From a bacterium A37T11 (GTDB taxonomy: Bacteria; Bacteroidota; Bacteroidia; Sphingobacteriales; Sphingobacteriaceae): a stretch of 64,000 nucleotides of DNA. Every line of letters starts with the position of its first letter. The stretch's first letter is position 1. This document shows positions 1 through 64,000 of this stretch, piece after piece. The notes beneath the pieces were generated by a model. The model saw nothing but the letters and a program-made list of their open reading frames with translations, was not told where the DNA came from and made no database searches. The stretch lies in NCBI GenBank assembly GCA_900109895.1, contig FOBR01000009.1, positions 124,001-188,000 on the forward strand, written 5' to 3'. The position numbers were made by a program, and so were the translations under genes.

Positions 1-1353
1 ATGACCACTACCCTGGCAGAGGCTGTCAGGCAAGTAATCCTTTTAGTTGGGGGTATTGTTTATTTATGCTTTGTATCGGGTAAACTAACGCTGCTAAATC
101 TGTCCATCCTGCCAGTTCTCATCGTAACTGCCGTTTTCTTCGGCCGGTACATCCGTAACCTCTCACGGCGGGTGCAAGATCAGTTGGCCGATTCCAATAG
201 TGTCATTCAGGAAACTCTCCAAGGCATCAGTAATGTTAAGGCATTTGTAAATGAATCATTCGAAGCTGATCGCTACCAAAATTCTTTGACAAAAGTAGTT
301 AACTTGGCCTTGAAAAGCGCCACGTACCGCGGAATTTTTGCCTCATTCATTATTTTCTGCATCTTCGGCGCGGTGGTGGCTGTAGTATGGTACGGCTCTA
401 CCCTCATTTCACAGGGTCAGCTTACGGTTGGTAATTTAACGACGTATATTATAGCCTCACTTTTTGTGGCCGGCTCTATGGGTAGTTTTCCAGAGTTATA
501 TGCCAATATCCAAAAATCGGTTGGCGCCAGTGAGCGTGTTATAGAAATACTGGCCGAAGAACAGGAAGATGTTTCCATTATTGAAGCAGATAACCGTATT
601 GAAGAGACCCTTAAAGGATCTCTTCAATTCCATCACGTATCATTCAGTTATCCATCGAGAAATGAAATTACAGTGCTCAATGAAGTCAGCTTTACGGCAA
701 AGGCAGGTGAAAAAGTAGCCATCGTTGGACCAAGTGGGGCTGGTAAATCGACTTTAGCCTCTTTAATACTCCGATTTTATGATCCGCAATCAGGCGCTAT
801 CCTATTTGACGGCAAAGATGCACGCGATTATAAACTGACCGATATAAGGCATCAGGTGGCCATCGTTCCGCAAGACGTATTGTTATTCGGCGGATCCATC
901 CGCGACAATATTGCCTACGGAAAACTTAATGCCCATCCTCAAGATGTGATTGAAGCCGCGAAACGTGCCAATGCACATGAATTCATTATGAGCTTCCCGC
1001 AAGGATATGACACGTTGGTAGGCGAACGTGGGGTAAAGCTTTCAGGCGGGCAACGGCAACGGATCGCCATTGCCCGGGCCCTACTAAAAGATCCAGCCAT
1101 CCTGTTACTGGATGAGGCCACCTCTTCACTCGACTCTGAATCTGAACGCCTGGTGCAAGAAGCTTTGGAAGAGCTCATGAAAAACCGTACTTCCATCATC
1201 ATTGCTCATCGGCTTTCAACGATCAAAGAAGTAGACAAAATCGTGGTCATTGAAGCAGGCAAAGTAACTGAAGTTGGAACCCATCAGGAATTACTGCGTC
1301 ATGAAAATGGCCTCTATCGTTATCTCACCCATTTACAGTCGGCAAATACCTAA
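1..1353 (+). CDS. ABC exporter, half-transporter (5' end cut by window)
   Basis: C-terminal 450 residues of a type IV ABC exporter: the last membrane helices of the transmembrane domain, then a complete nucleotide-binding domain. The usual length is about 600 residues, so the first helices lie left of the window and the ATG at position 1 is probably internal. Walker A GPSGAGKST is at residues 243-251, the signature LSGGQRQR near 347, Walker B with LLLDEATSSLD near 370, and the H-loop in IIIAHRLSTI. The protein should work as a dimer in the inner membrane, using ATP to export a lipid, peptide or drug. The family resembles MsbA/LmrA, but the substrate cannot be read from sequence. It ends 21 nt before the next gene on the same strand. 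Confidence 0.93.
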   Translation: MTTTLAEAVRQVILLVGGIVYLCFVSGKLTLLNLSILPVLIVTAVFFGRYIRNLSRRVQDQLADSNSVIQETLQGISNVKAFVNESFEADRYQNSLTKVVNLALKSATYRGIFASFIIFCIFGAVVAVVWYGSTLISQGQLTVGNLTTYIIASLFVAGSMGSFPELYANIQKSVGASERVIEILAEEQEDVSIIEADNRIEETLKGSLQFHHVSFSYPSRNEITVLNEVSFTAKAGEKVAIVGPSGAGKSTLASLILRFYDPQSGAILFDGKDARDYKLTDIRHQVAIVPQDVLLFGGSIRDNIAYGKLNAHPQDVIEAAKRANAHEFIMSFPQGYDTLVGERGVKLSGGQRQRIAIARALLKDPAILLLDEATSSLDSESERLVQEALEELMKNRTSIIIAHRLSTIKEVDKIVVIEAGKVTEVGTHQELLRHENGLYRYLTHLQSANT

Positions 1354-1361
1354 TTTTTTGC

Positions 1362-1369
1362 TATCTTCG
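1362..1369 (+). promoter_or_regulatory. -7 promoter box TATCTTCG of the beta-CASP gene
   Basis: One mismatch to TAnnTTTG, located between the ABC exporter stop and the ATG at 1375, only 5 nt before the start codon. No convincing -33 TTG at the usual distance. Confidence 0.45.
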
Positions 1370-1374
1370 CCCCA

Positions 1375-2769
1375 ATGACTACACTAACCGTTTGGGGCGC
1401 AGCAAAACAAGTAACTGGCAGTATGCATTTGCTTGAATTGGACAATTATAACATCTTAATAGATTGTGGCCTCGATTATGAGCGTAACGGCGACGCGTCT
1501 ACCAACGAAGTTTTTCCTTTTGATCCGGCGTCCATTGATGTAGTGATCCTATCTCATGCACATATTGACCATTCGGGAAACTTGCCCACACTCCTACGAC
1601 TTGGATTTGAAGGGCAGATTATCTGCACGCAAGCCACCGCAGCCATTGCGGAGTTACTCATGCTTGATTCAGTAAACATTTTTCTAAGCAAGCAACGCCG
1701 AAAGAGTAAACGCAGCAAAAAAAAGCATCACGCTGAAAAGAAGCCACTTTATTTGCAGCATCACGTAATGGACACGGTTGAGCGATTTGTGACGATTGCT
1801 TACAACAAACCCTTCTCATTGAATGGGCAAATAAGTGTTACGCTGATTCCCGTGGGACATTTACTCGGTGCCGCCGCAGTCATTATTGACGTGGATGACC
1901 ACCACGTACAAAAACGCATTGCTTTTACTGGGGATATTGGGAGGAAAGGTGCTCCCCTGTTAAACGACCCTCAGCTTTTACCACAAGTAGACTACCTTAT
2001 CAGCGAATCTACCTACGGCGGGCGTCAGCACAGTAATGACAACCTAGAGCAGATATTAATAGACAGCATTACTGATGCCTGTATTAAAACACCCGGACGG
2101 CTAATAATCCCAGCCTTTAGCGTAGGCCGAACACAGGCTTTAGTTTACAGTCTTAACCGGCTTTTTGCCAAAGGAATCCTGCCCAAGATAAAAGTTTTTG
2201 TGGATAGCCCTATGGCACGTCACTCCACCGAGATTTACCGGAAATACGCCAATGAACTTAGCCAAGAGGCGCAGGAATTTTATCAGCGGTCTGGTGATCT
2301 TTTCGAATTCGAAAACCTACGTTATGTAGAAAGCCTGGAAGAAAGTCGTGACATTTCCAACTTTTTTGAACCCTGCGTCATCGTATCCTCAGCAGGAATG
2401 CTTGAGGGTGGCCGTATACAGGACCATTTATTTCAGAACCTTCAAAATTACTATTGCACCATTCTATTTATTGGCTATTCTGCTAAAGGCACACTGGGCC
2501 ATCGCCTATTACGCGGCGACCCCATTATTAAGCTTCGCAACCGGGAGTTGAATGTTTATGCCTCCATTCGTAAAACCGACAGTTTAAGTGCTCATGGCGA
2601 TCATGATGACCTGATGGATACCATCCGCTCCCAAAGCACGGAAAAACTGAAAAACGTCTTCTTGGTACATGGAGAAGAAGAGGCCATGTTGGCCCTTCAA
2701 ACTTCATTAAATACCGAAGGCTATACCGTCAGTATTCCGCAAAAGGGAGAACGTATCGAACTAGCCTAG
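1375..2769 (+). CDS. Metallo-beta-lactamase/beta-CASP RNase-like protein
   Basis: 464-residue protein of the beta-CASP group of metallo-beta-lactamase-fold nucleases (YSH1/CPSF73-like), which cleave or trim RNA. The zinc motif HAHIDH is at residues 61-66. Later metal-binding and beta-CASP motifs are visible: VGHLLGAA, TGDIGRKG, IPAFSVGRTQ, SSAGMLEGG, SLSAHGDHDD and VHGEEEAM. A Lys/Arg-rich stretch at about residues 104-125 sits where the domain normally has a short linker and could contact RNA. The ATG at 1375 is preferred because TATCTTCG, one base from the -7 consensus, ends 5 nt upstream. The mRNA may therefore start at or next to the ATG. The gene is convergent with the next one and the two abut without a gap. 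Confidence 0.92.
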   Translation: MTTLTVWGAAKQVTGSMHLLELDNYNILIDCGLDYERNGDASTNEVFPFDPASIDVVILSHAHIDHSGNLPTLLRLGFEGQIICTQATAAIAELLMLDSVNIFLSKQRRKSKRSKKKHHAEKKPLYLQHHVMDTVERFVTIAYNKPFSLNGQISVTLIPVGHLLGAAAVIIDVDDHHVQKRIAFTGDIGRKGAPLLNDPQLLPQVDYLISESTYGGRQHSNDNLEQILIDSITDACIKTPGRLIIPAFSVGRTQALVYSLNRLFAKGILPKIKVFVDSPMARHSTEIYRKYANELSQEAQEFYQRSGDLFEFENLRYVESLEESRDISNFFEPCVIVSSAGMLEGGRIQDHLFQNLQNYYCTILFIGYSAKGTLGHRLLRGDPIIKLRNRELNVYASIRKTDSLSAHGDHDDLMDTIRSQSTEKLKNVFLVHGEEEAMLALQTSLNTEGYTVSIPQKGERIELA

Positions 2770-3765
2770 TTACGAACTGAGAGCTGATTTCAGTACGGAA
2801 TAGGACTTAAACTTTGCTTGCTGATCATAGACGTTAGTCGTTGCCATTAGCTCATTTATGCCAGTTTCTGCCACAAATACGGCCAATTTTTTTCGCAGGG
2901 TTTCTTCGTTGCCGATAAACGTACAGGCCAGCATCTGCTCTACGGCCTGCCTGATTTCAGGATTCCAGTAGGGTTCCATGGATTGAACCGGGGGTTGCAG
3001 CGCAGACCGCTGATTGGTCAATATCCCAACAAACATTCGGTATAAACTGGTCGAAAGATGCTGCGCTTCTTCGTCAGTATCAGCCCCGATTACATTGACG
3101 CAAGCCATAACATATGGTTCCTGCAATTGTGCAGACGGGCGAAAGTTTGCCCGGTAAATTTGAATGGCTGCCTGGAACTGGGCCGGCGCAAAATGCGCGG
3201 CAAAGGCATAAGGAAGGCCAAATTGTGCCGCCAGGTGCGCGCTATCAGTGCTTGATCCCAATATCCAGATAGGAATATCAAGGCCTTCTCCCGGAAAAGC
3301 CCGCACCCGGCCACTTACATTGTCGTTACTAAAATACGTTTGCAATTCACGCACGTCTGATGGAAAATTGTAGGCCGTATTTATATTATTGCGGCGCAAT
3401 GCCATGGCGGTAACCTGGTCAGTGCCAGGAGCACGGCCCAGGCCCAGATCAATGCGGCCCGGATACAACGTTTCGAGGGTACCAAACTGCTCGGCAATAG
3501 CCAGTGGGGCATGGTTTGGCAGCATCACTCCGCCCGATCCTACACGAAGGTGCTGGGTAAGGGAAGCCACGTAGCCAATCAATACAGCCGTAGCTGAACT
3601 GGCAATGTGCTCCATATTGTGATGCTCGGCCAGCCAAATACGGTTAAAACCAAGTTTTTCAATATACTGAGCTACTTCACCGGTCTTTTTAATAGCCTCC
3701 GCGGCATTACTCCCCTCCACTACTACCGCTAAGTCAAGGGCAGAAAGGATAATTGAATCTGACAT
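2770..3765 (-). CDS. LLM-class flavin-dependent oxidoreductase (luciferase-like)
   Basis: 331 residues with the bacterial luciferase-like (LLM) TIM-barrel fold. These enzymes use reduced FMN or F420 to oxygenate or reduce small organic substrates in the cytoplasm. Characteristic segments are [11 protein letters not shown] near the N terminus, the [20 protein letters not shown] stretch, [10 protein letters not shown] and [12 protein letters not shown]. The pattern fits the MsnO8/YhbW-like subgroup. The ATG at 3765 lies about 20 nt downstream of a good promoter (TATCTTTG). The reading frame ends exactly at the 3' end of the convergent beta-CASP gene. The substrate is unknown. Confidence 0.9.
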
Positions 3766-3784
3766 TTTTTTTATTTACTTCACA

Positions 3785-3792
3785 CAAAGATA
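3785..3792 (-). promoter_or_regulatory. -7 box TATCTTTG of the LLM oxidoreductase
   Basis: Exact match to TAnnTTTG on the minus strand (CAAAGATA on plus). A TTG lies at 3815-3817, 22 bp upstream. Transcription should start near 3779, giving a leader of about 14 nt. Confidence 0.6.
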
Positions 3793-3927
3793 ACCGCCTG
3801 CGCTTAAATAACACCAAGCTGGCTGTAAGCATTGCGTCAAAATCCAGAAATTACAGTTTCAAAATACTTAAAAAATTAAAATTTATGATTTTGGACCCAG
3901 TATTGCCAAAATATTGGAATCAATAAT

Positions 3928-3935
3928 TACTTTTG
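3928..3935 (+). promoter_or_regulatory. -7 box TACTTTTG of the NUMOD4 gene
   Basis: Exact TAnnTTTG match with TTG at 3903-3905 (22 bp spacer). It lies downstream of the possible TTG start at 3914 and upstream of the ATG at 3968, so it decides in favour of the ATG. Confidence 0.6.
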
Positions 3936-3967
3936 CAAACCAATACAAAATAATAATTTATTCAGGC

Positions 3968-4678
3968 ATGGCTACCAAAACTTATCCATATCAGAACTTA
4001 TCTTTGAAATCAATGCCTGGCGAACGCTGGAGACCCATTTACGGCCTGGAAGAATATTTTATGGTTTCCAATTTTGGAAGGGTTAAGCGTCTTGAGTATG
4101 TGGCCATCTATGATAATGGTGCCGTTTATCCCAAACCTGAAAAGATTATAAAACCTGAAATACGCCAGCACCACAACCATTATAAAGATGATTATAGCGG
4201 TTATCTCGCCGTGCGGGTAGGCCTTGAAAAAAGCATTTATAATTTTACTATTGCCCGGTTAGTTTATTGGGTATTTAAAGAAGATTTTGACTATTACGAC
4301 TATACCAAGGTAATTTTCTACCGGGATGGGGATAGTTTTAATATTCGGCCATCAAATTTGTATGAGGCTACCATTAGCCAGAAACAAAAACGTATCAAAG
4401 ACTTAAGACGATCACCTAACCCTTTTCATAAGCTAAACAGTGAGGAGGTTAAACTCAGACATTGGAATATGCTTAAGCACCACCTTAAGCCCATCGTGCA
4501 ATATTCTTTGGATGGCAAAAAGATCAAAACTTATAACAGCATTGTTGAAGCACACCGTGCCACCGGAGCCAATGCAACTGGCATTAGCCGCACGGCTAAG
4601 GGGTATCACCACAGCTGTGGCGGTTTTATCTGGAAATACGGTGAAAAGAAAAAATACAAGAAAAAAGGAGATCTTTAA
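3968..4678 (+). CDS. NUMOD4/NUMOD1-domain protein related to HNH homing endonucleases
   Basis: 236 residues. The N terminus (GERWRPIYGLEEYFMVSNFG, then RVKRL) is a NUMOD4 motif. The C terminus (SLDGKKIKTYNSIVEAHRAT and the helix-turn-helix-like region up to GGFIWKYG) is a NUMOD1 DNA-binding repeat. Both are found in HNH homing endonucleases. The middle has the layout of an HNH_3 core, but both expected histidines are missing: IARLV replaces the usual HRLV, and FYRDGDSFNIRPSNL has Tyr where the core normally has His before D-G. It may bind DNA without cutting, or be a decayed selfish gene. The frame is open to a TTG at 3914, but that codon lies upstream of the promoter. It overlaps the convergent NDH-2 gene by 4 nt. 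Copies of such genes are common as singletons in Bacteroidota. Confidence 0.85.
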   Translation: MATKTYPYQNLSLKSMPGERWRPIYGLEEYFMVSNFGRVKRLEYVAIYDNGAVYPKPEKIIKPEIRQHHNHYKDDYSGYLAVRVGLEKSIYNFTIARLVYWVFKEDFDYYDYTKVIFYRDGDSFNIRPSNLYEATISQKQKRIKDLRRSPNPFHKLNSEEVKLRHWNMLKHHLKPIVQYSLDGKKIKTYNSIVEAHRATGANATGISRTAKGYHHSCGGFIWKYGEKKKYKKKGDL

Positions 4679-5952
4679 TCGTCCTTTTTTGAATTTCCCG
4701 GCCTGAATATTAGCCGCAAAGTTGGGTCGTTTGTTAAGAAAGACCACATCCAACTAAAGGCTAATTTCAGCTTATTCCTAAATCCTACTAAAGGAATAAT
4801 GTGTACAAACAACCAAATCAACCAAGCGATTAGCCCCCGAATAAAAAATGCGGGCAAATCAGCCACCGCCCGATATTTAGCAATGATGGCCATGCTTCCA
4901 AGATCTTTGTATTTAAAAGCCTCCAATGGCTTTCCGTTATACAACCGAATCAGGTTCTTTGCCAATAAGGTGCCTTGTTGCATAGCTACCTGCGCCAACT
5001 GCGGATGGCCATGTGGAAATTTTGGATCCGTAGTTTGTACTGCAATATCGCCAATTGCATACACTTCCGGCAAGCCATCTACCTGGTTATAGGCATTGAC
5101 CATGATCCGCCGGCCACGCGCGATTTTTTCAGCTGGCAAGCCCTTAACCTCCCGGCCGATGACGCCAGAAGTCCAGATTAGCATGTTCGTATGGATCACT
5201 TGGCCATCTTCCAGGATCACCTGGCCATCTGTAAAGCTTTTCACGGCCTTATCAAGCACCACGTTTACTCCCAATTTTGTCAATACTTTTTTTGCTTCCT
5301 GTTGCGATTTCTCGCTCATTGGAGGTAACAACACCGGAGCTGCATTTACCAAATACAAGTGCGATTGCATGTTTTTAATCTCTGGATATTCCTTGGCTCC
5401 GATCTCTTTACCCATTTCCCCCAACATACCGGCCAATTCAACCCCGGTTGGTCCACCACCGGCTATTACAATATTAAGGTGCTTTTCTTTTTCATGCCGC
5501 TCTGTGGCGCGCACTCCCCTTTCCATATTTAGTAACAACTGGTTCCGCAGGTTCATGGCGTCGTCCAGTGTTTTCATTGGCTGGGCATTGATCCGGATGT
5601 CATCTAAACCAAAATAATTGGTTTCAGTACCCAGGGCAAGCACCAATATGTCATAACCAAGGGTACCTGTATCCGTAAATACCAACTTTTTGACCGTATC
5701 AACTTCCAGCAGCGAACCCATATGGAAACGAATGTTATCTTGTTTTTGAAACATTCGCCTAAACGGATAAGCAATATTTGACGGTTCAATAAAAGCGGTA
5801 GCTACCTGGTAAATAAGCGGTGGAAAGAAGTGATAATTATTCTTATCCAACAAGGTTATCTCAAAACGTTTATCCTTGCCTAAGTGCTTAACCAGGTTTA
5901 TCCCTGCAAAACCACCGCCTACCACTACTACTTTCTTTAAACTAGACTCCAT
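4675..5952 (-). CDS. ndh: Type II NADH dehydrogenase (NDH-2)
   Basis: 425-residue FAD-dependent pyridine-nucleotide oxidoreductase. It oxidises NADH and passes electrons to the quinone pool without pumping protons. The first Rossmann motif GGGFAG is close to the N terminus (FAD), and a second, GGGPTGVELAG, lies near residue 165 (NADH). The C-terminal 60 residues hold a hydrophobic stretch (IRGLIAWLIWLFVHIIPLVG) and a basic amphipathic end, the usual membrane anchor of NDH-2. The frame opens at an ATG at 5961, but a TATTTTTG box covers 5959-5966, so the ATG at 5952, 6 nt after the box, is the likelier start. NADH:quinone activity is inferred from family membership. Confidence 0.9.
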   Translation of the reverse strand: MESSLKKVVVVGGGFAGINLVKHLGKDKRFEITLLDKNNYHFFPPLIYQVATAFIEPSNIAYPFRRMFQKQDNIRFHMGSLLEVDTVKKLVFTDTGTLGYDILVLALGTETNYFGLDDIRINAQPMKTLDDAMNLRNQLLLNMERGVRATERHEKEKHLNIVIAGGGPTGVELAGMLGEMGKEIGAKEYPEIKNMQSHLYLVNAAPVLLPPMSEKSQQEAKKVLTKLGVNVVLDKAVKSFTDGQVILEDGQVIHTNMLIWTSGVIGREVKGLPAEKIARGRRIMVNAYNQVDGLPEVYAIGDIAVQTTDPKFPHGHPQLAQVAMQQGTLLAKNLIRLYNGKPLEAFKYKDLGSMAIIAKYRAVADLPAFFIRGLIAWLIWLFVHIIPLVGFRNKLKLAFSWMWSFLTNDPTLRLIFRPGNSKKDD

Positions 5953-5958
5953 AGTCAG

Positions 5959-5966
5959 CAAAAATA
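5959..5966 (-). promoter_or_regulatory. -7 box TATTTTTG of the NDH-2 gene
   Basis: Exact TAnnTTTG match that ends 6 nt before the ATG at 5952. A TTG at 5990-5992 lies 23 bp upstream, inside the 3' end of the neighbouring desaturase gene. AT-rich context makes a chance match possible. Confidence 0.4.
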
Positions 5967-5988
5967 AAAAATTAACAATAACTCCATG

Positions 5989-6849
5989 TCAATCAGCTTT
6001 CACTTTTTCCTCATGATACCTTTTCATAAAAATAGCCTTTGAGTCATGGTAAGAGGTTACAGCTCCCATACTGTGCAGCAATTTTATATAATACCAAGCC
6101 AAATCGAGCTGATGGGGTAAAAAACCCGAACGTGCGCTGCCTGGATACAGGTGATGGTTGTTGTGCCATTCACCAGCCACGATGCCGGGCCAAATCTGAT
6201 TGACAGACATGTCATCCTTATTGAGGTCATAACCGTTTTTGCGTTTGTCTTTGCCTTTTCCATGGCCCTCGTAGTTAAACGTGCGAACACCAATGGCCCA
6301 AATAGCCGCCGCACCAAAAAGTGCACAGGCTAGCCCATGGCCCCCAATCAGAAAAAATATACCATACCATAAAAGCCAGTTCAGGGCACACGCCAGAATA
6401 GCCCTTCCCGGATGCACAATAGAACCCCATTTCTGATAATTTTTATAGGAGTTTGGCGTAACGCACGTGTGCGACATCAACAGGATCGTGCTGTTATATT
6501 CTGCAGCAGTCAAATCTTTGGCGATCGGTTGATGGTTCACATCGGCCAGAAAACAATATAAAAAGCCGCCATTGGCATTGTACGGATCACCAGGTTGGTC
6601 TGATTTAGCATGATGAACATGATGGGATATCGCATAAATCTCTTCGGGCACCATACTAATCGTCAAATTTTGTGTAAACCATCTCCAAAATTTATTTTTA
6701 AACTGGTAAGCCCTATGGGTGCAATAGCGATGATGCCAGATGGTGCCATGAGTTCCCATCACAATCATACTATAAATAAAAGCTGCCAGGAGCAACCACA
6801 GACTAAAAAAATAAAAAATAAACAGGAACAGAAGTGGAACCAATAGCAC
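5989..6849 (-). CDS. Acyl-CoA/fatty-acid desaturase, main open frame
   Basis: 286 residues from a GTG at 6849. Membrane-bound di-iron fatty-acid desaturase: it introduces a cis double bond into an acyl chain and adjusts membrane fluidity. All three histidine boxes are present: HHRYCTH near residue 39, HHVHH near residue 76 and HNNHH near residue 229, with hydrophobic hairpins between. The GTG is unlikely to be the true start. The same frame continues upstream to 6909 with family-like sequence (NIFHCRKNWLPFFSWLRVV), and the expected N-terminal segment is found just upstream in a different frame (6910-7013). The gene therefore looks frameshifted near 6905-6912. Whether a functional protein is made depends on whether that shift is real. 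Confidence 0.85.
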   Translation of the reverse strand: MLLVPLLFLFIFYFFSLWLLLAAFIYSMIVMGTHGTIWHHRYCTHRAYQFKNKFWRWFTQNLTISMVPEEIYAISHHVHHAKSDQPGDPYNANGGFLYCFLADVNHQPIAKDLTAAEYNSTILLMSHTCVTPNSYKNYQKWGSIVHPGRAILACALNWLLWYGIFFLIGGHGLACALFGAAAIWAIGVRTFNYEGHGKGKDKRKNGYDLNKDDMSVNQIWPGIVAGEWHNNHHLYPGSARSGFLPHQLDLAWYYIKLLHSMGAVTSYHDSKAIFMKRYHEEKVKAD

Positions 6850-7013
6850 AACCCTTAGCCAGCTAAAAAAGGGTAACCAGTTCTTTCTGCAATGAAAGAT
6901 ATTGATCCGTTAAAAAACTCCGAAATAATCTGTTTTGAACCGGGTTTGCTAAATCCGCCTTTACTATCCGTCCATCCATAAGATGGCGGATCCAATATCT
7001 TATCTAATAGCAT
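6850..7013 (-). pseudogene. Frameshifted 5' part of the desaturase gene
   Basis: An ATG at 7013 opens a frame reading MLLDKILDPPSYGW, then a segment rich in Gly, Lys and Ser ending SEFFN, typical of the N terminus of Bacteroidota acyl-CoA desaturases. It runs out of frame at about 6910 and stops at 6855. The downstream frame takes over with NIFHCRKNWL. Adding one base near 6909 (for example AACCGG in place of AACGG on the minus strand) joins the two into about 341 residues, reading FFN-R-I-NIF across the junction. The shift is not at the nearby run of six T, because lengthening or shortening that run creates a stop. Confidence 0.6.
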
Positions 7014-7233
7014 AACAAAAATTTAGCGGGTAAGGTAGGTATAAATTGGATTAAATTGCTTTTTTTATAATAGGCAAAACCCTGTTTTTGCCGGGGCTTT
7101 ACTTTCTAAGAGGGCTTGCCTAAAATGTTAACCTCTGAATTTTAAATAAATACCCATTACGACAAAGAAGAGCAATATCACAGACCAAGCCCCAACTGAT
7201 TTACTTCAAAAACGCTCCCTAATTTTTGTTCGT
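7014..7233. other. Intergenic stretch without a clear gene
   Basis: Upstream of the desaturase start. It contains a short inverted repeat, GGCAAAA/TTTTGCC (about 7073-7092), without a convincing T-tract. A 25-codon open stretch on the minus strand (about 7128-7204) would encode one hydrophobic helix, but it has no good start. No consensus promoter for the desaturase was found here. Confidence 0.5.
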
Positions 7234-7563
7234 TCAACTCCCGATTTTTTGCGCTTGCTTTTCTACCGTAACCCGTTGAAGGGTGAAATTAACATTGCTA
7301 TTGATCTGTGAACTATCCCGGCTTTGACTTTGTTTCCGAATGCGAAGCTTTATCCATACCGTGTCGTCATACCCCTTAAAGCCACTGTCTGGCAGGAAAC
7401 TGAATACCTCTTTTGGAAAGATTTTACAAGTTTCCGTATGGCTATCGTCTGTTTGCAGGTGCACTCCGGTGCGCTGTAGCTGTAAGGTGTCCAATTTATG
7501 GTTGCTTTTGTTGCCACTACCGCGTGTGTTGAGCGGTTTGGCCGTGAAGGCGCAAAAAGTCAA
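7234..7563 (-). CDS. Hypothetical small protein, doubtful
   Basis: 109 codons from a TTG immediately downstream of the rhomboid gene. I do not recognise the product. It is polar, rich in Lys, Gln, Thr and Ser, with alternating patterns that could be beta strands (DTLQLQRTGVHLQTDD, GYDDTVWIKLRIRK). The frame stays open upstream into the rhomboid coding region, so no start is well defined. The nearest hydrophobic stretch, LIDFYPLTFC, could be the end of a degraded lipoprotein signal. It may be a real secreted protein with a mis-set start, a pseudogene fragment, or a chance ORF. No promoter was seen. Confidence 0.35.
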   Translation of the reverse strand: MTFCAFTAKPLNTRGSGNKSNHKLDTLQLQRTGVHLQTDDSHTETCKIFPKEVFSFLPDSGFKGYDDTVWIKLRIRKQSQSRDSSQINSNVNFTLQRVTVEKQAQKIGS

Positions 7564-7573
7564 TGGATAAAAA

Positions 7574-9046
7574 TCAATTAGCTTCCTTAGCTTCCTGCAT
7601 AATAGCTTCCAAGCGCTGGCTGTAGTGTAAAATGGTGTCTTTGTTGGGCGTGGCTCCTTGCGCCAGGGCGTCGTAAATGTATTGATAATTGGAAATCCGC
7701 AGATTGCTGTATTTCAGCAATACTTGATTTCGGGCATGCAGCGCTGGTGGCAGTTGCAAGGTATCAACATCCTTTACCAGCTGGATGGCTTCATTCCAAT
7801 AATAGATGCCACGGTTTTTGATCTCTGCCATCACCTCTTCTTTAGAAGCATAAGTGCGCTTATATGAATAAACTTCCATCGCCAGTGCTTCCAACGTGGA
7901 GAACGTTTCCATCCGTTTCTTATACTGATCAATATCATCAGGCAGCTGTTGGAAAAAATAGCCAAACAGTCCTGCCATGAACACCGCTGTGGCTGCAAAG
8001 ATTCCTACTGAAAGATTCCCTGTAGGATTACCTTTCAGCGTGGGATAAAGGGCAAAGCCTAAAACGATGCCTGTCAGCAAGCCGCCCACATGCGCTGCAT
8101 TATCTACCCCGTCATTGGTAAACCCACCCAACAGACTATAGCCGACGAAGATCAATATGCTTCCCATAAAAGACCAACGTAACCTGGCATCAACCAAATT
8201 GGTGCTCAGCAACGCCAGATAGAGGCCATACATACCAAATATTGCTCCAGACGCTCCAATACACACAATAAACTCATTCCAGTAGATGCTTACCATGCTG
8301 CCGGCAATTCCTGCCAACAGATAAGCTGTCAAAAACCTCCACCTGCCCAAAATGGGCTCCAGTACTGCGCCAATATAATAAAGTGCATACATATTAAAGA
8401 CCAGATGAAAAAAACTGGCATGCAGAAAGATACAGGTTAACATACGCCACCACTGCCCGTCCTGCGTTTCTATCCGAAAGTTGGCACCCCAAGCCACCAA
8501 TGTGTCAGCCGTTAGTGTAAAGCCATGCTTTTCACAAATGATCATAAGGGCATATATTAGACTATTCAGCCAGATAAGGAGTGGTGTAATGAAATAGTCT
8601 CCTCCAACAATTAAGAAACTAAAAAGCTCTGTAGTTCCTGTAGGTTTATGGGGCTCCTCATCCAACATTTCATCGTCCTGCTCCAGTTCCTGCATCAACG
8701 CTTTATACCGTTCATCCAGATCGTCTGTTGCCAAGCGTTGCTTTTCATGGTGAAAGGCTTCCATGAACTGTTCTATATTTTGCCGATTCTTTCCACCATC
8801 TATCAGTTGATAACCTTTGCATTGGCTCAATAAGCTGGCCCCCGTATCCCAAACTGTTAAGCTAACCTGCTCACCATCTCTGGCTTCCCGGCTACCTGTG
8901 AAGGCAATGATCGTATCGGCATCGGCAAAAGCAATGTCCCAACCAAGTTGTTTAGCCACCTCCATGGCCATGACCAAAAAATGCGTGGGAGGAATGCCGT
9001 CAAGGGGCATCGCCAAAGAATAATGCGGATTAAGACCAATAGCCAT
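7574..9046 (-). CDS. Rhomboid-family intramembrane serine protease with extra soluble domains
   Basis: 490 residues. The central part (about 150-345) is a rhomboid core with at least six membrane helices. The catalytic serine is S266 in GASGA and the histidine is H319 in NAAHVGG. H214 and N218 in the FLHASFFHLVFN segment match the conserved HxxxN of the family. It should cleave transmembrane substrates within the inner membrane. Unusual are a soluble N-terminal domain of about 120 residues (mixed alpha/beta, no recognised family), an acidic linker at about 107-135, and a helical tail of about 120 residues. The tail is rich in Tyr, Lys and Glu and is probably cytoplasmic. The substrate is unknown. 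Confidence 0.9.
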   Translation of the reverse strand: MAIGLNPHYSLAMPLDGIPPTHFLVMAMEVAKQLGWDIAFADADTIIAFTGSREARDGEQVSLTVWDTGASLLSQCKGYQLIDGGKNRQNIEQFMEAFHHEKQRLATDDLDERYKALMQELEQDDEMLDEEPHKPTGTTELFSFLIVGGDYFITPLLIWLNSLIYALMIICEKHGFTLTADTLVAWGANFRIETQDGQWWRMLTCIFLHASFFHLVFNMYALYYIGAVLEPILGRWRFLTAYLLAGIAGSMVSIYWNEFIVCIGASGAIFGMYGLYLALLSTNLVDARLRWSFMGSILIFVGYSLLGGFTNDGVDNAAHVGGLLTGIVLGFALYPTLKGNPTGNLSVGIFAATAVFMAGLFGYFFQQLPDDIDQYKKRMETFSTLEALAMEVYSYKRTYASKEEVMAEIKNRGIYYWNEAIQLVKDVDTLQLPPALHARNQVLLKYSNLRISNYQYIYDALAQGATPNKDTILHYSQRLEAIMQEAKEAN

Positions 9047-9068
9047 GTAACAGAAATATTTGCCTTAA

Positions 9069-9101
9069 AAATAAGGTAAAAAACGGATGGTTACCTTATT
9101 T
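9069..9101 (-). terminator. Intrinsic terminator after the M56 gene
   Basis: Perfect 11-bp inverted repeat AAATAAGGTAA/TTACCTTATTT (9069-9079 and 9091-9101), about 100 nt downstream of the M56 stop, with a T-rich continuation on the minus strand. The loop is 11 nt. The stem is AT-rich, so confidence is moderate. Confidence 0.5.
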
Positions 9102-9202
9102 ATTTGCGGATAAAAGGAAAGCAGGTTTTACACGCCTCTTGATTCATATACCTTCTGATTATTTGGGTGAATGTATGCATGTTCCGGCATATTACAAATG
9201 CG

Positions 9203-10642
9203 CTATTTTTTGGCAGGGCCTTTTTCGGTTTTTGTATGAATTTCTATGACGCCGTTGTTGCCAAGTGAACCATAAGTAGCTACGGCAGATTGATCTTTTA
9301 AAACGTTGATTGACTCGATGGTTTTCGGATCCATTTTGTTCATGGCTTCTTTACTGGCAACTTTCCCGTCGATAATATACAAAGGTTCGTCAGAGGTTAG
9401 GCGGCCGTAACCCCTGACAATTTTCGATGTATCGGAATCTGATTTTACCGATACCGGAGGCCGCCCGATGATGGTAATGACCCCGGTGTCTGATTTGGCC
9501 TCTGCTTTGGTAGTGACCAGGATAACACCATTGGACCCTCTACTGCCGTATATGACAGCAGCATTTTTGTCTTTAAGCACATTGACAGACTCAATTTTTT
9601 TTGGATCGATCGCATCGAGCGTTTTCTGATTAGAAGGCTCGCCATTTAAAATGATCAATGGGTTCTTTCCGTTTTTTTCTTTAATTAGGAAGGTATGTTT
9701 TGCGTTGCTTTTTTTTGCCGGAACACTGTCTTGGGTGAGCGGTACATTGGCTGCAATTTGCTTGTCCTTAGCAGCTTTTGGATGTTCCTGATAGGCCTTA
9801 CTGATGGTAAATACTGACACAAATAACAAGATAACGGGCACCAATAGCAAGTACTTACCCAAATGGAATTGGGACGATTGTTTTTTATTCATCATGATGA
9901 TTCGATTTTTAAGGTTTTTAAAATTAAAATTATTGGCCAACAGGGGCTGATGTGCTGTGAGTGTTCTGAGCAAATTGTATTGATAAGTTTTGGCATCTAA
10001 ACCGCTATTTAGCACACGACGATCCGTAATGAATTCCAGATTTTCGCGGATGGCCTGGCGAAGCAACCAGGCAGCGGGATTAAACCAACCGACGAGCAGC
10101 AGGAACTCTGCCAGCAACACGTCAATGCTGTGCAGTTGCTGTACGTGGATAAATTCATGGCGGAAGATCTCGTGCAGCTCTGCTTCCGCATGTCCGGCCC
10201 TGTGCAAGTAGATCTGCTTCCAAAAAGAAAAGGGGCTAATGGCCTGCCGCGTATTTCGATAGGTATACTGCTGCCATTCATCAGGTGTGGAATGCCGGTG
10301 GATGCGCCGGATGCTGTGCAACTGAACAACCAGCCGGGATGCCATTACCACAAGGGCGATGCCCAAAAGTATTTCAACATAAGGCCACGCAGAAAAAGAA
10401 TGGTCTACTTGAAATGATAAAGAGCTAATTGGCACTCCAGCTGTCGCATGAACGATTTGTTGCCGGGCCCAAAGTGCGCTGAAATCCATAAAAGGATACA
10501 AAAGGGAAAAACCAACAGCAAAGAGCAGGTACCAGCGGTTAAGTTGGTAAAAAGTGATCCGTCGCAGCAAGCCATAATAGCCTGCACAGAACAGCAGCAC
10601 AGCAATGTTCACTTTGAGGAGGTATATGATGGCATCGGGCAC
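9203..10642 (-). CDS. M56 (BlaR1-like) membrane metallopeptidase with two plug-like repeats
   Basis: 479 residues from a GTG at 10642. Counting from that start, there are hydrophobic helices in the first 110 residues, then a zinc protease segment with HEFIH at 162-166 and downstream NLEFITD supplying the third ligand, and one more helix at about 264-285. The periplasmic tail then holds two copies of a TonB-receptor plug-like unit (about 328-379 and 420-471), each with D-P-K-x-I-E-S-[VI]-N-V-L-K-D and a final Y-G-S-x-G-x-N-G-V-I. Partnered with the BlaI-type repressor upstream, it probably senses an envelope signal and triggers repressor cleavage, as BlaR1 does. A TTG start at 10672 would overlap BlaI by 20 nt; the GTG sits 10 nt after the BlaI stop and suits the family better. 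Confidence 0.87.
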   Translation of the reverse strand: MPDAIIYLLKVNIAVLLFCAGYYGLLRRITFYQLNRWYLLFAVGFSLLYPFMDFSALWARQQIVHATAGVPISSLSFQVDHSFSAWPYVEILLGIALVVMASRLVVQLHSIRRIHRHSTPDEWQQYTYRNTRQAISPFSFWKQIYLHRAGHAEAELHEIFRHEFIHVQQLHSIDVLLAEFLLLVGWFNPAAWLLRQAIRENLEFITDRRVLNSGLDAKTYQYNLLRTLTAHQPLLANNFNFKNLKNRIIMMNKKQSSQFHLGKYLLLVPVILLFVSVFTISKAYQEHPKAAKDKQIAANVPLTQDSVPAKKSNAKHTFLIKEKNGKNPLIILNGEPSNQKTLDAIDPKKIESVNVLKDKNAAVIYGSRGSNGVILVTTKAEAKSDTGVITIIGRPPVSVKSDSDTSKIVRGYGRLTSDEPLYIIDGKVASKEAMNKMDPKTIESINVLKDQSAVATYGSLGNNGVIEIHTKTEKGPAKK

Positions 10643-10652
10643 GGCTATTTTT

Positions 10653-11018
10653 TTAATTGTTTTTTTGTTCAATTAATCGGATGATTTCTTTCAACTCATC
10701 GGTACTGATCTTTTCTTCTTTGGCAAAGAAGCTGACCAGGTCTTTGTAGGAGTTCTCAAAGTAATTATTGACAAAACCGTTTATGAACTGTTTTTTATAA
10801 TGCTCCTCAATGATGACGGGTTCATAACGGTAAGAAGTATTGTATTTGACACCCTGTACGTACCCCTTTTTCTCCAGGTTCTTCACGGTGGATGCCAGCG
10901 TAGTATAAGGTACTTTTTGCTCTTCGGGCATGCTGTCCAGCAATTCTTTAATAAAACCACCGTTTTGTCGCCATATTGACTGCATAGCTTCTTCTTCTTG
11001 CTTCGTTAATTTTTCCAT
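10653..11018 (-). CDS. BlaI/MecI-family transcriptional repressor
   Basis: 121 residues. Winged-helix DNA-binding domain (LTKQEEEAMQSIW, PYTTLASTVKNLEKKGYV) followed by a dimerisation region with FVNNYFENSYKDLVSFF. Members repress their own operon and are inactivated by proteolysis through an M56 sensor, here the next gene downstream. The frame opens at 11087, but the ATG at 11018 is chosen because the upstream part lies over the promoter and operator and does not fit the family. Autoregulation is indicated by the palindrome in the promoter spacer (11064-11078). The regulated target beyond this pair is unknown; no beta-lactamase gene is nearby. Confidence 0.92.
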   Translation of the reverse strand: MEKLTKQEEEAMQSIWRQNGGFIKELLDSMPEEQKVPYTTLASTVKNLEKKGYVQGVKYNTSYRYEPVIIEEHYKKQFINGFVNNYFENSYKDLVSFFAKEEKISTDELKEIIRLIEQKNN

Positions 11019-11041
11019 GTTGTATTTATGTTTTCGCGCTT

Positions 11042-11087
11042 GTTTACGAGCACATCGCAAATCTACGAATATTTCGTAAACAAACAA
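11042..11087 (-). promoter_or_regulatory. blaI promoter with nested palindromic operator
   Basis: On the minus strand TAGATTTG (11058-11065) matches the -7 box exactly, and TTG (11085-11087) lies 19 bp upstream. The spacer contains a perfect inverted repeat TACGAA-TAT-TTCGTA (11064-11078). A wider repeat, GTTTACGA (11042-11049) against TCGTAAAC (11074-11081), adds a third half-site near the transcription start. Three copies of the TTACGA word across one promoter fit autorepression by the BlaI-type protein encoded directly downstream. Confidence 0.7.
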
Positions 11088-11194
11088 TTTTTTTTTATTT
11101 TTTTTTATTTAAAGAACTATCAACTTCTAAAAACTTTATTTAGAATAATTATAAATTCTTTTGCAATAATGGGATGTATGCCGTTACTTTGCGC

Positions 11195-12313
11195 ATGCGC
11201 TTTAAAAAGACCATTGGTTTTATACATCTATGGCTCGGACTGGTCTCCGGGTTGTTTGTGCTTTTTATGGGCGTTACCGGATGCATATTAGCCTTTGAAA
11301 CCGAAATTGAAAATGCAACACAAGAATATCGGTTTACCCAAAAACAGCAAAAGACGTTGTTAAAGCCTTCCGTTCTGAAAGCGATCGCTGAAAAGGCTCT
11401 TCCCAACAAGATTGCGCACAGCGTTACCTATGAGGACGGGAGGTCTGCTGTGGTAACTTTTTATAACGATGACCCTGAATATTATTTTTTGACTTTTATA
11501 AACCCATATTCAGGTGAGCTCATCAAACTCAAGGACATGTCCAATGATTTTTTCCGTTTTATTATAGGAGGTCATTATTATTTATGGCTTCCGCCAAATA
11601 TCGGGCAGCCCATCGTGGCAACCGGTACCCTGATTTTTTTGGTCATGCTAATCAGCGGTCTGATTTTATGGTGGCCGCGGAACAAAGCAGGCAGAAAACA
11701 GCGGTTTAAAATCAAATTTAACGCAAAATGGAAGCGTGTTAACTATGACCTGCACAATGTTGTGGGCTTTTATATGCTTTGGGCAGCACTTTTGTTGGCC
11801 ATGAGTGGCTTGGTGATGGGCTTTCAATGGTTTTCCAAATCGGTTTATTGGGTAGCATCTGGCGGCAAGCAGAAGGTTGAATTTTACGCAGCCCCTTCGT
11901 CGGCAAGTACTACCAAAGGCTCCTCTCCTGCTTATGATGCGCTTTGGGAACAGGCTATCCCTCAATGGCAGCAAATGCAGGGCAGCCTGGAGGTGCATTT
12001 TCCCGAAGCTGACAGTGTGGCGGTTGAGCTGGCTTTTAACCCGGATACGGAGACTTATTGGAAAGCCGACTACCGGTATTACGACCAGGAAACGTTGAAA
12101 GAAATACCTGTGCGCCACACCTACGGCTTACTGAAAAATACGTCGGCGGCCGACAAGTTGTTGCGTATGAACTACGACATTCATGTGGGAGCCATTGCAG
12201 GCATCCCGGGAAAAATTTTGGCTTTTTTGTCCAGCCTCACTGCGGCAAGCCTTCCGATAACGGGGTTTATGATCTGGTGGGGAAGGAAAAAGAAAAAAGT
12301 CCGTAGATTTTAG
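11195..12313 (+). CDS. PepSY-associated transmembrane protein
   Basis: 372 residues with four membrane helices: about residues 6-34 (TIGFIHLWLGLVSGLFVLF), 143-165, 185-213 and 340-368. PepSY-type periplasmic regions lie between them. This family sits in the inner membrane and is often linked to iron uptake or ferric-reductase activity; conserved His residues in helices (for example HLWLGL and HNVVGF) are compatible with haem binding. The reductase role is a family-based guess. An ATG also exists at 11174, but MRFKKTIGFIHLW at 11195 matches how the family begins. A near-consensus box TTACTTTG ends 3 nt before 11195. No TonB receptor is adjacent. Confidence 0.85.
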   Translation: MRFKKTIGFIHLWLGLVSGLFVLFMGVTGCILAFETEIENATQEYRFTQKQQKTLLKPSVLKAIAEKALPNKIAHSVTYEDGRSAVVTFYNDDPEYYFLTFINPYSGELIKLKDMSNDFFRFIIGGHYYLWLPPNIGQPIVATGTLIFLVMLISGLILWWPRNKAGRKQRFKIKFNAKWKRVNYDLHNVVGFYMLWAALLLAMSGLVMGFQWFSKSVYWVASGGKQKVEFYAAPSSASTTKGSSPAYDALWEQAIPQWQQMQGSLEVHFPEADSVAVELAFNPDTETYWKADYRYYDQETLKEIPVRHTYGLLKNTSAADKLLRMNYDIHVGAIAGIPGKILAFLSSLTAASLPITGFMIWWGRKKKKVRRF

Positions 12314-12335
12314 TAAATTTGTGTTTCAACACAAA
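12314..12335 (+). promoter_or_regulatory. Promoter box overlapping a perfect palindrome, J-domain gene
   Basis: TAAATTTG (12314-12321) is an exact -7 match. The inverted repeat TTTGTGTT-TC-AACACAAA (12318-12335) overlaps it and covers the expected transcription start, 5 nt before the ATG at 12341. No TTG at -33. It could be an operator or a 5' hairpin in the mRNA. Confidence 0.45.
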
Positions 12336-12340
12336 CGTAC

Positions 12341-13408
12341 ATGTTCATCACAATCCCTGACCAACAGGTCATCAGTATACTTGGGAATAACGAAATTCCT
12401 TTGACGAAAAACCAGCAAGAATTTAACCGCCTTAATAAACAGATAGCAAGGTTGAAGCTACTGATTGAAACAGATCGTAATCGAATGGATGTGCTTTATG
12501 CTGCTTACATGAAGCTCATACCACCATTGGCTGAACGCGATGCCCGGCTGCGGTTTGATTTAGCGCGGATAATGGCGGATAGAAGCTTTCAGTATAAATG
12601 GCCAAAAAATGAATGGAAAACGCTTAGTGAATCCATTGCTGTTTTGTGCGGGCAGTCTTTTGCCATGCTGGAGCTGACGGAGGATGAATTGACCTTTTAT
12701 CACCAGTGGGTTAAAATGCCCCTGGAGGTTGATAAAGCAGAGGAAATAGTGGAGGATGATGGCCGCAGGGAACAAAACTGGGAACGTAAGAAAAGCAAGA
12801 AAACGCTGGAAAAGGAACTGCAGGAACAAAACCTAATGGCGATGCAGCAAAGGAGTATCCGTTCAGTTTATTTAACGTTGGCCAAGGCTTTGCATCCGGA
12901 TAAGGCTGCCTCAGAAGAGGAACGCCTTCAAAAGGAAGAACTCATTAAGCGCGTAACTGGAGCTTACCAAAACAAAGACCTCCCGGCTCTGCTGCTTTTG
13001 GAAAGCGAATGGGTGGCCTTGAATAGTAATCACCTGGCGAGCGTAGGCGATGACAAGCTGCTTTTATATATTCACGCCCTTAAAGTGCAGGTCAAGGCTT
13101 TGAAAGGCGAACATGCGGCATTATTTGATGATCTGAAATATGTAAGCGTTCTTGAATATTCGCAGGTGCCCGAAAAAAAAGCGCTGCAACACATCCGGCT
13201 GGATGCGGCCAACCGTAAACGCTTGATACGTGACTTGGAACTGGGCAACCGTTCGTTAAAAAAGGGTGCATTAAGAAAAGAGATCCTGGATTTGGCTGCG
13301 CAAATTGTTTGGCAATCCAGCGGATTTGATGACTGGGGCATTGACGAAGATGGTCAGCGGGTTTGGGATGAGTGGAGTGAGGAGAAGTTAATTTCCAAGA
13401 TCATTTAA
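12341..13408 (+). CDS. J-domain-like protein of unknown function
   Basis: 355 residues. A J-domain-like segment with the diagnostic HPD at residues 185-187 (YLTLAKALHPDKAAS) lies in the middle of the chain, flanked by charged helices. J domains recruit and stimulate Hsp70 (DnaK). Outside it there is a predicted coiled-coil N terminus (QQEFNRLNKQIARLKLLIE), a very charged linker at about 133-165, and a helical C-terminal half rich in Lys, Leu and Glu. There are no zinc fingers and no Gly/Phe region, so this is not DnaJ itself. Similar proteins in Bacteroidota are annotated only as J-domain or hypothetical. The client is unknown. No signal peptide, so cytoplasmic. Confidence 0.75.
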   Translation: MFITIPDQQVISILGNNEIPLTKNQQEFNRLNKQIARLKLLIETDRNRMDVLYAAYMKLIPPLAERDARLRFDLARIMADRSFQYKWPKNEWKTLSESIAVLCGQSFAMLELTEDELTFYHQWVKMPLEVDKAEEIVEDDGRREQNWERKKSKKTLEKELQEQNLMAMQQRSIRSVYLTLAKALHPDKAASEEERLQKEELIKRVTGAYQNKDLPALLLLESEWVALNSNHLASVGDDKLLLYIHALKVQVKALKGEHAALFDDLKYVSVLEYSQVPEKKALQHIRLDAANRKRLIRDLELGNRSLKKGALRKEILDLAAQIVWQSSGFDDWGIDEDGQRVWDEWSEEKLISKII

Positions 13409-13455
13409 CAACTGTCATATTTTGGAGCCTAAGCGGGCCAATTTGTTTCAATTGG

Positions 13456-13463
13456 TATCTTTG
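13456..13463 (+). promoter_or_regulatory. -7 box TATCTTTG of the APC permease
   Basis: Exact TAnnTTTG, ending 5 nt before the TTG codon at 13469. It supports a start at or very near that TTG and a leaderless or almost leaderless mRNA. No well-spaced -33 TTG was found. Confidence 0.5.
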
Positions 13464-13468
13464 GACGC

Positions 13469-14797
13469 TTGGAGCAAAAAACAACAACCCAAAAAAGAAG
13501 CCTTGGCCTGGTACAGGCTACGGCGATCAATATGACGGATATGGTGGGGATAGGGCCTTTTATTACCCTCCCGATGGTCATCGCTATGATGAACGGTCCG
13601 TATTTTTTGTATGCCTGGCTGGTTGGTGCGTTGCTATCTATGGTAGATGCGATGGTTTGGAGCGAGCTGGGAGCCGCATTTCCGAAGGCAGGGGGTTCAT
13701 ACAATTTTTTGAAGGAAACCTATGGCAGCCCCGGTGCAGGGAAGTTAATGAGTTTTCTGTTTGTGTGGCAAACCATGATACAAGCTCCTTTGGTAATTGC
13801 TTCGGCGGCAATTGGATTTGCATACTATTTTTCTTACTTAGTTCCTTTAAGCCCAATAGGGTCCAAACTAGTTAGTGGCAGTGTGGTTATTGCGGTTATT
13901 TTATTATTATACCGCCGTATTGAAACCATCGGCAAGATCAGCGTGATAATGTGGGGGGCTGTATTGATCACCCTGGGATGGATCATTGGTGGTGGTTTGT
14001 TTTATGGTCATTTTACCGCTCCAATTAGGCATATCAATGATGGCATCCATGTAAATTATGCATTTATGACGGCTATAGGCTTTGCCAGCGTAAAAAGTGT
14101 ATACAGTTATTTGGGCTACTATAATGTATGCCACCTGGGGGGCGAAATTGTAAATCCTTCTAAAAATATTCCGCGCAGCATGTTTTTGTCTATTGCTGGT
14201 ATTGCAGTACTTTATTTAATGATGAACATTAGTGTGGTGAGCGTCATTCCCTGGCAGCAGGCCAAAGATAGCCCTTTTGTAATTAGCGCCTTTATGCAGG
14301 AATTGGCCGGCCCGCTAGCGGCAAAGCTGATCACTTGCCTGGTGCTGCTGGTAGCCTTTGCTTCGTTATTTTCAGCAACGCTGGGTTATAGCCGTATTCC
14401 TTATGCTGCAGCAGTGGATGGATCTTTCTTCAAAAGCTTTGCGAAACTACACCCTAAAGGTGGTTTCCCGTATGTATCCCTCTTGTTTATTGGCTCGGTG
14501 GCGTTTGTATTCAGTTTGCTTTTTAGGCTGAGTGATGTAATCAGCGCCATCCTGGCCATGCGTATCATGGTACAATTCATAGGTCAGGCGATTGGTTTGC
14601 TCCTCCTTCGGAAAAAACGAGCCAAAGACGATTTTCCGTATAAAATGCCTTTTTTCCCGTGGCCCGTTTACCTGGCGATAGCCCTGTGGGCTGGAATATT
14701 ATGGTCTACCGGTTTGCCCATGGTTATCGGTGGCTTGGCAACGGCCCTTCTGGGTATGGTTGTTTACTTTATAAAATCAAAGCTGGCAAAGCCCTAA
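13469..14797 (+). CDS. APC-superfamily amino-acid permease
   Basis: 442 residues, about 12 membrane helices, belonging to the amino acid-polyamine-organocation superfamily. The first helix region, NMTDMVGIGPFITLPMVIAM, contains the unwound G-[IV]-G segment that binds substrate in APC transporters. GGSYNFLKETYGSP is the loop after helix 2. It should take up an amino acid or related compound across the inner membrane; the substrate cannot be assigned. The start is a TTG (MEQKTTTQKRSLGLVQA). No ATG precedes the first helix except the one within that helix, and a TATCTTTG box lies 5 nt upstream. It abuts the convergent NtrC-type gene. Confidence 0.88.
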   Translation: MEQKTTTQKRSLGLVQATAINMTDMVGIGPFITLPMVIAMMNGPYFLYAWLVGALLSMVDAMVWSELGAAFPKAGGSYNFLKETYGSPGAGKLMSFLFVWQTMIQAPLVIASAAIGFAYYFSYLVPLSPIGSKLVSGSVVIAVILLLYRRIETIGKISVIMWGAVLITLGWIIGGGLFYGHFTAPIRHINDGIHVNYAFMTAIGFASVKSVYSYLGYYNVCHLGGEIVNPSKNIPRSMFLSIAGIAVLYLMMNISVVSVIPWQQAKDSPFVISAFMQELAGPLAAKLITCLVLLVAFASLFSATLGYSRIPYAAAVDGSFFKSFAKLHPKGGFPYVSLLFIGSVAFVFSLLFRLSDVISAILAMRIMVQFIGQAIGLLLLRKKRAKDDFPYKMPFFPWPVYLAIALWAGILWSTGLPMVIGGLATALLGMVVYFIKSKLAKP

Positions 14798-16174
14798 TTA
14801 TTCTATTCCGTATTTTTCTAATTTATTGTAGAGCGTTTTGCGGTCTATATTGAGCATTTGGGCCGCTTTGCTTTTGTTGTATTTAGCCTTTTGCAGCACA
14901 TCAATGATCAGGTTGCGTTCATGGGCTTCACTTTGAGAGCGAAGATCAACCGTATCTTTGGGAAATGCGGGTATGGCTTGTGGTTGGCGCATGGAAAAGA
15001 CCATTTCATCGGGAAGCGCATCCGCCTTTGCTTCTTCGCCGGGTGTAAGCAGCACCATGCGTTTGATGACATTTTTTAGCTCCCGGAGGTTACCTGGCCA
15101 GTCATAAGTAGCAAAAATACTGCGCACTTCATCGCTAAGATTTGTTACTTGCCGGCCAAGTTCTTCATTGGCTTTGGCAACAAAATAATCTATAAAAAGG
15201 TCCAGATCGGCTCCGCGGTCGCGCAAGGAGGGAACAATAATTTCAAATTCATTGATGCGGTGATATAGGTCTTCCCGAAAAGTACCGTTTGCTGCGTTTC
15301 CGAAAAGTTCATCATTGGTGGCCGCAATAACCCGCACATCTACTTTGACGTGCTTGTTGGCGCCTACGGGTTGTATAACGCGTTCCTGCAATGCACGCAA
15401 TAACTTAACTTGTACATCGTAACTCAGATTACCAATTTCATCCAGAAACAAGGTGCCTCCGGATGCTTCCTCAAATTGGCCCCGTTTGTCGGTGAGGGCT
15501 CCTGTAAATGAGCCTTTAATATGACCAAACAGTTCGCTGGCTGCCAATTCTTTTGAAAGCGTACCGCAATCAATAGAAATAAAAGGTTTGTTTGCCCGTT
15601 TGCTGTGGGTGTGAATGGCTCGCGCCACATATTCTTTACCAGTGCCACTTTCGCCGCGGATAAGTACTGACATTTCTGTGGGGGCAACAAGTTTGATGTA
15701 TTCCTGCAATTTTTTTGCTTCCGGGCTTTTGCCTTCAACATATTCGGGCAATCCTTCGGCTAGGTCTTTAACTTTTGAAATGGAACGTTGTTTCCCGCTT
15801 GATTCCTGCATGTCGCCACCATTTAGGGCTTCATTAAGCACCATCAGCAGTTCGTCCGGATTTACAGGTTTTGTAATATAATCAAAGACACCTTGGCGCA
15901 TGGCCCTTACGGCTGTGCGAACGTCATTAAAACTGGTCATGATAATAGCAGGGATTAATGATCCTTTATCACGAAATGCTTGCAATACATCCAATCCTGT
16001 TCCATCTGCCAGCCGGTAATCAAGCAATATAAGATCAAAAGAAGTGTTATAAACGGCCTCTATGCCTCCTTTTACATTGTAAGTTACCGTGACTTCATGC
16101 CCGTTCTTTTTTAAAAATCCGTCGAGTATCGCCGAAAAGGTTGTATCGTCTTCCACCAGCAGTATTTGCGCCAT
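14798..16174 (-). CDS. NtrC-family sigma-54-dependent response regulator
   Basis: 458 residues in three domains. The receiver (1-120) has acidic D9/D10, phospho-acceptor D52 in LLDYRLADG and a conserved Lys in ITKPVNP. The AAA+ domain has Walker A GESGTGKE at 174-181, the sigma-54 loop as GSFTGA at 221-226 and a Walker B-type LFLDEIG near 243. A Fis-type helix-turn-helix is at the C terminus (NKSKAAQMLNIDRKTLYNKL). When phosphorylated it should activate RpoN-dependent promoters. The loop carries Ser in place of the usual first Ala; this is a variant rather than a loss. No histidine kinase is adjacent, so the partner lies elsewhere. Confidence 0.94.
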   Translation of the reverse strand: MAQILLVEDDTTFSAILDGFLKKNGHEVTVTYNVKGGIEAVYNTSFDLILLDYRLADGTGLDVLQAFRDKGSLIPAIIMTSFNDVRTAVRAMRQGVFDYITKPVNPDELLMVLNEALNGGDMQESSGKQRSISKVKDLAEGLPEYVEGKSPEAKKLQEYIKLVAPTEMSVLIRGESGTGKEYVARAIHTHSKRANKPFISIDCGTLSKELAASELFGHIKGSFTGALTDKRGQFEEASGGTLFLDEIGNLSYDVQVKLLRALQERVIQPVGANKHVKVDVRVIAATNDELFGNAANGTFREDLYHRINEFEIIVPSLRDRGADLDLFIDYFVAKANEELGRQVTNLSDEVRSIFATYDWPGNLRELKNVIKRMVLLTPGEEAKADALPDEMVFSMRQPQAIPAFPKDTVDLRSQSEAHERNLIIDVLQKAKYNKSKAAQMLNIDRKTLYNKLEKYGIE

Positions 16175-16289
16175 CTTCTATTTTTAAATTCGTAGTTTTT
16201 ATAAATAAACGTCGGTATCCGTTTTTTGTTATTGCAAATTTAACGCTTAGCTTTAAATATACGTCATTTTATGTGGTTATGTTTTATTT

Positions 16290-18374
16290 TTAAAAGATAT
16301 TTTTTGCATGCACTTCTACGTATTCATCCAGCGAAGAGGTTGGTTTGCGACTTGGAAAAATTAGTATGCGATTGTGCTGTGAATAGCGTTTTCCAAGTTT
16401 TGTTGGTAAATTTTTAAAAAAATGTTGGTAGGAAACAGCTCCCTGCCGGGCCGAAACAAATACGAGTAGGTCACTGTCTTGTATAAAGTCATTAAAAGCG
16501 TCCAGATCATGCCAGGTTTGCTGTTGGATGAATTTGACGGGTACAGCCGATTTACGCGCTGCCATAAAATCAGTAATGGTTTCTGCCGACCGCTGATTGC
16601 TAACGCAATCAATGGGATTACTTAGTTCCTGCGATACGCGTAGGATTTTAGTTAACCAATAGCCAAAACCTTTTTCGGCTTCAGCCATGGGGGGACAAAA
16701 CAATAATATGCGTTTTTGCCCTACCAACGTTTTGCCAAAATGACACATAAAAAGATGGCTGGAGGTTTGCTGAAGGATGCTTTCTGTTTTTTCTCCGACC
16801 ATCTTTTCAACGATGCCTGCCTCGCTGGGCCAACCCAGTAAAATGCAGTCTGCTGAGATTTCTCTGGAAGCACGACTGATTCCGCCGGCGATATTGTAAT
16901 CAATGGTAGCCATTATTTGTACCTCGGTTTCGCTGCCAGCAGCATACCTTACAGTAGAATCCAGATTTTTGCGGGCCTTTTTGAGGTTGGCTTCAGCCAT
17001 TTCATTGTTGGGCACAACCGATAATACCGTGAGCGGATGGGGAGATTTCTTATCTTTAATCAGTGTGGCAAAATCAAGCAGGGCCTCCATGTTGTTAAGG
17101 TTAGCAATGGGTACTAACAAATGTTCATGGTCATTGGGTTCCTGTTCTGAAATTCCTTCGTCGGGATCACCGGCCAGCACGATCTTTTTTGAGGCGGCTT
17201 CCGTAACAAGTGTGGCTACAATGCAAGTTACCAGGATGAGCAGGATGGTGCCATTTAATACATGTTCATCAATTATTTTGTATCGGTAGCCCACTAAAAT
17301 AACAGCTAGCGTAGCGGCAGCATGGGCACTGCTCAACCCAAAAATGGTTTGGCGCTGCGCATTAGTATATTTAAATAAGAGCTGAGTAAGCCATGCCGCG
17401 ATCCATTTACCGGAAAGGGCGACGGCAGTCAGGGTGCCGGCAATGATAAGGGCTGTGGGTCCTTTAAGCAATACGCTTACATCGATGATCATACCTACAC
17501 TGATCAGGAAAAAAGGGATAAATATGGCGTTACCGATAAAATCAATGCGATTCATGAGCGCTGATGAGTGTGGAATGAGCCTATTGAGTGCGAGTCCGGC
17601 AACGAATGCGCCAATAATGGGTTCCAACCCGGCCATCTCGGCCATAAAGGCAGCAAAAAACACAACCGATAGCACGAAAATATAGTGTGATGTTTTTTCG
17701 CTTGCCACTTTTTGGAAAAACCATTTGGCTATTCGGGGTATGATGCCAAACATGATGGCCAGAAAAACACTGAATGAAATGCCCAAGGTTATCCAAAATT
17801 GCTGCGTAAGATGACCTTGGGAGGAGCCAACGATGATGGCGAGTATGATCAAAACGGCGGTATCGGTAAGGATAGTTCCGCCGATGGTTATGGCTACGGC
17901 CTCATTTTTTGAAATGCCATAACTATTGACCACAGGATAGGCTACCAAGGTGTGGGTTGCAAACATACTGGATATCATGATACTGGCACTTACATCATAA
18001 TGCAGCAGGTAATGGCAAACCGGATATCCAATTGCGATGGGTATAATAAAGGTAAAAAAACCAAAAAGGATACTTTTATGCCTTGTTTTTCTAAATTCAT
18101 TCATGTCAAGTTCAAGGCCGGCAATGAACATGATGTACAGCAATCCAATGGTTGAAAAAAGGTCAACTGCCGAGGTGCGGTCCAAAATGTGGAGACCATG
18201 CGGCCCAATAATCAAGCCGGATAGGATGAGGCCGATAATGCCGGGTATGCGGATTTTACGCAGCAGTATGGGCGATAAAAGTATAATAAAAAGGATGATT
18301 GCAAATATGAGCACGGGATTGCTCAGGGGAATTTCAAATGCTTGCTGAATATGATCAATAATGTTTTTACTCAT
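16290..18374 (-). CDS. Kef/CPA2-type cation:proton antiporter with C-terminal stress-like domain
   Basis: 694 residues. The first about 400 form a 12-13 helix monovalent cation:proton antiporter (CPA2), with GLILSGLIIGPHG and GLELDMNEF near the N terminus and EPIIGAFVAGLALNR in the helix expected to hold the ion-binding acid. The last about 280 residues are soluble, mixed alpha/beta, and resemble universal stress protein (Usp) or nucleotide-binding modules that gate such antiporters. Its likely roles are K+ or Na+ efflux and pH homeostasis. It is preceded by the NtrC-like gene on the same strand with a 115-nt gap, so it may be transcribed separately. Confidence 0.9.
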   Translation of the reverse strand: MSKNIIDHIQQAFEIPLSNPVLIFAIILFIILLSPILLRKIRIPGIIGLILSGLIIGPHGLHILDRTSAVDLFSTIGLLYIMFIAGLELDMNEFRKTRHKSILFGFFTFIIPIAIGYPVCHYLLHYDVSASIMISSMFATHTLVAYPVVNSYGISKNEAVAITIGGTILTDTAVLIILAIIVGSSQGHLTQQFWITLGISFSVFLAIMFGIIPRIAKWFFQKVASEKTSHYIFVLSVVFFAAFMAEMAGLEPIIGAFVAGLALNRLIPHSSALMNRIDFIGNAIFIPFFLISVGMIIDVSVLLKGPTALIIAGTLTAVALSGKWIAAWLTQLLFKYTNAQRQTIFGLSSAHAAATLAVILVGYRYKIIDEHVLNGTILLILVTCIVATLVTEAASKKIVLAGDPDEGISEQEPNDHEHLLVPIANLNNMEALLDFATLIKDKKSPHPLTVLSVVPNNEMAEANLKKARKNLDSTVRYAAGSETEVQIMATIDYNIAGGISRASREISADCILLGWPSEAGIVEKMVGEKTESILQQTSSHLFMCHFGKTLVGQKRILLFCPPMAEAEKGFGYWLTKILRVSQELSNPIDCVSNQRSAETITDFMAARKSAVPVKFIQQQTWHDLDAFNDFIQDSDLLVFVSARQGAVSYQHFFKNLPTKLGKRYSQHNRILIFPSRKPTSSLDEYVEVHAKNIF

Positions 18375-18439
18375 AATAAATATCTAGCCGCTGACTTTTT
18401 GTTATAGAATAACAAATATAGTCAAAAAGTTTTGCAGCG

Positions 18440-19297
18440 CTATTCCGGTAGATTTTTCAACCATTGCTGAAGCAGGCTAGGCCAGGTTTCAGCCGCTGGA
18501 TTGCCGGCACGCAGTCCATAACCGTGCCCGCCTTTGGCATAAAAATGAAGTTCAACCGGTACTTTGGCGTCCCTTAAGGCTCCGGCCATAACGAGGCTGC
18601 TGTTGCCATAGGGATCATCGGCGGTATTGAATATGAACGTGCTTGGATGCTCAGCATTAATCTGAAGTTCAGGCGTAATGCTGTGGTTTGGCCCTTCATC
18701 CAGGTATGCCGGATAGATCAAGATGGCAAAAGCAGGTTTGGCGGATAGCCGATCGGCTGCATCCACAGGTGTATACGTTTGCTGATTATAAAAGGAACTG
18801 GCCCTGGCTGTGAGGCTGCCGCCGGCTGAAAAACCCATGGTTCCAACCCTGTCTTTTTGAATGCCCCAAGCGGTTGCCCGGCTGCGTACGATGCGAATTG
18901 CCCGTTGCAGGTCTTGTAGTGCCCCTTCCCTTTTTTGGGGAACGCGGTATTCCAAAACAAAGGCGGTATACCCAAGTGATGCCAACCAGGAGGCTATTTC
19001 TGATCCTTCAAGGTCTGAAGCCAAAATGTTGTAACCGCCGCCTGGACAAACAATAATGCCCGTATGGGTATTTATTGTTCCGGTTGGTTTGTATACTTGC
19101 AGCACCGGATCTGTCACGGTGCCAATGCGGGCCACATTACGGCTTTGATCTGCGGAGAGTACATGCGGAGCTTTAGGCGCGGTTTCGCCTGGTACTGCAC
19201 CTGGCCAGACATGGATAAGTTCATGTTCCTGAGCCCGGAGGCCGGCTACGGAAAGGGTCATAACGAGTAGGACAATTAATTTGAGTGCTCTAGCCAT
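18440..19297 (-). CDS. Secreted alpha/beta hydrolase (esterase/acetyl-xylan-esterase-like)
   Basis: 285 residues with an N-terminal signal peptide (about 1-22, ending GLRAQ). The alpha/beta hydrolase fold shows the nucleophile S157 in GFSAGG, the oxyanion segment CPGGGY at about 84-89, D227 in NTADDP and H258 in KGGHGYG, a complete triad. The BD-FAE/esterase-lipase type is common in Bacteroidota for removing acyl groups from plant polysaccharides. Cleavage of acetyl esters on glycans is a reasonable guess, not shown. It begins 1 nt after the Tex stop and is probably cotranscribed with it, an unlikely functional pair. Confidence 0.88.
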   Translation of the reverse strand: MARALKLIVLLVMTLSVAGLRAQEHELIHVWPGAVPGETAPKAPHVLSADQSRNVARIGTVTDPVLQVYKPTGTINTHTGIIVCPGGGYNILASDLEGSEIASWLASLGYTAFVLEYRVPQKREGALQDLQRAIRIVRSRATAWGIQKDRVGTMGFSAGGSLTARASSFYNQQTYTPVDAADRLSAKPAFAILIYPAYLDEGPNHSITPELQINAEHPSTFIFNTADDPYGNSSLVMAGALRDAKVPVELHFYAKGGHGYGLRAGNPAAETWPSLLQQWLKNLPE

Positions 19298-19298
19298 A

Positions 19299-21599
19299 TT
19301 ATATACTAAATTTTGCCTTTAGGGCCTGCAGTTTTGCTGCCATATCCATTTCGGGTTCTATAACTGCTTTTTCTTGCGTTTGCGGCGCTTTTTTGGATTT
19401 GGGAGGTTGTTGTTTAACAACGGGTTTCACCTGCTTTTGCTTGCCAGCCGGCTTTTGTTTGATGACCGGTTTTTCTTTGGATCGCATAGAAAGGGAGATC
19501 CGTTTGCGTTCTGCATCAACTTCCGTAACCCTTACCTGCACATGTTGCTGTACCTTGACCACTTCGTTTGGATCCTGGATGTATCGGCTGGTAAGCTGGC
19601 TGAGATGTACCAACCCGTCTTGGTGCACCCCAATATCGACAAAAGCACCAAATTTAGTAATGTTGGTAACGATGCCAGGTAAAACCATGTCTACCTTGAG
19701 ATCATTTATGCTATTTACTTCGTCGCTAAATGAAAAAGCTTCAAACTGCTCCCGTGGGTCCCGGCCTGGTTTGTCCAGTTCAGCCATAATATCGGTTAGC
19801 GTGGGCAAACCCACCTCATCCGTCATGTAATCTTTTAAGGGGATGCTTTGCCGGATGTTAGGGTCTTTTAACAGCGTTCCAACCGTGGTATCCCGGTCGG
19901 CGGCCATTTTCTCAACCAATGGATATTGTTCCGGATGCACTGCACTGGCATCTAACGGGTTTTCAGCATCATGGATTCGCAAGAAACCAGCGGCTTGTTC
20001 AAAGGCTTTTACACCCAGTCTGGGCACTTTTTTAAGGTCTTCCCGGCTTTTAAATGCACCGTTTTCCTGGCGATAATTCACTATTTGCTGTGCAAGCGAT
20101 GGCCCCAGGCCAGAAACGTAGGTTAGCAATTGTTTGGATGCGGTGTTTAACTCCACCCCTACCGCATTTACGCAGCTCATCACGGTATCATCAAGCGCAG
20201 TGATCAATTTGGTTTGGTCCACATCGTGCTGATATTGTCCGACGCCAATAGATTTAGGGTCTATTTTGACAAGCTCTGCCAGCGGATCCATAAGACGGCG
20301 GCCAATGGATACGGCCCCGCGTACGGTAATATCCTGATCCGGGAATTCTTCCCGGGCTACTTCAGATGCGGAATAGATGGATGCCCCACTTTCATTCACC
20401 ATGATCACCGGAATATCTGCTAAAGCAAGGCGCTTAATAAAAACTTCAGTTTCCCGACCCGCTGTTCCATTACCAATAGCGATGGCTTCTATACGATATT
20501 TGTCTACCAGTAGACGAATGGTTTTGTCGCTGTCAAGCTCCTTTCCGCCGCCTAAATGCGGATATATCGTTAGGCTTTCTAATAATTTTCCTTGTTCGTC
20601 CAAACAGACCACTTTACAACCGGTGCGAAAACCCGGATCAATGGCCAACAGGCGTTTCTGTCCTAGCGGGGCGGCCAGCAACAATTGGCGCACATTTTCT
20701 GTAAATACCTGGATGGCTTCTTTATCTGCCTGTTCGCGCAGCATTACACGTATTTCAGTTTCCATAGATGGTTTTAACAAACGTTTAAACCCATCCGCTA
20801 TGGCTAGTTTTACTTGTTCTGCGGAGGCATTCGTACCTGTTATAAATAGTCTCTCAGCTACGTCAATGCCTTCAAATTCGGGTATTTGAATATCCAGATA
20901 TAATTTTTCTTCTTTTTCGCCTCTTCTGACGGCTAGCATGCGGTGAGATGGGATGCTTTTGATGGGCTCCAGCCAATCATAATAATCTTTATATTTAATG
21001 CCTTCGGCCTCCTTGCCTGGAACTACTTTAGAAACGAGCATGCCCTTTTTCAGGTAAATTTCCCGTACAAGTGCCCTCAGGTTGGCATTTTCCATCATCT
21101 GCTCGGCCAATATATCACGTGCGCCACTTAAAGCATCACTTAATAACATGACGCCTTTACTGTCATCCAGATACTTTTCGGCCTCTGCATAGGGGTCAAT
21201 GCTATCTTCCTGCTTCAGCAAAGTGAGAGCAAGGGGTTCAAGGCCCTTTTCTTTGGCGGTGCTGGCCCTGGTTTTCCGTTTAGGTCGGTACGGCAAATAA
21301 AGGTCTTCCAAAACAGCCATGGTTTCCGCATCCTCAATCTGCTGTTCAAGTTCAGGGCTTAACTTGCCCTGCTCTTTAAGCGATTCAAGGATGGCCATCC
21401 TCCGCTTATCCAGTTCCCGCAACTGTAATAGCCGGTCTCTGATAGCTGCAACCTGAACTTCATCCAAGCTTCCGGTGGCTTCTTTACGATAGCGGGCAAT
21501 AAATGGAATCGTTGAACCTTCATTTAATAAGGCGATGGTGGTTCTTACTTGCTTTTCGCCAATGGATAACTCGGCAGCAATTTTTATTTCATGAGTCAT
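19299..21599 (-). CDS. tex: Tex transcription accessory/RNA-binding protein
   Basis: 766 residues with the full Tex layout: N-terminal helical region (PFIARYRKEATGSLDEVQV), a central YqgF/RNase H-like domain (LLAIDPGFRTGCK), helix-hairpin-helix segments (SGLGPSLAQQIVNYR and following) and a C-terminal S1 RNA-binding domain (GIVTNITKFGAFVDIGVHQD). The last 65 residues form a Lys/Pro/Gln-rich tail. Tex is a bacterial relative of eukaryotic Spt6 and binds nucleic acid; its exact role is not settled. The sequence just upstream of the ATG (21604-21659) is a tandem repeat of 7-nt words, so the mRNA leader may carry that repeat. Confidence 0.96.
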   Translation of the reverse strand: MTHEIKIAAELSIGEKQVRTTIALLNEGSTIPFIARYRKEATGSLDEVQVAAIRDRLLQLRELDKRRMAILESLKEQGKLSPELEQQIEDAETMAVLEDLYLPYRPKRKTRASTAKEKGLEPLALTLLKQEDSIDPYAEAEKYLDDSKGVMLLSDALSGARDILAEQMMENANLRALVREIYLKKGMLVSKVVPGKEAEGIKYKDYYDWLEPIKSIPSHRMLAVRRGEKEEKLYLDIQIPEFEGIDVAERLFITGTNASAEQVKLAIADGFKRLLKPSMETEIRVMLREQADKEAIQVFTENVRQLLLAAPLGQKRLLAIDPGFRTGCKVVCLDEQGKLLESLTIYPHLGGGKELDSDKTIRLLVDKYRIEAIAIGNGTAGRETEVFIKRLALADIPVIMVNESGASIYSASEVAREEFPDQDITVRGAVSIGRRLMDPLAELVKIDPKSIGVGQYQHDVDQTKLITALDDTVMSCVNAVGVELNTASKQLLTYVSGLGPSLAQQIVNYRQENGAFKSREDLKKVPRLGVKAFEQAAGFLRIHDAENPLDASAVHPEQYPLVEKMAADRDTTVGTLLKDPNIRQSIPLKDYMTDEVGLPTLTDIMAELDKPGRDPREQFEAFSFSDEVNSINDLKVDMVLPGIVTNITKFGAFVDIGVHQDGLVHLSQLTSRYIQDPNEVVKVQQHVQVRVTEVDAERKRISLSMRSKEKPVIKQKPAGKQKQVKPVVKQQPPKSKKAPQTQEKAVIEPEMDMAAKLQALKAKFSI

Positions 21600-21603
21600 A
21601 CAG

Positions 21604-21659
21604 TGAGACTTGAGATATGAGACTTGAGATATTAATTATTAGACTTGAGACCTAATAAA
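21604..21659. repeat. Degenerate heptamer tandem repeat, word TGAGACT
   Basis: Eight consecutive 7-mers on the plus strand: TGAGACT, TGAGATA, TGAGACT, TGAGATA, TTAATTA, TTAGACT, TGAGACC, TAATAAA. Neighbouring units match at 30 of 49 compared positions. The repeat fills the gap between tex and tatA, beginning 4 nt from the tex ATG. Confidence 0.75.
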
Positions 21660-21713
21660 GCGTTTTTTGAATTTTAAATTTGAGTGCTGGCAGATACTAC
21701 CAATCAAGGAATT

Positions 21714-22136
21714 TTATGAATGATCAGGTGCTGTTTTGGTATCTAATGACGGTGTTGTAGGTTGACCGAGGTTCTCATCCGTATCTCCGTAATATTGTTT
21801 TTTAAGGTCGGGGTTGTAATAATGCTCATCGCTTTCAGGTTGGCCAACTGCCGTTGCTGAAGGTTCGGCATCATTTATATGCTGTTCCAATTGCTTCGGT
21901 TCGGCTGATTTTGGCTCATCGACCTTTACTTCCAAATCCTTTTCAAAATTGTTAATCTGATCGCTGATATCCCGTTTGATACTTTCAGAGGCGTCTTTAA
22001 ACTCGCGGATACCCCGTCCTAACCCACGGGCCAATTCAGGCAATTTTTTACCTCCAAACAACATAAGTGCTGCAAATACAATCAGCATCATTTCAGGAGT
22101 ACCTATATTTAAAAATAATAAGAACGAACTTATCAT
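21714..22136 (-). CDS. tatA: Sec-independent (Tat) translocase subunit TatA/TatB
   Basis: 140 residues. N-terminal membrane helix (about 11-27, GTPEMMLIVFAALMLF) followed by the hinge FGGKKLPEL and an amphipathic helix (ARGLGRGIREFKDA), the hallmark of TatA/TatE/TatB. The remaining 75 residues are acidic, rich in Pro, Gln and Asp, and probably disordered. TatA multimers form the channel for folded protein export through the inner membrane. TatC is not in the window. The length and tail would also fit a TatB annotation; the FGG-K-LPEL hinge favours TatA. Confidence 0.9.
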   Translation of the reverse strand: MISSFLLFLNIGTPEMMLIVFAALMLFGGKKLPELARGLGRGIREFKDASESIKRDISDQINNFEKDLEVKVDEPKSAEPKQLEQHINDAEPSATAVGQPESDEHYYNPDLKKQYYGDTDENLGQPTTPSLDTKTAPDHS

Positions 22137-22213
22137 GAAAATCTATTTAAGGTGTCGCAATTCAAATAATATTCAAAATTATTAAATTTTTAATTAAAAA
22201 CACTATTTACAAC

Positions 22214-24823
22214 CTACTGTTTTAAGACTTTTTGAATTTCATCCAGCTTCATGAGTGCTTCTACGGGGGTCAATGAATTTACATCTAAATGATTGAGCAT
22301 ATCCCTGATCTTGGTTAAAATTGGATCGTCAACGGAAAACATTTGCAATTGGTAAGCCTGTTTCTGAATCTTCTTCATACTATCCTTGATTTGCTCACCT
22401 CCTGTACGCTCTTGTTCCAGCCGTTTTAATATTTCATGCGCGCGCACAAGCAGCTTGGCAGGCATGCCGGCCATTTTTGCTACATGGATACCGAAACTAT
22501 GTTCACTCCCCCCGGGTATTAGTTTACGCAGGAAAATAACTTTATTGTTGACTTCTTTGACAGATACATTAAAATTTTTAATGCGAGGGAAAGTATTACT
22601 TAACTCATTCAATTCATGGTAATGGGTAGCGAATAAGGTTTTGGGATGGATGTCTGAATGGCTGTGCAAGTATTCGGCAATAGCCCATGCAATAGATATG
22701 CCGTCATAGGTACTGGTGCCGCGGCCTATTTCGTCAAGCAGCACGAGGCTGCGCGGAGAGAGGTTATTTAATATGCTGGCCGTTTCGTTCATCTCGACCA
22801 TAAAGGTGGATTCGCCCGATGAGAGGTTGTCTGAAGCTCCGACTCGTGTAAATATTTTATCAACGAGCCCAATCCGCGCTTCTTTGGCGGGCACAAAACT
22901 ACCCATCTGTGCCATAAGCACAATTAAGCCAGTTTGGCGCAATAAAGCGGATTTACCCGCCATATTAGGACCGGTGATGATGATGATCTGCTGGGATTCA
23001 CTATCAAGGTAAACGTCGTTTGTTATATAGGTTTCTCCCACAGGAAGCTTGTGCTCAATAACCGGATGCCGCCCTCCTTTAATGTCAATGGCATGCCCGT
23101 CATTGATGATGGGTTGTACATAGTCATTTTTTTTGGCAACTGTAGCAAAATTTAAGAGTACATCCAAACGCGCCACCAGCTGGGCATTTAACTGTATGGG
23201 TTGTATATAGGCCGTTAATTCTGCCAATAGCGCTGAAAACAACCTACTTTCTATGACTTGTATTTTTTCTTCTGCACCCAATATCTGCTCTTCGTATTCC
23301 TTGAGCTCCTCGGTAATATAGCGCTCTGCATTGACCAGGGTTTGCTTACGGATCCAAACCGCGGGCACTTTGTCTTTGTGGGCATTGGTTACTTCCAGGT
23401 AATAACCAAATACATTATTGAACGAAATTTTTAATGAGGGGATGCCGGTGGCTTCGGCCTCTCGCCGTTGTATTTCCAATAAATAATCTTTGCCGCCAAA
23501 GGCTACTTTACGTAGTTTATCTAATTCTTCGTCCACACCTGAGGCGATCACGTTTCCTTTATTAAGCAATGCGGGAGGTTCAGGGTTGATTTCATTTTCT
23601 ATACGTTCAACGACTGCTTTGGCAGGATCAAGCTTGGTTGCTATAGCTAGCAGCGCTGCAGACGTGGAGTTTTCGCATAGCTGTTTCAATTTGGCGATGG
23701 CACTTAACGACTTTTTTAGTTGCACCACTTCGCGGGGACTTGCCTTTTGCAGACCTATTTTGCTGATGAGCCGTTCCAGGTCACCAATTTGAATGATCTC
23801 ATTGAGTAACATTTTCCGAAGATCCTCCTGCTGCAATAAAAAAGCCACTACTTCGTGCCGCTCTGCAATGGCTTTGTATTCTTTTAATGGCATAAGCAAC
23901 CATCGCTTCAGCAACCTTGAGCCCATGGAGGTGGCCGTAAAATCAAGTACATCGGCCAGTGTAGATGCATCTTCGTTATAAGATGACACCAACTCCAGGT
24001 TCCGGGCAGTAAAACGGTCTAACCAAAGATAACGTTCTTCTTCAATACGCGCAATGGTTAAGATGTGGTGCAAGTTGCGGTGCTCTGTTTCATTGATGTA
24101 ATGGAGTGCGACACCGGCAGCGGTAATTCCTAATGAATACCGATCAATGCCAAAGCCCTTGAGAGTACTCACCTCAAAATGTTTCAGCAGCATTTCCTGC
24201 GCATAATCGCCGGTATAGGGCCACTCATCCAGTGCATAGGTATAATAACCGGTGCCATATTGTTCACTAAAATCACGTTGCTGGCGCTTTGGCATGATCA
24301 CTTCACTGGGCCTGAATCCTTGCAAAAGTTTGTCAATGTATGCAGGTGGCCCCTGGGCAGTTAAAAATTCGCCGGTGGATATATCCAAAAACGCAATACC
24401 CACCTGGTTCTTTTCCATAAATACAGATGCCAGGTAATTATTGGATTTTTGTTGGACGATATGTTCACTGTAGGAAACGCCCGGCGTGACCAATTCAGTA
24501 ACACCGCGCTTAACAATGGTTTTGGTAGTTTTCGGGTCTTCGAGCTGATCACAGATGGCAACTCGGTGCCCGGCACGTACCAATTTGGGCAGGTAGGTAT
24601 CTAGTGAATGATGCGGAAATCCTGCTAAGGCGGTTTCTGACTCACTTCCATTTCCGCGTTTTGTCAACACAATCCCTAAAATACCTGCCGCCTTAATAGC
24701 GTCTTCTCCAAAAGTTTCATAAAAATCGCCCACTCTAAACAACAACAGCGTACCTGGATATTTCGTTTTAATGCTGTTGTACTGTTGCATTAGGGGAGTT
24801 TCTTTATTCGGTGCTTTTGCCAA
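22214..24823 (-). CDS. mutS: DNA mismatch repair protein MutS
   Basis: 869 residues, full length for MutS1. The mismatch-reading motif F-x-E is in [14 protein letters not shown] near residue 35. Walker A is [15 protein letters not shown], the Ser/Asp motif region is [13 protein letters not shown], and Walker B is [14 protein letters not shown] followed by the FATHYHEL switch. It recognises mispairs and recruits MutL. The start codon is a TTG: in-frame upstream codons soon reach a stop, and the first ATG (residue 12) would remove conserved KETPL. The P-loop ends Lys-Ser-Ala where textbook MutS has Lys-Ser-Thr. Confidence 0.97.
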
Positions 24824-25186
24824 AATATCCTATTTTTTGATTGGCGGTAAAAATAAGATTATTTAGGTTCTTATTTTATCAACTTAATTTTAATTTTTAC
24901 CTTGCCCTGAATAGAACTCAATATTGATTAATAAGATAGGTATTGCCACAATTTTATAAAAATAATGTATTTTTATCATTCTAATTAATACATTATAGTT
25001 ATAATTACCTGTTAATTAATAAAGTTTTTAAGCAAACAAATTGTTTTATTATGATAATTAAACATTGTAGTCATTCTCTTGTTCTTTGTACAAGGCATAT
25101 GGAAATACTTTTCCATATTAATAATACTTAAAAATTATTACTTAAAATTTGCAGCCCTTTTTATTTTTCAAAAAGTTTTAGTTTTA
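24824..25186. other. AT-rich divergent intergenic region (mutS / histidine kinase)
   Basis: 363 nt, very AT-rich, no gene seen. It contains two mutually exclusive inverted repeats: AAAATAAGA (24850-24858) with TCTTATTTT (24869-24877), and GGTAAAAAT (24846-24854) with ATTTTTACC (24893-24901). No exact TAnnTTTG box was recognised for either gene. A TTG-initiated frame from 25079 covers the right part but looks non-coding. Confidence 0.5.
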
Positions 25187-27475
25187 ATGAAAAAACAATT
25201 ATTTCTAAATGATGATATAACTACTTTGTTGCCAGTGATCGCTGAGTCACCGGTACCCATGGCGCTTTTTTCTGGTCAGGATAACCAAATAACCATGGTG
25301 AACCAGGCCTGGCTTAATACATGGGCTAAGGATGAATCAGTCATCAACAAAACAGTTGAAGCTGCTTTTCCTGAATGGAAGAATCAACCCATTTTTGAAC
25401 ATTTAAAACAGGTATCTGAGAAAGCGAGCTTTTATGAAGCCAAAGAAGAGCCCGTACTAATTTACGATAAAGAGAATAACAGCGAATCAAAATGCTATTT
25501 TAACATTAACTTCAAGCCACTATTTGATAAGTCAGGCAATTTGTGGGCTATTTTGCATACCTGTACAGATGTTTCTGAAGTGGTACGTGCGAGGAAAAGG
25601 GCTGATGAAGCAGAAAAACACATACAGTTTATACTGGACTCCGCAGATATGGGCAGCTGGGATATTGACATCAGTAACAAAACGGTTTGGTGGGATGCGA
25701 AATGCAGGGAGCTTTTGGGAGACCTGAAAGGCAATTCGGGAACGTTTGATGACCTATTGCGCTGTATTGACCCCCACGACACGGAGCGGTTTAGTAAGGC
25801 TTTGGAACTAATATCGAGCATTGCTGCTGAAAAAACCTATAGTATTACAATAAAAACGCGCCGAACCAATCTGAGCCCTACCAAATGGTTGGAATGCAAA
25901 GGTAGGGCATACTATGATGATGATGGTACTATAAATCGGTTTGCTGGCATTTTGCATGACATTACCGCAAAGACGCTGATTGAGAAAGAACAACAGATTA
26001 TTCGTGATAAACTGGCTTTAAGCGATCAGCGATTTAGAGACACCATTGAACAGGCACCGGTGGCCATTGGTATTTTCCGCGGAAATGAATTGGTCATTGA
26101 AGAGATGAATGAAGAATTGATCAGGTTATGGGATCGGGATAAATCCATTTTGGGGAAGCCGTTGGTAGAGGTTTTTCCGGAAGTCGAAAAGCAAGGATTT
26201 CCAAAGCTGATGCTAAATGTATACCATACCGGACAGGCATATGTGGCTTTTGAACGGGAAGCTAGCCTTATTAAAGATGGGGTGGTTCGTTCAGGCTATT
26301 TCAATTTTGTCTATACGCCGGTCAAGGAAACCAGTACATCCATCAGTGGTGTAATGTTGGTTGCCACAGACGTAACTGAACAAGTAAAGGCGCGGCTAAA
26401 ATTGTTAAGTATTGAAAATCGGTTCCGTGATTTTATTTTGGAGTCACCCATTCCAACTGTATTCTATGTAGGGCCTGAAATGCACATAGAAATTGTTAAT
26501 GACGCCATGCTGAAAATTTGTGGAAAAGATGCTACCATTGCAGGCAAAACATTTAATGAAGCTTTACCTGAATTACATGACCAGCCTTTTCAGCAGATAT
26601 TAGCAGATGTTTACTCCTCGGGAAAAGCCTATTATTCAGAACAATTACGTGCAGTATTGCGGGTGGGTGAAAAAACCAGGACATTTTGGTTTAATGCGGC
26701 GTTTAAACCCGTTCTAGATGAGCAGGGAAATATATTCGGTATCCTTAATATGGCAGTTGACATTACCTCCCAAGTGCAATTACAGCAACAAAAGGATGAT
26801 TTTTTGGGTGTAGCCAGCCATGAGCTAAAAACGCCGGTAACCAGTATATTAGCCTATACTCAGTTGCTTGAACGCAGCCTGGTAAAAAATAGCAACCTGG
26901 AGCAAGCACGTATGGTTGAGAAGCTTCATGATCAGGTAAACCGATTGACACACTTAATTAATGATTTGCTTGACGTAACCCGATTCCATTCAGGCACGCT
27001 ACTTTTTAATGAAGAAAATTTTAGCTTTAATCAACTAATTTTGGAAATTGGAGAAGAACTGCAGCGCATAAGTGAAACGCATAGCATCCGGATATCGCTT
27101 GATCAAGATATGATTATTCATGCTGATCGTGAACGCATAGGACAGGTGATAATTAACCTGATCACGAATGCCATTAAATATTCGCCTGGTAAAAAAGAAA
27201 TTCTGATAAGTTCGGTAGTTGATCACACAGGGATTATTTTTAATGTTCAGGACTTTGGTATTGGTATTCCGGCTGACAAGCAAGCAAAGGTATTTGAGCA
27301 GTTTTATCGCGTAAGTGGACAACTGGAGCATACCTTTCCGGGAATGGGATTAGGGCTATTCATCTCTTCACAGATCATAAGCCGGGCAGGTGGGCGCATG
27401 TGGGTAGATAGTACCGAAGGAATAGGATCAACATTCAGTTTTCACCTGCCCAATTACAACGAAAATAAAAATTAA
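25187..27475 (+). CDS. Cytoplasmic multi-PAS sensor histidine kinase
   Basis: 762 residues from ATG 25187. Four PAS modules (about 14-130, 146-262, 283-400, 412-528) are followed by a HisKA dimerisation domain with phospho-acceptor H545 in ASHELKTP. The HATPase domain has the N box NLITNAIKYSPG, then DFGIGIP and GMGLGLF. There is no membrane helix or signal peptide, so it should sense an internal cue such as a small ligand, redox state or light; PAS family alone does not say which. It is followed 23 nt later by a lone receiver protein, its probable phosphotransfer partner. The frame opens at a TTG (25079), but the added sequence is AT-rich and unlike the family. Confidence 0.92.
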   Translation: MKKQLFLNDDITTLLPVIAESPVPMALFSGQDNQITMVNQAWLNTWAKDESVINKTVEAAFPEWKNQPIFEHLKQVSEKASFYEAKEEPVLIYDKENNSESKCYFNINFKPLFDKSGNLWAILHTCTDVSEVVRARKRADEAEKHIQFILDSADMGSWDIDISNKTVWWDAKCRELLGDLKGNSGTFDDLLRCIDPHDTERFSKALELISSIAAEKTYSITIKTRRTNLSPTKWLECKGRAYYDDDGTINRFAGILHDITAKTLIEKEQQIIRDKLALSDQRFRDTIEQAPVAIGIFRGNELVIEEMNEELIRLWDRDKSILGKPLVEVFPEVEKQGFPKLMLNVYHTGQAYVAFEREASLIKDGVVRSGYFNFVYTPVKETSTSISGVMLVATDVTEQVKARLKLLSIENRFRDFILESPIPTVFYVGPEMHIEIVNDAMLKICGKDATIAGKTFNEALPELHDQPFQQILADVYSSGKAYYSEQLRAVLRVGEKTRTFWFNAAFKPVLDEQGNIFGILNMAVDITSQVQLQQQKDDFLGVASHELKTPVTSILAYTQLLERSLVKNSNLEQARMVEKLHDQVNRLTHLINDLLDVTRFHSGTLLFNEENFSFNQLILEIGEELQRISETHSIRISLDQDMIIHADRERIGQVIINLITNAIKYSPGKKEILISSVVDHTGIIFNVQDFGIGIPADKQAKVFEQFYRVSGQLEHTFPGMGLGLFISSQIISRAGGRMWVDSTEGIGSTFSFHLPNYNENKN

Positions 27476-27498
27476 ATTTAACTTTATAAAAAAATACT

Positions 27499-27867
27499 AT
27501 GAGTAAAAAATTGCATGTCCTGGTTGCCGATGATGATAGAGCCATCGTGGATGCCATAAGTCTCTATCTGGAATTTGAAGGATATGATGTTTCTACCACC
27601 TATGATGGGAATAGTTTATTAAACCTTGTTTCACCTTTTCCCGATGTCATCATTCTGGATATTTGGATGTCAGGAGTAGATGGTTTGCAAATATGTAGGC
27701 AGTTAAAACAAGACCCGAAACGAAAACAAATCCCTATATTAATTATGTCTGCCAGCAGGGACCTTAAACCATCTGCAGAAGCAGCTGGAGCAGATGGTTC
27801 GATCTCAAAACCTTTTGATATGCAAGAATTGATTGATCATATCGTGCGGCTTGGTAGCCGTGTATAA
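27499..27867 (+). CDS. Single-domain response regulator (receiver only)
   Basis: 122 residues, a complete CheY-like receiver without output domain. The acidic pocket is DDD at 11-13, phospho-acceptor D54 lies in IILDIWMSG, Ser in MSAS is the switch residue, and the conserved Lys is in SKPFDM. It is encoded right after the multi-PAS kinase and is probably phosphorylated by it. With no DNA-binding domain it must act by protein contact or pass the phosphate on in a relay. Confidence 0.93.
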   Translation: MSKKLHVLVADDDRAIVDAISLYLEFEGYDVSTTYDGNSLLNLVSPFPDVIILDIWMSGVDGLQICRQLKQDPKRKQIPILIMSASRDLKPSAEAAGADGSISKPFDMQELIDHIVRLGSRV

Positions 27868-27901
27868 CAACCGCATATGCTAAAAAGTGTTACTTAATTT
27901 T

Positions 27902-29089
27902 ATGGATAACAGTATTTATCTGGACAACAATGCGACCACCCCTTTGGACAAAAGGGCACTGGATGCCATGATGCCTTATTTGACAAACTTTTATGGAAAT
28001 GCCAGCAGTATTAGCCATAAAGCAGGCAGATGGGCGGCTGAAGTGATTGAAACTTCCAGAAAACAGGTGGCAAGGCTTATTGGGGCCATACCTGCTGAAA
28101 TTATTTTTACTTCTGGTGCAACGGAAGCCATTAATATGGTTATTAAAGGTATTTTTAAGCATTACCAGATTAAAGGCAAACACTTTATTACCTGCCAAAC
28201 TGAGCATAAAGCCGTTTTGGAAGTTTTTACATTTTTGGAAAAAGAAGGGGCTGAGGTTACTTACCTCCCTGTAAATAGCCAAGGGCTGTTAAACCTTGAC
28301 GAGTTGGAAGAAGCTATCAGGCCAGATACGGTTATGATAGCACTTATGTATGCTAACAACGAGACAGGCGTGATAAATCCCGTTGCTGAAATAGGGCGTA
28401 TTTGCGAACAGCATGAGGTTCTTTTCTTTTGTGATGCTACCCAGGTTGCAGGAAAAATTCCTATTGACGTAACAAAAGATGGCATTGATCTGCTTTGTTT
28501 AAGTGCTCATAAGTTGTATGGGCCCAAAGGTATCGGCGCGGTATATGTAAAACGCCGCAATAAGCGCATTCAAATAGGACCATTTATTCATGGCGGCGGA
28601 CAAGAAGGTGGCATGCGCGGAGGTACGCTGAATGTACCTGCTATTGCTGGTTTTGGCGAAGCTGCAGCGATAAGCCAAAAGGAAGGGCTGGAAGAAAATA
28701 AGCGCTTAGCTGATTTACGCGACCTGTTAGAAACCAGTATTTTAGCCAATATAACAGCTTGCCACATCAATGGCCAGTCAACTCCCCGACTGCCTAATAC
28801 AAGTAATATTTGCTTCCAATATGTAAAAGGGGAAGAGATTATGGTGAATTTGCCAAACATAGCTTTGGCTGCCGGTTCTGCTTGCACCAGCGGCAAGCGT
28901 GAACCCTCGCATGTGTTATTGGCTATGGGCTTAAGCTTGTCCGATGCCGGATCCTGCCTTCGCTTCAGCTTAGGCCGTTTTACCACAATTGAAGAAATAG
29001 AAGAAGTCATCGCATCCGTAACCCAGGTTGTCATCAAGCTCAGGCAAGAATCGCCCATATGGACCTTGCATCTTCTAAATAAATTATGA
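27902..29089 (+). CDS. Cysteine desulfurase (IscS/NifS family)
   Basis: 395 residues. PLP-dependent aminotransferase class V fold: YLDNNATTPLD at the N terminus, SGATEAINM, the Schiff-base lysine K204 in LSAHKLYGPKG, and the catalytic loop cysteine C328 in AAGSACTSGKREPSHVL. It takes sulfur from cysteine as a persulfide for Fe-S clusters, thiolated tRNA or cofactors. The long loop with SGKREPSHVL is of the class I (IscS/NifS) type. An in-frame codon at 27887 allows a longer form, but MDNSIYLDNNATT at 27902 fits. No iscU or regulator is adjacent, so a tRNA-thiolation role is possible. Confidence 0.93.
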   Translation: MDNSIYLDNNATTPLDKRALDAMMPYLTNFYGNASSISHKAGRWAAEVIETSRKQVARLIGAIPAEIIFTSGATEAINMVIKGIFKHYQIKGKHFITCQTEHKAVLEVFTFLEKEGAEVTYLPVNSQGLLNLDELEEAIRPDTVMIALMYANNETGVINPVAEIGRICEQHEVLFFCDATQVAGKIPIDVTKDGIDLLCLSAHKLYGPKGIGAVYVKRRNKRIQIGPFIHGGGQEGGMRGGTLNVPAIAGFGEAAAISQKEGLEENKRLADLRDLLETSILANITACHINGQSTPRLPNTSNICFQYVKGEEIMVNLPNIALAAGSACTSGKREPSHVLLAMGLSLSDAGSCLRFSLGRFTTIEEIEEVIASVTQVVIKLRQESPIWTLHLLNKL

Positions 29090-29115
29090 GATATAATTAT
29101 AAAAGAACAATGCAG

Positions 29116-29157
29116 TCATTTATAGTTCATCATTCATAAATCATAATTCTTCACTAT
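29116..29157. repeat. Degenerate heptamer tandem repeat, word TCATTCA
   Basis: Consecutive 7-mers TCATTTA, TAGTTCA, TCATTCA, TAAATCA, TAATTCT, TCACTAT in the convergent gap between the cysteine desulfurase and lysA, running over the lysA stop codon. The first five units agree at 19 of 28 compared positions. Confidence 0.6.
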
Positions 29158-30310
29158 AAACATAGCGTATTTCGTCACGAAGGTTGTAATGGGAGGCCAT
29201 GACTTCTCCGTATGCTCCTGTTGTACGGATGGCAATTAAGTCTCCCCGTTTTGTTATCGGCAGGGCAACTTCCTTTCCAAAGCAATCCGTACTTTCGCAA
29301 ATGGGCCCAACAATATCATAGCTTACCTGAGCATCCGTGGGCACTATTGCATCCTGATCTGCGCGTTCTATTTTATGATAGGCCTGATAAAGTGCCGGTC
29401 GCATTAGTTCAGTCATCCCAGCATCTAAAACCAGGAAATTCTTTTTTAACCCATTTTTCACATACAATACCCGACTAATGAGGCTGGCACTTTGTGCCAC
29501 CAACGCCCTTCCTAACTCAAAATGGACTTCCTGTCCTGGCTTGCGATCCAAAAATTGGTTAAAAATTGCAAAATAACCTTCAAAATCAGGAATCTGATCG
29601 CCGTCAGGATTATGGTAATTGACTCCCAGACCCCCGCCTACATTGAGTACGTCCAGGTGATGTCCACGTTCACTAAACCAATTATTGAGTTCATTAACCT
29701 TTACACATAGACTTTTAAATACATTAAGGTCTGTGATCTGGGAGCCGATGTGAAAGTGTATACCTGATAGCCGCAGGGAGGGTGATCGTATAATAACTTC
29801 CAGGCATTCGTTCAGTTCCCACACTTTGATGCCAAATTTGTTTTCATCAAGGCCCGTGGTAATATAATGATGGGTATGGGCATCAACATTTGGATTGATA
29901 CGAAGGGCGATGCGGGCGGTTTTGCCCAGCCCTGCTGCTAAGCCGTTTATTATCTCCAACTCTTGTACCGATTCTACATTGAACGAAAAGATATCCTGTT
30001 CAAGTGCGGCTATAATTTCTTTATCGGCTTTGCCAACGCCGGCAAAAACAATTTTGTCGGATGAAAACCCGGCTTTAAGGGCAGCAAGAACCTCATTGCC
30101 ACTCACACAATCGGCACCAACACCAGCTTGCTGTATGTGGTGCAGCACCCGTTCATTAAAATTGGCTTTCATGGCATAATGCACGTGAAAGCTAAAAGGG
30201 GCTGCTGCCAGTACCGCAGCACGCAGCGTTTTATCCAGCAAAGCCAGATCGTAATAATAAAAAGGGGTTTCCTTTTGGCCAAAGACCTTAATGAGCGTTT
30301 TATTGAACAT
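29141..30310 (-). CDS. lysA: Diaminopimelate decarboxylase
   Basis: 389 residues, fold-type III PLP decarboxylase. It converts meso-diaminopimelate to L-lysine, the last step of lysine synthesis. The PLP lysine is in HYAMKANFN. Other family segments are the GGGLGVNY glycine loop, the HFHIGSQI segment, ICESTDCFG with the active-site cysteine from the partner subunit, and RTTGAYGEVMASHYN at the C terminus. It is followed upstream in the genome by aspartate kinase, the first enzyme of the same pathway, only 20 nt away, so both are probably one transcript. Confidence 0.95.
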   Translation of the reverse strand: MFNKTLIKVFGQKETPFYYYDLALLDKTLRAAVLAAAPFSFHVHYAMKANFNERVLHHIQQAGVGADCVSGNEVLAALKAGFSSDKIVFAGVGKADKEIIAALEQDIFSFNVESVQELEIINGLAAGLGKTARIALRINPNVDAHTHHYITTGLDENKFGIKVWELNECLEVIIRSPSLRLSGIHFHIGSQITDLNVFKSLCVKVNELNNWFSERGHHLDVLNVGGGLGVNYHNPDGDQIPDFEGYFAIFNQFLDRKPGQEVHFELGRALVAQSASLISRVLYVKNGLKKNFLVLDAGMTELMRPALYQAYHKIERADQDAIVPTDAQVSYDIVGPICESTDCFGKEVALPITKRGDLIAIRTTGAYGEVMASHYNLRDEIRYVYSEEL

Positions 30311-30330
30311 TAAAAGTAAAATAAGTAAAA

Positions 30331-31644
30331 TTAAAAAAGACGGTTATGCAGGGACCGCAGGGCTTCCACCTTATCACTGGTTGAAAGCAAAACGGAAATG
30401 TTATAATCGCTGCCGCCATAAGATATCATCCGTAGCGGAATATGTTTAACCGCATCCAGCACCCGGGATGCATATCCATGTTTATGGATACCGAAATCGC
30501 CTACAATGCAAATAATGGTTTGGTCGCTGTCTATGCTGACGGTTCCAAAATCAAGCAATTCAGCTTCAATATCTTTTAAATTAGTGGTATCGTCAATACT
30601 TAATGATACAGCCACTTCCGAAGTGGTGATCATGTCAATAGGCGTTTTATACCGCTCAAATACCTCAAATACGCGTCGCAAAAAGCCATATGCCAGCAGC
30701 ATCCGTGACGACTGTATGCGGATGGCTGTAATGCCGTCTTTTGCGGCAATGGAGGTTACCTGATCCTGGTGTTGGGCTACCTCACTGATCAAAGTGCCCG
30801 GCGCCTGCGGATCCATGGTATTCAGCAAGCGTACGGGAATATTGTAACGCTGCGCAGGGAACACGCTTTGCGGATGCAGGATCTTGGCTCCAAAATAAGC
30901 CAATTCTGCGGCTTCATTAAAGGTCAGGTTGGCAATGGGCCGGGTGCCTTTTACAATGCGTGGGTCGTTATTATGCATCCCGTCAATATCTGTCCAGATT
31001 TGTACTTCTTCGGCCCGGATGGCTGCACCAATCAGTGATGCGGTATAATCACTGCCTCCCCGACGCAGGTTATCAATCTCACCAAAGGCATTCCGGCAAA
31101 TATAGCCCTGCGTAATAAACAAATTATGGTCAGATGCTGCAAGTACTAGATCTTTCAGGTGCTTTCCAATGAAATCAATAAGGGGTTCATTGTCTTCATC
31201 AATTTTCATAAAATCAAGCGCCGGCAAAAGCTTTGAACGGACACCAATCTCGGTGAGGTAAAAATGATAAAGGGTGGTGGAAATAAGCTCGCCCTGAGCC
31301 AGAATGATCTTTTCTTCGATCGGTGAAAAGATACTGGTATTAAAGGAACGGATAAGATCAAAGTGGTAGTCAATAAGCTCCTGCCCATTACTCCGGCCTT
31401 CTTCAGTAGTAAAAAGTTCCTGAATAAATTGTTTATAACCTTCATGAAGGTGCTTAATCAGTTTTTCAGCCAGGAGCTTATCTCCAACACTTAAAGCACG
31501 GGATATTTCAACTAAGCTATTGGTGGTGCCTGATACGGCCGACAACACAACGATCTGCCGTTCTTCGGGCTGTATGATATCCAACAATTTTTTCATTCGT
31601 TCGGGACTGCCTACCGACGTACCCCCGAATTTAAGAACCTTCAT
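30331..31644 (-). CDS. lysC: Aspartate kinase
   Basis: 437 residues. It phosphorylates aspartate to start the lysine/threonine/methionine pathway. KFGGTSVG at the N terminus is the kinase signature, with RGGSDYTASLIGAA and EVQIWTDIDGM further on. Two ACT-like regulatory segments follow (about 295-435), the likely site of feedback by end products. The frame opens at 31683, inside the serA terminator hairpin, so the ATG at 31644 (MKVLKFGGTSVG) is used. It is the upstream partner of lysA. No homoserine dehydrogenase domain is fused. Confidence 0.94.
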   Translation of the reverse strand: MKVLKFGGTSVGSPERMKKLLDIIQPEERQIVVLSAVSGTTNSLVEISRALSVGDKLLAEKLIKHLHEGYKQFIQELFTTEEGRSNGQELIDYHFDLIRSFNTSIFSPIEEKIILAQGELISTTLYHFYLTEIGVRSKLLPALDFMKIDEDNEPLIDFIGKHLKDLVLAASDHNLFITQGYICRNAFGEIDNLRRGGSDYTASLIGAAIRAEEVQIWTDIDGMHNNDPRIVKGTRPIANLTFNEAAELAYFGAKILHPQSVFPAQRYNIPVRLLNTMDPQAPGTLISEVAQHQDQVTSIAAKDGITAIRIQSSRMLLAYGFLRRVFEVFERYKTPIDMITTSEVAVSLSIDDTTNLKDIEAELLDFGTVSIDSDQTIICIVGDFGIHKHGYASRVLDAVKHIPLRMISYGGSDYNISVLLSTSDKVEALRSLHNRLF

Positions 31645-31681
31645 GATATGTTTATAATTAAAATTTAGATGGCAAAATAAC

Positions 31682-31711
31682 AAACGCGTACGGGTTTTCC
31701 CGTACGCGTTT
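31682..31711 (-). terminator. Intrinsic terminator after serA
   Basis: Perfect 13-bp stem AAACGCGTACGGG/CCCGTACGCGTTT (31682-31694, 31699-31711) around a 4-nt loop, 18 nt past the serA stop. On the minus strand it is followed by a T-rich run. It separates the serine genes from the lysine genes. Being symmetrical, it could also work on the plus strand. Confidence 0.85.
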
Positions 31712-31728
31712 AACTATTATTCCTTTGT

Positions 31729-32679
31729 TTACTTATTAAAAAATTCGATAATCAAACCAGCCAGCTCTTCCCCTATCCGCTCTTGTGCTTCATTGGTTGC
31801 AGCACCAATATGCGGCGTTAGGGATATGCGCGGATGGCTTAACAAATCCTGACGGGGAGTCGGTTCATTTTCAAAAACATCTAAGCCTGCAAAAGCTACT
31901 TTCCCGCTATTCAAGGCATCCAATAGATCTCCTTCATCAATTACCCCACCACGAGAAGCATTCACAATACCTACACCCGACTTTACTTTTTCAAACTGTT
32001 CTTTAGCCAGGATCGGTTTTTCGGTAAATGGCACATGAAGGGAAATAAAATCAGCTTCGGCCAACAAGTTTTCCAAATCAACTTGCCGCAAGGGTATGTT
32101 TGCCTTGATGCCGCCTGAAAATTCTAAAGAGAGTGTTTTTGGTACATCGATAAAATCGCTCACGATTACGTCCATCCCCAATCCCAGCGCCACTTTAGCG
32201 GTTTCCCTTCCTATACGGCCAAAACCTACAATGCCCAAGGTTTTACCTCGCAGTTCTATTCCTTTGGCATAATCCTTTTTCAAGCCGGCAAAATTCGTAG
32301 CGCCTTCAACCGGCATTTTCCTTTGTGAATCGTACAAAAACCGGACACCGCTAAATAAATGAGCGAAAACCAGCTCTGCCACTGACAACGATGATGCTGC
32401 GGGTGTATTGATCACGGCCAGGCCTTTTGAGCGGGCGTAAGCTACGTCAATATTATCCATACCCACACCTCCGCGGCCTATTAATTTCAAATTAGGGCAC
32501 ACATCAATCAACGCCTCCCTCACTTTCGTAGCGCTCCGTACAGTAATGGCATCGTATCCCTTCAGCTTTTCAGCCAGTTCTTCCTGGGGAATATGCGCTG
32601 TATCTACCGTAAATCCGGCCTCTTCCAATAGTCTTTTGCCAAGCGGATCAATTCCGTCGTTTGCTAATAGTTTGTACAT
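31729..32679 (-). CDS. serA: D-3-phosphoglycerate dehydrogenase-type 2-hydroxyacid dehydrogenase
   Basis: 316 residues, short form without a C-terminal ACT domain. NAD-binding loop GIVGFGRIGRETAKVA; the catalytic triad is Arg in NASRGGVIDE, Glu of the downstream NEP segment and His in TPHIGAAT. It oxidises 3-phosphoglycerate, the first step of serine synthesis. The neighbour serC encodes the second step and is transcribed just upstream, which supports the assignment over other 2-hydroxyacid dehydrogenases. Lacking the ACT domain, it should not be inhibited by serine in the usual way. Confidence 0.93.
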   Translation of the reverse strand: MYKLLANDGIDPLGKRLLEEAGFTVDTAHIPQEELAEKLKGYDAITVRSATKVREALIDVCPNLKLIGRGGVGMDNIDVAYARSKGLAVINTPAASSLSVAELVFAHLFSGVRFLYDSQRKMPVEGATNFAGLKKDYAKGIELRGKTLGIVGFGRIGRETAKVALGLGMDVIVSDFIDVPKTLSLEFSGGIKANIPLRQVDLENLLAEADFISLHVPFTEKPILAKEQFEKVKSGVGIVNASRGGVIDEGDLLDALNSGKVAFAGLDVFENEPTPRQDLLSHPRISLTPHIGAATNEAQERIGEELAGLIIEFFNK

Positions 32680-32686
32680 TATCTAG

Positions 32687-32735
32687 TTAAAAGTCAAAAT
32701 TCAAAAAAATTAAGCGGAAAGCGAAAAGCTTATTG
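32687..32735. repeat. Degenerate heptamer tandem repeat, word TCAAAAG
   Basis: 7-mers TTAAAAG, TCAAAAT, TCAAAAA, AATTAAG, CGGAAAG, CGAAAAG, CTTATTG fill the gap between the serA start and the serC stop. The first six agree at 22 of 35 compared positions. A-richness raises the chance of accidental matches. Confidence 0.55.
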
Positions 32736-33800
32736 TTTAAAGCTTTCTTCAAATTCCTGCATGGCGTCTACCAAGGCATTTACACTAGTTATGGGCAATG
32801 CATTATATAAAGAAGCCCTAAATCCACCTACACTGCGGTGGCCTTTTAACCCAACTAGTCCACGCTCTTTAGCCAAATCCAGGAAGGCCGCTTCAACCTC
32901 TGGTTTTGCCGGTACAAAGTTAACATTCATTCTTGAACGATCAGCAGGTACAGCGGTGGTTTTAAATAAAGAATTTCGTTCAATCTCTTCATAAAGCGTC
33001 CGGGCCTTTACGATATTTTCCTGTTCGATGGCTGCAATACCACCTTTAGCCTTTAACCAACGTAGGTTGAGCATCGCCACATAAATGGAAAATACTGGAG
33101 GCGTATGATAAAGCGAATGCGCCGCGGCATGTTCTTTAAAATCAAAAATAGCTGGCAAGTTACGGCCCGTTTTCCCTAGCAGGTCATCTTCTACAATCAC
33201 CAAAGTTAAGCCTGCGGGTCCTAAATTCTTTTGTGCTCCGGCATAGATCAGGCCGAAATCAGCCACATCTATCACCCTACTAAAAATATCTGAGGACATG
33301 TCTGATACCAGAGGAACGGGTGAAACCGGAGTTTCAAATAATTCGGTGCCATATATGGTATTGTTCGTGGTATAATGAAAATAGGCGGCATCTGATGGAA
33401 TGGTATATTCTTTTGGGATGTACGTATAATTTGCATCTTTTGAAGAAGCTACCACCTCAATATTCCCCATTTTTTTTGCCTCCTTAATAGCTTTGGAAGC
33501 CCACACGCCTGAGTCCAGATAAGCAGCTTTACCCCCTTCAGGCAACAAATTCATAGGCACCTGCGCAAATTGCTGGCTCGCCCCCCCTTGCAAGAATAAC
33601 ACTGAATGGCCAGCCGGCACTTTTAATAGCTCGCGTACCAATTGTTCTGCTTCAGTAATAACCGCTTCAAATTCTTTGCTGCGATGCGAAATTTCCAAAA
33701 TGGAAAGACCAGTGCCATTAAAATTCAAAACAGCCTCTGCGGCCTGCGCAAATACCTCCTGTGGTAATATGCAAGGGCCTGCTCCAAAATTATGTTTCAT
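32730..33800 (-). CDS. serC: Phosphoserine aminotransferase
   Basis: 356 residues, class V PLP aminotransferase. It makes phosphoserine from 3-phosphohydroxypyruvate and glutamate (and may serve the pyridoxal 5'-phosphate pathway). Family markers are NFGAGPCILP at the N terminus, LFLQGGASQQFAQVP, DMSSDIFSR, the PLP lysine in YAGAQKNLGPAGL, and RASLYNALPI at the C terminus. serA lies 50 nt downstream on the same strand, giving a serC-serA operon. The promoter TAGTTTTG at 33852-33859 serves the pair. A phosphoserine phosphatase is not nearby. Confidence 0.96.
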   Translation of the reverse strand: MKHNFGAGPCILPQEVFAQAAEAVLNFNGTGLSILEISHRSKEFEAVITEAEQLVRELLKVPAGHSVLFLQGGASQQFAQVPMNLLPEGGKAAYLDSGVWASKAIKEAKKMGNIEVVASSKDANYTYIPKEYTIPSDAAYFHYTTNNTIYGTELFETPVSPVPLVSDMSSDIFSRVIDVADFGLIYAGAQKNLGPAGLTLVIVEDDLLGKTGRNLPAIFDFKEHAAAHSLYHTPPVFSIYVAMLNLRWLKAKGGIAAIEQENIVKARTLYEEIERNSLFKTTAVPADRSRMNVNFVPAKPEVEAAFLDLAKERGLVGLKGHRSVGGFRASLYNALPITSVNALVDAMQEFEESFKQ

Positions 33801-33851
33801 TTTTAATATGGGTTTTTAACGTGATCCGGAATTGTTTTTGTTTCCTTGCGG

Positions 33852-33859
33852 CAAAACTA
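33852..33859 (-). promoter_or_regulatory. -7 box TAGTTTTG of serC-serA
   Basis: Exact TAnnTTTG on the minus strand with a TTG at 33882-33884, 22 bp upstream. The expected leader before the serC ATG is about 45 nt. Confidence 0.6.
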
Positions 33860-33967
33860 CGGATTTAAATTGAAAATAATTCAATAATTTAAGCATTTCG
33901 TTATCAACATTCACACATAGAAATGTAATTATTTAAATAATTAATAAGAAGGAGGGAATATTAGGTA

Positions 33968-34639
33968 TTACAAATCTATCTCACGCGGATCAGCCGACTT
34001 CATTTCGGCAATCGCCTGCTCAGGGTTTGAAGCCGAAAAGATTGAACTACCGGCTACCAGCGCATTTGCGCCTGCTTTTAATAAATCGAGGGTATTGTCA
34101 GCACTAACGCCGCCATCAATTTCTATAATTAACCTATCATTTCTGCCAGCTGCCAATGCGCGAAGCTCGCGAATTTTATCATACGTGTTCGTAATAAACT
34201 GTTGCCCGCCAAAGCCTGGATTTACTGACATGATCAACACCTGGTCCAGATCGGCAATGATGTCGTGCAACAACATAACGGGTGTATGGGGGTTCAAAGC
34301 TACCCCTGCCCTGCATCCCAGGTCGCGAATGGCATGGATGGTTCGGTGTAAATGGGTGCAAGCCTCATAATGAACAATAATGTGATCTGCTCCACCTTCT
34401 TGAAATTGCCGCAGGTACCTATCCGGATCAACAATCATCAAATGAACGTCGAGCGGCTTTTGAGCATACCTTTTCACTGCAGATAATACGGGAAAGCCGA
34501 AAGAAATATTGGGCACAAACATTCCGTCCATAATATCTACATGAAACCAATCAGCTTTACTCCGGTTTATGAGCTCAATATCAGCCTGAAGGTTAGCAAA
34601 ATTAGCTGACAAAATAGAAGGGGCTACAGAGTGTTTCAT
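33968..34639 (-). CDS. rpe: Ribulose-phosphate 3-epimerase
   Basis: 223 residues, TIM barrel. It interconverts ribulose-5-phosphate and xylulose-5-phosphate in the pentose phosphate pathway. Markers: APSILSANFANLQ at the N terminus, FHVDIMDGMFVPNISFG with catalytic/metal His and Asp, HLMIVDP, IIVHYEA, MSVNPGFGGQQF, EIDGGVSADN and ANALVAGSSIF. A second ATG 12 nt upstream (34651) is possible; MKHSVAPSIL is preferred by length. The gap to pnp upstream is filled by a heptamer repeat with a hairpin, so the two genes are probably separate units. Confidence 0.96.
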   Translation of the reverse strand: MKHSVAPSILSANFANLQADIELINRSKADWFHVDIMDGMFVPNISFGFPVLSAVKRYAQKPLDVHLMIVDPDRYLRQFQEGGADHIIVHYEACTHLHRTIHAIRDLGCRAGVALNPHTPVMLLHDIIADLDQVLIMSVNPGFGGQQFITNTYDKIRELRALAAGRNDRLIIEIDGGVSADNTLDLLKAGANALVAGSSIFSASNPEQAIAEMKSADPREIDL

Positions 34640-34681
34640 TGTGTGTAACATTTTGGGCTATAGGCCTTTAGTAATAATATA

Positions 34682-34744
34682 TAGGCTGCAAGTTTTAAAC
34701 GGTGGCATAATGCCTAGTGTCTAAAACCTACAGCCTACTGCCAC
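34682..34744. repeat. Degenerate heptamer repeat folded as an inverted repeat (word nnnCCTA)
   Basis: 7-mers ATGCCTA, GTGTCTA, AAACCTA, CAGCCTA, CTGCCAC run from 34710 to 34744, with neighbours agreeing at 17 of 28 positions. The right part (34722-34737) is nearly the reverse complement of 34682-34697, with two mismatches. The loop between holds its own small hairpin GGCAT-A-ATGCC. It lies directly after the pnp stop and could act as its terminator. Confidence 0.55.
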
Positions 34745-36877
34745 TTAAGCTTCTTTTTGTTCCGGTTTTGGCAATAAAACTTTACGGGAAAGTTTCAATT
34801 TACCTTGTTTATCAATGTCAAGCAATTTTACTTTCACGATATCACCAACATTGAAGATACCATCCATAGTTTCATAACGCTTCCAGTCTATTTCCGAGAT
34901 ATGCAGTAAACCATCCTTTCCAGGAAGAACCTCAATAAATGCACCAAATGGCATAATGGATTTAACTTTGCCCTCGTAGATTTCGCCTACTTCAGGTTTT
35001 GCAGCAATGGCTTTAATACGACGTACGGCATCATCAATGGATGCCTTGTTATCGGCAAATACCTGAATGACCCCTTTATTGTCAATTTCTTCAATAGCAA
35101 TGGTGGCACCCGTTTCACGTTGCATCTCCTGAATGATTTTTCCACCAGGTCCAATCACTGCACCAATATATTCTTTATCAATAGTAAAACTAACAATACG
35201 TGGTGCATGAGGCTTATAGTCTTCACGTGGTGCAGAAATAGTTTTCTGCATTTCTTTTAAAATATGCAACCGGGCTTCTTTAGCCTGATCTAATGCCTGT
35301 GAAAGCACTTCCCATTTAAGACCATTGATCTTCAGGTCCATTTGGCAGGCTACAATCCCTTTCTCCGTGCCGGTAACCTTAAAGTCCATATCACCCAGAT
35401 GATCTTCATCACCTAAAATATCGCTTAATATGGCGTATTTTCCAGTTTTTTCATCGGTAATTAATCCCATCGCGATGCCTGAAACCGGTGCTTTAATCTT
35501 AATCCCTGCATCCATGAGTGCTAATGTACCTGCACAAACCGTAGCCATGGAGGAAGAGCCATTGGATTCCAAAATATCAGAAACAATACGAATGGTATAC
35601 GGATTATCATTTCCTTCAGGCAGTACTTGTTTCAGTGAACGCATTGCCAGATTGCCATGCCCCACTTCACGCCGTCCCGGTCCACGATTCGGGCGAACCT
35701 CACCCGTAGAGAAAGCCGGGAAATTATAATGTAAAATAAATTTATTATATCCGTGAATGAAAGCACCGTCGATCATTTGCTCATCATCTTTTGCTCCCAG
35801 GGTAACCGAAGTCAGTGACTGCGTTTCACCACGGGTGAACACCGCCGAGCCATGGGCTGCCGGTAAATAATTAACCTCGCTCCAAATAGGTCGTACAGTA
35901 CGTACATCTCGGCCGTCCAGCCGGATACCTTCGTCCAGGACAAGGTTACGGACTGCATCATATTGCACGTCGTGAAAATATTTTTTGATCAGAAACAGCG
36001 TATCTGCGTCCGGTGCTTCTTCATCCGGATTGATCAATGTTGCCTCAATTTCAGCAAATTTTTGTGACCGTTCATGTTTGGCTGAACCTGACTTGGCAAT
36101 TGCATAGACCTGATCATAGGTTTTGGCAAAAATTTGTTCGCGTAATTCCGGGTTTGACGGTTCATGGTTATATTCTCGTTTTGCCTTTTTACCCACCAAC
36201 TCGGCCAGTTCTATTTGTGCCTGGATTTGTTTTTGGATGGCTTTGTGCGCAAATTCAATAGCCTCTACCATTTCAGCTTCAGAAATTTCTTTCGCCTCGC
36301 CTTCAACCATGCCGATATCATTAGCCGTACCGGCTACAATAAATTCAAGTGTGGCACGCTCAAGATCACTCAATAACGGATTAATTATTAACTGACCATC
36401 AATCTTTGCCACCCTTACTTCTGAAATAGGTCCGTTAAACGGAATATCAGAAACAGCAATAGCAGCTGATGCAGCCAGGCCAGCTAAGGCGTCGGGCATA
36501 ATATTTTTATCAGCAGAAATGAGTGAAATGGCCACCTGGGTATCTGCATGGTAATTTTCGGGAAATAAAGGACGCAATGCGCGGTCAACCAAGCGCGAGA
36601 TCAGGATTTCATAATCTGACAAACGTGCTTCACGGCGAAGAAAACCTCCGGGTATACGTCCTGTGGAGGCATATTTTTCTTGATAATCAACCGAAAGGGG
36701 TAAAAAATCAGTACCTGGTTTAGCCGTTGGGGCTGAAACAACTGTAGCCAGTAACATGGTGTCGCCTTGTTTCACGACAACTGATCCATCAGCCTGTTTG
36801 GCCAGTTTACCTGTGGAAATTTCAATCTGACGTCCTCCGCCCAGATCAATGTTTGTTTTAAATTCGTTGTAACTCAT
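34745..36877 (-). CDS. pnp: Polyribonucleotide nucleotidyltransferase (PNPase)
   Basis: 710 residues. Two RNase PH cores (first: [20 protein letters not shown]; second: [13 protein letters not shown] and [13 protein letters not shown]), then KH ([21 protein letters not shown]) and S1 ([21 protein letters not shown]) domains. It degrades RNA 3' to 5' by phosphorolysis and can add tails. The frame opens at 36937, within the rpsO terminator, so the ATG at 36877 ([13 protein letters not shown]) is used. It lies downstream of rpsO, the gene order conserved in many bacteria; the hairpin between them suggests partial read-through. Confidence 0.97.
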
Positions 36878-36933
36878 TGTGTTATTTCTAGGTACGTTTT
36901 TCATCTTTGAAACGCCCTTTTTGTATAAACAAA

Positions 36934-36967
36934 ACAAAAGCCATCTCCGGATAGGGATGGCTTTTGT
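36934..36967 (-). terminator. Intrinsic terminator/attenuator between rpsO and pnp
   Basis: Perfect 12-bp stem ACAAAAGCCATC/GATGGCTTTTGT (36934-36945, 36956-36967), 17 nt after the rpsO stop. On the minus strand it is followed by TTTTGTTT. pnp starts 57 nt further on with no promoter recognised, so pnp expression may depend on read-through. Confidence 0.85.
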
Positions 36968-36983
36968 AATTTTTGCTTCAAAT

Positions 36984-37262
36984 TTATTTAATAATATCTC
37001 TCAAGCCAAGCGCTTTAATAATAGCACGATACCTGGCAATATCGTTATTATAGAGGTAAGCCAGCAGCGAGCGGCGTTTACCAACCAACTTTTGAAGGGC
37101 CAGCTGTGTTGAAAAATCTTTGCGGTTCTTCTTCAAATGCTCAGTTAAATGAGCAATACGCTTGGTGAACAAAGCCACCTGACCTTCTGTAGAACCAGTG
37201 TTCGTTTCACCACCAGCAAATTCAGCGAAAATTTCCGCTTTGTACTCTTTACTTAAATACAT
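36984..37262 (-). CDS. rpsO: 30S ribosomal protein S15
   Basis: 92 residues, the usual length of S15. Markers are [38 protein letters not shown] and [20 protein letters not shown]. It binds 16S rRNA at a three-way junction early in small-subunit assembly. Transcribed from a strong promoter (TACCTTTG with TTG 19 bp upstream, 37305-37334), with a leader of about 37 nt. In other bacteria S15 represses its own translation by binding the leader; I see no clear mimic here. Ends with a strong hairpin before pnp. Confidence 0.98.
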
Positions 37263-37304
37263 TACCTGAATAATATTAAAGTGTTATAAATTATTTAATC
37301 GGGG

Positions 37305-37334
37305 CAAAGGTACTATAATATTCTTTCTTTCCAA
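37305..37334 (-). promoter_or_regulatory. rpsO promoter (TTG-N19-TACCTTTG)
   Basis: On the minus strand TTG at 37332-37334, 19-bp spacer, TACCTTTG at 37305-37312: a textbook Bacteroidota promoter. The transcription start should lie near 37299. Confidence 0.8.
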
Positions 37335-37351
37335 AGATCATCATCTAAAAT

Positions 37352-40300
37352 TTACCACCCCGGTGCAAAGTTCAGCCCAAATGTTCCAAAATCAACATTT
37401 TTCCGTTGAAAAGGAAACGCATAGTAAGGTTCAAGGATCAATGCACCAAATAAATTTACGCGCAGTGATATCCCCGCACTCATAATGGGTACGCGTTCAT
37501 AGATACCCAATGTTGACCCATCCGCATTTACTTGTGTGCTGAGCAGGTCTGGTTCCTTTTTAAAGGCAATATGGTCGCCGCCGTTCCAGGCCAGGCCCGC
37601 ATCAAAAAACAGATTTAAATCTGTAAATAATAACCCAGACTTAATCACGGCCAATTTTTCAGGACCGGTAAAAGGTAGTCTTAGCTCCGCATTAAATACA
37701 GACATCCGCGATCCCATCAGCTGGTTTATGCTTTGACCCCCCGAGCTAAAAGTGCCCGTATCGTAATAGGAAGCAGACTCATAACCCCGCACCAGATAGG
37801 GGTAGCCCAAAAACATCGGGTACAATGCACGTTCATCCTTACCGATCCGCATGTAGGTATAAGACCGCAATGCCAGCGTAACGGGTTGCATGCGTTTGTA
37901 CCACCTACCGTCAATCGTATAGCCCGTAAATTTGTAGTCACCAAAATAACGCTCGGCTCCAATGCGGTAGCGGTAGCCTTGCAAGGGTGCAGCTACCCCA
38001 AAGACCGAATTATCCCCAATAAAAGCTCCGTTAAACTGCATAATAGAAAAGGGATTCAGGTTACCATAATAATTACCCAAAGGCGTTTGGCCAATTTCAT
38101 TATTGGGTATCTTTTTACGTTCACTATATCCCGAATAATAACCCTGAGACCACCGATCTACCCGATAACTATATCGGGCCAGGGCACCACCCAGCTCAAA
38201 ACGGGTAGTTCTTGAAAACGGATAAGCTCCGAAAGCCTCAAATTGTTCCTGAAAGGTCCGTATAATATAGGTATCCTCCACGATCTCATTCCCGTAACCA
38301 CTAATATTCCGCTGATCGTATAATGTAATTCCTGATAAATAAGGGATATGTGATAGGGCCAGTCCCCAATTAATACGGCTTTTTTGATTGAGGTAAGCCA
38401 CTTGCCCGCCAAAATCATAAATCTCGCCATTAACCGCCAAGCCGGCAAAGATTTGGTTACGGCCCAGTATATCCGAAAACATTCCCTGAATACCACTGGA
38501 CAAGCCTGAACCATAACGGCTGTTTACGGCTACACCCACCCCACTATTGGCCAAATAATCCAGTTTAAACTGTGGCCGGTAAGGTACCTGAGCTATTTGA
38601 GAGGAATCGATCTGCTGAAAACGTCCAAAATTATTCATGTTAGCGTTCAGTATGTCCACGCCATAAGATTGCAACGGAGGCAGCATCGCAGCCGTAAAAT
38701 CAACCTCCAGTGAGGGAACCTCCACGGCATTGAATTCCTCCTTTTTGGCATTGTAGATCTTATATTGACCAGCCCGGTAATAAGAATACAACACATCTCC
38801 TTGTTTGGATAAGCTCAGTGCCGGTGAATATTCAGTAATACCACTAATGCCTGTAAAATAATCGGTGAGCCGTTCAGTCTTACCCCCATTTAGTGCATAT
38901 CGGTATAGATTCCGGAATCCATCCCTATTTGACAGGAAATAGATCTGGCTGTCATCGTCTGAAAATTGTGCATTCAGGTTATTGGCCCCGGGGAAAACTC
39001 CTATATTAGTAAGCTTTCTTGTTTCCAGGTCAAATACGGCCATATTAAAAGAAATGTCTACACTTTGCCCCCTATTTTGCATATACACCCGGTCTGTGCT
39101 AAAAACGATTTTGTTGCCATCATGCGAAAAAGAAGGCTGGTAATCTGAATACCAATCATTCGTCAGGCGATCCAGCTTTTTAGTACTTAAGCTATAAATA
39201 TAGAGGTCGCTTTGCCCCTCATTCAAGCCTGTAAAAGCTATGTGGTCCCCATCCGGCGACCAAGTAATGTTGCTGAATTCGCCCACGTCGCCCATGCCTT
39301 CTTCCAATAAAGTATGGCCTTTCCCGACATCCACAATCATCAGCTTATTCCTTCCGCCACTAAAAACGCTGAAGGCAAATTTCTTGCTATCCGGCGAAAA
39401 ACTGCCTGCTGACTCGATGTAACTAAATTCGTCCACATCATTTTTACTAAAACGGCTGGCGAGTTTTCGGAGCACTTTTCCGGATTTGGCATCCGCCAAA
39501 AAGAGATCGATGCTGAACAAGTCTTTCTCAGATAAAAAAGCCACATAGTTACCGTCGGGTGATATCGCCGGTGACACATTCATTTCCCCTGCATTACGGT
39601 TATCCAGAATCAGCTTTCCGGTGGGCACCTGTGAGGTATCCTTAAGCATCGGACGGTACATATCCTGAATGCTGTTTTTCCATAAATTTGATAGCGTGCG
39701 TGAATCGTAACCAAAAACGCGACGGATGGCCATTTCATAACCATATTTAGCGGTAGCCTTAAATAAAGGCACAATAACCGTATCGCCATAAGTTGAACCT
39801 ACAAAAGACCAAAAGGCCTCCCCATAACGGTAAGGAAAGTATTTATTCGTCTCAGTCAGGTCATACAGCGAAGGAATATTGTTGTTGAGGTAGGCATCGC
39901 GCATCCACATAGCTGTAAAGGCATCTTTTTTACCAATGGACAGGTACTCCGCCATCCCTTCAATCATCCACAGCGGCAGGTTATTCAGGTTTTCCAGGCG
40001 GGTAGAGTCGCCTTCTATCAGGTGGTGATATTGAAAAGCATGCACCAATTCGTGGCCGACCACGTGGCGCGTTTGCTGGTTTGTCATCAGGATGGGCAGT
40101 ACCACCCGGTTTTTCATACCTTCGGTTACCCCGCCGGTTCCAATGCTGATCTCGCCCTGTATGGCCGTCGTTTGCTCAAAATCGGGGTGATTATTATAAA
40201 TAATCATGGGGTTTTTCTTGAGAAAGGTGTCTCTGAATACTTGCTGATGCAGTTCATACCACAACTCACCCTCTTTGGCAACCCACTGAAAAGCACTGTC

Positions 40301-40489
40301 GTTTTTCAGGTAATGGTAAATGGCCAGATGCGGGGTTTCTTCTACCTTAAACTTCAAATTCTTGTACCGCATTTTATTCTGCCCGAAATACTGGGCATGG
40401 GCCGGGGAAAATTGGATCAGCAACAGGAACGACAACCAGCCAAAAACCCAAAGGCTTGCTTTCTGAGGTGTTGCGAAGGTACTTTTCAT
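37352..40489 (-). CDS. Fusion of zinc-protease-like, PD40 propeller and Omp85-like barrel
   Basis: 1045 residues. Signal peptide (about 1-32, ending PAHAQ). A gluzincin-type peptidase (MA family) segment follows, with HELVH at 146-150 and acidic residues in EGMAEYL (E177/E181) as likely third ligand. Next is a beta-propeller of TolB/PD40 repeats (about 290-600: SPDGNYVAFLS, SPDGDHIAFTG, SHDGNKIVFSTD, SDDDSQIYFLSN). The C-terminal barrel of about 400 residues has VRGY at 900-903, the loop motif typical of Omp85, and ends in an aromatic Trp. It should sit in the outer membrane with protease and propeller in the periplasm or outside. Bacteroidota genomes carry such genes, usually annotated as TolB-like or basic secretory peptidase; substrates are unknown. 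Confidence 0.82.
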   Translation of the reverse strand: MKSTFATPQKASLWVFGWLSFLLLIQFSPAHAQYFGQNKMRYKNLKFKVEETPHLAIYHYLKNDSAFQWVAKEGELWYELHQQVFRDTFLKKNPMIIYNNHPDFEQTTAIQGEISIGTGGVTEGMKNRVVLPILMTNQQTRHVVGHELVHAFQYHHLIEGDSTRLENLNNLPLWMIEGMAEYLSIGKKDAFTAMWMRDAYLNNNIPSLYDLTETNKYFPYRYGEAFWSFVGSTYGDTVIVPLFKATAKYGYEMAIRRVFGYDSRTLSNLWKNSIQDMYRPMLKDTSQVPTGKLILDNRNAGEMNVSPAISPDGNYVAFLSEKDLFSIDLFLADAKSGKVLRKLASRFSKNDVDEFSYIESAGSFSPDSKKFAFSVFSGGRNKLMIVDVGKGHTLLEEGMGDVGEFSNITWSPDGDHIAFTGLNEGQSDLYIYSLSTKKLDRLTNDWYSDYQPSFSHDGNKIVFSTDRVYMQNRGQSVDISFNMAVFDLETRKLTNIGVFPGANNLNAQFSDDDSQIYFLSNRDGFRNLYRYALNGGKTERLTDYFTGISGITEYSPALSLSKQGDVLYSYYRAGQYKIYNAKKEEFNAVEVPSLEVDFTAAMLPPLQSYGVDILNANMNNFGRFQQIDSSQIAQVPYRPQFKLDYLANSGVGVAVNSRYGSGLSSGIQGMFSDILGRNQIFAGLAVNGEIYDFGGQVAYLNQKSRINWGLALSHIPYLSGITLYDQRNISGYGNEIVEDTYIIRTFQEQFEAFGAYPFSRTTRFELGGALARYSYRVDRWSQGYYSGYSERKKIPNNEIGQTPLGNYYGNLNPFSIMQFNGAFIGDNSVFGVAAPLQGYRYRIGAERYFGDYKFTGYTIDGRWYKRMQPVTLALRSYTYMRIGKDERALYPMFLGYPYLVRGYESASYYDTGTFSSGGQSINQLMGSRMSVFNAELRLPFTGPEKLAVIKSGLLFTDLNLFFDAGLAWNGGDHIAFKKEPDLLSTQVNADGSTLGIYERVPIMSAGISLRVNLFGALILEPYYAFPFQRKNVDFGTFGLNFAPGW

Positions 40490-40555
40490 AACATATATTT
40501 TAAGTAACGGGTGGCCATTCGGCGGGCTAATTTAAAACTAAATTATCTGAATTGA

Positions 40556-42874
40556 TCATTGTACATTAAAATTTTTAAGGGCTTCCGGGTTAAGTGCAGT
40601 GTCATCCCCGGGCGGCTGCAATGCAGGCTGTGAAAGGCTGTCGGTTGCCGTACTGTCGCTTAGCACGATCCGCGGGCTCGGACAATTGTACTTTCGGGAG
40701 ATTTTTACCGTGGGTTCAGGAAAAGGACCATAGGTATAACCGCTTTCAGGATCATGGTACAATTGCTCCATAAACCGGGCAAAGACCGGTAATGCCGTAT
40801 GCGACCCCTCTCCAGAAGCTGAGGTTTTAAAGTGGATACTGCGTTCATCACAGCCTACCCACACACCGGTTACCAGATCTTTGGTAAGCCCCATGTACCA
40901 TCCATCCACATAATCTGAAGACGTTCCGGTCTTCCCTCCTATTTGATTATTCTTCTTCCATAAATCCCATTCCCATAACGCTTGGGATGTACCGCCGGGT
41001 TCATCCATGGTTCCACGTAGCATATACGTCATGAGCCACGCAATTTCTTCGCTCATTACCCGCTTCTTAGTCGTTTGAAACGTAGCCAATACTTTGCCAT
41101 CCTGATCTTCAATCTTGCTTACCAGGATGGGATCAACCTTTTCGCCCTTGTTCATAAAGGTGGCGTAAGCATTGACCATTTCATAAACGCTTACGTCGTT
41201 AGAGCCCAGGCTTACAGATGGCACCGATTCGAGGGGGCTGATAATGCCGCAGCGATGGGCAGCCTCCACTACTTTATCCCAACCTACTTTTTCAGTGATC
41301 TGGGCGGTGATGCTGTTAACAGATCGCCCCATAGCCCAACGAAGTGACATCTCCCGTCCGCTAAATACCCAGTCCGCATTTTTGGGCTCCCACGTTTTTT
41401 CTTCGCCTTTTTCCGTATAGGTAATTTTGACGGGCTTATCGGTGAACTTGTCACAGGGCGACATACCGGCTTCCAAAGCCGTTAAATAGGCAAAGGGTTT
41501 AAAAGTAGATCCGGCCTGCCGCTTGGATTGATTGACGTGGTCATATTTATAATACTGGTGGTTTATCCCACCCACCCAAGCCTTTATTTCTCCTGTATAG
41601 GGATCCATACTCATTAAACCTGTATTCAGGAATTTGGCATAATGCGCAATGGAATCAAGGGTAGAATAGTTTACATCTTTCATCCCATCCCAGGTAAATA
41701 CCTTCATTGGCTTTGGCTTATTCAGGTAATAACGAATGCTATCCAAGTTTCCCTTTAAGCGTTTTTGCAGATAAGGATATCCGATAGTTTTTTTGGCCCG
41801 TTCTTCCAAAAAGTTCTCAATGACTTTACCTTCTGAATCGCGCCAGGGCTCATCGCCCTGCCAGGCATTTTCAAGCCGTCTTTGCAAGAGTTTCATGGTT
41901 TCTGCCACACTTGCCTCGGCATACCCCTGTAAGCGCGAATCAATGGTGGTATAAATCCGAAGCCCGTCCTCATACATATCATACCCATTTTCGGCACACC
42001 ATTTTTCAATCCACCGCTCAACGGCCGTCCGCAGATATGAATCCTCCCGCCCGCTTTCAGAAATTTCACCCAGGTGCAGATTTAATGCCTCCTGTTTATA
42101 ACGCTCCAAATGGCCATCCTTTAAATAACCGGCCTTCTCCATTTGCTCCAACACGGTATTTCGGCGCTCCAGCGAACGTTTTGGATTACGGATGGGATTG
42201 TATAAGGTGGTGCCTTTCAACATACCAATCAGCAGCGCTGCCTGGGGTGCTGTCACATCATTCGTATTGACATCAAAATACCTGCGGGCAGCTGTCTTGA
42301 TGCCGTAAGTGTTATTACCAAAAGATACGGTATTGAGATACATGGTCAGGATGTCTTCCTTGCTGTACTTACCCTCCAGCTTAAAGGCTGTGAGCCATTC
42401 CCTGAGCTTCACTATTACAATGCCAAGGCCCGGTATCCTGGCCAGCAATCCGGCAGATTGATTATATCGTGTACGATACAAGTTTTTGGCCAGTTGCTGA
42501 GTAATGGTACTGCCACCCCGCTTGTCGCCCTGTGCAGTTGACCATAAACCCGAAAATACCGCTCTGAAATCGACGCCACTGTGCTGAAAGAACCGAATAT
42601 CTTCTGTCGCTACCAGCGCCTGTACGACATTGGGCGAAATACTATCATAAGGTACGGGTGAACGATTTTCCTTGTAGAAGCGACCGATTAGTTTATGGTC
42701 TGCCGTATACAATTCTGAGGCAACACGCAAAGAAGGTAAATTAATATCCTTAATGGTGGGTGAATAGCCAAAAAGCCCCAAAAAATTAATTTCTACTGCA
42801 CATATAAGCAGTATAATACCATAGACTACAAAGGCAAAATACCGCAAAAACCTGTTTTTAATCCGTTTAAACAT
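40556..42874 (-). CDS. Class A penicillin-binding protein (PBP1A-type)
   Basis: 772 residues. One N-terminal membrane anchor (RYFAFVVYGIILLICAVEI) leads into a GT51 glycosyltransferase domain with EDIRFFQHSGVDFRAV (catalytic Glu at about 91) and RGGSTITQQLAKN. The transpeptidase domain carries SxxK in GSTFKPFAYL, SxN in GRSVNSI and KTGT in GGKTGTSSDYVDGWYMG. It polymerises and cross-links peptidoglycan on the outside of the inner membrane. The frame extends to a GTG at 42943, but the ATG at 42874 (MFKRIKNRFLRYF) directly precedes the anchor and leaves room for the divergent promoter region. Confidence 0.94.
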   Translation of the reverse strand: MFKRIKNRFLRYFAFVVYGIILLICAVEINFLGLFGYSPTIKDINLPSLRVASELYTADHKLIGRFYKENRSPVPYDSISPNVVQALVATEDIRFFQHSGVDFRAVFSGLWSTAQGDKRGGSTITQQLAKNLYRTRYNQSAGLLARIPGLGIVIVKLREWLTAFKLEGKYSKEDILTMYLNTVSFGNNTYGIKTAARRYFDVNTNDVTAPQAALLIGMLKGTTLYNPIRNPKRSLERRNTVLEQMEKAGYLKDGHLERYKQEALNLHLGEISESGREDSYLRTAVERWIEKWCAENGYDMYEDGLRIYTTIDSRLQGYAEASVAETMKLLQRRLENAWQGDEPWRDSEGKVIENFLEERAKKTIGYPYLQKRLKGNLDSIRYYLNKPKPMKVFTWDGMKDVNYSTLDSIAHYAKFLNTGLMSMDPYTGEIKAWVGGINHQYYKYDHVNQSKRQAGSTFKPFAYLTALEAGMSPCDKFTDKPVKITYTEKGEEKTWEPKNADWVFSGREMSLRWAMGRSVNSITAQITEKVGWDKVVEAAHRCGIISPLESVPSVSLGSNDVSVYEMVNAYATFMNKGEKVDPILVSKIEDQDGKVLATFQTTKKRVMSEEIAWLMTYMLRGTMDEPGGTSQALWEWDLWKKNNQIGGKTGTSSDYVDGWYMGLTKDLVTGVWVGCDERSIHFKTSASGEGSHTALPVFARFMEQLYHDPESGYTYGPFPEPTVKISRKYNCPSPRIVLSDSTATDSLSQPALQPPGDDTALNPEALKNFNVQ

Positions 42875-42972
42875 CGCGTAAATATCAAGAATTGTTTTTG
42901 CAATGGTGTAGGTCCATTTGTTAAAATATGTTAAGCCACTCACAGTTTGGCCGTTAATTATAAAAACATTTT

Positions 42973-42988
42973 TGTTCGCATACGAACA
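42973..42988. promoter_or_regulatory. Palindrome between PBP1A and PPK2
   Basis: Inverted repeat TGTTCG-CATA-CGAACA, 6-bp perfect arms, in the 168-nt divergent region. Its position suits an operator for one or both genes. No regulator can be named. Confidence 0.35.
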
Positions 42989-43042
42989 TTTCTGTATCTC
43001 GAAAAGATTTTGTTAATTGGAAAAGTTTTAGCCGATTTTAGG

Positions 43043-43924
43043 ATGGAAAAAATATTTGAACAACTAAGGGCATTGCCCGGCGACCGTATTTCGCTGAATA
43101 AATGGGATACTGCAGCCGATGGGGGTATGAAAAAAGAACAGGCAAAAGACCACCTGCAGGAGTTTCAAAAGCAATTATTTGATTTGCAGGAGCAGCTCTA
43201 TGCCGAAGATTCACGCAGTATTCTCCTAATATTTCAAGCCATGGATGCCGCGGGCAAAGATGGGGCCATTGCACATGTAATGAGCGGCGTGAACCCGCAG
43301 GGCTGCCAGGTGTTCAGTTTTAAGCAGCCCACCAGCCTGGATTATGACCACGACTTTTTATGGCGGCATTACAATGCTTTACCCGAAAGGGGCCGCATCG
43401 GCATACACAACCGATCCCATTATGAATATGTACTGGTTTGTAAGGTACATCCGGAATATCTGCTCAAAGAACGTCTGCATGGATATAAAAATCCGGATGA
43501 TTTTGATAAGAAATTCTGGAAAAACCGCTATGACAGCATCCGCCAGTTTGAACAGCACTTGCACCGAAATGGTACTACCGTGCTGAAATTTTTCCTGCAT
43601 GTTTCAAAAGAAGAACAAAAAGCCCGCTTTTTGGAACGTATCGATGACGACCGCAAAAATTGGAAGTTCTCAGCTGCTGACGTGCAAGAGCGCGGCTTCT
43701 GGGACGTTTACCAGCAGGCCTATGAAGAAGCCATCGAGGCAACCAGTACAGATGAGTCTCCTTGGTACATCATCCCTGCAGACAAAAAATGGTTTGCCCG
43801 GTTAGCCATAGGCAAGATCATTGTGGACACCCTGGAAAAAATGGATCCCAGGTTCCCGAAACTTCCGGATGAAGAAAAAGCAAAGTTGGCTGAAAACCGC
43901 GCTAAGCTTGAAGGGGAAGCTTAA
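43043..43924 (+). CDS. Polyphosphate kinase 2 (PPK2) family protein
   Basis: 293 residues. P-loop kinase fold with Walker A MDAAGKDG and Walker B-region NRSHYE, followed by the lid region (DDFDKKFWKNRYDSIRQFE). PPK2 enzymes use polyphosphate to phosphorylate nucleotides (AMP, ADP, GDP) or the reverse. The NRSHYE-VLV pattern resembles the class III type, able to act on both mono- and diphosphates in some relatives; this is inferred. The frame is open from 42947, but the added N terminus is hydrophobic and unlike the family, so ATG 43043 (MEKIFEQLRALPG) is preferred. No PPK1 is nearby. Confidence 0.92.
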   Translation: MEKIFEQLRALPGDRISLNKWDTAADGGMKKEQAKDHLQEFQKQLFDLQEQLYAEDSRSILLIFQAMDAAGKDGAIAHVMSGVNPQGCQVFSFKQPTSLDYDHDFLWRHYNALPERGRIGIHNRSHYEYVLVCKVHPEYLLKERLHGYKNPDDFDKKFWKNRYDSIRQFEQHLHRNGTTVLKFFLHVSKEEQKARFLERIDDDRKNWKFSAADVQERGFWDVYQQAYEEAIEATSTDESPWYIIPADKKWFARLAIGKIIVDTLEKMDPRFPKLPDEEKAKLAENRAKLEGEA

Positions 43925-43936
43925 AGCAAAAAGCTG

Positions 43937-45721
43937 TTACATCCTATCCGGCACTTCAATGCCCAGCAGTTTCATGCCTTTGGCAATGATTGCAGCAGTG
44001 GCAGCCGAAAGCGTCAGCCGGAATTGTTTAGTTACTTCCTCTTCGGCTTTCAAAATGCTTTCTTCGTGATAAAACTTGTTATACAATTTGGCCAGTTCAA
44101 ATACATAGTTGGCAATCAGTGCCGGACTATAGGTTTGGGCAGCCGCCTTCACAATGCTGGGATAATTGGATAAGGCCTGCAACAGGTCCTTTTCGGTTAT
44201 GCCCAAGCTTGAAGGTTGCTTCAAAGCGGATGTTTCTTTGTAAGACGCTTTGGTTAGTACGGATTGGATACGGGCATGGGTATATTGAATAAAAGGCCCG
44301 GTATGCCCCTGAAAGTCGATGGATTCTTTCGGATCAAACAGCAGACGTTTTTTAGGCTCTACTTTTAACAGGAAATACTTTAAGGCCCCAAGCCCTATCA
44401 TATGATATAGGCGCCCCTTGTCTTCTTCCGGAAAATCGGCTGTTTTGCCCAGCTCTTCTGTTCGGGCTTTAGCCGTTTCGGTCATTTCGGCCATGAGGTC
44501 ATCGGCATCCACTACCGTTCCTTCCCTTGACTTCATTTTTCCTGAGGGCAGGTCAACCATGCCATATGACAGGTGGTATAACCCCTTCGCCCAGCTCTTA
44601 CCCAATTTTTCCAGGATAAGGAATAACACTTTAAAATGGTAGTCCTGCTCATTACCCACCACGTAAATGGACTGGTCCATGTGGTATTGATCATATTTGT
44701 GCTGGGCGGTGCCCAGGTCCTGCGTAATATAGACCGATGTGCCGTCGCCTCGCAACACCAATTTTTCATCCAGACCGTCTGCCGTAAGATCAATCCATAC
44801 AGAACCATCGGGCTTTCTGAAAAACACCCCTTTAGCCAAACCTTCTTCAATGATATCTTTACCCAATAAATAGGTATCAGATTCATAATAATACTGATCA
44901 AAATCAACTCCCAGATTGCGGTACGTTTCGGCAAATCCGGCATACACCCAGCTGTTCATGGTTTTCCACAGACTAATGACTGCATGGTCGCCAGCCTCCC
45001 ACCTTTGCAACATTAATTGTGCTTCTTTTATTAGCGGCGCATTTTTTTTCGCTTCTTCTTCAGTTTGGCCAGCTGCCACCAGCGCCTTGATTTCTTCTTT
45101 ATATACCTGATCAAAGATCACATAGTAATTGCCCACCAAATGATCGCCTTTAAGACCGGTGCTTTCGGGCGTCTCCCCATTCCCAAACTTCTGCCAGGCC
45201 AGCATCGACTTGCAGATGTGGATACCCCGGTCATTGACCAGGTTTGCTTTGATCACTGTATAACCGGCTGCTTTAAGAATTTCAGCTACCGAATAGCCCA
45301 GTAAATTGTTGCGTATATGCCCTAAATGTAAGGGTTTATTGGTATTTGGCGAAGAATACTCCACCATAACAGTTTGGCTATTGGTCGGAAATGTGCCATA
45401 TGCTTTATGTATAATTTGTGTGTACAGCAAATTAGCCCAGTAGGCATCGTTAAGGCTGATATTTAAAAAACCTTTAACCGTATTAAATGATGAGATCTGC
45501 GGGAGGCGTTGCTGCAAATATTCCCCGATCTCCTGCCCCGTTTGCTCGGGTGTTTTTTTTGAATAACGGGTAAATGGAAACACCACCACGGTAATCTGTC
45601 CGTCAAATTCTTTTCTGGTTTCTTGCAGGAAGACCTGGCTTTCTGGCAACACGGCTCCATAGAGTTCATTTACGGCTTGGAGAGTTTGTATGATTATATT
45701 ATTTTGTAAGTTGTCGGACAT
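43937..45721 (-). CDS. argS: Arginyl-tRNA synthetase
   Basis: 594 residues, class Ia synthetase. HIGH motif as PLHLGHIRNN, in SSPNTNKPLHLGHI. KMSKS is replaced by MKSREGTV, as is normal for ArgRS. The C-terminal anticodon-binding (DALR) domain ends with KGMKLLGIEVPDRM, the typical terminus. It charges tRNA-Arg and needs tRNA for arginine activation. The ATG at 45721 is chosen over a TTG one codon earlier. The divergent gene is arginine decarboxylase, so both neighbours use arginine; shared regulation is possible but unproven. Confidence 0.97.
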   Translation of the reverse strand: MSDNLQNNIIIQTLQAVNELYGAVLPESQVFLQETRKEFDGQITVVVFPFTRYSKKTPEQTGQEIGEYLQQRLPQISSFNTVKGFLNISLNDAYWANLLYTQIIHKAYGTFPTNSQTVMVEYSSPNTNKPLHLGHIRNNLLGYSVAEILKAAGYTVIKANLVNDRGIHICKSMLAWQKFGNGETPESTGLKGDHLVGNYYVIFDQVYKEEIKALVAAGQTEEEAKKNAPLIKEAQLMLQRWEAGDHAVISLWKTMNSWVYAGFAETYRNLGVDFDQYYYESDTYLLGKDIIEEGLAKGVFFRKPDGSVWIDLTADGLDEKLVLRGDGTSVYITQDLGTAQHKYDQYHMDQSIYVVGNEQDYHFKVLFLILEKLGKSWAKGLYHLSYGMVDLPSGKMKSREGTVVDADDLMAEMTETAKARTEELGKTADFPEEDKGRLYHMIGLGALKYFLLKVEPKKRLLFDPKESIDFQGHTGPFIQYTHARIQSVLTKASYKETSALKQPSSLGITEKDLLQALSNYPSIVKAAAQTYSPALIANYVFELAKLYNKFYHEESILKAEEEVTKQFRLTLSAATAAIIAKGMKLLGIEVPDRM

Positions 45722-45740
45722 CAATATCGGCGCTAAAATA

Positions 45741-45748
45741 TATCTTTG
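45741..45748 (+). promoter_or_regulatory. -7 box TATCTTTG of arginine decarboxylase
   Basis: Exact TAnnTTTG ending 16 nt before the ATG at 45765. No TTG at the usual spacing. It lies in the 43-nt gap between the divergent argS and speA starts. Confidence 0.55.
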
Positions 45749-45764
45749 CCAAAAATATAAAAAA

Positions 45765-47153
45765 ATGCAGAGCTATCAGGAATTTCTTGACTTAAGTGTC
45801 GGCTTTCCCCAGGACGGATTTGAAATCATTGAAGATGAACTCTACTTCCATGACCTGAACCTCATGGAGATGATAGAAACATATGGTACACCCCTGCGGT
45901 TTACCTATCTGCCCATCATCAGTAAAAAAATCCAGCAAGCCAAAATATTGTTTCAAACGGCTATCCTGAAAAACAATTACCGGGGTTCCTACAAATACTG
46001 TTACTGTACCAAAAGTTCCCATTTCAGGCATGTGGTAGAAGAAGCATTGAAAAACGATATCCACCTGGAAACATCGTCGGCATTTGACATGCCCATGATT
46101 GATGCCTTGGAAAAGAAAGGGGTTGTAACCAAGGACATCACCGTCATTTGCAACGGATTTAAAACCTATCAATATAAGCAATATATTGTCGATATGTTGC
46201 ATGATGGTTTCCACAACATCGTTCCTGTATTGGACAATAAGGAAGAGTTCAATATTTACGATGATGAAGTAGAGCTGGATACTCCCTGCAACCTGGGTAT
46301 ACGAATTGCAGCAGAAGAACAACCGGACTCTGAGTTTTACACCTCCCGTTTGGGCATCCGCATGGAAGACATCCTGGACTTCTACAGCAGCAAGATTGTC
46401 CCCAACCCCAATTTCAGGGTCAAACTGCTGCACTTTTTTATCAATAGCGGGATATCTGATACGCCTTATTATTGGAACGAACTGGAAAAATACGTCACGC
46501 TGTATTGCAAATTCAAAAAGATCAATCCGGATCTCGACACGCTTGACATCGGAGGAGGCCTTCCATTTAAGGATTCATTGGCTCATGATTTTGATTATGA
46601 ATACATGGTCAATGAGATCGTCAACCGAATTAAGGAGATCTGTGCACAGCACGAGGTTATGGAACCGGATATCATTACCGAGTTTGGGAAATATACCGTT
46701 GCTGAAGCCTCGGGCATTTTATATAAAGTAATTGGCCGTAAACAACAAAACGACCGGGAAAAATGGCTGATGCTGGACGGTTCTTTTATCACCAACCTTC
46801 CGGATGTTTGGGCCCTGAACCAAAAATATATACTTTTACCCATCAACAACTGGGATTCTGAATATGAACGGGTCAATTTGGGTGGTATCACGTGCGATGG
46901 TCAGGATTACTATAACCAGGAAGCACACATGAATAACGTATTTATGCCTAAAACCCGAAAACTGCAATACCTGGGATTTTTTCATACGGGAGCCTATCAG
47001 GAAGTATTGAGTGGTTACGGCGGCATTCATCACTGCTTGCTTCCTTCTCCCAAGCATGTCATCGTTCGCCGAAACCGCGATGAGACCTTTAATTTCGATG
47101 TTTTTGGGGAAGAACAGAACTCCAAACAAGTACTGAAGCTTTTAGGTTATTAG
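45765..47153 (+). CDS. speA: Arginine decarboxylase (biosynthetic type, fold III)
   Basis: 462 residues, alanine-racemase-like PLP decarboxylase. It converts arginine to agmatine in polyamine synthesis. The PLP lysine is in YCYCTKSSHF, the glycine loop in LDIGGGLPFKD, followed by DIITEFGKYTV. The protein is shorter than E. coli SpeA (about 650 residues) and is of the compact type found in Bacteroidota. The longer frame from 45690 contains the promoter box and is not used. A hairpin 23 nt after the stop may terminate the transcript. Confidence 0.92.
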   Translation: MQSYQEFLDLSVGFPQDGFEIIEDELYFHDLNLMEMIETYGTPLRFTYLPIISKKIQQAKILFQTAILKNNYRGSYKYCYCTKSSHFRHVVEEALKNDIHLETSSAFDMPMIDALEKKGVVTKDITVICNGFKTYQYKQYIVDMLHDGFHNIVPVLDNKEEFNIYDDEVELDTPCNLGIRIAAEEQPDSEFYTSRLGIRMEDILDFYSSKIVPNPNFRVKLLHFFINSGISDTPYYWNELEKYVTLYCKFKKINPDLDTLDIGGGLPFKDSLAHDFDYEYMVNEIVNRIKEICAQHEVMEPDIITEFGKYTVAEASGILYKVIGRKQQNDREKWLMLDGSFITNLPDVWALNQKYILLPINNWDSEYERVNLGGITCDGQDYYNQEAHMNNVFMPKTRKLQYLGFFHTGAYQEVLSGYGGIHHCLLPSPKHVIVRRNRDETFNFDVFGEEQNSKQVLKLLGY

Positions 47154-47176
47154 ACTAACTGTTTGTCATTGTAAAA

Positions 47177-47208
47177 AAAATCCCCTTGACTATACCAAGG
47201 AGAATTTT
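47177..47208 (+). terminator. Probable terminator after speA
   Basis: Imperfect stem (A-run and TCCCCTTG against CAAGGAGA and TTTT, two internal mismatches, 7-nt loop), 23 nt past the stop, with TTTT in its 3' arm. Confidence 0.5.
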
Positions 47209-47276
47209 AATAAGGTACTTACTAAAAAACCGGATGCCCGCAGCGAGGAGCAATTGGATTTTTTAACTTTATTTTT

Positions 47277-49112
47277 TTAATACAAACTAAACTCCCGGCC
47301 CACAATGGAAGCCTCACCTTTACTGTTTGCTGTTGATTTTACCGTAAATCGAATATACCGGGCCGTTACAGGCTTCGCGAGAGGTATGTATTGTTCTATT
47401 GGGTTCGCAACAATGTTTGAAAACTCACCAGCAGCCACCTGTTGCCAGTTTTTGTCATCTTCACTGCTTTCCAACACATAATGAGTAGCCAGGGTCTGAT
47501 GCTGAATGGCCGCTTTTGAAGGCCTGTAGCTAAACGCCTGTATGGTCACGGATTTTACCGCATCCATCCAGAGAGTGGAGCCATCAATACCAGATGGCCA
47601 GACAGACCGACTTATAGCCTTCCGATTAGTTGCCACCGAAACCTTAAAATCACTTTTGGCCTCCGCATACAAACCCACATCACTTAACGTTATGCTCACA
47701 GGGGCATATAAACGCAGGCGAAGTTTTTTGGTCTCAATAAAGGCAGGTAGGCGGATCAGCCGGTTCGCGCCAATGCTGGTAGCCTTAGCTAAGGGTTTCC
47801 AGCTGCCCTGGTCGTCCACTTCCACCAACACGCTGTCTAATCGTTGCCCAAGCTTTATATTTTCGCGCAGTCGGATGAGGTTGAACCGCATTGCGGTCTT
47901 CAATTCGATCACCAGGTCAGCCTGATGAACATCATCATCCGTTGCCCAGTAACTATAGCGGTCAGCGTCTGTTAATTTATTAACTCCAAAATTACGCAAA
48001 TCATTCATTCGTACATTTGAAGGGTCAAATGCAGCCCCCGATGCGAGGTTTACCACAAATGTTTCCCTGAGTTTATCGCCAAATGCTTTTAATGTCTGCA
48101 CATCTATCTCATTCAATAAACCGTCTGTATCCGGCGCAAGCCCCAAATTTAAACACGCCCCCCTACCCACACTGTTCAGGTATAACTCAAACAATTGATC
48201 GGGAGTTTTCACTTTATCATCCTGGTCAGGATGGTAAAACCATCCCGGTCTTAGCGGCACATCGCATTCCGCCGGGATCCAGTATTTGCCATCCCGTTGG
48301 CCTGTACCCAGGTAACGGCTGTCCACAAGCCCCGGCGCCGGCTTGAGGCCATCCTGCCCCTCCGGTGTAATGGTAGCCCAGTTGGTCTCTCCAGCCATTC
48401 CTTTTTCGTTTCCCACCCAACGCACATCCGGGCCAATATCGCTAAAGATCACCGCTCCCGGTTGCATAGCGCGTGTCATCTGCCACAGAGAATCCCAGCC
48501 ATAATAGGTTGAACGATCTATCTTCCGGGTTTCCTTCGCACCTCCATAAAAGCCATCGCCACCATTGGCTCCATCGTGCCAGCTAATGAACAGCGGCCCG
48601 TAATTGCTGTATACTTCTTTGAGCTGCTCCCGGTAAGCTATTGGGTAAGATGGCGTACCGTATCCGGGAAAATTGCGGTCCCAGGCAGACACATAGATCC
48701 CAAACTGCAGGCCCTGCTTCCGTGCCGCCAGCATAAACTCTTTTACCAGGTCGCCCTTTCCATTTTTCCAAGGGCTTTTACTAATATTGTAAGGCGTAGT
48801 TTTTGTTGGCCATAGGCAGTATCCATCGTGATGCTTTGCCACGGTAACCAAGCCCTTAAATTCGGCCGATTTTGCAGCCGCAGCAATTTGCCCAGCATCA
48901 AAATGAAGTGGGTTAAAGAGGTCTGGCTCCGCATCGCCAAACCCCCATTCCTTATTTTGGAATGTGGTTGGGGTAAAATGGATCAGGCAGTACATTTCCA
49001 ATTCCTGCCAGTTAAGCTGCGCTTTGCTGGGCAAAGGACCATAAGGTTTGGGTTCCTGCGCTTGAACGTAAAATCCTGAGGATAAAATCAGGAAAATAAT
49101 TAGTATTCTCAT
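47277..49112 (-). CDS. Secreted alpha-L-fucosidase, GH29, with C-terminal carbohydrate-binding-like domain
   Basis: 611 residues. Signal peptide MRILIIFLILSSGFYVQA. GH29 catalytic barrel: MYCLIHFTPTTF, LVTVAKHHDGYCLWPTK, GIYVSAWDRNFPGYG, and FISWHDGANGGD, whose Asp is the expected nucleophile. Two beta-sandwich segments follow (about 370-490 and 500-611), the last resembling F5/8-type C (CBM32-like) domains. It should release fucose from glycans in the periplasm or at the surface. The longer frame from 49163 overlaps the neighbouring gene and lacks a signal peptide, so 49112 is used. No sugar-uptake genes are adjacent except the SusD-like gene two positions away. Confidence 0.9.
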   Translation of the reverse strand: MRILIIFLILSSGFYVQAQEPKPYGPLPSKAQLNWQELEMYCLIHFTPTTFQNKEWGFGDAEPDLFNPLHFDAGQIAAAAKSAEFKGLVTVAKHHDGYCLWPTKTTPYNISKSPWKNGKGDLVKEFMLAARKQGLQFGIYVSAWDRNFPGYGTPSYPIAYREQLKEVYSNYGPLFISWHDGANGGDGFYGGAKETRKIDRSTYYGWDSLWQMTRAMQPGAVIFSDIGPDVRWVGNEKGMAGETNWATITPEGQDGLKPAPGLVDSRYLGTGQRDGKYWIPAECDVPLRPGWFYHPDQDDKVKTPDQLFELYLNSVGRGACLNLGLAPDTDGLLNEIDVQTLKAFGDKLRETFVVNLASGAAFDPSNVRMNDLRNFGVNKLTDADRYSYWATDDDVHQADLVIELKTAMRFNLIRLRENIKLGQRLDSVLVEVDDQGSWKPLAKATSIGANRLIRLPAFIETKKLRLRLYAPVSITLSDVGLYAEAKSDFKVSVATNRKAISRSVWPSGIDGSTLWMDAVKSVTIQAFSYRPSKAAIQHQTLATHYVLESSEDDKNWQQVAAGEFSNIVANPIEQYIPLAKPVTARYIRFTVKSTANSKGEASIVGREFSLY

Positions 49113-49152
49113 AGTAATTTGGTTAATAAAGGGGCGGCTTAAATGCCTTTCC

Positions 49153-49893
49153 CTACTTGTCAAATTTCTGCAATTGTTTTAATAACGTCGCAAAATCTTT
49201 GGGGTATGGTGCTTCCAGATCATACGCTTTATCACCGATCGAAAAATGCAGCTCCCGTGCATGCAGGGCAAAGCGCTTCATAATGGGTTGTTCCTCCTGG
49301 TCTTTACCTAATGTAAAACCGCGTTTAATTTGCGAGAGGTATATAGGTTTGCCTTTATATAAGGTGTCGCCTACGATGGCCGCATGTTGCGTAGCCAGAT
49401 GAATTCGTATTTGATGCATACGCCCGGTCACGGGCCGGCATTCAACCAGCGTGCAGTGCTTATAATATTCAATGGAATTAAACCAGGTTTCGGCCGGCTT
49501 GCCATTAACCCGATCAATGGTCACATTCTTATTGCCCAAATTCAGGATTGGGTAATCAACCTTTACCTCCGTAAAGGCATGAGACCCATTTATAATGGCG
49601 TGATAGATTTTTCTCACTCGCCGGCGTTCAAATTCAATGGAAACCGCGCGATAAGTCTCCGGATTTTTAGCGATGAGCAGCAAACCGGATGTTTCCTTAT
49701 CAATGCGGTGGCAAACCTGTGCATCAGCATGGTATTGTTTAGCCATGCGAAGCACACTGGGCTCGCCTCCTTCCCGTTCATCCAATGAGCTTAAAAACGG
49801 CGGTTTGTTGATGACCATCAGATTTTCATCCTCGTGAACAATCAGCTCAGTGAACTTAGGAAATTTCAAAGTTCGCTTTTCGGTTTCTATCAT
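49153..49893 (-). CDS. RluA-family RNA pseudouridine synthase
   Basis: 246 residues. The catalytic aspartate D65 is in the motif CHRIDKETSGLLL (usual form HRLDxxTSG). Upstream NKPPFLSSLDE is family motif I, and GRMHQIRIHLA is the later conserved block. There is no S4 domain, so it is an RluA/RluC/RluD-like single-domain enzyme that converts uridine to pseudouridine in rRNA or tRNA; the target is unknown. The frame reaches 49980, but that extension runs through the terminator of the upstream gene, so ATG 49893 (MIETEKRTLKFPKF) is used. Confidence 0.92.
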   Translation of the reverse strand: MIETEKRTLKFPKFTELIVHEDENLMVINKPPFLSSLDEREGGEPSVLRMAKQYHADAQVCHRIDKETSGLLLIAKNPETYRAVSIEFERRRVRKIYHAIINGSHAFTEVKVDYPILNLGNKNVTIDRVNGKPAETWFNSIEYYKHCTLVECRPVTGRMHQIRIHLATQHAAIVGDTLYKGKPIYLSQIKRGFTLGKDQEEQPIMKRFALHARELHFSIGDKAYDLEAPYPKDFATLLKQLQKFDK

Positions 49894-49926
49894 GCCTGCA
49901 AACATAACCATTTGGCGTAAACAAAA

Positions 49927-49953
49927 CAAGGTGCCGGATGGGACGGCACCTTG
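49927..49953 (-). terminator. Intrinsic terminator after the SusD-like gene
   Basis: Perfect 10-bp stem CAAGGTGCCG/CGGCACCTTG with a 7-nt loop, 34 nt past the stop of the SusD-like gene. On the minus strand it is followed by TTTTGTTTA. The same tail follows the rpsO terminator. Confidence 0.85.
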
Positions 49954-49986
49954 GTAACATAAAACTAACACACGAAACAAGATTTT

Positions 49987-52152
49987 CTAATAACCGGCGT
50001 GCTGCTGTATGCCGGGATAAAGTGCTATAATTCCTGAAGGAATGGGCATCAAGCCTTTATAGCCTTGATAGCCGAGCGGACCAAGCATGCTTTCGGCCGT
50101 ACCCCAGCGAATCAGGCTGGAGAAACGACTGCCTTCACGATACAATTCCCGCTTCCATACCTCTTGAAGTTTCGACTTCAGTGCAACTTGGTTACTGCCA
50201 GACCCCACCTGGCTTACCCCGCGACGCACGCAAAGTGTATTGAGTGTTTGGGTTGCCTGCGCCAAGTTTCCCGTTTCAATGGACGCTTCGGCATACATGA
50301 GCAGTGCTTCAGAATAGCGGATAGCCGGGGTAAAAGCCCTGCCTGTAAAATAAGTCGGAACTTCATTCGCACTCTGCCCATATATCCGGTTCCAAATAAC
50401 CTCGGCATTCGTGGCATTGCTTTTTAGTTGTGAGGTGTCGCCTACAAGCATATACCGACTACTATTGATCAACTGCCCACAAACTTCCAATACCTTCTCA
50501 TACTTTTTCTGGTGCAATGCCGCCCTAGCCAATACAACGCGTGCCGCATCAGCACTCAGCCCCACTCCGGTCATCTGCTTATCAACCAATACCGGAATTA
50601 CTGCATCAACATCAGCTTTAATTAAATTATAAATGGCCTCCGTGCTACTGTTCACTACATTTTCAGGAAAATCTATATTATCTAAAATGGGCGCCTCGCC
50701 ATAAAAATTTAACAAACTGGCATAGACTACCGCTCTGGCGGCTTTTAGTACTGCTAGGACCTCATCCTTACTTCCCGCAGGAAAGTGGTTAGGAACACTG
50801 GTCAGTTCAGGCACATTAGGGCCTGACAGAATTAATCGGTTTAACCTGCTTAGCAGATCATAATGGCTATTCCAAAGTCCTGAAAAGTTAACGGGACTAT
50901 AAGCGTAACGATCGGCATCACATAAGCTAAGCCCTAAAGACAAGCCGTTCATATTAATATTAGTGCACGTAGCCTCATCGCTTAAAACCCCGTCAAGCAC
51001 TATCCAACGTGCATTTGTATTAAAAACATCGTAATAAACTACTTCGGCCAAATTGCAAAATTCAACCGCACTGGTTATCGGAAGTACACTATGATTGTTC
51101 GGCAGCCCAATGATCAGGTCAACCGACTTATTGTCGCTACCTTCTATTTCAGCGCTGTTATAAGGTAAATATAATTGATCCTTGTTGTCGATCACACCAT
51201 CTGCATTTGCATCCACTGGTTTAAAATTGCCTACCATTGCGTAGCCGACCGGTGTATTCGTGGCAAGTTCCACCACTTCTTGCTCGTTTTGAATCAAGCT
51301 CTCAGCTCCTAAACCTATCAATTTTCCATCTGACCCCGTCTTTTTATCAAAAATGCTGCTTAATACACGGATGCCTTCTTTGTGTCCAACCAAATAATAC
51401 GTACCCGGAAAAAATCGGTTAAATACGGCTTTTCCCGAAGCATCTGTCTGGGCAGTATAGGCTACGTGTCCTGCGCTAAAATCATCTGTGGATAAATACA
51501 CGTCTACGGTGGCCCCCTCCAACAACTCCCCTTTTGGTTTGTTCGTTGCCCATTTGGTAGCATCATATACATTTACAGTCAGGGTACCAGGAGCAGCCGC
51601 CACACTGCCTGTTAAGCTTTTGCTCAGCACATGCACTACATCGTGTTCGCCGGAAGCCCATGTTTTATTGGTGATTTCCACCCCATTTATAAAGATATTA
51701 GTATCAGCCACGTATACCAGCAGCTGTTTCCCGCTAAGCGTTGTAAATGTTTTGCCATTTACCAAATCACTGATCTTTATCAATCCTTTCAACAAATGGT
51801 CCTTAATATTAAAAGAGGTGTTTTCGGAAGCCGCTGTTTGCGATACAGCCATCTTCTGGCCCTTTAAATGCGTTTTCGCTACGGTCTTGTTGGCAACCAG
51901 TTCCTCATCAGGAACGGCAAAGATGGTGAGGCCTTCAGAAACTTCTGCATCACTCAAATCAGCATCCTGCAAAGCATCGCTAAAAGTTGCTAAACTAGCT
52001 GATTTGGATAATGAACTCACAATTCCAGGCAATACATCTTCAACTGTAACCTGTGGTTCAGTGTTTTTCTTGTCTTTTTTGCAACTGCCTAAAAAAAACA
52101 GCATGCACCCCGCAAATAATACATGAACGGTAAATTTGTAATTAATTTTCAT
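49987..52152 (-). CDS. SusD/RagB-like lipoprotein with fasciclin and Ca-binding-type segments
   Basis: 721 residues. Lipoprotein signal with lipidated C24 (LGSC). A FAS1 (fasciclin) domain occupies about 55-180, with LTIFAVPDEEL and the closing GEHDVVHVLSKSL. A Cna-B/carboxypeptidase-regulatory-like sandwich lies at about 190-265 and a dockerin/EF-hand-like DANADGVIDNKD at 314-325. A SusD/RagB helical domain runs from about 420 to the end, finishing LMPIPSGIIALYPGIQQHAGY-like. SusD proteins sit on the outer surface and bind glycans or peptides for a SusC channel. No SusC gene is adjacent and the SusD part is shorter than the typical about 500 residues. The FAS1 part suggests adhesion. Expressed from a good promoter that ends 4 nt before the ATG. 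Confidence 0.88.
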   Translation of the reverse strand: MKINYKFTVHVLFAGCMLFFLGSCKKDKKNTEPQVTVEDVLPGIVSSLSKSASLATFSDALQDADLSDAEVSEGLTIFAVPDEELVANKTVAKTHLKGQKMAVSQTAASENTSFNIKDHLLKGLIKISDLVNGKTFTTLSGKQLLVYVADTNIFINGVEITNKTWASGEHDVVHVLSKSLTGSVAAAPGTLTVNVYDATKWATNKPKGELLEGATVDVYLSTDDFSAGHVAYTAQTDASGKAVFNRFFPGTYYLVGHKEGIRVLSSIFDKKTGSDGKLIGLGAESLIQNEQEVVELATNTPVGYAMVGNFKPVDANADGVIDNKDQLYLPYNSAEIEGSDNKSVDLIIGLPNNHSVLPITSAVEFCNLAEVVYYDVFNTNARWIVLDGVLSDEATCTNINMNGLSLGLSLCDADRYAYSPVNFSGLWNSHYDLLSRLNRLILSGPNVPELTSVPNHFPAGSKDEVLAVLKAARAVVYASLLNFYGEAPILDNIDFPENVVNSSTEAIYNLIKADVDAVIPVLVDKQMTGVGLSADAARVVLARAALHQKKYEKVLEVCGQLINSSRYMLVGDTSQLKSNATNAEVIWNRIYGQSANEVPTYFTGRAFTPAIRYSEALLMYAEASIETGNLAQATQTLNTLCVRRGVSQVGSGSNQVALKSKLQEVWKRELYREGSRFSSLIRWGTAESMLGPLGYQGYKGLMPIPSGIIALYPGIQQHAGY

Positions 52153-52156
52153 ATTG

Positions 52157-52188
52157 CAAAGGTAGTGCAGGTATAATCACCAACACAA
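52157..52188 (-). promoter_or_regulatory. Promoter of the SusD-like gene, 4 nt from the ATG
   Basis: Minus strand TACCTTTG at 52157-52164 with TTG at 52186-52188, 21 bp upstream. Only CAAT separates the box from the ATG at 52152, implying an mRNA with no leader. Confidence 0.7.
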
Positions 52189-52270
52189 TAGCTATTTCTA
52201 GTCATTTATTTTTACACCAGTACCTAAAAAATGACTATTTCTAGCTATTTTCCGTGAATTGTAAACTAGA

Positions 52271-52278
52271 TACCTTTG
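52271..52278 (+). promoter_or_regulatory. -7 box TACCTTTG of the lipocalin-like gene
   Basis: Exact TAnnTTTG, 26 nt before the ATG at 52305. The nearest TTG is too close (9 bp). Confidence 0.55.
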
Positions 52279-52304
52279 TAAGGAAACAACTAAAAAATAT
52301 TAAC

Positions 52305-52745
52305 ATGAAAAAATCAATAACTTTACTAAGTATAGGGCTTGTTAGCAGTGCACTTTTTTGGTCATGCAGTAAAAATGACGATGCAAGTGATCCGGACGAC
52401 TTTAAATCACTGATTGTAGGAACATGGAAAGGGGAAAAGTTTACCAGTACCACCTATACCAACGGGGTTAAAACGAATGAAGACGTAGATACTGATTTAG
52501 ATGATTATATCATTACTTTCAATGCTGATGGTAGCGCTGACTACGAAGACGATGAACCCGCACACTATCAGATTGACGGTAATAAGCTCACCATTTATGA
52601 GAGTGATGATCCGGATGATACAGATGTGTTAACTATTTTCAGCATCACCAAAACGCAATTGATTTTCAAGGATGAGGAAGAGGACTTTGGTGATGGCAAA
52701 ACTTATAAATACGTGGAAGAAGATATATTGACCCGGGTAAAATAA
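52305..52745 (+). CDS. Small lipocalin-like lipoprotein
   Basis: 146 residues. Lipoprotein signal (MKKSITLLSIGLVSSALFWSC, C21 lipidated). The mature part begins with an Asp-rich linker, then IVGTWKGEKF, a typical opening of the lipocalin-like (DUF4488/5004-type) beta-barrel domain common in Bacteroidota. It is strikingly acidic: DDPDDTDV and EDEEEDFGDG stretches suggest cation binding. The ligand is unknown. Starts upstream of 52305 (TTG at 52254) would precede the promoter. It ends in a strong hairpin. Confidence 0.82.
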   Translation: MKKSITLLSIGLVSSALFWSCSKNDDASDPDDFKSLIVGTWKGEKFTSTTYTNGVKTNEDVDTDLDDYIITFNADGSADYEDDEPAHYQIDGNKLTIYESDDPDDTDVLTIFSITKTQLIFKDEEEDFGDGKTYKYVEEDILTRVK

Positions 52746-52750
52746 CTAAT

Positions 52751-52781
52751 TATTTGGCTTTCCTAAACGGAAAGCCAAATA
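52751..52781 (+). terminator. Terminator-like hairpin after the lipocalin-like gene
   Basis: Perfect 13-bp stem TATTTGGCTTTCC/GGAAAGCCAAATA with loop TAAAC, 5 nt past the stop. No T-run follows, so termination may rely on the AT-rich base of the stem. Confidence 0.6.
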
Positions 52782-52810
52782 TTGAAATACAGTAAATTCA
52801 AACTATTTTG

Positions 52811-52834
52811 TAGATTTGTGGTATATTTATACCA
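52811..52834 (+). promoter_or_regulatory. osmC-family promoter box followed by palindrome
   Basis: TAGATTTG (52811-52818) is an exact -7 match. Immediately downstream, TGGTATA-TT-TATACCA (52819-52834) is a perfect 7-bp-arm palindrome that ends 3 nt before the ATG. Its place over the transcription start fits a repressor site. Confidence 0.45.
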
Positions 52835-52837
52835 TAC

Positions 52838-53245
52838 ATGACTTCAAAAATTATCTACAAAGGTGTATTGCGGGCGGCATGCGAACACTTGCAAAGCGGG
52901 ACTGTTATTGAAACAGACGCACCAACTGACAATAAAGGAAAAGGTGCCCGCTTTTCGCCAACAGACCTGGTGGCAACCGCTTTGGGCAGTTGTATTATTA
53001 CCACCATGGCTATAAAAACAGAAGACTGGAACGTAGACCTAAGCGGCACAAAATTGGAAGTAACTAAGATCATGCAGGCAGAACCACGCCGTATCAGCGA
53101 GATTAAGGTTGATATTTATTTCACACAGAACCTGGCTGCCGATGAAAAACAAAAAACCATTCTGGAGCGCGTGGCCCATACCTGCCCTGTCAGTAAAAGC
53201 CTGCACCCTGACCTAAAACAAACCATTAACTTTCATTATATCTGA
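52838..53245 (+). CDS. OsmC/Ohr-family peroxiredoxin-like protein
   Basis: 135 residues. The two conserved cysteines of OsmC/Ohr proteins are present in ALGSCIITTMAIK and AHTCPVSKSLHP. These cytoplasmic dimers reduce organic hydroperoxides with thiols. The exact class (OsmC, Ohr or YhfA) is not clear; the short length and LHPDLKQTI end are of the general OsmC type. It stands alone on the plus strand between the lipocalin-like gene and the convergent UbiB-like gene. A palindrome between the promoter and ATG suggests stress-responsive control. Confidence 0.92.
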   Translation: MTSKIIYKGVLRAACEHLQSGTVIETDAPTDNKGKGARFSPTDLVATALGSCIITTMAIKTEDWNVDLSGTKLEVTKIMQAEPRRISEIKVDIYFTQNLAADEKQKTILERVAHTCPVSKSLHPDLKQTINFHYI

Positions 53246-53265
53246 TTTTTTTTGGTAGCCCTATG

Positions 53266-54786
53266 CTAGTTACGCTGGGCTAAAAAATAAAGAACAGCTG
53301 CGAGCATCAATGCAGCCAGCACAATGGCCAACGCTACCCGGTTTAGCCCTGTTATCAGCGTTTTTTTCAGTTCCGGAAGACCTGAAATTTTTTGAATGGT
53401 GGTCAGCTCCCCACTGTTTAACTTGTGGATCAGTGCAGGTAGGTCTTCGGGAAGGCTGCTGATCCCCTCCCCCAATAGCCGGAGTTGTTCAATGCCTTTG
53501 GTCATCAGGTGCTCCGGACTGAGGCGATGGCTGACGATCTTAAGCAGGTATGGCCGTACGCTCTGTATGACATTCATCTCCGGGTTCAGCTCGCGGCCGA
53601 TGCCCTCCATCAGAACAATGCCCCGAACCAGCAGGTACAGATGGTCGGGCATCAGGATTTCATTTTCATTGAGGATACCGGAAAAGCGGCTGAACACCGC
53701 CTTCACATCCAGGTCTTTTAAAGCCGATGAGTCAAGCATCTCAAATATGCCGTGGAGGTCGCGCTCCAGCTTTTGCTCATCTCCTATCGTAAAACGCAGG
53801 GACATTTTTTTGATCGTGGCAATCAGCCGCCGGGTATCTTTAGCCATGAAATGCAGGATAAAGTTTTCCAGCATCGTTTTATCAGCCGGCATCATCCGAC
53901 CCATCGCCCCAAAATCAATGAAACTGAGATTGCCATTGGGCAATACCAGGATATTTCCTGCATGCGGGTCGGCATGGAAAAATCCATGTTCCAGTACCTG
54001 CAACAAAAATAAATCCAGACCACGTTGCGCAATCACCACCGGATCCAACCCAGCAATCATCAACGCCTCCCTGTTATTGATCTTGATACCATCGATGTAT
54101 TCCATGCAAAGCACCTGGTCATTGCTCAGTTCCGCAAATACCCCGGCTACATATATATCGGGCTGATCTTTGAAATTACGCGCAAACTGCATAATATTTG
54201 CCAATTCGAGCGTGAGTGAAAGTTCCTGAAATACTGATTTTTCAAAAGCCTCCAGTACTTGCATCAGATTCATTTTTCGCAGGGTGTCGCTGTAATTGAC
54301 CATAAAAGAAACCAAATCTTTCAGGATAAGCAGGTCGGCTTCCATCTTTTCCCGCACACCCGTCCGTTTTACCTTCAGGATCACCGGCGTCCCGTCTTTT
54401 AACCAAGCCCTGTAAACTTGAGCAATGGATGCGGAAGCCATCGGTTCGGGAGCAATCTGTTCAAAATGTACATCGGGATCCACGCCCAGCTCATCGGCCA
54501 ATACAACCCGGATATCCATGTCTTCCGGCGATGCACTGTCCTGCAACTTTTTTAGCTCAGCCACCAGCCCTAAAGGCAATAAGTCTTCTCGAGTGCTGAA
54601 AGCCTGCCCAAACTTTACAAAGGTGGGTCCCAACTCTTCCAATACTTTCCGAATGCGCTCATATAAAGCGTTAGAAGGCTGTTCAACCTGCACACGGGTA
54701 CGGCTCATCAGCTCCCCGAAGCCATACCTCGTCAAAACAGCCAATACAGCCGCAGTGCGTTTTAGTTTTCTGCTATGCTTGCTCAT
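53266..54786 (-). CDS. UbiB/ABC1 (AarF)-family atypical kinase
   Basis: 506 residues. The N-terminal family motif KxGQ appears as VKFGQAFSTREDLLP. The kinase-like core has ASIAQVYRA, a VILKVKRTG segment with the catalytic Lys, HADPHAGNILVLPNG and FIDFGAMGRM. One C-terminal membrane helix (ALAIVLAALMLAAVLYFLA) anchors it. ABC1/UbiB proteins support quinone (menaquinone or ubiquinone) or other lipid metabolism as ATPases or unconventional kinases. A menaquinone role is likely here but inferred from the family. Confidence 0.93.
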   Translation of the reverse strand: MSKHSRKLKRTAAVLAVLTRYGFGELMSRTRVQVEQPSNALYERIRKVLEELGPTFVKFGQAFSTREDLLPLGLVAELKKLQDSASPEDMDIRVVLADELGVDPDVHFEQIAPEPMASASIAQVYRAWLKDGTPVILKVKRTGVREKMEADLLILKDLVSFMVNYSDTLRKMNLMQVLEAFEKSVFQELSLTLELANIMQFARNFKDQPDIYVAGVFAELSNDQVLCMEYIDGIKINNREALMIAGLDPVVIAQRGLDLFLLQVLEHGFFHADPHAGNILVLPNGNLSFIDFGAMGRMMPADKTMLENFILHFMAKDTRRLIATIKKMSLRFTIGDEQKLERDLHGIFEMLDSSALKDLDVKAVFSRFSGILNENEILMPDHLYLLVRGIVLMEGIGRELNPEMNVIQSVRPYLLKIVSHRLSPEHLMTKGIEQLRLLGEGISSLPEDLPALIHKLNSGELTTIQKISGLPELKKTLITGLNRVALAIVLAALMLAAVLYFLAQRN

Positions 54787-54933
54787 CCCTGCAAATATGC
54801 TATAAATTTTTAGCCATTTAGTAGATCAACGTAAGGGTAACTCACCAATATTGAAAAATCATTTGTAAAATTTTACATTGGTTTGAAATTTGTTCCTATA
54901 TTCACGAAATTAAATGATGTTAATTTGACAAAA

Positions 54934-56202
54934 ATGCAATTTATTTTCTTTTTAATATCACTTATTGTAGTAAACTGCATAGGTATGGACACGCATGCAC
55001 AAGTGCGAGAGCATACCGAATCCTATGATATCGGCGACATGATCCATCAACTGATCAGCCCGAACAAGCATTCGGATTCAACAAAAAAACCCTCGGGGAT
55101 AACCCCAATGCCCAGTGTAGATTACAATCCCAGTATTGGATTCCAGATCGGCAGTAAGGCCGTTGCCGGAAAAATTTTGGGATCTGAACCAGAAACATTA
55201 ATGTCAGTTGCAGCCGCTTCTGCCTCGGTCACCACCAAAGGAATTCTTTATTTTTACCTTAGCCATAATGTCTATACGCCCCGGAATAAGTGGAACTGGC
55301 AGGGTAACCTGGTTGTTGCCAGATCTGTTTTGGCTGATTTTGGGCTTGGCATCGGTCATCAGGCAAGGAATACCGCTACTGACCGGGTGCTCACCAATCC
55401 GCAAAGGATGCCCTACATACAGCGGGCCGTTTACTATAGCCTACGCGAAAAAGTGTATAAGCAGGTCACACACAACCTGTATTTGGGAGCAGGTGTTTCG
55501 TTTGACATCCGGCGAATTATACGTGATGAAGCAAAAAAAGAGGGTGAAAATAAAGGACCAACGGACGATGATTTAACACCTTACAAGTTATATAACGAAA
55601 AGTATGGATTTGATCAACGCGAGTACCAGGCAAATGGTTTCCTTTTCAATGCCCAATTCACCTCCATGGACCATCAAAACCAAGCCTTTAAAGGCATTTA
55701 TTCTGATCTGGGGATTCGGATAAACCAGTCCTGGATGGGCAGCAGCAAAAATTCGGTACAACTAACCACAGATTTCCGCAAATATTGGAGCCTGTCGGCA
55801 CAAAATCAGTCACATGTGCTGGCATTCTGGAACTGGGGATCGTATTTGCTAAGCGGCAGCTTGCCTTACCCGGAGCTTGCAGGTTCCGGAAAAGACAACA
55901 ATAACCGCAGCGCCCGGGGTTATGTTTTAGGGTATTTCAGAGCGCCACTGTATTGTTACTCCGAAGTAGAATATCGCTTCCCCATCTTGAGCAACCACTT
56001 CCTGAGCGGCGTAACTTTTTTTAACGTCCAAACTGCCAATGATGGTTTGGGAACTAAATTGTTTTCTAAATGGCAACCTGGTGGGGGTGCGGGGCTACGC
56101 GTTTTATTTAATAAGGATACCCGGACCAATTTATGCCTGGACTACGCATTTGGTAACTATGGGTCCCATGGATTTTTTCTGGGGCTGAACGAGGCGTTTT
56201 AA
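54934..56202 (+). CDS. Outer-membrane Omp85/BamA-like barrel protein without POTRA domains
   Basis: 422 residues. Signal peptide (about 1-23, ending THAQ). The rest is a barrel of alternating hydrophobic strands with a C-terminal aromatic residue (ending NEAF). Strand patterns and the SARGYVLGYFRAPLYCYSEVE region are typical of the bacterial surface antigen (D15/Omp85) domain; the arginine-glycine-tyrosine of the barrel loop is in this stretch. There are no POTRA repeats, so it is not BamA. It may be a porin-like or lipid-handling pore of unknown substrate. ATG 54934 is preferred over a TTG at 54883. Confidence 0.75.
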   Translation: MQFIFFLISLIVVNCIGMDTHAQVREHTESYDIGDMIHQLISPNKHSDSTKKPSGITPMPSVDYNPSIGFQIGSKAVAGKILGSEPETLMSVAAASASVTTKGILYFYLSHNVYTPRNKWNWQGNLVVARSVLADFGLGIGHQARNTATDRVLTNPQRMPYIQRAVYYSLREKVYKQVTHNLYLGAGVSFDIRRIIRDEAKKEGENKGPTDDDLTPYKLYNEKYGFDQREYQANGFLFNAQFTSMDHQNQAFKGIYSDLGIRINQSWMGSSKNSVQLTTDFRKYWSLSAQNQSHVLAFWNWGSYLLSGSLPYPELAGSGKDNNNRSARGYVLGYFRAPLYCYSEVEYRFPILSNHFLSGVTFFNVQTANDGLGTKLFSKWQPGGGAGLRVLFNKDTRTNLCLDYAFGNYGSHGFFLGLNEAF

Positions 56203-56326
56203 AAGCTTAATTAACTTTCCAATTCACCTGCAATACACATACCATGCGGGTAAAGGATAAAACCATGACTCCTGGAAACATTTAGTGGTTGGATGCATAA
56301 TTTTTCTTTATAGTTAAATATAAGCG

Positions 56327-56413
56327 GATTTTAAAACGACCTAAGTGACTTTCCCAACTCGCCAAAGTTGTTTTTCAAAATCACTTAAGTCATTTTTTAT
56401 TTCACTTTGGTCA
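56327..56413. repeat. Four degenerate 21-22-nt tandem units
   Basis: Between two convergent genes. Units end ACGACCTAAGTGA, CTCGCCAAAGTTG, ATCACTTAAGTCA and TTCACTTTGGTCA, each preceded by a T- or A-rich half, at a period of 22, 22 and 21 nt. It contains the word TCACTTnnGTC three times, one inverted. The rest of 56203-56494 holds no gene; the HU terminator follows at 56438. Confidence 0.55.
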
Positions 56414-56437
56414 TTTTGGGCCAGAAAAGCACAAAAA

Positions 56438-56465
56438 AGCCGAGCTTCCCGAAGGAAACCCGGCT
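56438..56465 (-). terminator. Intrinsic terminator after the HU-like gene
   Basis: 12-bp stem with two G-U pairs on the minus strand (AGCCGGGTTTCC against GGAAGCTCGGCT) capped by a stable TTCG loop, 29 nt past the stop, followed by a run of six T. Confidence 0.88.
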
Positions 56466-56494
56466 GTGATACCATGGTATGCTTAAATGGCTGA

Positions 56495-56878
56495 TCAGGC
56501 CACTTTCTCAAAAGTTAAATTGTCAAGCACGGTCTTGATCTGTTTGCCCGGATTGAACAATAACCTAAAACGCAACAGGTTTTTAGGCGAAACCTCTTCC
56601 GCCAATTCGCTGCCTTCGCTGTTGCTGCCCAAACGGAACGTACCCAGGTTACCCAGGCGCACAATATTGCCTCGGGCAATGTTCTTGGGAATTTCACGTA
56701 CCAGGCTTTGCAGCAAGGCATACACGTCTGATTGGTTGACGGAGGAGGCGTGGGAAATATCCTCACTCAGCTCATCCAGCGTTACTTCGCCGGAAGAAAC
56801 CGGCTTTGCATAAAATTTGTGCGGAGCGGCAGGATCCCTTGGATTGCGCATCTCCTGAACTTTGTACTTAATTGCCAT
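56495..56878 (-). CDS. HU-related DNA-binding protein
   Basis: 127 residues of the HU-related (histone-like, TIGR01201-type) family frequent in Bacteroidota. The core has helices (TLDELSEDISHASSVNQSDVYALLQSLV) then the beta-arm base NIVRLGNLGTFRLG. It lengthens the family's usual start with KYKVQEMRNPRD. It should bind and bend DNA. It stands alone; promoter TACCTTTG at 56958-56965 implies a leader of about 70 nt. Confidence 0.93.
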   Translation of the reverse strand: MAIKYKVQEMRNPRDPAAPHKFYAKPVSSGEVTLDELSEDISHASSVNQSDVYALLQSLVREIPKNIARGNIVRLGNLGTFRLGSNSEGSELAEEVSPKNLLRFRLLFNPGKQIKTVLDNLTFEKVA

Positions 56879-56957
56879 AAAAATCTAAATTTAAAAAGTT
56901 AAACAATATGCGAATCATTACTAAGCCCGGCCGGAACCCCGATCTGATTCAACGATA

Positions 56958-56965
56958 CAAAGGTA
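56958..56965 (-). promoter_or_regulatory. -7 box TACCTTTG of the HU-like gene
   Basis: Exact TAnnTTTG on the minus strand (CAAAGGTA on plus), about 80 nt before the ATG. No TTG at the normal spacing. Confidence 0.5.
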
Positions 56966-57038
56966 GTGGCATTGAAGCCGGCCTTTTGGTATATTCTGGT
57001 AAACCTAATGACAAACGAAAACTTTTTTGTCCTATTTT

Positions 57039-58022
57039 TTACCAAAACAGGTTTTTCCGGTATTCATTGGGAGTTTTTAGGTATCGCTGTTTAAACAGTT
57101 TTGTAAAATGTGACTGGTCATGGCAACCCGTGATTGTGGCCACTTCGCTTATCGTCAGGGCCGGATCGTTCAACAGCTCGCGGGCTTTTCCCATTCGAAG
57201 ATCGTTGATGACCAGATGAACTTTGAGCGAACTGCGGCTAAAGGCCTTAACAAGACCGCTGACAGATACATCGGCTGCATGGGCGATGGTGGCCAGGTCA
57301 AGTCCGGGCTCCAGGTAATGTTGCCTGAGGTAGTTAAAAGCTTTCTCAACAACCTCTTGGGCATAGTCAAAAGGTTGTTCCGCAAAGCGGACAAGGCGTC
57401 TATGGTATAGCCCCAGCAATTGGTATAGTTGCTGTTCGTAAAACAGGTGTCGTTTAAAATGTTCCAGCGTGGTACCACCTAGCCGGCTAAAAACGTTGCT
57501 GTCCTTTTGGGTATACAGGCAATAAGGAACCTCCTTTCCTTCGGGACGCTGGTTAGGGTTTCCACGTAAGAAACTGAGTCCGGGGAACACCTTTTCTGCC
57601 ATTTCCATAAACGGCTCAGAAATCCAGATCAGGTAATAGCGATGGATGCCTGTTGGCACGAAAAAGTGATGCTCACCCTTGGATGCCTCAACGCCAACCT
57701 GCATTTGCTGCAGAGCGTGAACTGCGTGATCAAAACCGGCAATACCAAAATTGACATTGCCATTCAAACCATAAAAAAATACAAAACCCTTTTCAGAAAG
57801 TTGCAGGCTAGCGCTCATGGGATGAAGGAGATGGCTCTGAAAAAAACTGAACTGATAGCTTAATCCAAGATGATGCTGAATGATCACCTCGCCATCGGCA
57901 GAACAGTAAGCTGTTGGTTCCAGTCCATTCATAAGCGGCAAAAAGTGCCTGCCGGCTGTGTTCAGCAGGCTTGTATCCGGAAGCATATCCGCAGGCAAAC
58001 GAAATGTTAATGTCGCATTCAT
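57039..58022 (-). CDS. AraC-family transcriptional regulator
   Basis: 327 residues. The C-terminal 100 residues hold two helix-turn-helix motifs (DLATIAHAADVSVSGLVKAF and TISEVATITGCHDQSHFTKLF, ending TPNEYRKN). The N-terminal about 220 residues are an uncharacterised sensor domain; no ligand is recognised. It lies directly upstream, on the same strand, of nothing else in its operon, but follows three FtsX-type permease genes by 35 nt, which may be its neighbours in control as well as position. Confidence 0.9.
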   Translation of the reverse strand: MNATLTFRLPADMLPDTSLLNTAGRHFLPLMNGLEPTAYCSADGEVIIQHHLGLSYQFSFFQSHLLHPMSASLQLSEKGFVFFYGLNGNVNFGIAGFDHAVHALQQMQVGVEASKGEHHFFVPTGIHRYYLIWISEPFMEMAEKVFPGLSFLRGNPNQRPEGKEVPYCLYTQKDSNVFSRLGGTTLEHFKRHLFYEQQLYQLLGLYHRRLVRFAEQPFDYAQEVVEKAFNYLRQHYLEPGLDLATIAHAADVSVSGLVKAFSRSSLKVHLVINDLRMGKARELLNDPALTISEVATITGCHDQSHFTKLFKQRYLKTPNEYRKNLFW

Positions 58023-58057
58023 AAGTATTAAAACTGCTTACGAATGTACGATTTTTT

Positions 58058-60442
58058 TTATTCATCCCTCAGGCTCTGGACTGGGTTCGCCGCTGCTGCC
58101 TTCCATGTTTGTATCACAATAAGCAACATGGTAACTCCGGCTAATGCCGCAACCGGCATGATAAACCGGATCGCCGTAAGGCTAACCTTTTCGGAATAGC
58201 TTTGAAGCCAATGTTGCATGACCAGATAAGCAAGAGGAACAGCTACTAATACCGCCAACACAAAGATCAGGCTAATATCTTTTACAAACAAACCTATGAT
58301 CTGCCTGGCGGAAGCACCCAACACTTTCCGGATACCCATTTCTTTCACCCTTCGCTGCAGGTTTTGAGCAATAAGCCCCAATACACCCAGCAATACGATG
58401 ACCAATGCCAATACGGTAGCCACACTACCTGCGCGCTGCAACTGAAGTTCGGTCTTGTACATCGAGGCTAATTTATCTTCCATAAAATCAACAGAAAAAG
58501 CTGCGTCCGGCATCAGTGATTTCCACGCTTTTTCCAACTGAATCACCGATTGGGTGATATTACCTGCTTTCAGTCGGACACTTAAGTAGCGGAAGGAATT
58601 GCTGTTCTTTAAATTGACCCACATCGTTGGTCCAACCGGCTTTTGCATCGTATTCCCATAAAAATTACGGCTTACGCCGGTAATGGTCATGGGCTGGTTA
58701 TTGTCGCTAAAATAAACGGACTTACCAATCGCATCCGCCGCCTGTTTATAACCCAATTTTTGCAGCAGCGCTTCGTTGATCACGACCCCGTCCATCAGTT
58801 CTGCCGATTCTTCCCTGCTAAAAAAGTCGCCCGCCAGCAACGGGATCTTATACGTTTCCGCAAAATGCCGGTCGGAGAACAGTAACTCAGCGCCAATAGG
58901 TTCGCTGGCATCCGATGCCCCTTTTATGTTCTGTGAACCGGAAGACATGGCGCCGGGAACATCATAGGACAAGGTCACTGCTTCAACCACAGAAAGGTTA
59001 TTTAATTCCTGGCGAATACGCTCCATATGGTCCAGCCCTTCAGGTGACCAATCACGCGGTACCTGCGCAGTGACCAGGTAATTTTTGTCGTAGCCCAGGC
59101 TCTTGCCAAAAAAGACAGCTACTTGTTTGGCGATGACAAACGAAGCGATCAACACCAGCATGGCGATCACAAATTGCAAGGTCACCAGGCCTTTCAGCAG
59201 CACAGTTCCTTCTATGGATGCTGGCATCTTTCCTTTGATGGACGGAAGGATCGCCAGCGAAGATAAGCGAAAGGCTGGGTAAAGCCCTGCCACGAATCCC
59301 AATAATACCGCGCCCATCGCCACAATGCACCAAAAATATGTGGGCAAGCTAGTAATAGCTGGAAGTGATTTGCCCAATACAGACGCAAACAAGCCAGATA
59401 AACCCGGATAGGCCAACGTGGCCATGCCGGCAGCCAATAGGACGATCAGCATAGTTTCTGCAAGAAACTGAAAACGTAGCTGCGATCTTGTTCCGCCGAT
59501 TACTTTCCGCACAGCGATCTCCTTCAATCTCCTGCTTGCCGTGTGGATACTGATGTTAATAAAATTGATGCAGGCCATTAACAGGATGAAAGCGGCGATG
59601 GCCGACATAGTATAAAGCATATGCTTCAGGCTTCCCTGCCCGCGTTCCAAATGATAAGTGGCCAAGGGTTCCAAACTGGTCTTAGCGACCTTCTGCTGAT
59701 CGGCCGGCACATGCTCCTTTATCAATTGTTCCACTGGCATGGCAAGCTTTTCGACACTGATGCCGGGTTGCAGGCAAATATAGGAAACAATATAGGGGTT
59801 TTGCCAGCTATCTATCTGACGGTTGAAATAAGAAATGCTGCTGGCCGGGAAGATTACCCGGGTTTCACTGTTATCAATAAGATTGATGACTGAATTTTCA
59901 GGTTGGGTTTTTAGTACTCCACTGATAGTGAATAGTCGCTTTTCCCCCGAAAAATTGGCGATTTCCAGTTGTTTACCCAACGCCTGCTCTTTACCGAATA
60001 GTTGCCCGGCCGTTTCATGGCTCAGCACTATCTGTGTAGGTTCGTTCAGGGCTGTCCGTGGATCGCCCGCCTCCAGTTCAAAACCAAACATCCGGAAAAA
60101 TGAAGAATCGGCAATAACTGAACTTTCCTGAAAATGCCGATCACCGGACGAAAGCTGGACGTTAATACCATCAAAGCGGAAAAAATCGGCCACCAGGTCC
60201 GGATAATTTTCCTTCAGCGCACGCGCCAGCATTCCGGAAGTTGTCAGCCCCGTCAGGTCATTTTGAAGGATATATTGCCTGCCAATGTTTTTGATAGGCG
60301 CATCCACCTGGCGTTCCTGCCATACATAAGCGGCTATTAACAATGTAAAAGCAAAGGCGCAAGCAAGCCCAAAGATGTGGATGAACGTGTTCAGGCGGTG
60401 TTTCCGCAAATTCCGCCAAGCTATTTTGAAATAAGTTTTCAT
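58058..60442 (-). CDS. MacB/FtsX-type ABC transporter permease (copy 1)
   Basis: 794 residues. N-terminal helix (NTFIHIFGLACAFAFTLLIAAYV), a periplasmic MacB-PCD domain, three helices, a second periplasmic domain and three more helices, the layout of the double FtsX permease. It ends in the family tail NPVQSLRDE. Such proteins work with an ATPase subunit to transmit force or export substances across the envelope; no ATPase gene is adjacent. The start is the ATG at 60442 rather than a TTG one codon upstream. It is paralogous to the next two genes. Confidence 0.9.
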   Translation of the reverse strand: MKTYFKIAWRNLRKHRLNTFIHIFGLACAFAFTLLIAAYVWQERQVDAPIKNIGRQYILQNDLTGLTTSGMLARALKENYPDLVADFFRFDGINVQLSSGDRHFQESSVIADSSFFRMFGFELEAGDPRTALNEPTQIVLSHETAGQLFGKEQALGKQLEIANFSGEKRLFTISGVLKTQPENSVINLIDNSETRVIFPASSISYFNRQIDSWQNPYIVSYICLQPGISVEKLAMPVEQLIKEHVPADQQKVAKTSLEPLATYHLERGQGSLKHMLYTMSAIAAFILLMACINFINISIHTASRRLKEIAVRKVIGGTRSQLRFQFLAETMLIVLLAAGMATLAYPGLSGLFASVLGKSLPAITSLPTYFWCIVAMGAVLLGFVAGLYPAFRLSSLAILPSIKGKMPASIEGTVLLKGLVTLQFVIAMLVLIASFVIAKQVAVFFGKSLGYDKNYLVTAQVPRDWSPEGLDHMERIRQELNNLSVVEAVTLSYDVPGAMSSGSQNIKGASDASEPIGAELLFSDRHFAETYKIPLLAGDFFSREESAELMDGVVINEALLQKLGYKQAADAIGKSVYFSDNNQPMTITGVSRNFYGNTMQKPVGPTMWVNLKNSNSFRYLSVRLKAGNITQSVIQLEKAWKSLMPDAAFSVDFMEDKLASMYKTELQLQRAGSVATVLALVIVLLGVLGLIAQNLQRRVKEMGIRKVLGASARQIIGLFVKDISLIFVLAVLVAVPLAYLVMQHWLQSYSEKVSLTAIRFIMPVAALAGVTMLLIVIQTWKAAAANPVQSLRDE

Positions 60443-60527
60443 CAATATTTCTTCAATTTATCCGTACAACTACACTGTAATTTAATCTTTTCGCTTTTCT
60501 CCGCTTTAAGTGGATTTTCATTTAAAT

Positions 60528-62909
60528 TTATTCATCCCTCAGGCTGTCCACCGGATTGACCAGTGCCGCGCGGACTGCCTGGAAGCTGACGGTTGCCAAC
60601 GCAATAACCACCGCCCCCACGCCGGCCGCGGCAAACATCCACCATTCGATCCGGATGCGGTAAGCAAAATTATTAAGCCATTTATTGAACCCCCAATAAG
60701 CCACCGGACACGCGATGACAAAGGCAATGGCCACCAGTTTTGCAAAATCAACGCTCAGCAAGCGGACCAGTGAAGGTACGGTAGCGCCCAATACTTTGCG
60801 GACGCCAATCTCCTTGGTTCGCTTTTCGGCCATAAAGGCCGCAAGGCCAAACAGGCCCAGACAACCCACCACAATGGCCAGCATGGAAAATGCAAGCATG
60901 ACGGCAGCCGTTTGCTGATCGGCCAGATACAGGCTTTTTAGGTTACTGTCCAGAAAAGTATAGTCAAACGGAGCATCCGGAATGACTTTTTTAAATGCCT
61001 GTTCATAAATCGGAATGGTTTTTTTCAAATCACCAGTCCTGAAACGGACTAATAAGTAACGTAACGATTCTTCTGCATTGTTAAATGCATAGGCTCCTAT
61101 TGGCTCATGCAACGAAGCATAGTTAAAATTGTCCACCACTCCTACAATATAAGAATGGTCACTAATTCCAGCAATAACCTTTTTACCAATAGCTTCTTCT
61201 GGGGTCATACCCAAATAGTCAACCGCATATTTATTAAGCACCACTTCCACTAAACTGTCTCCAGCTACTCTATCTTTTATCATGCGTCCGGCTAGCAACT
61301 TTAACTGCAGTACATGTTGTGCGTTGCCGCCAAGCACCCGGTTTGTCTTCAGAAAAATACCTTTAAGATCACTTTGATCCTTATGCAGGGAATTACCACT
61401 TTCTCCTTTTCCCGGAAAAGCCTGTGAAATGACTACGCCGCTTGTTTCGCTTAATTGGCTAACTTGGTTCTTTAATGCATCCATCTCTGCATCTGTTTCA
61501 ATTGCACTGAGCCCGATGGCCATGACGTTTTCAGGATGGTAACCTAGTTTAATACGGCTCACATATTCCATTTGCCGGTACATAATGACAACCCCTATTA
61601 TGAGGGTGATACTGGCGGCAAATTGGAGAACCACGAGCGACTCCCGCAAGAAAGCTTTTGCACTGCGTGCACCTCGACCTTTCTGAAGTGCCTGTAAGGG
61701 AGTATATGAAGAAAGAGCCAAAGCCGGATATATACCCGCTAAAAAAGTCAAGAGAATCCATATAGTAGGAATTCCTGACCAAAATAAGGGGTGCATCAGC
61801 GTTGAATATAAAAGTTCCTTTCCAGACAATACATTAAACATAGGTATTGCAACAATTGCGGATATCAATCCAAGGGCAATTGAAATCAAAGTAAGCAAGC
61901 TGGTTTCGGTATAAAACTTCCAGATCAGTGAGCTCCGACTCGCGCCAAGAGTTTTACTTACGCCTACTTCCTTAGCCCGCTGTTGTGCTCTTGCGGTAGC
62001 CAAATTCATATAGTTGATGGCAGCCATCAAAATAAGAGCAAGTCCCAATACTGCTAATTGCTGGAATTGAGTACCATCACCTTTACGGGTACTATAGGAT
62101 AGTATATCTGAAGATCGGAGGTGGACATCTGCTAAAGGTTGCAGCGAAAGGGTATAGTATTGATTCTCTTTATCCACATGTTTATTCACCATTTTCGGTA
62201 AATAAGCAGCAATTATAGGTACATCAGATGGTTTGTTTAACTCGACCCAGGTTTCAAAACTGGCGTTGTTCCAGGAATCACTTCTCTTGGCAAAATTTGT
62301 ACTATTATAAGATCCGATCAGGTCAGCGTCAAAGGTACTGGTTTTAGGAAGGTCAGCATAGACGCCAGTTACATTTAAGGTCTTTTCCCGATCGAGTTTG
62401 ATGGTCTGGTGGATCGGGTTTTTATTTCCAAAATATTGCTTTGCCTTGCTTAAAGAAAGAAGGATGGAATTGGGTTCTTTCAATGCTGTTTTTGGATCGC
62501 CCTGAAGGAGATGAAGGTCGAAAATATCAATGATTTCCGGATCGGCCCAGTACAGGCGCCCTTCCAGGTAGCTATCCTGACCCACATTGATGTTGGCATT
62601 CTGCCCAAAATCGTTTAACAAGGTTCGTGCAGCAAAGCGTACTTCGGGCCTGTCCTCTTTGATGGTAGGACCGACGGCATTAGGCACGCCTGCATAGTTC
62701 ATATTGCTGCCACCATAGGTAATGTGGGCGACAAAGCGGAAGATACGATCACGATTTGGGAGTTGGTCAAATGAGCGTTCCTGGATGATGAATAAGGCCA
62801 GCAAGATGGCCACACAAAGCCCCAGGGACAGCCCTAACACATTCAGGATCCCAAACAATTTATTGTTCCGGAAATTCCGCCAGGCGGTTTTTAGATTGTT
62901 CTTTATCAT
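60528..62909 (-). CDS. MacB/FtsX-type ABC transporter permease (copy 2)
   Basis: 793 residues with the same domain order as its neighbour and the tail NPVDSLRDE. Marker segments: KTAWRNFRNNKLFGILNVLGLS at the N terminus, RAQQRAKEVGVSKTLGASRSSL before the second helix group, and KRTKEIGVRKVLGATVPSLV near the C terminus. The KE-[IV]-G-[VI]-[RS]-K-[VT]-LGA motifs repeat in both halves and are the FtsX coupling helices for the ATPase. 82 nt separate it from copy 1. Substrate unknown; ATPase not in the window. Confidence 0.92.
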   Translation of the reverse strand: MIKNNLKTAWRNFRNNKLFGILNVLGLSLGLCVAILLALFIIQERSFDQLPNRDRIFRFVAHITYGGSNMNYAGVPNAVGPTIKEDRPEVRFAARTLLNDFGQNANINVGQDSYLEGRLYWADPEIIDIFDLHLLQGDPKTALKEPNSILLSLSKAKQYFGNKNPIHQTIKLDREKTLNVTGVYADLPKTSTFDADLIGSYNSTNFAKRSDSWNNASFETWVELNKPSDVPIIAAYLPKMVNKHVDKENQYYTLSLQPLADVHLRSSDILSYSTRKGDGTQFQQLAVLGLALILMAAINYMNLATARAQQRAKEVGVSKTLGASRSSLIWKFYTETSLLTLISIALGLISAIVAIPMFNVLSGKELLYSTLMHPLFWSGIPTIWILLTFLAGIYPALALSSYTPLQALQKGRGARSAKAFLRESLVVLQFAASITLIIGVVIMYRQMEYVSRIKLGYHPENVMAIGLSAIETDAEMDALKNQVSQLSETSGVVISQAFPGKGESGNSLHKDQSDLKGIFLKTNRVLGGNAQHVLQLKLLAGRMIKDRVAGDSLVEVVLNKYAVDYLGMTPEEAIGKKVIAGISDHSYIVGVVDNFNYASLHEPIGAYAFNNAEESLRYLLVRFRTGDLKKTIPIYEQAFKKVIPDAPFDYTFLDSNLKSLYLADQQTAAVMLAFSMLAIVVGCLGLFGLAAFMAEKRTKEIGVRKVLGATVPSLVRLLSVDFAKLVAIAFVIACPVAYWGFNKWLNNFAYRIRIEWWMFAAAGVGAVVIALATVSFQAVRAALVNPVDSLRDE

Positions 62910-62967
62910 ATTTTATTCCAAGTTATTCACTTAAGGCTGTTTATCCCGACGCGTAAGAATTTCCAAG

Positions 62968-64000
62968 TTACTCATCTCTAAGACTGTCGACAGGATTAGC
63001 CACTGCTGCCCGGATGGCTTGAAAGCTCACCGTGGCAACAGCGATCAGAATAGCCAGTATACCCGTAATGACAAACACCGTCCAGCTTATGGAAATACGG
63101 TAATTGAAATCTTTCAGCCAATCAGACATCATCCAATAGGCTATCGGTGAAGCCACGATAAAAGCGATCACGACCAGCTTCACAAAATCTTTGGATAAGA
63201 GCACTGCAAGGCCCTGAACTGTTGCTCCCAGCACTTTGCGCACCCCGATCTCCTTGCGCCGTTGTTCGGCCGTAAAGGCGGCCAGGCCAAACAGGCCCAG
63301 GCAAGCGATCAGGATCGTGAGGCCCATAAAGAGCGCCGATAGCTGCGAAAACCGTTCCTCTGACTCAAATTTTTCCTGATATTCGGTATCCGTGAACATA
63401 TATTCAAACGGATACATTGGATTGTACTTTTTAAAGATGCCAGCAATGGCCTTTAAATTATCCGCCACAGGGTGCTGCGGGTTCAGGCGGTAATTTATGT
63501 AATTGAACCAACTGGCGGGCCCCATGACCAGCATCGGTTCGATGGGATCATAGGGTGAGCCTAAAATAAAATCCTGGATGACCCCTACGATGTTCATCTG
63601 TACCCCATCCCCTGTTTTCACAGTAGCCCCCACCGGATCCTTCAATTTCATGACTTTCTGGGCTGCCTCATTGATCAGTACCGCAGTCGAGTCTGTCTGG
63701 TATTTCTGGACGTCAATATCCCGGCCGGCAAGCAGCTTGACCCCCATCGTTTTTATAAAGTCCCCATCCGAGCTCATCCAGTCAAAAACCGTTTCATAAG
63801 CACTCTCTCCACTTCCAGGCCATGAAAAACCCCAACCGTTACTACCTTGCCGGGATATAGGGCCCATGGATTTATTGACGGCGATAACAGCGCCACTGGA
63901 CAAAAGGTCCTGTTTCACTAACTCGTAATTACGTAAAAGGTCTCCTTCCATGGCCGTGTATACCAGGTTATGCTTATTATAACCGGTTTCACGGCTCTTG
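62968..64000 (-). CDS. MacB/FtsX-type ABC transporter permease (copy 3, 5' end cut by window)
   Basis: C-terminal 343 or so residues of a third paralogue. The frame stays open to the window edge (reading ETGYNKHNLVYTAMEGDL just upstream of an internal ATG at 63951), so the true start lies beyond 64000. It has the second periplasmic domain, the RRKEIGVRKVLGATVQGLAV coupling segment, three terminal helices and the tail NPVDSLRDE. The 3' end is 58 nt from copy 2. The sequence TTCCAAGTTA(T/C)TCA occurs twice around this junction (near 62920 and 62964). Confidence 0.92.
   Translation of the reverse strand, partial: KSRETGYNKHNLVYTAMEGDLLRNYELVKQDLLSSGAVIAVNKSMGPISRQGSNGWGFSWPGSGESAYETVFDWMSSDGDFIKTMGVKLLAGRDIDVQKYQTDSTAVLINEAAQKVMKLKDPVGATVKTGDGVQMNIVGVIQDFILGSPYDPIEPMLVMGPASWFNYINYRLNPQHPVADNLKAIAGIFKKYNPMYPFEYMFTDTEYQEKFESEERFSQLSALFMGLTILIACLGLFGLAAFTAEQRRKEIGVRKVLGATVQGLAVLLSKDFVKLVVIAFIVASPIAYWMMSDWLKDFNYRISISWTVFVITGILAILIAVATVSFQAIRAAVANPVDSLRDE

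Follow-up and report, generated by a model that had tools for sequence, protein, structure and literature searches.

A predicted lipoprotein combining FAS1, a SusC-like calcium-loop segment and an internally shortened SusD fold, with no SusC gene nearby

In the window, the 64-kb stretch of Sphingobacteriaceae DNA analysed here, we found a gene on the minus strand whose 721-amino-acid product carries, in this order, FAS1, a CnaB-like domain, a SusC-L9-like calcium segment and a shortened SusD. The features of the locus are as follows.

49987..52152, minus strand: lipoprotein gene, 721 aa (open reading frame; Pfam; full-length homologues with the same order)
52081..52152, minus strand: signal peptide and lipobox (LGSC then KKDK), Cys24 (sequence)
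51613..51993, minus strand: FAS1 (fasciclin) domain, residues 54-180 (Pfam PF02469, E = 2.8e-8)
51379..51597, minus strand: Cna-B/SpaA-like β-sandwich, residues ~186-258 (weak Pfam matches; strands in the model)
51169..51327, minus strand: SusC extracellular-loop homologue, probably L9, residues ~276-328 (PDB, own-genome and phylum-wide profile matches)
51178..51213, minus strand: EF-hand/dockerin-like calcium-type loop DANADGVIDNKD, residues 314-325 (invariant positions)
49990..51087, minus strand: SusD fold, N- and C-terminal halves both present, residues 356-721 (Foldseek/VIA; PF07980 and PF14322)
50335..50427, minus strand: shortened TPR3-TPR4 linker, ~31 aa (profiles of the N- and C-parts)
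49927..49953, minus strand: intrinsic terminator, 10-pair stem with 7 G-C pairs and a T tail (sequence)

A preliminary description of this DNA had already read a lipobox, a FAS1 domain, a Cna-B-like sandwich, a calcium loop and a SusD part on one chain, and the single open reading frame does hold all of them. Cys24 of the LGSC lipobox is likely the lipid anchor, and each of the 12 proteins examined has CKK or CNK at the start of its mature chain. The charged residues that follow this cysteine hint at export. The gene is bordered by a divergent lipocalin-like gene, an RluA-type pseudouridine synthase and an alpha-L-fucosidase, with the strong terminator separating it from the pseudouridine synthase gene. 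The Bacteroidota -7 box reads TAnnTTTG. The sequence TACCTTTG at 52157-52164 on the minus strand, 4 bases 5' of the ATG, fits this box and would imply a near-leaderless transcript, or else the match is due to chance.

We utilized AlphaFold with a nine-sequence alignment to predict the structure of the protein. Confidence in the model was intermediate overall (mean pLDDT 60.8) and poor in FAS1 and the loop segment; the N-terminal part predicted without an alignment reached a pLDDT of only 31.9. The structure-based (VIA) comparison covers the SusD rows; the FAS1 and CnaB assignments come from sequence profiles and, for CnaB, also from strands in the model. FAS1 scored 34.4 bits against a cut-off of 22, confirming the earlier assignment, and a family profile built from seven relatives also matched the FAS1 proteins periostin and TGFBI in the PDB. 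The Cna-B-like sandwich held up in part: SpaA/CarboxypepD_reg matches at residues 206-256 fell below the Pfam cut-off in the window protein itself, but weak matches to the SpaA, CarboxypepD_reg and SdrD_B folds recurred in 10-11 of the 12 family members. As a separate idea, we considered an origin of the sandwich from the SusC N-terminal extension and rejected it, as no similarity appeared in a small SusC set (0.2 bits).

The SusD portion showed a complete fold with an internal deletion. SusD_RagB (PF07980) matched residues 580-691 well above its curated cut-off (E = 1.2e-14; 55.1 bits versus 23.1), and SusD-like_3 gave a weak, sub-threshold match at residues 406-544. The predicted model aligned with whole SusD structures over residues 356-721 (VIA Z ~20-24.1, ~330-350 residues aligned), which argues that the SusD part is a whole fold with its TPR core, shortened internally. 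The preliminary description had seen only a shortened C-terminal half, a reading that the presence of both halves overturns; an ordinary SusD fold over the entire chain, which would have spoken against that description, was not seen, since the fold is confined to 356-721. The seven-relative profile hit solved SusDs in two stretches flanking a missing region. Measured as the stretch between separate profiles of the SusD N- and C-parts, the TPR3-TPR4 region spans 27-31 aa in each of the nine members compared, versus 84-251 aa in the SusDs of the same genome (median 159 aa, confident matches). The window protein thus lacks the loop-rich TPR3-TPR4 stretch with the glycan site. In BT_3984 the region between TPR3 and TPR4 is loop-rich and adjoins the sugar site (PMC2954216), other SusDs carry glycan-binding Trp residues in this area, and in BT1762-63 the hinge 2 loop of SusC stabilises a loop there (PMC9599597). 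The protein retains the core conserved among SusDs, together with the LPIP...QNPGY motif at its C-terminal end. When 44 SusD domains were compared, those of the family grouped as a single clade (support 100/98), showing their shared ancestry.

We next turn to the calcium-loop segment. The motif named in the preliminary description is present as DANADGVIDNKD at residues 314-325. Its consensus is D-x-N-x-D-(G)-x-(I/V)-x-x-x-D, in which the four Asp/Asn positions D314, N316, D318 and D325 are invariant. The loop would bind calcium. It does not amount to a dockerin type I domain: there is a single loop, and Dockerin_1 matched weakly in 4 of 12 members. We built a profile from residues 258-352 of 12 relatives and searched the bacterium's own genome with it. 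Besides the gene itself it returned 51 matches (best E = 5.4e-13): 48 lay in open reading frames of 956-1207 aa and two in frames of 655 and 628 aa resembling split SusC genes, which makes about 50 SusCs, and one, weak, lay in a 497-aa SusD frame. The top three PDB hits were SusC homologues, including 8aa4_A (E = 3.2e-10) and residues 825-874 of BT1763 (E = 2.1e-8). Across 345 genomes of the phylum, the non-self matches fell in frames of 949-1229 aa (best E = 4.7e-17), with one exception in a 674-aa frame at a contig start. The 28 matches that we inspected all sit at one position in SusC, stopping 161-182 residues short of its C-terminus. When sub-segments were tested against shuffles, the stretch preceding the calcium loop by itself reached 9.7 and 9.5 bits at the SusC position next to it, and the best of 380 shuffles reached 2.0 bits; neither the Cna-B part nor the post-loop part gave a signal against SusC. 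The segment is thus homologous to SusC and no chance EF-hand-like motif, an origin that the preliminary description overlooked. With strands counted by eye in these sequences, backwards from the SusC C-terminus, its SusC counterpart is probably the extracellular loop L9. Published work describes L9 as a docking site of surface lipoproteins: it contacts the surface GH of the levan utilisome and the SGBP of the dextran utilisome (PMC7618045). Elsewhere in the same genome, beyond the window, two SusC genes are apparently split into two open reading frames each (contig C11, ~113387-115331; contig C16, ~28681-30649).

We then analysed the relation of this gene to SusC genes. In the same genome, which holds at least 56 full SusCs and at least 150 SusC signatures, 129 of 141 SusD_RagB matches have a SusC signature 3.0-4.5 kb upstream on their own strand, the signatures being the best 150 of 201 candidates. 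We read the remaining 12 in the DNA: ten have a SusC upstream, one has a SusC downstream in the same locus, and the window gene, SusC-free within ~5 kb, is the sole exception among the 141. Pfam found no SusC among the long open reading frames of the window, and the nearest signature among the best 150 of 201 is 41 kb away in an M56-peptidase/Plug protein. That protein (9203-10672) is a predicted membrane-protease/Plug chimera, an M56 (BlaR1-type) peptidase that also matches the TonB Plug and, twice, the SusC signature. FAS1 lipoprotein genes directly follow SusD in three SusC-SusD operons of this genome (locus L102, 3911-5032 and 10896-11633; locus L103, 2422-3105), so the fusion unites parts already found there as neighbours. 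Two other loci, L104 and L105 on contig C15 of this genome, hold FAS1 lipoprotein clusters with a SusC-length open reading frame and IPT/TIG-type lipoproteins; the L104 cluster has no evident SusD.

To place the gene among its relatives, we compared full-length homologues with the same order, which share 29-36% identity and occur in Parapedobacter indicus, P. luteus, Pedobacter panaciterrae O48, an Anseongella MAG and two further Sphingobacteriaceae genomes. The homologues are patchy and lie within this one family: at E 1e-30 they turned up in 8 of the 301 genomes sampled from it, and an order sample gave 14 of 400, or ~3-4%. A class-wide sample of 395 genomes, with the best two candidates per genome scored, returned only the gene itself, and a contig scan with the window protein alone as query found no relative. 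Each of the FAS1, Cna-B/L9 and SusD modules is absent from some relatives. One variant (L020) is without FAS1, the Desertivirga variant (L022/L043) is without CnaB and the calcium-loop segment, and several Pedobacter loci together with L031/L032 keep FAS1-CnaB-loop with SusD absent. In no fused relative does a SusC lie directly beside the gene, so the orphan status claimed in the preliminary description stands, and a SusC partner fixed in the operon across relatives, which it had named as the contrary case, was not found. The L020 locus has a SusC-like open reading frame beginning ~6 kb away, and some SusD-less Pedobacter loci have SusC/SusD genes a few kb off. Parapedobacter koreensis has a broken remnant (L044, ~7001-8116) at the position of the intact P. 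luteus gene (L037); together with the patchy distribution, this indicates that the gene is dispensable. The SusD-less relatives show dN/dS of 0.10-0.23, indicating purifying selection.

Several explanations were weighed for these observations. The protein may be a plain surface adhesin or glycan/matrix binder in which the calcium segment is a folding element and the SusD alone binds the ligand. Such a binder would suit the FAS1 and Cna-B-type domains, modules typical of adhesion, and the lack of a SusC beside the fused relatives; isolated SusD homologues can bind polymers (PMC11267923). However, the usual glycan-site stretch of SusD is missing, and the takeover of a SusC loop and its retention in most relatives, even SusD-less ones, are left unexplained; we regard this explanation as rather unlikely. 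The adhesin without uptake proposed in the preliminary description agrees with the orphan status but overlooked both the SusC-loop homology and the glycan-site deletion. Given these two features, a role in docking or as a scaffold is no less likely than simple ligand binding.

Another explanation is that the protein serves in trans the SusCs encoded elsewhere in its genome, as a mini-lid or a competitor of ordinary SusDs, docking through its retained TPR and C-terminal face. Conserved SusD faces have been proposed as the SusC interface (PMC2954216); with the core and the C-terminal motif kept, the protein could still bind a SusC elsewhere, and the genome offers many of them. Yet every other SusD found in this genome sits with a SusC. 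In SusCD the segment following the SusD lipid anchor is the lid pivot (PMC7782687), unlike the window protein, where ~330 residues intervene after the anchor, and by our reading the hinge-2-stabilised loop area of BT1762-63 (PMC9599597) falls within the deleted stretch. We consider a partnership in trans doubtful. It is far less probable that the gene is a relic, a neutral chimera assembled from pieces of SusC and SusD and now being lost. Its rarity and the broken P. koreensis copy would suit decay, but the gene is intact in several genera, its calcium-loop residues are invariant, its SusD motifs are kept at ~30% identity and the dN/dS of the SusD-less relatives is low. We also considered a subunit of the Bacteroidota BAM canopy and rejected it, finding no resemblance to the published BamG (FadL-like), BamH (carbohydrate-binding fold) or BamM (PPI fold) (PMC12611786).

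The best explanation, which we hold tentatively and at somewhat less than even confidence, is a surface binding or docking lipoprotein that acts independently of TonB and SusC. The protein would be an outer-membrane lipoprotein, probably surface-exposed and expressed from its own unit. Its FAS1 and Cna-B-like modules may project a platform outward and may bind polymer, matrix or cell surface, and its SusD fold would keep the TPR core as a protein-binding scaffold after losing the usual glycan-site stretch. Its more specific form, a SusC extracellular docking loop transplanted onto a lipoprotein with a stripped SusD lid, is conceivable but unlikely. We infer the surface exposure, the docking partners and the absence of transport from these features, and the protein is probably a binding or docking protein and no importer.

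SusC and SusD are treated as a glycan-importing pair. That a conserved, channel-less lipoprotein combines a SusC loop with a trimmed SusD suggests reuse of Sus components for a task outside import. In the open-access literature we found nothing relevant on FAS1-SusD fusions or SusC-less SusDs. The lipoprotein also offers a soluble test object for the binding partners of L9 and for calcium binding by the loop, both hard to approach on a membrane barrel.

Compared with known systems, the protein resembles the SusD/RagB nutrient-uptake lipoproteins (PF07980/PF14322) in its lipobox, its SusD fold at 356-721 and its C-terminal motif, but adds the N-terminal FAS1, CnaB-like and SusC-loop modules, has its TPR3-TPR4 region cut to ~30 aa and lacks a SusC neighbour. 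With the SusC/RagA TonB-dependent transporters (TIGR04056) it shares ~50 residues around the calcium loop, whose counterpart lies 161-182 residues ahead of the C-terminus of SusC, including the D-x-N-x-D-G segment found near the C-terminal barrel part, whereas it is a lipoprotein without plug, barrel or TonB box. Like the lipoproteins that follow SusD in SusC-SusD operons it bears FAS1, but here FAS1 is joined with SusD on a single chain, and the gene lies outside such operons. Its likeness to the utilisome accessory lipoproteins (SGBP, SusE-type, surface GH) is a functional analogy only, as surface lipoproteins working with Sus components; those dock on SusC loops, whereas the window protein carries such a loop itself.
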